Positions 1 through 20,648 of a stretch of DNA of 20,648 nt are shown in pieces. Below the pieces are notes generated by a model. It had not been told where the DNA came from, did no database searches, and worked only from the letters and a program-made list of their open reading frames with translations. Source of the stretch: a virus. Both the position numbers and the translations under genes were made by a program. The stretch's first letter is position 1; each line of letters begins with the position of its first letter. Where the stretch lies: positions 1-20,648 of the IMG/VR virus record IMGVR_UViG_3300043775_000700, one strand, 5' to 3'.

Positions 1-2
1 TG

Positions 3-995
3 AATTGGAATCTCCAACAACTATGGAATGAATGCGTTTATTCCCAACAGCGTGCGCTAGAGCCACGCGACTATTGCTATGCATCAGAAATCGGTCAGCC
101 ACTCGTTGACCGCTACCTGAAGATGAAGGCGGTGACCCCGACCAATCCACCCAACATGAGAAGCCTGCGTAAGTTCGAGGCAGGTAACCTAGTAGAGTGG
201 GTAGTACGCTACGTTCTCGAACGTGCAGGACTCATCAACAACACTCAGGAGAGGGTAATGGTCGAATACCCCAATATGCTTCGCGTATCGGGTCGCCTTG
301 ACTTCCTAGCGGGTGGCAAGATTGACATCGAGCGTGCAAAGCAGGACATCACGTCGTCTCACCTGCCTGAATCTATTCAAGCATCCTCCCTGTACATCGC
401 AGAGAAACTGCATGAGAAGTTCGGTGACAAGGAACTAGAGACAAAGGTTCTTGAAATCAAGTCCTGCTCATCGTTCGTCATGGACATGATGGAGAAGACT
501 GAGAAGCCAATCAAGCACCACCGCCTCCAACTCTTCCACTACATGAAGGGACTTAACCTCAACGGTGAACTCGTGTACATCTGCAAAGATGACCTGCGTA
601 TGATGTGCTTCCAATACGAGCCTAGTGCAGAACTAGAAGCCGAGTACCTAGCAGACCTTGCGGGCATCACCCAGTACTTCACATCAGATACTCGACCACC
701 TCTTGAGAACCACATCATGGTAGAGGATGGCAAGTTCAAGAAGAACTTCGGCATCGAGTACTCCAACTACCTCAAGTTCCTGTACGACTTCGAAGAGCCA
801 CGCGACTACGCTGACTCAGTCAAGTCTCAGGTTGCACGTTGGACTCGTGTGGTTGCCCGCTATGCCAAGGGTGAGAAGATAACCGCAAAGAACGAGGAGG
901 TACGTGCTGAGATTGAGAAAGCCGGCTACGACTTCAATCAGATTGTAGAACAGGCCAAGAAGTTTGGCGTAACAGAAGAGGAGGAAGAAGCATGA
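3..995 (+). CDS. PD-(D/E)XK exonuclease (RecB/Cas4-like), 5'-truncated by window
   Basis: Probable phage DNA-recombination exonuclease. An ATG lies at 123, but the same frame is open back to base 3 and the extra 40 residues look like real protein (a YCYASEIG segment leading into the phage-typical TNPPNMRSLRKFEAGN). The true start is therefore left of the window. Counting from the ATG at 123, PD-(D/E)XK landmarks are Asp60 in GRLD, Glu111 and Lys113 in LEIKS, and a QLFHY motif around 136-140, in the usual order for RecB-like and Cas4-like nucleases. I see no four-cysteine iron-sulphur cluster, so Cas4 proper is unlikely. The C-terminus is acidic (EEEEEA). The stop overlaps the next start as ATGA. 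NinB- and NinG-like genes downstream support a recombination role. Sure of the fold, less so of the precise substrate. Confidence 0.85.
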   Translation, partial: NWNLQQLWNECVYSQQRALEPRDYCYASEIGQPLVDRYLKMKAVTPTNPPNMRSLRKFEAGNLVEWVVRYVLERAGLINNTQERVMVEYPNMLRVSGRLDFLAGGKIDIERAKQDITSSHLPESIQASSLYIAEKLHEKFGDKELETKVLEIKSCSSFVMDMMEKTEKPIKHHRLQLFHYMKGLNLNGELVYICKDDLRMMCFQYEPSAELEAEYLADLAGITQYFTSDTRPPLENHIMVEDGKFKKNFGIEYSNYLKFLYDFEEPRDYADSVKSQVARWTRVVARYAKGEKITAKNEEVRAEIEKAGYDFNQIVEQAKKFGVTEEEEEA

Positions 996-1312
996 AAAAG
1001 CTAGCATTCAAGAAGGCGTGTGAGCGCATGAAGGAGACTTCGACCAAGGTCAGTGCCGCATACAAGATGGGCATCGACCTCAACGAGTTCATGGACACCG
1101 AGTACTATGTAACCACGCACCTGTGGGAGGCTGTGCTAACCAAGCAGGGTATGGACTGGTTCTCATGGTTCATGTATGAGAAGGCGTACCTATATGACCT
1201 GAGAGAAGACATGAAGGCACATGACGAGCATAAGAACGAGATATGCAAAGACCTCGATGGCCTGTATAATTTTTTAGTAACCAACAATTATTTTAATACA
1301 CCAACCAAATGA
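992..1312 (+). CDS. Small phage protein of unknown function (106 aa)
   Basis: Unrecognised soluble protein, mainly helical and charged, with a central DWFSWFMYEKAY segment (about residues 55-66). It resembles the DW-x-SWF-x-YE core of small proteins common in tailed-phage early operons, but I cannot assign a function. A GAGGAGG purine run just upstream could act as a ribosome-binding site. The ATG overlaps the nuclease stop (ATGA), and its own stop overlaps the next start in the same way, so the three genes are probably translationally coupled. The last dozen codons are abruptly AT-rich compared with the body of the gene. Confidence 0.75.
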   Translation: MKKLAFKKACERMKETSTKVSAAYKMGIDLNEFMDTEYYVTTHLWEAVLTKQGMDWFSWFMYEKAYLYDLREDMKAHDEHKNEICKDLDGLYNFLVTNNYFNTPTK

Positions 1313-1533
1313 AAATCCAATTAGAAACAACCTACAATTTAGGAGACCTCGTGTACTTCCTGAAGCACGACAAAATTGCAACGGGCAACATCTACAAAAT
1401 AGAAGTGACCGTTGACATAGATGGACAAACAGAATATCTGTGCATCCGACCATTGGACTCAGACCATACCTCAGCGGTGGTGCGTCCACATCAAGCATTC
1501 AATTCACGCGAACAGCTAATCCAATCTCTATGA
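1309..1533 (+). CDS. Small phage protein of unknown function (74 aa)
   Basis: Predicted small beta-rich soluble protein. It begins with a LGDLVYFLKHDKI segment, followed by alternating hydrophobic strands (IYKIEVTVDIDG, TEYLCIRPL). This resembles small phage proteins with an SH3-like 'GDxVxFxxxxK' opening, but that is only a resemblance. It is coupled on both sides by ATGA overlaps (start at 1309, next start at 1530). It has no signal peptide, membrane segment or catalytic motif. Its place between nuclease and NinB-like genes suggests an accessory early function. Confidence 0.7.
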   Translation: MKIQLETTYNLGDLVYFLKHDKIATGNIYKIEVTVDIDGQTEYLCIRPLDSDHTSAVVRPHQAFNSREQLIQSL

Positions 1534-1766
1534 AAATCGTAATCCAAAAGAACATCCCGATGGAAGCAACACGGGAAACCAAAAGCAAATACCCATTCCA
1601 TGAGATGGAAGTGGGCGACTCATTCTTCATCAAGTGCGATGCAGAAACCATGATAAGCAGGCGATCGACCGTACTGTCCTCGTCCGTGTACTACGGCAAG
1701 AGCAGCGGCAAGAAGTTCAAGTCACGCACATATTCCGATGGCTTTAGAATTTGGAGGATAAAATGA
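1530..1766 (+). CDS. Small phage protein with KYPFxxMxVGDSF motif (78 aa)
   Basis: Start chosen at the ATG at 1530, which overlaps the preceding stop (ATGA). A longer reading from 1440 would overlap the upstream gene by about 90 nt. The protein has the motif KYPFHEMEVGDSFFI near residues 17-31, then a Ser-rich segment (RRSTVLSSSVYYGKSSGKKF), and ends in an aromatic/basic tail (DGFRIWRIK). This layout (YPF..M.VGDSF, A/S-rich helix with YGKK.G.KF, ending in WRI) is a recurrent small phage family, possibly the one catalogued as DUF7303; I am not certain of that name. Function unknown. Its stop overlaps the NinB-like start. Confidence 0.75.
   Translation: MKIVIQKNIPMEATRETKSKYPFHEMEVGDSFFIKCDAETMISRRSTVLSSSVYYGKSSGKKFKSRTYSDGFRIWRIK
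1753..1757 (+). promoter_or_regulatory. Shine-Dalgarno-like GGAGG before the NinB-like gene
   Basis: GGAGG lies 5 nt before the ATG at 1763 and supports that start over an in-frame TTG at 1751. It lies inside the coding end of the preceding gene. A good SD is notable because most genes here have only A-rich leaders. Confidence 0.55.
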
Positions 1767-2197
1767 AACACAACGCAGTAATCACACCACAGGGGGCATT
1801 GAGAATATACAATCGCCCCCTCTTCGAAGAGGAAGTCAGAGCCATGTCCCGTGAAAAGGACTTGGCTGTGACCGTCGAAGTGAAGATGAAGAAACGTGTA
1901 CGCTCCGATGTGCAGAACGCATACTACTGGGGCGTAGTCGTGGCGATGATAGTGGAAAGGCTCAGGGAACTCGGCCATGACGTTGACCGTGACCTCACGC
2001 ATGAATTCCTGAAGGGCAGGTTTCTCTACTCTGAACTGACCGACCCGACCACCGGCGAGGTGATGAAAATCCCACGCAAAACGTCGGAACTTGCAACGGA
2101 GGAATTTATTGAGTACATGGAACACGTCAAGCAGTTTGCTGCTGAGACGCTTGACATATACATTCCTGACCCAAATGAGCAACTTGAGATAGGTTAG
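1763..2197 (+). CDS. ninB: NinB-like recombination protein
   Basis: 144-aa protein resembling the NinB/Orf family, lambda-type recombination mediators that bind single-stranded DNA and help load strand-exchange machinery. It opens with beta strands, then a basic segment KMKKRVRSDVQNAYYWGVVV (about residues 32-51) where R-S-x-x-Q-N-x-x-Y-W is the family's best-kept stretch. A helical region (MIVERLRELGHDVDRD), a KIPRKTSELATEEF segment and a C-terminal helix ending in an acidic tail follow. The start at 1763 is preferred because of GGAGG 5 nt upstream and the ATGA overlap with the previous stop. NinG lies downstream in the same operon, a frequent pairing. It is the last gene before a terminator-containing gap. 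Confidence 0.75.
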   Translation: MKHNAVITPQGALRIYNRPLFEEEVRAMSREKDLAVTVEVKMKKRVRSDVQNAYYWGVVVAMIVERLRELGHDVDRDLTHEFLKGRFLYSELTDPTTGEVMKIPRKTSELATEEFIEYMEHVKQFAAETLDIYIPDPNEQLEIG

Positions 2198-2396
2198 ACC
2201 CTTGGTTACTTCAAAAGAAAAGACAGAGAAAAGAAACAAGTCAAGAAGAAACCTAAAGAGAAGAAAAGAAAAAGCCTCCCCCCGTGAAAAACAAACTACC
2301 CCGCCCCACAAAGGGGCAGCTACCCGATCCAACATACTCGCGTATGAAGTTTGCCTCTTGCACCGACAGGGCTGATTCGGATGGTGGGATAGGGGT

Positions 2397-2443
2397 AAAA
2401 AAAAAGCCCTCGTCTGGTACGTCCGAGGGCATTTTGATTGAGA
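2397..2443. terminator. Stem-loop terminator, probably bidirectional
   Basis: A perfect 7-bp stem GCCCTCG (2406-2412) / CGAGGGC (2424-2430) with an 11-nt loop. It is followed on + by ATTTTGATTGAGATTTT, and flanked on the left by nine A (2397-2405), which read as a U-tract on the opposite strand. It probably ends the NinB operon transcript and would also stop antisense transcription. Confidence 0.7.
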
Positions 2444-2461
2444 TTTTGATTTCTCAATTCC

Positions 2462-2493
2462 CACATTGCACTGGTACCAGACACTGCAATGTG
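2462..2493. repeat. Nested inverted repeat (possible operator)
   Basis: Arms CACATTGCA (2462-2470) and TGCAATGTG (2485-2493) are perfect 9-bp inverted repeats. The 14-nt spacer between them contains a second perfect palindrome, CTGGTACCAG (2471-2480). No U-tract follows, so it is not a terminator. It lies about 50 nt upstream of the -33 box of the MazG-like promoter, a plausible place for a dimeric repressor or activator site. Confidence 0.5.
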
Positions 2494-2543
2494 AGAACGC
2501 AACAAATGTATGGCGACCGGAACACGGAAGTCAAAAGAAATAA

Positions 2544-2574
2544 TTGCACTAAAGACACACATAAGTTATCTTTG
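2544..2574 (+). promoter_or_regulatory. Bacteroidetes-type promoter for the MazG-NinG operon
   Basis: -33 TTG (2544-2546), 20-nt spacer, then -7 TATCTTTG (2567-2574), matching TAnnTTTG. The ATG of the MazG-like gene begins only 4 nt after the -7 box, at 2579. The transcript is therefore predicted to start at or within a few bases of the start codon, giving a leaderless or nearly leaderless mRNA. Confidence 0.65.
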
Positions 2575-2578
2575 TAAA

Positions 2579-2956
2579 ATGAAGCAACAAATCCAACAAC
2601 TAATCGAGTGGCACAATGCCACCGGAGTAACAACTCCAACCAAGCCAACAGACCTTATTGCCACGCGACACCTGCTGCGCTACGACCTCATGACGGAGGA
2701 GAATGATGAATACCTTCAGGCATGGGAGATGGTCGACATAGCCGATGCCCTTGGCGATATGCTCTACATCCTTGTGGGTACGATCGTGGAGCATGGCCTT
2801 CAGGATAAGATAGAGGCCATCTTCGATGAGATACACCGCAGCAACATGACCAAGGTCGTGGATGGCAAGGTAATCAGACGAGACGATGGGAAGATACTCA
2901 AGCCGGAGGGATACGAGAAGCCAAACCTTAAACCCATATTGGAAGATGCGATATGA
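2579..2956 (+). CDS. MazG-like nucleotide pyrophosphohydrolase
   Basis: 125-aa all-alpha protein of the MazG/PRA-PH superfamily, metal-dependent enzymes that cleave nucleoside triphosphates or related compounds to monophosphate and pyrophosphate. Metal-ligand pattern: Glu40/41 and Glu44 in MTEENDEY, then Asp53/Asp56 and Asp60 in DIADALGD, followed by the hydrophobic helix MLYILVGTIVEHG. After IFDEIHRSNMTK comes a C-terminal segment with a KPEGYEKPN motif, typical of phage versions. I chose the ATG at 2579 because an upstream ATG at 2510 would read through the promoter. Likely role: tuning the nucleotide or alarmone pool during infection; the substrate cannot be read from sequence. First gene after a new promoter; stop overlaps the next start (ATGA). 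Confidence 0.8.
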   Translation: MKQQIQQLIEWHNATGVTTPTKPTDLIATRHLLRYDLMTEENDEYLQAWEMVDIADALGDMLYILVGTIVEHGLQDKIEAIFDEIHRSNMTKVVDGKVIRRDDGKILKPEGYEKPNLKPILEDAI

Positions 2957-3177
2957 AAAATAAAAAAGTAGAATTCTATCAGGTTCCTAAAAACGAATGG
3001 CAGATGCCCATTGAGAAGGGATACAAGATGGCCTGTTGCGACTGCGGACTTGTCCACGCTATGGACTTCAAGGTGATTGACCCAGACACCAACAAGGTAA
3101 TCAAGAACGCACGGACGATCCTCAGGGCAAGAAGGCATGAGACGTTGACCAAGCAGCTCAGAAAAAACAAATACTGA
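2953..3177 (+). CDS. Small phage protein with CCDCGLVH motif
   Basis: 74-aa basic protein. It starts with a VEFYQVPKNEWQMPI segment, then GYKMACCDCGLVHAMDFKV at about residues 23-41, and ends in an Arg/Lys-rich tail. The Cys-Cys-x-Cys...His cluster looks like a small zinc knuckle, though a full four-ligand site is not obvious. This 'GYKMxCCDCGLVH' protein is a frequent small hypothetical in tailed phages; function unknown. The start overlaps the MazG stop (ATGA). Confidence 0.75.
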   Translation: MKNKKVEFYQVPKNEWQMPIEKGYKMACCDCGLVHAMDFKVIDPDTNKVIKNARTILRARRHETLTKQLRKNKY

Positions 3178-3183
3178 AAGAAT

Positions 3184-3456
3184 ATGAATGAACAAACAGC
3201 AATAGAATGGCTAGTGGAGCAGGTCAACAGTGACTGCCTAAACTCCACGTTTATCAGGCCAGAACTGATTAGGAAGGCCAAGGCAATGGAACGTGAGCAG
3301 ATTGAGGGAGCGTTTAATGGCGGGACTCACTTTGACGCATACCATCCCAACTGCCCAGCTGGTAATACCTACTACGAAACAATGTACGAGAAGCGTAAGA
3401 CCATGGTGGCTGATCTAAAGGACTTCTTTAACTTTAGCAAATACAAGAAGAAATGA
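3184..3456 (+). CDS. Small phage protein, MNEQTAIEWL type (90 aa)
   Basis: Helical, charged 90-aa protein opening with TAIEWLVEQV and continuing with a KAKAMEREQI helix and a Tyr-rich C-terminal part (NTYYETMYEKRK). The 'T-A-x-E-W-L...K-A-K-x-M-E-x-x-Q-I' layout recurs in small hypotheticals of Bacteroidetes phages and prophages, which supports the host assignment. Function unknown. It begins 6 nt after the preceding stop, and its stop overlaps the next start. Confidence 0.75.
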   Translation: MNEQTAIEWLVEQVNSDCLNSTFIRPELIRKAKAMEREQIEGAFNGGTHFDAYHPNCPAGNTYYETMYEKRKTMVADLKDFFNFSKYKKK

Positions 3457-3668
3457 AAGCAATACTTGAATTCAATCTTCCGGATGATCAATCCGACTTC
3501 GACCTCGCGATTAAAGCCCTTGACATGAGAATTGCCTTAGATGGCATCCGAGAATATCTCAGGGGAAAAGTAAAGTACGATACCCATGACGAAAAGAAGT
3601 GGGAAGCATACAACGAGGTGTACGAACAATTTTACGAAATCATCAATAACTACAACATAAATCTATGA
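3453..3668 (+). CDS. Small phage protein, MKAILEFNLP type (71 aa)
   Basis: 71-aa protein with an N-terminal MKAILEFNLPDD strand, a DFDLAIKALDMRIALDGIREYLR helical region, and a FYEIINNYNINL end. It matches a small family widespread in tailed-phage early and replication operons ('MKAILEFNLPED...EYLR...FYEIL...NI') with no known function. ATGA overlaps on both sides imply coupled translation. Confidence 0.8.
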   Translation: MKAILEFNLPDDQSDFDLAIKALDMRIALDGIREYLRGKVKYDTHDEKKWEAYNEVYEQFYEIINNYNINL

Positions 3669-3940
3669 TTAAGATTTCAGACAAGCCATCCAAGAAGGTG
3701 GAACACTTTACCGGAACGATAACAATGGCCTTTCCGGGGTTCGAAAACAAAGTTTGGAACTTTACGGTGTTGCGTACAACGAATGGATCAACTACCTTTG
3801 CTGTACAGGCAGACTATGAGCAATTCAAACAATACGTCGAAGAGGATGGGGCAATTGATTACTTTGCTTCGATACTCGAAGAGACCGTCAAGGCAAACTT
3901 GGCTAAAGAACAGGCAGACTGGAAGCCTACCGATAAATAA
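3665..3940 (+). CDS. Hypothetical phage protein (91 aa)
   Basis: Unrecognised 91-aa soluble protein. The N-terminal half looks beta-rich (FTGTITMAFPGFENKVWNF) and the C-terminal half helical and acidic (YEQFKQYVEEDGAIDYFASILEETV). No catalytic motif, signal peptide or membrane segment is seen. The start overlaps the preceding stop (ATGA), and NinG follows after 8 nt. Confidence 0.65.
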   Translation: MIKISDKPSKKVEHFTGTITMAFPGFENKVWNFTVLRTTNGSTTFAVQADYEQFKQYVEEDGAIDYFASILEETVKANLAKEQADWKPTDK

Positions 3941-3948
3941 GATAGCTT

Positions 3949-4488
3949 ATGAAGGCGAGGAATAAGAAGTGCAGGATCTGTAGACAGGAGTTCACTCCAA
4001 AATACAGCACGATGCAAGCAACGTGTGAGAACATCGAATGCATGATTGCTTACTCCTCCAAGCAGAAGGATAGAAAGGTTAAACGAGAACTGAAAGAGAT
4101 TAAGGAACGTAACAAGTCCGTGTCTCAGTGGAGGAAAGAACTCCAGCAGGTGTTTAACCAATTCATTAGGCTTCGAGACCAAGGGAAGGGGTGTATATCC
4201 TGCGGGAAGAAGCTACAGGGGAAGTACGATGCCGGCCACTACTTTAGTGTCGGCTCGTACCCCAACCTGAGATTTCATGAGGACAACGTACACGGCCAGT
4301 GTGTAGAGTGTAACCAGCACAAGCACGGTAACCTGATCGAGTACGGCATCCGGATTGAGAAGCGGATCGGCAAGAAGACGCTTGAGGAACTACACTCCCT
4401 CCGGAATGAACGCCTGAGCCTGCCGCTTGATAAGATAAAGGAATTGATATACCACTATAAGGACAAAGTAAAAGAGATAAAAAAATGA
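3949..4488 (+). CDS. ninG: NinG/Rap-like recombination protein
   Basis: 179-aa match to the NinG (Rap) family, lambda-type proteins that act on Holliday and other branched junctions in phage recombination. The N-terminus carries two Cys pairs (C8-x2-C11 and C26-x4-C31), followed by a basic coiled segment (KDRKVKRELKEIKERNK) and a conserved WRKELQQVFNQFIRLRDQG helix. The HNH-like zinc part is C82-x2-C85, then DAGHYFS with His97, then C118-x2-C121 and HKHGN (His124, His126). Length and motif order are normal for the family. Start ATG at 3949, 8 nt after the previous stop; the stop overlaps a 16-codon micro-ORF by ATGA. Confidence 0.9.
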   Translation: MKARNKKCRICRQEFTPKYSTMQATCENIECMIAYSSKQKDRKVKRELKEIKERNKSVSQWRKELQQVFNQFIRLRDQGKGCISCGKKLQGKYDAGHYFSVGSYPNLRFHEDNVHGQCVECNQHKHGNLIEYGIRIEKRIGKKTLEELHSLRNERLSLPLDKIKELIYHYKDKVKEIKK

Positions 4489-4535
4489 TAGACCCACCAA
4501 CTTGGGAAGACCTAGGTTACGCTAATTTTGAATGA
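4485..4535 (+). CDS. 16-codon micro-ORF between ninG and a membrane-protein gene
   Basis: A 16-residue reading frame (MIDPPTWEDLGYANFE) starts at the ATG that overlaps the ninG stop (ATGA, 4485-4488). It ends at a TGA that overlaps the next start (ATGA, 4532-4535). It exactly fills the gap between two genes with the same overlap at each end as most neighbouring junctions. The peptide is acidic with no membrane or signal character. It may be a real microprotein, or simply a translational bridge carrying ribosomes from ninG to the next gene. Confidence 0.45.
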   Translation: MIDPPTWEDLGYANFE

Positions 4536-4933
4536 TGGACAAGACCAAGAATTTATATACCTTAATCATCCTTGCACTCAGTGTTGTGATCCTATTCGGA
4601 GTATTCTTTATGGTATTCCGGATGGGCATCCTTCACACGAGTTCAGAGAATGAAGCCGTGGCCATAGAAAGGCTGCATGAAATCAACGAGAAGTACATCG
4701 CACAGATGGACTCTAACCTGTTCATAGTAACGCAAACCAAGGCCGCCCTTGACTCCTTCATGGTGCAGGATCAGCAGCAGTTTGTGATCGAACAGGAGCG
4801 CATAGAGAAAGCACAGAAAATTGTTTCACGAATACCCCATTTACCAGATGATTCGCTTAAAAGTTTATACGTTAGCTCTTGGAATTACCTTCTCAACGAG
4901 TATCGTAACGGGCGTCTACGCCCAGCCCAGTAA
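4532..4933 (+). CDS. N-terminally anchored coiled-coil membrane protein (inner-membrane spanin candidate)
   Basis: 133-aa protein with a short basic N-terminus, one strong transmembrane helix at about residues 8-29, then a hydrophilic, probably coiled-coil domain (about 36-100) and a basic tail. This is the topology of Rz-type i-spanins: N-in anchor, periplasmic coiled coil. The start can be either ATG at 4532 or 4535; 4532 makes the ATGA overlap with the micro-ORF. Its 3' end overlaps the next gene by 86 nt in another frame, as Rz/Rz1 pairs often do. No sequence motif proves a spanin function, and it lies on the strand opposite the holin/endolysin pair. Confidence 0.6.
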   Translation: MMDKTKNLYTLIILALSVVILFGVFFMVFRMGILHTSSENEAVAIERLHEINEKYIAQMDSNLFIVTQTKAALDSFMVQDQQQFVIEQERIEKAQKIVSRIPHLPDDSLKSLYVSSWNYLLNEYRNGRLRPAQ

Positions 4934-5264
4934 CGCACCTCAAGTGTCTCGCGAGGCACAGGAGGTAGTATCCGCAGCCGTTGAGACCATCAAGCAGGAT
5001 AAGATCACGATCGAGGCTCGATCAGAACGCATCCGACTTATGAAGGCGCAGCTAGAGGCTTCTCAAGTAGCCCTAGATTTGGCTATCGAAAACGGAGACC
5101 TGTGCGAAGAGGTTCGTCAGAACCAACTGGCGGAAATTCGTTTCTTGAAAGAACAATACGTCTTTATGAAATCTGAGATGAAGAAAGAAAGACGAAGAAA
5201 AATATTTTGGAAATGTACAACGATTGCTCTGGGTGGGGCATCGTTGTATTTGTTGTTGTTATAG
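4848..5264 (+). CDS. Exported coiled-coil protein with C-terminal TM helix (spanin-like candidate)
   Basis: 138 aa from the ATG at 4848; a TTG at 4821 in the same frame would spoil the signal sequence. Residues 1-25 form a Sec-type signal peptide with a plausible cleavage site GVYA|Q. Residues 35-115 are a long charged coiled coil, and 119-138 are a hydrophobic C-terminal helix (TTIALGGASLYLLLL) preceded by KKERRRK. An exported N-terminus plus C-terminal inner-membrane anchor recalls unimolecular spanins, but no lipobox cysteine follows the signal, so it is not a classical u-spanin or Rz1. The gene overlaps the preceding membrane gene by 86 nt. Best view: the second member of a membrane-associated pair acting at late lysis, unproven. 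Confidence 0.6.
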   Translation: MIRLKVYTLALGITFSTSIVTGVYAQPSNAPQVSREAQEVVSAAVETIKQDKITIEARSERIRLMKAQLEASQVALDLAIENGDLCEEVRQNQLAEIRFLKEQYVFMKSEMKKERRRKIFWKCTTIALGGASLYLLLL

Positions 5265-5290
5265 TTGTTACAGTTGTTTATTGTTAAAGA

Positions 5291-5325
5291 AAAGGGAGAC
5301 CAAACGTGGCCTCCCTTTTTTTGAC
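5291..5325. terminator. Bidirectional terminator between convergent operons
   Basis: Stem GGGAGACC (5294-5301) / GGCCTCCC (5308-5315) with one A-C mismatch and loop AAACGT, followed on + by seven T (5316-5322). On the - strand the same stem is followed by TTTTCTTT. It lies between the + operon (last stop 5264) and the - operon (last stop 5340), where both transcripts need to end. Confidence 0.8.
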
Positions 5326-5339
5326 TTATGAACTTTAAA

Positions 5340-7388
5340 CTATCGAGTAACAAGTACGCTTGCCTCGTTGTTTGAAGGATTGCTATCAGGCAAACCGTTT
5401 ACCTCAGTGATACGAACTCTCCAAGTATTTGGAAGTGTACCTTGAGTTGACGTAGGCCATACAGTACCCATACCCACAGAACGTCCCGGCATGATGCGCT
5501 CTGGACGACTCCAGTTGCTTTGATACTGACCATCGAAACCAGACACTCCCTTGTAAGAAGTGATGACTGATGTTCCCTTGTTTGTAATGCGGTAAGACAC
5601 ACGAACTCGGCTGGCATCAAGCCACTCGTATCCGGTGATCTTAACTTCTATATCCAAGGTTTGATCCGGAGGAGTTGGAGTTGTCAGCGTGATTGAAGTA
5701 ACCGCGATGTTGTCGTTCTCGTTTGACTCATTGATTGCGTTTGCAGGATCAATAGTCAGGATGAACTGAGACAGACCGCTGAGGTTGTTTGGAACGGTAT
5801 AAGGGATCGTAGCAGTAACCGAAGTCTGACCCTTTGGAACGGTCACGGTTCCAGTGTAGAAGTTAAGCACCGCTCCTGCTGGATTCTTGAATGAAACCAC
5901 AACAGGGGCAAGCAAGTCAGCCTCGATAGCCTTGTCGAGCATTACAGAGTAAGATACGTTGGTAATAGATCCAGCTACAGCCGTAGCAGGAGAGCTAATC
6001 ACACCATATACATTCACCAGAGTCTGCGGAGGTGGAGGAGGAGTAGCGCCACCTGCAAGAGATACTGCGGTGTTAGCGTCGATAACTCCGAAGCCAAGCT
6101 CAGGAGACTTTCCGTTTGCATCGTAAGTGTAACCACCCACCTTGCGGCATGAGTTCTTGATGATGTCACGAACCTGCACCTCAGTAAGGTCAGGGTTCTT
6201 AACGAGGATTAAGCCGGCAGCGGCAGCCATTGCAGGAGATGAGGCAGAAGTTCCGCTGAAGCCCCTGTATGAGTCAGGTCCATAACCAACAGCACCTGTA
6301 CGATCCACAGTCCACAAAGAAACACCAGGGGCAGAGGCAAATAGCTTCGGTCCGTAGTTGCTGAATACTGCGCGGGTGTCGTTCTGTGCGCTTGCGCCTA
6401 CAGCCATTACAGATGGATAGGAGGCAGGGAGCTGAGTGAAGTCAGACAGACGGCCATTACCAGAAGATGCGAAGAGTGGAATACCCTTACCTCCACGGGC
6501 AGTTGTACGGGCAGTGTTCAAAGCGTTACTGAATATAGGGTATCCAGCACCGGTGCTACCCCAAGACATGGAAACAGCTACGCAATCTGGGTTAGCGATA
6601 ACCTTGTTCATTGCACGAGTAAGGATCGTGTCAGTGGTAAAGAAACCTCCACCAGAGTTACTGTTGTAACCGATGTGCAGGAACTGAACCTTCAAGTGGT
6701 TACCACCGATTGACTGACAGCCAACATTGTTTCCGGTATTAGCGCATATAACCCCTGAGCAAGGAGTTCCGTGGTTCTCAAAGTCCGATATAGGATTTAC
6801 ATCCGCAGCGTCAGTAACGCAGTTCCAAGATGTAGAACTAATCATACCCGCCAAGTCCTCGTGAGTGGTCTCGCAAGCAATGTCAAGTACGGCTACCTCC
6901 TTAACAACTCCGTCAGGCAATTGCGCCCAAGCCTCGGCACACTTCATCAATGGCAAGTGCCAGTGACCAGAGTAGATAGTCTCCGCGTGACCCTGCATAG
7001 GTACGATGTAGTCTGGCTCAACGCTAACGAATAGGCCAGTAGACATAGTGCTTGCGTAGAAGGAATCAAACTCTACAAAGTCAGGCACCTCAACGAAGAA
7101 AGTCTTTGTATCAACGTAAGAATCCTTAACCACGATCTTGTTTGCAGCGAAGTACTCGGCTGCTTTAGCGTGATCATGTGCGATCACAAGGGCAAGACCA
7201 GAGGTAAGACTATCGAGAGATTCCTCAACGCTGTTAGACTGGGATACCTTGGCAGGATCCGGAGTCACTGGCTGCTCGTCACGGAACACGATGATGCCAA
7301 ATGGCTCATGCACCGCAACCACGTTCGGTTTGGTTTTGTTCTTTTCAAAGGACGCCTTGTCCTTGAACTTAACTGATTTTAAACTCAT
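5340..7388 (-). CDS. Subtilisin-family (S8) serine protease with CARDB-like C-terminal domains
   Basis: 682-aa predicted serine protease. The catalytic triad is readable: Asp169 in VAVLDIACE, His206 in ENHGTPCSG, Ser381 in SGTSASSPAMAAA, with oxyanion-hole Asn311 in FASSGN. Residues 1 to about 150 look like an I9-type inhibitory prodomain. A proline linker (ATPPPPPQ, about 449-455) leads to two CARDB-like beta domains (about 457-570 and 577-682), each ending in an Asn-rich signature (NESNENDN; DSNPSNNEA). There is no N-terminal signal peptide: the protein opens with a basic, hydrophilic MSLKSVKFKDK. Last gene of the tail/lysis operon, with a TA-rich 18-nt leader lacking an SD. A virion-associated or lysate-released protease is plausible. 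The family is certain; the role is inferred. Confidence 0.9.
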   Translation of the reverse strand: MSLKSVKFKDKASFEKNKTKPNVVAVHEPFGIIVFRDEQPVTPDPAKVSQSNSVEESLDSLTSGLALVIAHDHAKAAEYFAANKIVVKDSYVDTKTFFVEVPDFVEFDSFYASTMSTGLFVSVEPDYIVPMQGHAETIYSGHWHLPLMKCAEAWAQLPDGVVKEVAVLDIACETTHEDLAGMISSTSWNCVTDAADVNPISDFENHGTPCSGVICANTGNNVGCQSIGGNHLKVQFLHIGYNSNSGGGFFTTDTILTRAMNKVIANPDCVAVSMSWGSTGAGYPIFSNALNTARTTARGGKGIPLFASSGNGRLSDFTQLPASYPSVMAVGASAQNDTRAVFSNYGPKLFASAPGVSLWTVDRTGAVGYGPDSYRGFSGTSASSPAMAAAAGLILVKNPDLTEVQVRDIIKNSCRKVGGYTYDANGKSPELGFGVIDANTAVSLAGGATPPPPPQTLVNVYGVISSPATAVAGSITNVSYSVMLDKAIEADLLAPVVVSFKNPAGAVLNFYTGTVTVPKGQTSVTATIPYTVPNNLSGLSQFILTIDPANAINESNENDNIAVTSITLTTPTPPDQTLDIEVKITGYEWLDASRVRVSYRITNKGTSVITSYKGVSGFDGQYQSNWSRPERIMPGRSVGMGTVWPTSTQGTLPNTWRVRITEVNGLPDSNPSNNEASVLVTR

Positions 7389-7406
7389 TATTTTGTTTTT
7401 ATTTAT

Positions 7407-7994
7407 TTACGTTCTAAATTTAACTGACTTCTTCCATCTTGTGATGTGGGTGTTCTTGGACAGCGGGCGGATCTTTACGTAGACGCCATCCCGTGACCGT
7501 GAGTCCCTCATCCCCTGCTCGTTGGTGTTACCCTCTATTACACGAATTGAATGCTCTCCTACGCGATCTACGATGCCGGTGTGTCCGATCCCTTTGTATC
7601 TTGACTTCTTAAAGTTTGAGTATGTGTATGTGGCAACAAGGACATCGCCATCACGAAAGCTCTGATAAAACCTGCCGTCAGTGTAGATAACATCTTTTTT
7701 ATTGTATGCGCTAGGACTCCAGCCTGTTACTGTGTTCGCGATCCCGCACTCATCAAGGATTGCACGAACGAAGAATGAACACCAAGCATAGCCAGGCTTC
7801 CATCCAACAGCGGCCATCATCTTCTGGAGTTCTTTATCTCCAAATCCTTGGTTATTAGATCCTTTCTCTCTTACTCCGACAAAGGAAGCGGCAGTGGCGC
7901 GGACGCAGTAGCCGTCATTATCAGCCACAGAATAAACAGGAATGCTAAGAGCAATCCAAAGTAAACACAGATGTATAAGATTATTCTTTGCCAT
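7407..7994 (-). CDS. Endolysin with signal peptide (CHAP/NlpC-like peptidoglycan hydrolase)
   Basis: 195-aa cell-wall hydrolase candidate. An N-terminal hydrophobic segment (about 5-24, LIHLCLLWIALSIPVYSVA) reads as a Sec signal or signal-anchor, so export may not depend wholly on the holin. The papain-like core has Cys72 in GYAWCSFFV, His138 in GIGHTGIV and Glu154/Asn156 in VIEGNTN, the usual Cys-His-polar order in CHAP and NlpC/P60 enzymes that cut peptidoglycan peptides or amide bonds. A basic C-terminus (RWKKSVKFR) may help wall binding. The first 41 codons, which include the signal, overlap the upstream holin candidate by 124 nt in another frame. The protease gene follows 18 nt downstream. 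Confidence 0.8.
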   Translation of the reverse strand: MAKNNLIHLCLLWIALSIPVYSVADNDGYCVRATAASFVGVREKGSNNQGFGDKELQKMMAAVGWKPGYAWCSFFVRAILDECGIANTVTGWSPSAYNKKDVIYTDGRFYQSFRDGDVLVATYTYSNFKKSRYKGIGHTGIVDRVGEHSIRVIEGNTNEQGMRDSRSRDGVYVKIRPLSKNTHITRWKKSVKFRT

Positions 7995-8269
7995 GGCGTA
8001 GATGAGTATTCTAAATCCAACTTGGCTGCCTTCGAGTAGAAGTAGTTCTGCAAACCTCTGAAATTAAAGAACCCACCAAGGAACACCACAAAGTTAGCAA
8101 AAACCATGATAAGTGCAGCAAGAATTACCTGCTGTATGTACTCTGTGGAGATGAGTCCGTCGCCGAAATATTCAGCGCTGTAGGATCCCGCAAGAAGGAA
8201 CAAAAAGAACGCGAGCGGGATAGTCCATAGCCCGTCAAAGAGTTGTAGTTTGCGTAGTATCTTTTTCAT
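7871..8269 (-). CDS. Three-TM membrane protein, holin candidate
   Basis: 132-aa protein with a basic N-terminus (MKKILRKLQ) and three hydrophobic helices at about 14-30, 47-69 and 95-120, ending in a short Pro/Leu tail. Size, topology and position directly upstream of the endolysin fit a holin that forms membrane lesions at the end of infection. The family is not named by any motif, so this is an inference from context. A -7 box TATATTTG ends 5 nt before the ATG, so the lysis genes may also be transcribed separately as a nearly leaderless mRNA. The third TM helix and tail are encoded in the same DNA as the endolysin signal peptide. Confidence 0.65.
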   Translation of the reverse strand: MKKILRKLQLFDGLWTIPLAFFLFLLAGSYSAEYFGDGLISTEYIQQVILAALIMVFANFVVFLGGFFNFRGLQNYFYSKAAKLDLEYSSTPWQRIILYICVYFGLLLAFLFILWLIMTATASAPLPLPLSE

Positions 8270-8274
8270 GTTTG

Positions 8275-8282
8275 CAAATATA
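8275..8282 (-). promoter_or_regulatory. Bacteroidetes -7 box TATATTTG before the holin candidate
   Basis: The minus strand reads TATATTTG, then CAAAC, then ATG. No clear TTTG/TTG -33 box is found 19-21 nt upstream, so activity is uncertain. It overlaps the last base of the preceding gene's terminal region and would separate lysis from tail transcription. Confidence 0.4.
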
Positions 8283-8283
8283 G

Positions 8284-8901
8284 TTATCCGATCGATACAC
8301 GGCTAATCGGAGGCGGCTGGGTTGACATAACAAACCAGTTCTGGCAGTTGCTAACCGTTCCTTTGTATGTCCACACAGTTAATCCGGCGCTTCCGTTGAT
8401 ATCCGTTACGTTTAAGTAATCAATGTCTTGGTTAGTAACACCATTGTTAACTAGGGTAAACGTGCGTTGTACCGTTGGTGTTGATGACCTCATGATGATT
8501 GATCCTGACGGAGTACCTTGAGAGGTCAAGCCCCTTGATAGGATCCAAGTATCAGCTATCTGAATCGTTGTGTTAATAGTTACAAACCTGAGGTTGACCG
8601 CAAGTGTGTGTCCTGCTGCTGTAAGAAGGGCGTTAGCAGATATATCCAGATTACCTGTTCCAAGCGTGGTCATGGTGCTTGATAGGGTTACGTTGCCACC
8701 TATTACAAGGTTGGCGTTTATCGTCAATGTATTAAGATAGCCCGTACAATCCATACTGAGCGGCGCGACTGTATTGGCTGCTACTGTACAAGCAGGAGAT
8801 GATGCGTTGAATACAACGTCATCCGCCACGCCCGGCACGCCAACGGGAGACCAGTTTGTTCCGGTTGCCCAGTTTCCTGCTACTGTCCAAGTCTTAATCA
8901 T
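8284..8901 (-). CDS. Beta-structured tail/fibre protein, paralogue of the 672-aa protein
   Basis: 205-aa protein rich in Thr, Asn, Val and Gly, with short alternating strands (NTLTINANLVIGGNVTL and similar) that suggest a right-handed beta-helix or beta-solenoid. It starts with a W-x3-NW-x5-NWSPVGVPGVADDVVF module that also occurs in the upstream 672-aa protein (NWGTSTNW...GVPTALTDAVFD). It ends with an INGSAGLTVWTYKG...NW element matching that protein's INSDAGQTIWTRKG...NW. Probably a short receptor-binding, decoration or fibre-tip component. No signal peptide. Its start lies 3 nt after the 672-aa gene's stop. Confidence 0.65.
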   Translation of the reverse strand: MIKTWTVAGNWATGTNWSPVGVPGVADDVVFNASSPACTVAANTVAPLSMDCTGYLNTLTINANLVIGGNVTLSSTMTTLGTGNLDISANALLTAAGHTLAVNLRFVTINTTIQIADTWILSRGLTSQGTPSGSIIMRSSTPTVQRTFTLVNNGVTNQDIDYLNVTDINGSAGLTVWTYKGTVSNCQNWFVMSTQPPPISRVSIG

Positions 8902-8904
8902 GTC

Positions 8905-10923
8905 TTAGCTTGTAAATGATGAGAATCTTGTTCTAGGGTACGTCCAAAGATTCCAATTGCTAGTTTGAAATAATGAACCTTTTCTTGTCCATATAGTCTG
9001 ACCGGCATCGCTATTTATTTGAGTACCTCCTATATAATATAAATCCTGACTTGCACCTGGAGTTAGAACAAAATTCACACTGGGTGATCCGCCTGGATTT
9101 CTTGCAAAAACAGTAGTAAAACTAGGACTAAAAACAGTGGCGGTTAAATTAGAATTTACTGTGTATAAATTGTCAGCACTACCTATAAAACCAAGAGTTA
9201 GAGTTGCGGCTACAATAGGAGGTGATTGGTACAAAAATGTGTTGCATTTCCATCCAGCGTTACCAGCATATCTATGTGTATTTGATGTAGTAAAACCATC
9301 AAAGGTTAATGTCCCAATTGACAATTGAGGTTTTGGGGTTCCTCCAGAATCATTTATAGTGATTGCAGATGCAGTAGATGCTAAAGCCCCCAGTGTTGTG
9401 TGGTATAGAGTTTCTATAAAAACATTACCAGAACCAAAACCTGTCATAGTAGTTGCGCCAACTCTAAGCCCATAATTCGTTGTAATAAAATTCCCAGCAG
9501 TATATGTGAAGGATCCATTTCTTAACCCCACAAATGAACCTAGAGTTATAGTACCTGCGGTATTAATTACTACCGCATTATTGATACCAAAACCTGTAAC
9601 CCCTATTGATAACGTCTGGTTTTCACTCCATGTTCCTGTTCCTTGTAAACGAAATATAGTTGTTCCACTTTGAGTTGTTCCGTTTATTGTAACATTCCCG
9701 TTTAAATAGGCATTATTACCAAGAATATTAGCAATTCCTTTGGTAACTCCGGTTGTGTAACTCGTAATTGAAAATTCGTTTACAACACAGATGTTACTTG
9801 TTAAAGTACACGTTTGCTGATTGGATATTACACTTGTCCTTAAAGACAAATTATTGAAATTAACTCCTGTAGAACTTGTTGTTGTTGCTGATGTAGAAGG
9901 ATCACCATTTAGATTAACGGTATAATTAGGTCCAGATGCATTAAACATTAAGTGAAAAGTACCCAGTGTAATTACTGTTCCTGCTACATAAGAAAACGTA
10001 GATCCTGAAACAGCTGCTAGTCCTCCATATGAACAACCATCTGCAATTGTTACTGTATTTCCAGGAGCATTTATTGTGATATTTACTCCTATACCCATCG
10101 GCCCCTGAGGACTTGACCAAGTAGTATTACCAGCAAGAATGAATGTGGTTTGATTTCCAGCTGCACCTGCAATCCTACTTGAAGCTGCTGTAGCTAGTAC
10201 CGATGTAACAAAATTTCCATTACACGTAACATTAAATGCCCCACTAATAGTGTATGTGTGTCCTACTCCTGTACCTATTGTAAGAGTTCCGTTTATTGTC
10301 CAGTTATCCGCTATTACTATTGCGCTAGAGCTATTGGCTGTCGCTATAGTATTCATACCTAAAGCATTAGGCCACTGTCTACCATTGCTTCTAAAAGTAA
10401 CTGTTGTATTTGTTCTAGTATTAATAGCCCCTGATCCCCCTATGCCCATACCAGAAGCCAATGTAAGAGCAACTGATGTAATAGCTGTTGTACTGCCAAC
10501 AGTTATACCGTTGGTCATGGTTATGGTATTGACATAGCCAGTACCAGAATTGAAATTCAGATTACGACAAAGACCCGCTACGTTGACGGTACAGTTTTGT
10601 GATACGTTATCAAACACAGCATCCGTAAGAGCCGTAGGGACACCTGCCCCTGATCCATCTGTCAGCCAATTGGTAGACGTACCCCAGTTTGTATTGGGCG
10701 CAGTGACTGCTGAAAACACGATCGGATCAGTCCCCGCACCGCTTGTGCGAACCAAGTTGCCGCTTGCAGTTGGCGCCCCAGTACCCGTGCAAAATAAAAC
10801 AGTGCCGGCAGTTATTGCGTCGGTAACTGTAAAGTTTTGGCCATTGTTGGTGTATACATCCCCAGCAGCTGCGGTTGCGGCGGTAACCGTAAATCGATAT
10901 GTATTACCTCTCCAAATTGGCAT
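8905..10923 (-). CDS. Large beta-solenoid tail fibre/decoration protein (672 aa)
   Basis: The N-terminal region (about 1-75) holds a YTNNGQNFTVTDAITAGT segment and a TGTGAPTASGNL segment typical of phage structural proteins in this host group. A NWGTSTNWL...GVPTALTDAVFD module follows, then about 500 residues of low-complexity Thr/Ser/Gly/Asn beta repeats of the form 'TITxGxxxTIxNG', and a C-terminal INSDAGQTIWTRKG element. It is likely a trimeric or solenoid fibre that faces the host receptor. The DNA for the repeat body is clearly more AT-rich than that for the N-terminal module (hand counts 23/60 and 21/60 GC at 9241-9300 and 9661-9720, against 34/60 at 10681-10740). Neighbours: 78-aa protein upstream, short paralogue downstream. 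Confidence 0.7.
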   Translation of the reverse strand: MPIWRGNTYRFTVTAATAAAGDVYTNNGQNFTVTDAITAGTVLFCTGTGAPTASGNLVRTSGAGTDPIVFSAVTAPNTNWGTSTNWLTDGSGAGVPTALTDAVFDNVSQNCTVNVAGLCRNLNFNSGTGYVNTITMTNGITVGSTTAITSVALTLASGMGIGGSGAINTRTNTTVTFRSNGRQWPNALGMNTIATANSSSAIVIADNWTINGTLTIGTGVGHTYTISGAFNVTCNGNFVTSVLATAASSRIAGAAGNQTTFILAGNTTWSSPQGPMGIGVNITINAPGNTVTIADGCSYGGLAAVSGSTFSYVAGTVITLGTFHLMFNASGPNYTVNLNGDPSTSATTTSSTGVNFNNLSLRTSVISNQQTCTLTSNICVVNEFSITSYTTGVTKGIANILGNNAYLNGNVTINGTTQSGTTIFRLQGTGTWSENQTLSIGVTGFGINNAVVINTAGTITLGSFVGLRNGSFTYTAGNFITTNYGLRVGATTMTGFGSGNVFIETLYHTTLGALASTASAITINDSGGTPKPQLSIGTLTFDGFTTSNTHRYAGNAGWKCNTFLYQSPPIVAATLTLGFIGSADNLYTVNSNLTATVFSPSFTTVFARNPGGSPSVNFVLTPGASQDLYYIGGTQINSDAGQTIWTRKGSLFQTSNWNLWTYPRTRFSSFTS

Positions 10924-10924
10924 A

Positions 10925-11161
10925 CTACAATTCAGTTATAATTTGTTCAATCTTTTGTCTGGCAAGCAATTTATCCTTTTCTGTTACGATCCGATTTTCA
11001 ATACTTGCCTCAACTTCTTCAACCGTTTGTGGCTGGAAGTGATAAACTGTTGTGCTAACCTCTTCGGTTATGTCTCCGGTGAATTGAATGGTAATATCCG
11101 TGGCAAGAAGATCTTCTTCTATGCGCTTATCGATAATTACGTAAGTGTGATTAATAGCCAT
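10925..11161 (-). CDS. Small tail-operon protein (78 aa)
   Basis: 78-aa protein with N-terminal beta strands (TYVIIDKRI, TDITIQFTG) and a long charged C-terminal helix (QTVEEVEASIENRI through QKIEQIITEL) that could form a coiled coil. It sits between two fibre genes, 4 nt after one and 1 nt before the other. It could be a connector, chaperone or trimerisation partner, but I do not recognise the family. Confidence 0.65.
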   Translation of the reverse strand: MAINHTYVIIDKRIEEDLLATDITIQFTGDITEEVSTTVYHFQPQTVEEVEASIENRIVTEKDKLLARQKIEQIITEL

Positions 11162-11165
11162 ATGA

Positions 11166-14100
11166 TTATGTTCTAGTTACTGTTAATTGAAGGTTTACCC
11201 ACGAGAATACCGCTGCTCCTGACTCTACATTAAAACCAAGGATGTCGTTAGCAGCAAGGGTAACGAATGTCCACCCAGTAGGAGCCGCGCTTGTTATCTG
11301 CGCTGTATTGTTGGTTAGAAACGGCTTGGTTCCGCCACCTACTATCGTGTTAGCTACTGTCGGAATAGCGTTATTAGCTCTCCAAATATCAAATGTTACC
11401 GTAGCTCCAAAGCCAGCGTTACCCGTCAAGATTGACCATGATGTTATAGTACAAGCGTATGGAATCCTTATGTACCCTTTCTGACCAGCTGTAATCGTTC
11501 CGCCCGATCCGTCAACCGTAATACCAATCGACTGAGTCTTGAAGCTATCAAACCTTGTCCAGTCAGTGTTGCTCAACGCCCCACGGTTTGTCGCGCTTGC
11601 AGTGGGCAGGTTGAAGGTATGAGTGGCCACCGACGAAGAAATATCAAAGTCAGTTCCCGCCGTACCAACAGCAAGGTTTTGTGCAAATGCCGTTAACCCA
11701 TTAAGAGAGACAATACCTGATGGAAAGTCTGTGATGATTTGACTGAGGTGAGGGCCTTGGGTATGAAGTGTAATCGTCCTACCGCCGCCGCCGTTGTCTA
11801 CAAAGACCCTTACAGCAAGCCTGTCTGTTAAGGCAAGTGTAGTTTGGGGTACACTAAGTGCTGTAACGTAAAGGTCTATTGCTGTTCCATTGGTAATGCC
11901 CTCTGGATTCGTAGAACTTGATGAGATAAGAGTAAGTGTTAAGGCTACTGTATCGTATTTATAAAGTTCTACGTAGAAGTTAGGACTTCCGCCACCACTA
12001 CTAGCACTAAACCATAATTCAAAGTTCCAGTTGCCAGCAGGTATTACAGCCTTATTGGGGTCCCCTGCGTCTGTTATGAAACTCTTGATGTATCCATTTG
12101 AACTTATGGTAAAGTCAGTTCCTACTCCGATTACGGGAACTGGACTCATCTGTCTCATGTCGGTTATACCACCAAATGTTCCCGGTTGAACAACACTTCC
12201 GTTGAGGTAGTAGCTTCTACCGCCTCCGCCTCCACCGCCGCCGCCGCCATCCGCCCATTCTGACTCACCTGTAGTGGCGTTTATAAGAGTCAACACCTGG
12301 CCGACTGTTGCTGTTGCAGCAGCTACGTCTGGAGTTAGTACATACAACCCGGTTGCGTCCGCCCCGAACTGAACGGTCTGTGTGGGCGTAAGATAACCAA
12401 TCCTTGACTGCGTGTCTGTAAATTCGGCAAATGAACTATTGCCAGAGCCATTCACCGCGCAGCCAATACTCGCGATATTAGGCTGTAGTGCGAAATTGGA
12501 TGTCGTTGTCCCGTCGTTTACCGCAAAGGCAATTTTAAAATCAGCCGACCCTGAGAGGACGTCCATATCATCAAAGGTCAACGAATACGTATTGCCGTCG
12601 CCGCTTATGGAAGTATCCGCAATTAATGGACCGCCAAGCTGAAATATGTCAGGATCCGATGGATCAGGACTAAGGCCGTTGTTTACGGTATAGGTTCCGC
12701 CGCCATCTTGAAACTCAACCTCACCTGTTGTTGCGTTCTGCAAGGTAAGCACCTGACCAACAGTGGCTGAAGAAGCCTTGACATTTGGAGTAACCGTCTT
12801 GATTCCGGTTGCATCAACAATTACTTGATGGCCAGGAAACGATACCGATGCGTCTACATAATTCATTGACGCCGATGATCCCGTTATTGAAGCAGTAACG
12901 TTGAGGTCAACACCATCAGAATAACTCATTAGGACCTCACCGGCCTGAGATATTACCTGTCCAGTACCACTAGAGTCTACGTGTTCAATATACGCTGAAC
13001 CAAAAGCAGAATATACCGTAGAGGTGACGCTTGGGTCACTTGGGTCTTCTGCAAATAACGTTATTTTAGTCTTGGAGTTTACAGTAAAGTCACTCATCTC
13101 ATCAAACGTCAAATCGTAAGTGTTTGATGCCCCAGTTACAGTTGTGTTTTGAACAAGCGGCCCGCCCAATTGGAAATTGTTTGGATTAGCTACTGGAGTT
13201 GTCTGAGGTTCTAGGCCGTTGTTAACCGTGTAAGTCCCGCCGCCAGCAGTTTGAAACTCAACTCGACCCGTTGCAGCATCTTGTAATGTAAGCACTTGAC
13301 CGACAGTAGCCGCCCCACCGGTTACGTTAGGAGTCTTAATTAAAAGCTCCGTATCCTTCATGGTTATACCAGTAAAACTTCCGCCGGACTGGGACGAAAA
13401 CATTTCAATGAATGGACTACCGACAGTGTTTATCTCTATAGAAGCTGTATTTATTCCACTGAAGGTAAAGGCTTTGATGGTATTAGTTGCGTTAGTTTCA
13501 AAGTTTGCAAATTGATCAAACTTGAAATCAAGACTTGCTCCTGTAACTATATTGTTCGCAGTCAATATAGGATCGTTTGTAATCACATCCTGAAGTCCAT
13601 TACTACCTCCGCCGCCATCCTCGAATTCCACGCGGCCAGCATCGCCACCAGTAATGCTCTTTAATGTAAGCACCTGTCCTACCGTTGCTGTCCCATTGTG
13701 TACGTTAGGCGTTCTTATGGTCAGCATATTTGATGTATACGGGAAAACTGATGGATTTACTCCCGCATAAATGCCTAATGTTCCAAAGCTGTTATTGATT
13801 GAGAATATTGCTTTTACCTCATCTGTAGTTGAATCTCCAGCTACGGAAATAGTAGATGATGCTCCATTAAGAGAATCCGTATAAAGCATCGACGCAAAAA
13901 TTACATTCGATCCAAACTCTGCTTTGTCGTTTCCTGATTCAGACTCAAGCGTAATCTTGCCGTTTGTATTTGCAGAAAATCCAGACAAGTCTTGAAACTC
14001 CATGCTATAATCAAATGGAGTTATGCCGCCAGTTACGATGGTGTCTTTTACAAGCGGTCCACCTAGTTGGAAATTGTTTGGATTAGCTACTGGAGTTGTC

Positions 14101-16202
14101 TGAGGTTCTAGGCCGTTGTTAACCGTGTATGGATCACCTCCACCGCTAGCATTAAGAACGCCCAGCGCAGTCAAATCGAGGTTAGTGCCAAGAGTAATCT
14201 CCTGCATGATGCCGGTCCCTGCCGAGTCCCATCTTCCTACAAGTCTATTTTCATTTACACTTGTTGTTACTGTCCCCGTCGTTATAATCGGGTTTGGGGA
14301 TGTTGTAATAAGACCTGTTCCAGAAACCGAGGACACACTTCCTCCTCCGGTTGCCAACTTCTTCCATACCTTACCCGAGCCGTCTACTGCGAGGTTGTAG
14401 GTCAGCGAGTTGTCAATATTCGTTGTGCCATCGGTAAAAGTACCAGTACCATATTCGTTCAAAGTCAACTGACCCTTGCCCTCCAACAACAACTTGTCTT
14501 GCTGAGATCCGCCATCAAACATTCTAATTGAGAAGTTCGATGTCTCATCATTTTCTATTACACTAGTAGCCTCCGCGATCAACTTAACAGCCGGCCATAA
14601 ATACAAGTCTGGGCTTGGTGAAACTGATGTATTCCTGAACGTATAGTCGATCGCCATCCTAGCCCCAACCGAAGTGGTTCCAGTATTTCTTAAACTGAGA
14701 AAAGAATTGCGGTTTTCCCATATACCCGGATCGCCCGGATTAGGCAATGGACCATCTAACTCCAGGTTCAAAAGCGGCCTGAAGGTATCAGTGTTGCCAA
14801 AAATTTGAACAGATGGATTTGGTCTTGATCCACTAGCAAAGTCTTGGAACGTAGCGACACCCCCATTACCAAGGTTGGCTACCCCAAATGGGAAACGAGT
14901 GTCTTGGTCTGCGCTACCTCTAACGCTGAGTTGATACTCTGTAGCCCCGTCGGTAGTCTCAATCAAAGTATCTTCTATGAGTTGTCCGCCAAGGTGGAAC
15001 AGGAATGGATCAGGAGGAGCCTCTCCGGGAACTCCACCGAATGCGTGAAGTCCGTTCTCTACCGTGTATACAGGAAGAGTGGCGAGTTCGCCAAGACCAT
15101 TGATATATTCTAGATCTGTACCCGCTCCAACAACATCTATTTCCCCAGAAATAGTTATGGGTGAATTGGAAACGGTAAACGCAGAAGGCATTGTAAGCCC
15201 TACAGAAACGACTGTCCCCGTGCCGGCAGGAGTGTACTCTACGTGGCCAGAACCGTCGTAAGCTAGAACCCATCCAAGAGATGCCGCGCCGTAGTTTGGC
15301 GTTATGATGTCAATGAATGAAGTTCCACTAATGGTTACCGCTCCAGGATCTATTTGTATCCTTCCGACATTACCCCCGCCATCATCCGCATTATAAAGTT
15401 GGTAACTTTCTGAATCTATTGAATATCTACTTACATTATCCCATGCAAAATTAAACCCACCTCCATCAACCGTGTTGTTTTGAGTAAGAAGCGAGCTGAT
15501 ATTCAACGTGTCTTGCCAGTCTTGGACTAAAGATCCACCAACGCTCGTCACATCCAAACAAAGCTCTGTGCCTTCGGGGAATGTGCCGGGGCCATTTAAC
15601 AGCGTAGCATCAAATCGCGCATACACCGCAGGTCCACCGTCTGAGTAGTTAGATAGTTGATATACCCCGTATACGGTTGGATCGGTCTTGCTAAATACAA
15701 ACATCCAAGAACCGTCCTGGATAATTGGCCACAAACCACTAAAGTCTTGGTTATTGGCAGTGAAATAGTTTACCCGAATACTATTACTAGCCGAGTCGTA
15801 CAGAAAAGTGCCAAGGTCAGTTCCGTTACCAGCAGTGTATTGGATAGAACACTCCGGCTCTGTATTACCGCATTCACAACAGCCCTTGAAGATAGAAGTA
15901 ACGAGCAGGCGATAGATTTCAATAGTCCTTTCCTGAATAACATCAGGCGTATCTTGGAATGAAAGCGGTAAAAACACTATTCCGCCAACGGCTTCTATGG
16001 TGTAAACACTAAACGTAAATGAGTCTCCACCGACTTGAGAAATGGTTATGCTGTCAAAGGTGTAAGAGATGTATGCCGGACTCTGAGGCACGATCTGACT
16101 CATGGCCCTGATATAGGTTGTATCGTTTAAAAACGATACAATATCATTACCCTCTATTTGTATGCTGGTTATTACAGCATTGCGATTGTCGGTTGTAGCC
16201 AT
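11166..16202 (-). CDS. Giant modular tail fibre/tail protein (1678 aa)
   Basis: The largest gene of the window and the probable main host-contact tail protein. The N-terminal part (about 1-300) is non-repetitive and has a Cys-rich KGCCECGNTEPEC patch near residue 106. The central part is built of modules beginning YTVxNGL...FxLGGxLxxDTxxxG, starting at about residues 379, 692, 991 and 1171. Modules are separated by ATVGQVLTLxxATTGxVEFxDGGG linkers. A ten-glycine run (1319-1328) then joins a C-terminal head that contains ATNRGALSNTDWTRFDSF, a motif recurrent in Bacteroidetes phage fibres. No signal peptide, no visible peptidase or lyase motif. Stop and start of neighbours are adjacent; the ATG shares one base with the preceding stop (TAATG). 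Confidence 0.85.
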   Translation of the reverse strand: MATTDNRNAVITSIQIEGNDIVSFLNDTTYIRAMSQIVPQSPAYISYTFDSITISQVGGDSFTFSVYTIEAVGGIVFLPLSFQDTPDVIQERTIEIYRLLVTSIFKGCCECGNTEPECSIQYTAGNGTDLGTFLYDSASNSIRVNYFTANNQDFSGLWPIIQDGSWMFVFSKTDPTVYGVYQLSNYSDGGPAVYARFDATLLNGPGTFPEGTELCLDVTSVGGSLVQDWQDTLNISSLLTQNNTVDGGGFNFAWDNVSRYSIDSESYQLYNADDGGGNVGRIQIDPGAVTISGTSFIDIITPNYGAASLGWVLAYDGSGHVEYTPAGTGTVVSVGLTMPSAFTVSNSPITISGEIDVVGAGTDLEYINGLGELATLPVYTVENGLHAFGGVPGEAPPDPFLFHLGGQLIEDTLIETTDGATEYQLSVRGSADQDTRFPFGVANLGNGGVATFQDFASGSRPNPSVQIFGNTDTFRPLLNLELDGPLPNPGDPGIWENRNSFLSLRNTGTTSVGARMAIDYTFRNTSVSPSPDLYLWPAVKLIAEATSVIENDETSNFSIRMFDGGSQQDKLLLEGKGQLTLNEYGTGTFTDGTTNIDNSLTYNLAVDGSGKVWKKLATGGGSVSSVSGTGLITTSPNPIITTGTVTTSVNENRLVGRWDSAGTGIMQEITLGTNLDLTALGVLNASGGGDPYTVNNGLEPQTTPVANPNNFQLGGPLVKDTIVTGGITPFDYSMEFQDLSGFSANTNGKITLESESGNDKAEFGSNVIFASMLYTDSLNGASSTISVAGDSTTDEVKAIFSINNSFGTLGIYAGVNPSVFPYTSNMLTIRTPNVHNGTATVGQVLTLKSITGGDAGRVEFEDGGGGSNGLQDVITNDPILTANNIVTGASLDFKFDQFANFETNATNTIKAFTFSGINTASIEINTVGSPFIEMFSSQSGGSFTGITMKDTELLIKTPNVTGGAATVGQVLTLQDAATGRVEFQTAGGGTYTVNNGLEPQTTPVANPNNFQLGGPLVQNTTVTGASNTYDLTFDEMSDFTVNSKTKITLFAEDPSDPSVTSTVYSAFGSAYIEHVDSSGTGQVISQAGEVLMSYSDGVDLNVTASITGSSASMNYVDASVSFPGHQVIVDATGIKTVTPNVKASSATVGQVLTLQNATTGEVEFQDGGGTYTVNNGLSPDPSDPDIFQLGGPLIADTSISGDGNTYSLTFDDMDVLSGSADFKIAFAVNDGTTTSNFALQPNIASIGCAVNGSGNSSFAEFTDTQSRIGYLTPTQTVQFGADATGLYVLTPDVAAATATVGQVLTLINATTGESEWADGGGGGGGGGGRSYYLNGSVVQPGTFGGITDMRQMSPVPVIGVGTDFTISSNGYIKSFITDAGDPNKAVIPAGNWNFELWFSASSGGGSPNFYVELYKYDTVALTLTLISSSSTNPEGITNGTAIDLYVTALSVPQTTLALTDRLAVRVFVDNGGGGRTITLHTQGPHLSQIITDFPSGIVSLNGLTAFAQNLAVGTAGTDFDISSSVATHTFNLPTASATNRGALSNTDWTRFDSFKTQSIGITVDGSGGTITAGQKGYIRIPYACTITSWSILTGNAGFGATVTFDIWRANNAIPTVANTIVGGGTKPFLTNNTAQITSAAPTGWTFVTLAANDILGFNVESGAAVFSWVNLQLTVTRT
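12219..12248 (-). repeat. Poly-glycine (GGN)10 tract
   Basis: Ten consecutive Gly codons, mostly GGC with a few GGA and GGT, encode residues 1319-1328 of the giant tail protein. They mark the hinge between the repeat modules and the C-terminal head. Triplet slippage here would change hinge length without a frameshift. Confidence 0.85.
13170..13232. repeat. 63-bp exact direct repeat, copy A
   Basis: Identical base for base to 14067-14129 as read by eye. It encodes residues 991-1011 (YTVNNGLEPQTTPVANPNNF plus one residue) of the giant tail protein. The two copies are 897 bp (299 codons) apart and in the same frame. Confidence 0.9.
14067..14129. repeat. 63-bp exact direct repeat, copy B
   Basis: The partner of 13170-13232, encoding residues 692-712 of the giant tail protein. 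Sequence on both sides diverges, so only this stretch has been kept identical, which suggests recent duplication or gene conversion between modules. Confidence 0.9.
16118..16141. repeat. Near-perfect palindrome inside the start of the giant tail gene
   Basis: Arms TTGTATCGTTT (16118-16128) and AAACGATACAA (16131-16141) are perfect 11-bp inverted repeats around a 2-nt centre. They lie about 60-85 nt inside the coding sequence, spanning the IVSFLNDTT codons. No U-tract follows on the coding strand. It could be an operator, an mRNA hairpin limiting ribosome entry or elongation, or an RNase processing site. Confidence 0.55.
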
Positions 16203-16849
16203 TATTTACATTCTTCTTCTGTCGCGAAGGTACAAAATTCGTCGAGACTTTTGTATATTTTCGCGTACTTAGAAGAAGGGAACTTATCGCGCCACTCCAT
16301 CTTGACCCGCGCCCACTCTGGACCGGTTCGTACAGGCAGCGCCCGCTTTTCTTCCCGTGCGCCTGAAAAGATGAAATCGATCACAGACTTCTTGCTAGGA
16401 CGCCCGCCGTTCTTACGTTTGTTCTCTATCATCACTTTTACCTCGTCGAGCTTTTCGTGGTTTGCATCTTCGAGCAGTTCCACCAGTTGGCGCAAAGAAA
16501 CGCAACTGTCGAGCTTGCCACGGGTTATTGTAACCTTTTCGCGAACGATTGGATCGCTGTCAAGGAATTTGATATCAAACCCAAGTTCGCGCATAGCGAA
16601 GGTAAGGGAGAGAATGTCTGCCTTGATTTGCGCTGTTCCCCGGTTGGGAACCGAGGGGTAAATTGCGGAATGCGAGTCTGTGCGTTTGTTGTCATCTATC
16701 CATATTGATGTGGTACTAATTGCATAATCCCCAAGGCCGCGCTCAACCATAATGCTTGCGCTTGGGAAGTTATACATTAGCTGGTTAATTAGTACTCTAT
16801 ATTCACCTAATTCATGCGGCGTGGGATCAGCCAGTTTCAATTCAATCAT
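16202..16849 (-). CDS. Hypothetical protein, first gene of the tail operon (215 aa)
   Basis: I do not recognise this protein. The N-terminal half looks like a mixed alpha/beta domain (ELGEYRVLINQLMYNFPSAS; IWIDDNKRTDSHSAIYPS; GTAQIKADILSLTFAMRELG). A charged linker follows with a GGRPSKKSVIDFIFSGA segment and a basic, Trp-containing C-terminus (PVRTGPEWARVKMEWRDKF). No signal peptide or membrane helix. It directly follows the promoter/terminator region at 16850-17018 and overlaps the giant tail gene start by one base (TAATG), so it is co-transcribed with the tail genes. It could be a tail-completion or regulatory protein; the basic GGRPSKK patch would fit nucleic-acid binding, but that is a guess. 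Confidence 0.65.
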   Translation of the reverse strand: MIELKLADPTPHELGEYRVLINQLMYNFPSASIMVERGLGDYAISTTSIWIDDNKRTDSHSAIYPSVPNRGTAQIKADILSLTFAMRELGFDIKFLDSDPIVREKVTITRGKLDSCVSLRQLVELLEDANHEKLDEVKVMIENKRKNGGRPSKKSVIDFIFSGAREEKRALPVRTGPEWARVKMEWRDKFPSSKYAKIYKSLDEFCTFATEEECK

Positions 16850-16866
16850 AATTTCGTTTTGTCCTG

Positions 16867-16874
16867 CAAATATA
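16867..16874 (-). promoter_or_regulatory. -7 box TATATTTG proximal to the tail operon
   Basis: The minus strand reads TATATTTG 17 nt before the ATG at 16849, giving a short predicted 5' UTR. The only TTG upstream (in the terminator stem) is about 15 nt away rather than 19-21, so the -33 match is poor. It comes directly after the T-tract of a terminator, consistent with restarting transcription there. Confidence 0.45.
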
Positions 16875-16906
16875 CTAAAAAAGAAACCCCAAGCCGTTGC
16901 CTGGGG
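16875..16906 (-). terminator. Intrinsic terminator/attenuator ahead of the tail operon
   Basis: On the - strand the stem CCCCA (16906-16902) / TGGGG (16891-16887) is extended inside by a GC/GC pair and followed by TTTCTTTTTT (16886-16877). It lies about 40-70 nt downstream of the start predicted for the distal promoter. It either makes a short RNA or attenuates the tail operon, and it would also stop read-through from the 71-aa gene. Confidence 0.7.
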
Positions 16907-16947
16907 ACCCTATACACTAACACTAAATACTAGTTTTTACCAAAACC
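16876..16947 (-). ncRNA. Candidate short leader RNA/sRNA on the - strand
   Basis: Runs from the predicted start of the strong distal - promoter to the U-tract of the hairpin, about 70 nt. I see no reading frame with a usual start codon and a good ribosome site inside. It may be a stable small RNA or the attenuated 5' leader of the tail operon; sequence alone cannot separate these. Confidence 0.35.
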
Positions 16948-16951
16948 GGTG

Positions 16952-16982
16952 CAAATATATAAGCAGGATTCTTTTGTGCAAA
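16952..16982 (-). promoter_or_regulatory. Strong Bacteroidetes-type promoter, leftward (distal tail-operon promoter)
   Basis: On the - strand: TTTG (16982-16979), 19-nt spacer, TATATTTG (16959-16952). Both boxes and the spacing fit the sigma-ABfr consensus. It points toward the tail operon but is followed by a terminator before the first gene. Confidence 0.75.
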
Positions 16983-16987
16983 ATTAA

Positions 16988-17018
16988 TTTGTATTAATTA
17001 AGATTTGTTGTATATTTG
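16988..17018 (+). promoter_or_regulatory. Strong Bacteroidetes-type promoter, rightward
   Basis: On the + strand: TTTG (16988-16991), 19-nt spacer, TATATTTG (17011-17018). It mirrors the leftward promoter exactly, with the two TTTG boxes back to back 5 nt apart. No + strand gene lies ahead of it in the window; a hairpin with U-tract follows about 45 nt downstream of the predicted start. Confidence 0.75.
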
Positions 17019-17023
17019 CCTCG

Positions 17024-17097
17024 CAAGTTCGCGCACATCAAGTGCAGTCGGGAGACGAGAACTTTGAGGGCGGCCTGATCACCGCCCTCTGTGTTTT
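17024..17097 (+). ncRNA. Candidate small RNA, about 74 nt
   Basis: Bounded by a full-consensus promoter (start predicted a few bases after 17018) and a hairpin with U-tract ending at 17097. It contains no ATG. A second small stem GCAC (17033-17036) / GTGC (17042-17045) lies in the 5' half. All annotated neighbours are on the other strand, so it is not an mRNA leader. It could act in trans or as antisense to read-through RNA from the 71-aa gene. No known RNA family recognised. Confidence 0.45.
17066..17097 (+). terminator. Intrinsic terminator of the rightward transcript
   Basis: Perfect 8-bp stem GAGGGCGG (17066-17073) / CCGCCCTC (17082-17089) with an 8-nt loop, followed on + by TGTGTTTT. 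The - strand side has no U-tract (AAAGTTC follows), so it serves the + transcript. The tract is weak (four uninterrupted T), so termination may be partial. Confidence 0.55.
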
Positions 17098-17127
17098 CAG
17101 AAAGTATACAATTACAGTAGGGAGAAA

Positions 17128-17343
17128 TTACTTGGTAGAGCGCTTGGCCTTGGCCTTTCTGTAGTGGCCGTAAAGGATTACAACCGAAACACAGCAGGCC
17201 AACAATAGAGACGAGATTCGGAAGGCCCATTCAGCCTGTTCCTGCCATGAAACGACAGCGGCAAATGTTGTTAATAAAACTGAACCAATTCCATCTGCGT
17301 ATCCGTCCCCTGTCATCTCTGTGTGATTTATATCATGGTGCAT
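17128..17343 (-). CDS. Small membrane protein, possible holin (71 aa)
   Basis: 71-aa protein with a polar N-terminus, a moderately hydrophobic segment at about 19-33 (IGSVLLTTFAAVVSW), a strong helix at about 42-60 (RISSLLLACCVSVVILYGH) and a very basic C-terminal tail (YRKAKAKRSTK). Two short TM helices with a charged tail fit a class II holin. A small virion or injection-associated membrane protein is equally possible beside the polyvalent protein. The start at 17343 is supported by a TATATTTG box ending 8 nt upstream. It competes with another minus-strand frame (16994-17230) that has no such support. Confidence 0.6.
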   Translation of the reverse strand: MHHDINHTEMTGDGYADGIGSVLLTTFAAVVSWQEQAEWAFRISSLLLACCVSVVILYGHYRKAKAKRSTK

Positions 17344-17351
17344 TGCGCTTA

Positions 17352-17359
17352 CAAATATA
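17352..17359 (-). promoter_or_regulatory. -7 box TATATTTG before the 71-aa membrane protein
   Basis: The minus strand reads TATATTTG just after the stop codon of the 986-aa gene and 8 nt before the ATG at 17343. A TTTG/TTG -33 box is not evident 19-21 nt upstream (the region is AAAG-rich coding sequence). If active, it makes a leaderless or near-leaderless message. Confidence 0.4.
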
Positions 17360-17361
17360 GG

Positions 17362-20322
17362 TTACTTTGATTCTTCTTTCTTTGCTTTTTTCTCTTTTTC
17401 TTTCTCTTCCTTGCTCTTGTAAGTAGACACTCCACCTCCAAGGAATGCATAAGCAGTCAAGAAACCAGAAACAGTTTCAGGCTGATCCTGCCATAGCTCA
17501 TTCACAGTACCAATATACATAGGATAAAGGCTACCGGCAAGTTCCTCAGACAATAAAAACTCTTCCCCATACAACGTTCCTTTACCCTCTTTATCAACCT
17601 TCTGTTGCGCCCACTTAACGGCAAGTGCGGCAGTAGGTGCAAGTTTGTTTTGAACTAGCTGAGCCGCTAACTCAGATCTGGTAGGGGTAAACATTCCCTG
17701 ACCGAGCTTCTTGGTTTCGCCGCCCTTGGTAATGGCATTCATAATCATGCGAGCCTGGAACACGACCATCTGTTGTTTACCCGCCCATGGGTCTATGCGA
17801 GTATTGCCAAGGCGAATCTTCATGAAGTCTGAGCTGTACGGATCCAAAGAAACTTCCGTCTCTTCATCGTCATCGTCATTGAACTTAGCGGCCATGAGTG
17901 CAACCATAGAACCTGTAACAGCCATGTAAATCATAAAGTCGGCCATGGCCATCTTCTGAGCCACCGAAGGCTCATACGTTCCCTTCTGTCCCATCTTACC
18001 GAAGTGGTAAAACGCAAATGGAGTCATGGTTTTGAGAACAGAGGCCCAGTTGCGAGGAGAGAAGAACACGGTAGAAAGTACCTTTGAAGCCTTGCCCTCA
18101 AGTGGACCTAGGGACGCCCTACCTGTGAGGGTATTGATTACATCAGCAACATTCTTGTACTCTTCTACGTTGTCGTTGAAGTTCTTTCCCTGCATCTCCA
18201 GCTTCTTCATTCCATCTAAGTAACGGAGAATACGAATGGTGTTCATATACCCAACTGTAGCTCTTTCTAGCGCTTTGAATACGTTTTTCTGCTTCCATGC
18301 CTCATAAGCCTTGCCACCCATCAATTTGATTGGCCATCCGGCGTAATCCCACATGAAGTTTACCCATCCACCCAAGAACTGTTCTTCCTGTGCGTTCAAT
18401 CTCGCATCGAACTCAGACAAAGCAAGTTTGGACTTCTTCATCTGCTCGTAGTATGGCTGAGTCTTAATGAAGTCTCCCCACTCCTGGGCCTTCTTTTCAC
18501 TAGCAAAGTGTTGTACCGCTTTGTAGAATGCTCTAGCGGCGTTGATCGGATGAGACAATGTTTGGATACCACCCTGGATAAGCAAGAAAGAAATTTCACC
18601 CGTCGCCATAAGTGCGCGGGGGATGTTCCATATCTCAAGCAATGCATCACGGAACTTCTCAAACTTAGTTCTGTTCTCAAGTTCCATCTTATACACCTCA
18701 ACATCAAACTCGTCCTGCAAGTTCTGCTTTTGTACACGCAGCTTGGCGAGTTCCTCATCTTCAACCAGTGGAGTTGGCTTCTTCTTAGAGAAGTTGCCAG
18801 TATTAAGCCTTTCTTGTAGCTCCTCGATTCTCTTAGCAGCACGTTGCTTGGCCTGATCCAATCTCTTGGCATTCTTGATACCGCTAGACTCTAACAGATT
18901 ATCAACCTGCTTAATCAAGTCCTTCTCTTCCTGAGTCTTCTTAGCCTTCTTCTTAGGATCAGTTTCGGACGCAATACCAGCCTGGAGGTCCTCAATCTTT
19001 GACGTGAGCTTACCAATACGCTTGAGGCCGTTGATTTCGGCTTGAATGTCATCCATAGTCTTGGTGACTTCCTTGCCGTAACCAGTAATAGCATCACGGA
19101 TCTCACGGTCTGTGGCGTTAGGATACTTGTCAGACAGCATGATCTTTACGGCAGACACAAGGTCATCCATGTTGTCGATACCCGACTCCACAAAGCTGCG
19201 GATCATACCCGATGGGATCTGTACTTCTCCCGGAGTTTCCTCAGAGAACACGCCCTCCACCTGTGCGCGAACGGCATCCTTGTCTGCGCTATTGAGTTTC
19301 TTATACCAGTCCTCCTGCTCAACGGCATTCATCATAGCTGAGATACCGTCAGCAATCTTACCGCTTGCCTCAATAGCCTTTGCGCCCACCTCAACGAGGT
19401 CATTCCACGATATCCCTTGAGTCTTTATCTCAATCACGTTACCGTTGGCATCCTTGAATTGGATGGGCTTTGTCTTTAACTTATTACGAAAGTCATCAGC
19501 TACAGCTTTTGCTTTCTTTGTATATGTGGTTTTGGCTGTCTGTTTTTGCTTAACGCTCGTTACAATATCTGCGATGATATTATCCTCTTCTGCCTTCTTA
19601 GCACGAGCCTCTGCTTCCTTAATCTTCTTGTTCAGCTCCTTGATCTTCTCATCAAGGCTGCGGAACTTCTTCTCAACTTCTTCAGGGATGAATCCTGAGT
19701 TCTTATCCTTGTACTCTTGTATCTTCTTCTCAGCAGAGTATCCGAACTTAGAGTTACGATAGATGTCATCCAATGAAGATATAAATCGACCAGCGCTTCT
19801 TGCCTTCCGGTCAAACTCATTGAACAACTGCTGCTGCAAGTCAACCAAGTCAGCCATTTCCTTATCGGTCTCGGCAAACTCCATGTCCGTTTCCACCTGG
19901 TCGATAAGCTCCGCAAACACATACGCCGCAGCCCCATCCTCCATCATGCTTGCTCTTACTGCTTGTAATGCAGCATCAAAGCCAACATCATCGATAAACT
20001 TCTGAGCGGCTACTCTAGCATCTGTTCTGTTTTCTACATCGTAAGTCAATCCGTACTTCTCAATGGCCTTCTTAGCAGCCTCCACATCCATACCCTTCAC
20101 CGCTCTACCAAACAAAGCCTTACGGCGTGTCTTTGGCTTTTCTTCCTCGGCTTCTTTCATTCCAGTAACCTCACCCTTGAGAGCATTAGCGTTCAGCGTG
20201 CCATCGGCAATGAACTTATCCAACGCCCCGTTATAGAGCATCTCCATGTACCCCTCAAAGGTCATTTCCTTTGGAGCAGCAGTCGCGGAGGTTTTGATTG
20301 TTACCTTACAAGGTTTCGCCAT
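17362..20322 (-). CDS. Large polyvalent virion/internal protein (LPD38-like C-terminal region)
   Basis: 986-aa mostly helical protein. Residues about 1-560 are charged with long coiled-coil stretches (LDEKIKELNKKIKEAEARAKKAEE; further Lys/Glu-rich helices). From about 560 comes a conserved-looking C-terminal region. It has NIPRALMATGEISFLL, then INTLTGRASLGPLEG (about 727-741), FFSPRNWAS (about 753), a hydrophobic helix MIYMAVTGSMVALMAA, an acidic DDDDEE patch, and DPYSSDFMKIRLGNTRIDPW (about 824-843). This 'TGRGSLG...FFSPR...DPxSSDFxKIRxGxTRxDPWxG' order is the hallmark of large phage polyvalent proteins (I believe the LPD38 family), thought to be packaged and to act at DNA entry. Lys/Glu tail. 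Start overlaps the ferritin-like stop by one base (TAATG). Confidence 0.8.
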   Translation of the reverse strand: MAKPCKVTIKTSATAAPKEMTFEGYMEMLYNGALDKFIADGTLNANALKGEVTGMKEAEEEKPKTRRKALFGRAVKGMDVEAAKKAIEKYGLTYDVENRTDARVAAQKFIDDVGFDAALQAVRASMMEDGAAAYVFAELIDQVETDMEFAETDKEMADLVDLQQQLFNEFDRKARSAGRFISSLDDIYRNSKFGYSAEKKIQEYKDKNSGFIPEEVEKKFRSLDEKIKELNKKIKEAEARAKKAEEDNIIADIVTSVKQKQTAKTTYTKKAKAVADDFRNKLKTKPIQFKDANGNVIEIKTQGISWNDLVEVGAKAIEASGKIADGISAMMNAVEQEDWYKKLNSADKDAVRAQVEGVFSEETPGEVQIPSGMIRSFVESGIDNMDDLVSAVKIMLSDKYPNATDREIRDAITGYGKEVTKTMDDIQAEINGLKRIGKLTSKIEDLQAGIASETDPKKKAKKTQEEKDLIKQVDNLLESSGIKNAKRLDQAKQRAAKRIEELQERLNTGNFSKKKPTPLVEDEELAKLRVQKQNLQDEFDVEVYKMELENRTKFEKFRDALLEIWNIPRALMATGEISFLLIQGGIQTLSHPINAARAFYKAVQHFASEKKAQEWGDFIKTQPYYEQMKKSKLALSEFDARLNAQEEQFLGGWVNFMWDYAGWPIKLMGGKAYEAWKQKNVFKALERATVGYMNTIRILRYLDGMKKLEMQGKNFNDNVEEYKNVADVINTLTGRASLGPLEGKASKVLSTVFFSPRNWASVLKTMTPFAFYHFGKMGQKGTYEPSVAQKMAMADFMIYMAVTGSMVALMAAKFNDDDDEETEVSLDPYSSDFMKIRLGNTRIDPWAGKQQMVVFQARMIMNAITKGGETKKLGQGMFTPTRSELAAQLVQNKLAPTAALAVKWAQQKVDKEGKGTLYGEEFLLSEELAGSLYPMYIGTVNELWQDQPETVSGFLTAYAFLGGGVSTYKSKEEKEKEKKAKKEESK

Positions 20323-20648
20323 TAGAACAGTTTTTCTTCGAGAAGCAATAACTTGAACTTATCCTTTCCATCTACATCCTCAAGCATATTGAGCTTGTCG
20401 CTGTATTCCGCAACAGACTTGGTTTGAAGCTGGCGGAACTGCTGCAAGAAATCAAACGTGCAAAGGTCCACATTGAACATCTTCTTTGACGTTTCCTCGT
20501 ATGCCTCGTACAAATCATATTCAATCTTGTACGCCTCTTCTAGCACCTCAAGAAGTCCAGAGAACTCCACCTGCGGTTTGGGTACGGTAGGAAGTGGAAC
20601 AGTGATGTTCCAGTCAACCAAGTACTTTTCAATCTTGGCTGCGTGTTC
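20322..20648 (-). CDS. Ferritin-like protein, C-terminal part (5' end outside window)
   Basis: The frame is open to the edge of the window, so the TTG at 20621 is not the start. The visible 108 residues read EHAAKIEKYLVDWN, then VPLPTVPKPQVEFSG, then helices ending in a CTFDFLQQFRQLQTKSVAEYSDKL segment. This is the ferritin pattern: the ExxHA metal helix end, a loop 'LPxIPxPxxxF', helix C with acidic residues, and a D-x-x-T-x-x-FL...Q helix D. Ferritins oxidise and store iron in a 24-mer shell; the ferroxidase residues lie mostly outside the window. It sits directly upstream of the polyvalent virion gene with a one-base stop/start overlap, so it is made with structural proteins. A structural four-helix protein that merely resembles ferritin is the main alternative. 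Confidence 0.7.
   Translation of the reverse strand, partial: EHAAKIEKYLVDWNITVPLPTVPKPQVEFSGLLEVLEEAYKIEYDLYEAYEETSKKMFNVDLCTFDFLQQFRQLQTKSVAEYSDKLNMLEDVDGKDKFKLLLLEEKLF

Follow-up and report, generated by a model that had tools for sequence, protein, structure and literature searches.

The DNA analysed here (the window) is a fragment of 20,648 nucleotides (20.6 kb) from an unclassified phage group whose longest members are ~70 kb. An annotated relative (G001) has genes for portal, terminase and primase, the last with a BT4734-like domain, and these genes, together with the promoters described below, point to a Bacteroidota host. At 16952-17018 two promoters stand back to back, and the preliminary description of this DNA had correctly placed the pair between two same-strand mRNA units. 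The features of the locus are as follows.

16202-16849, minus strand: gene for a 215-aa protein, the downstream neighbour, without a Pfam or PHROG match
16867-16874, minus strand: -7 box TATATTTG for the 215-aa gene, invariant at 7/8 positions, right after the minus terminator
16880-16947, minus strand: predicted short transcript of ~68 nt, predicted +1 at 16947, 5' end GGUUUUGGU
16887-16906, minus strand: predicted intrinsic terminator of that transcript (CCCCAGGC AACG GCTTGGGG, TTTCTTTTTT), rank 2 in the window
16952-16959, minus strand: -7 box TATATTTG of the minus promoter, TAnnTTYG in 20/20 close-group phages
16979-16982, minus strand: -33 box TTTG of the minus promoter, in 20/20 close-group phages
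16988-16991, plus strand: -33 box TTTG of the plus promoter, an exact match
17011-17018, plus strand: -7 box TATATTTG of the plus promoter, 0% pairwise difference in 18 phages
17023-17097, plus strand: predicted small RNA gene of ~74 nt (the plus RNA), from a predicted +1 at 17023 through a U tract to ~17097
17066-17089, plus strand: predicted intrinsic terminator of the plus RNA (GAGGGCGGCCTGATCACCGCCCTC, tail TGTGTTTT), rank 1 in the window
17128-17343, minus strand: gene for a 71-aa protein, the upstream neighbour, with a hydrophobic stretch and a conserved VVSWQEQ; a TATATTTG box precedes the gene at 17352

The 71-aa product is probably a membrane protein, and both neighbouring proteins have relatives only within this phage group. 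Related loci were collected through the 215-aa gene: 24, then four more at 52% identity. The distant relatives used below (L075 and L078) share 50-52% protein identity.

The pair reads exactly CAAATATA-N19-CAAA-N5-TTTG-N19-TATATTTG, an arrangement that occurs once within the window. The window has three copies of TTTG-N19..21-TAnnTTTG where 0.31 would be expected; 1 of 100 shuffles reached that count, and the pair accounts for two of these three full-consensus promoters. When the intergenic region was shuffled 20,000 times under an order-1 Markov model, both promoters never appeared together. The box TATATTTG has five copies against 0.76 expected, and the three outside the pair lie immediately upstream of genes. 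Both strands match the sigma-ABfr promoter (TAnnTTTG at -7, TTTG near -33) exactly, and relatives keep the match. Each of the 18 close-group phages with a retained plus RNA has TTTG-N19-TATATTTG as its plus promoter, and the minus promoter is TTTG-N19/20-TAnnTTYG in 20 of 20, with 18% pairwise difference in its -7 box compared with 53% in its spacer. The motif pattern reported earlier is thus real and not a product of chance, and its two halves are, as proposed, good predicted promoters for a Bacteroidota primary sigma factor.

TAnnTTTG spans -12 to -5 (PMC9723704), which predicts transcription starts at 17023 (plus) and 16947 (minus). Directly downstream of the two promoters lie the two top-ranked intrinsic terminators of the window (17066-17089 on the plus strand, 16906-16887 on the minus), so that both sides carry the intrinsic terminator expected of a high-confidence intergenic sRNA. 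With promoters and terminators so placed, each promoter is predicted to drive a short terminated transcript in which no open reading frame is evident. The plus RNA contains no ATG.

Conservation follows these predicted limits. The four bases after the plus -7 box (17019-17022) differ by 50% among 18 phages, and from 17023 onwards the plus RNA differs pairwise by 0.5-2.7% outside the loop of its second helix, P2, where the difference is 55%. Near-invariance therefore starts at the predicted +1, and it stops in the U tract. For comparison, four-fold codon sites in the neighbouring 215-aa gene differ by 36%. When a 70-kb relative was compared with six other phages, the best window over the plus RNA was the most conserved of 6,998 60-mers, coding sequence included. 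A covariance-model search found one copy per genome, at the same locus. We consider that 17023-17097 is very probably a real small RNA gene.

The RNAalifold consensus orders the plus RNA as P1, P2, P3 and terminator, with these core helices (core 17025-17064).

17025-17030 with 17059-17064, plus strand: P1
17033-17036 with 17042-17045, plus strand: P2, with a variable loop
17047-17049 with 17054-17056, plus strand: P3, with a GGGA loop at 17050-17053

Within the close group covariation is weak (57 of 500 shuffles score as high) because the RNA is nearly invariant. P2 shows one double change and two U-G cells, and the U-G pairs point to RNA, as they would be A-C on the opposite strand. The distant relatives give stronger structural evidence than this close-group covariation. 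L075 and L078 were aligned by hand at the same locus on the basis of synteny and the promoter-hairpin-terminator layout; the covariance model found L075 at E 0.18-0.3 only and did not detect L078. P1 is GGUU/AACC in L075, where P3 is GCC/GGC, and AGUU/AACU in L078, so that across the two phages P1 and P3 show double changes that are compensatory, and GGGA is kept in both. The terminator, near-invariant among close relatives, is replaced by an unrelated hairpin in L075 and by a third in L078. In the window the single-sequence minimum energy fold prefers a GAGAAC/U-tract pairing over P1, and in L075 the fold with P1 lies 1.3 kcal/mol above the best fold. The plus RNA is predicted to be a new structured RNA.

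A weak direct repeat (CAGTAGGGAGA) of the RNA's CAGTCGGGAGA core lies at 17105-17121 and has variant forms in most relatives; the GGGA-motif variant repeat, ~65 bp downstream of the core, is present in nine genomes and missing from G008/L078. With the repeat, the mRNA of the 71-aa gene would carry a UCUCCC-like motif at its 3' end, which is suggestive.

No Rfam 15 family scored above its gathering threshold in the window, and the best sub-threshold matches in the window, L075 and L078 were far below gathering. MicX, found with relaxed thresholds, scored 17-22 bits against a gathering threshold of 75, a match to generic hairpins. Scans of IMG/VR with the exact core and with degenerate GTTT.. 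and GTTC.. forms recovered the RNA from this phage group alone; the remaining core matches look coding, by ORF membership computed for one scan only. One genome, L041, matched the exact core and lacked the rest of the plus RNA, and it was rejected. A genome collection contained neither the exact core nor a relative of the 215-aa protein. Among GenBank phages the intergenic DNA and the 215-aa protein had no match and a 986-aa protein had one remote match, and plasmids gave just short AT-rich chance matches. The locus was earlier singled out as a candidate undescribed unit, and a non-coding unit without an Rfam match is what we find.

Other loci in these phages show related features. At 2436-2500 (plus strand), upstream of a 148-aa gene at 2510, are tandem hairpins, TTGAGATTTTGATTTCTCAA and CACATTGCA..TGCAATGTG, followed by AGAACGCAACAAATGTA. 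They are conserved in G001, G007, G010 and G017, with a compensatory change of TTGCA/TGCAA to TTACA/TGTAA, and beside them lies the window's third consensus promoter (2503-2535, minus strand). The hairpins probably form a structured 5' leader. A second small-RNA-like gene occurs outside the window, at ~26,340-26,450 of the G001 contig (L092) and ~56,235-56,345 of G002 (L114). It has a TATGTTTG box, ~110 nt, a TAAGAGCAAC/GTTGCTCTTA pairing and a strong terminator; it is among the most conserved non-coding blocks and has no Rfam match in G001. At 5340-7388 (minus strand) a subtilase gene (Pfam Peptidase_S8 with CARDB) adjoins the endolysin gene, a position from which it is absent in G001. The TATATTTG box at 8275-8282 (minus strand) ends ~6 bp before the start codon of a 132-aa gene, which suggests that the mRNA of this gene is nearly leaderless.

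The preliminary description went further, and proposed that the pair is a mirror-symmetric unit, asking whether its boxes and N19/N5/N19 spacing are conserved in related phages. The plus promoter is conserved with its N19. The central N5, the minus N19 and the minus box drift. Exact mirror symmetry (N19, identical TATATTTG, N5) is confined to the window, L002 and L004; in other relatives the -33 gap is N4 or N5, the minus spacer is mostly N20 and the minus box is TAnnTTYG, usually TAnnTTCG. Moreover, one box can be lost without compensation. In L008 and L011, which form one clade, the plus -7 box and the plus RNA are deleted together and the minus promoter is kept; in the distant phage L078 the minus unit is not recognisable and the plus RNA is kept. 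Because the halves are lost separately, a joint obligate unit is refuted and two separate promoters are not. The joint conservation of symmetry and of both halves that would mark a symmetric bidirectional promoter unit is not seen. As far as comparison of these genomes can tell, the locus is two adjacent small-RNA genes, each with its own terminator, and not one obligate symmetric switch. The deletion clade also shows that the plus RNA is not essential.

The minus unit is conserved at its ends. In most relatives a conserved GGTTTTGGTAAT starts 5 nt past the minus -7 box, and most minus transcripts are predicted to start with GGUUUUGGU. The rest of the transcript body is not conserved (49% difference). 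Covariation in the terminator stem is strong, with 14 cells changed on both sides and a score of 0.444 compared with 0.211 for shuffles (0/500). A seed search with the conserved 5' end found no recurring complementary site elsewhere. The minus transcript would end immediately short of the promoter that serves the 215-aa gene, and is most likely a leader and insulator for that gene, not a second effector.

These observations lead us to an explanation of the whole locus to which we assign a probability of about 0.62. A host primary sigma factor of the Bacteroidota type would transcribe two small non-coding RNA genes divergently from back-to-back promoters. The plus gene would yield a structured RNA of ~74 nt that ends at its own terminator and most likely acts in trans; with its GGGA-loop hairpin and junction it would bind a host or phage protein or pair with a host RNA. 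The minus gene would supply the leader and insulator. Comparison among relatives supports the promoters, the transcript ends, the terminators and the fold; we infer expression, action in trans, the partner and the exclusion of one polymerase by another. Action in trans is suggested because the sequence of the plus RNA, and not just its shape, is fixed while its surroundings drift. In a seed search the complement of the plus core recurred across these phage genomes only opposite its own locus, which makes a host RNA, or else a protein, the probable partner; duplex-energy target prediction over the start regions of nine genomes, with accessibility ignored, gave no convincing gene. The plus RNA probably has an important job during infection, in which it would be helpful but dispensable. 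It is a speculative and rather unlikely extension that it founds a new phage RNA family whose GGGA hairpin binds a host machine or defence protein, as a protein-targeting RNA of Bacteroidota phages.

Could the plus RNA instead act in cis? It is encoded opposite the late operon, its size would suit such a role, as would a promoter and terminator of its own, and the sole recurrent phage complement of its core is its own opposite strand. It might act against the late transcript that crosses the gap beyond the 71-aa gene, which would be cleaved or terminated, in the manner of OOP, a phage antisense RNA that stimulates the degradation of cII mRNA by RNase III (PMC12197685). We think this unlikely. 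Complementarity to the opposite strand holds for any sequence and leaves the near-invariance in 18 phages unexplained: a constant sequence is not required of a cis-antisense RNA, yet the plus RNA has one. Nor does it overlap a coding sequence at the 3' end, as an OOP-type RNA would: the 71-aa gene ends at 17128 and the RNA ends near 17097. The same invariance runs through the plus terminator stem and loop, beyond the need of a plain terminator and in contrast to the minus terminator, which drifts with compensation. This could reflect an element of the DNA itself (a site of replication, packaging or recombination) at which the promoters are incidental. That reading is highly improbable, however, given that the conservation boundaries coincide with the predicted transcript ends, that U-G pairs and compensatory changes are features of RNA, that the plus -7 box is 100% conserved and that L075 and L078 have swapped the terminator for unrelated hairpins. 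The extremes of cumulative GC skew also fall elsewhere, so the locus is not marked as an origin.

The remaining alternatives shift the emphasis from the plus RNA to the promoters or to the minus transcript. In the switch of the preliminary description, the pair is one unit whose direction is chosen by polymerase or by a central regulator. Wherever a close relative keeps both -33 boxes, 4-5 bp separate them, a gap at which two polymerases would be expected to exclude each other, and the central palindrome TGCAAAATAATTTTGCA is conserved. A regulator may possibly bind between the promoters, but the palindrome includes both -33 boxes and so is not independent evidence for one. Moreover, basal transcription at five E. 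coli bidirectional promoters was so low that competition was negligible (PMC12825309). With the symmetry not conserved and each side found alone, we regard such a switch as very unlikely. We are equally sceptical of an attenuator in which the minus promoter and terminator govern read-through into the 215-aa gene and the plus RNA is secondary. The minus terminator does covary and precede that gene, and L075 has no TATATTTG between the two, so that read-through may be needed there. However, the transcript body expected to form an anti-terminator is not conserved, and close relatives have a second promoter box after the terminator.

What emerges is an RNA gene with clear limits, predicted solely from evolutionary comparison. 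Its core makes up the most conserved stretch of a 70-kb relative, and it belongs to no known family. If the RNA is expressed and trans-acting, it is a concrete entry to RNA-based host control by Bacteroidota phages. A review of phage small RNAs does not mention Bacteroides (PMC12197685).

Among the nearest parallels are intergenic sRNAs of Bacteroides and Flavobacterium, such as GibS and Rfp18. As predicted here, each is a conserved non-coding unit of its own with promoters of the phylum and an intrinsic terminator (PMC7366714, PMC9723704). Unlike them, the plus RNA is phage-encoded, has no Rfam match and is known from sequence prediction alone.

The OOP RNA of phage lambda is 77 nt long and is transcribed against its surrounding operon, as the plus RNA would be. 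Like the predicted plus RNA, it is a small phage RNA with its own promoter (PMC12197685). By contrast with OOP, the plus RNA has no coding overlap, a conserved junction-like fold and an invariant sequence. The E. coli bidirectional promoters also start transcription in both directions from one short DNA segment, and are pseudo-symmetrical, with polymerase engaged in either orientation (PMC12825309). Here, by contrast, the two promoters are separate, with their -33 boxes side by side at the centre, and would give two RNAs, each with its terminator.
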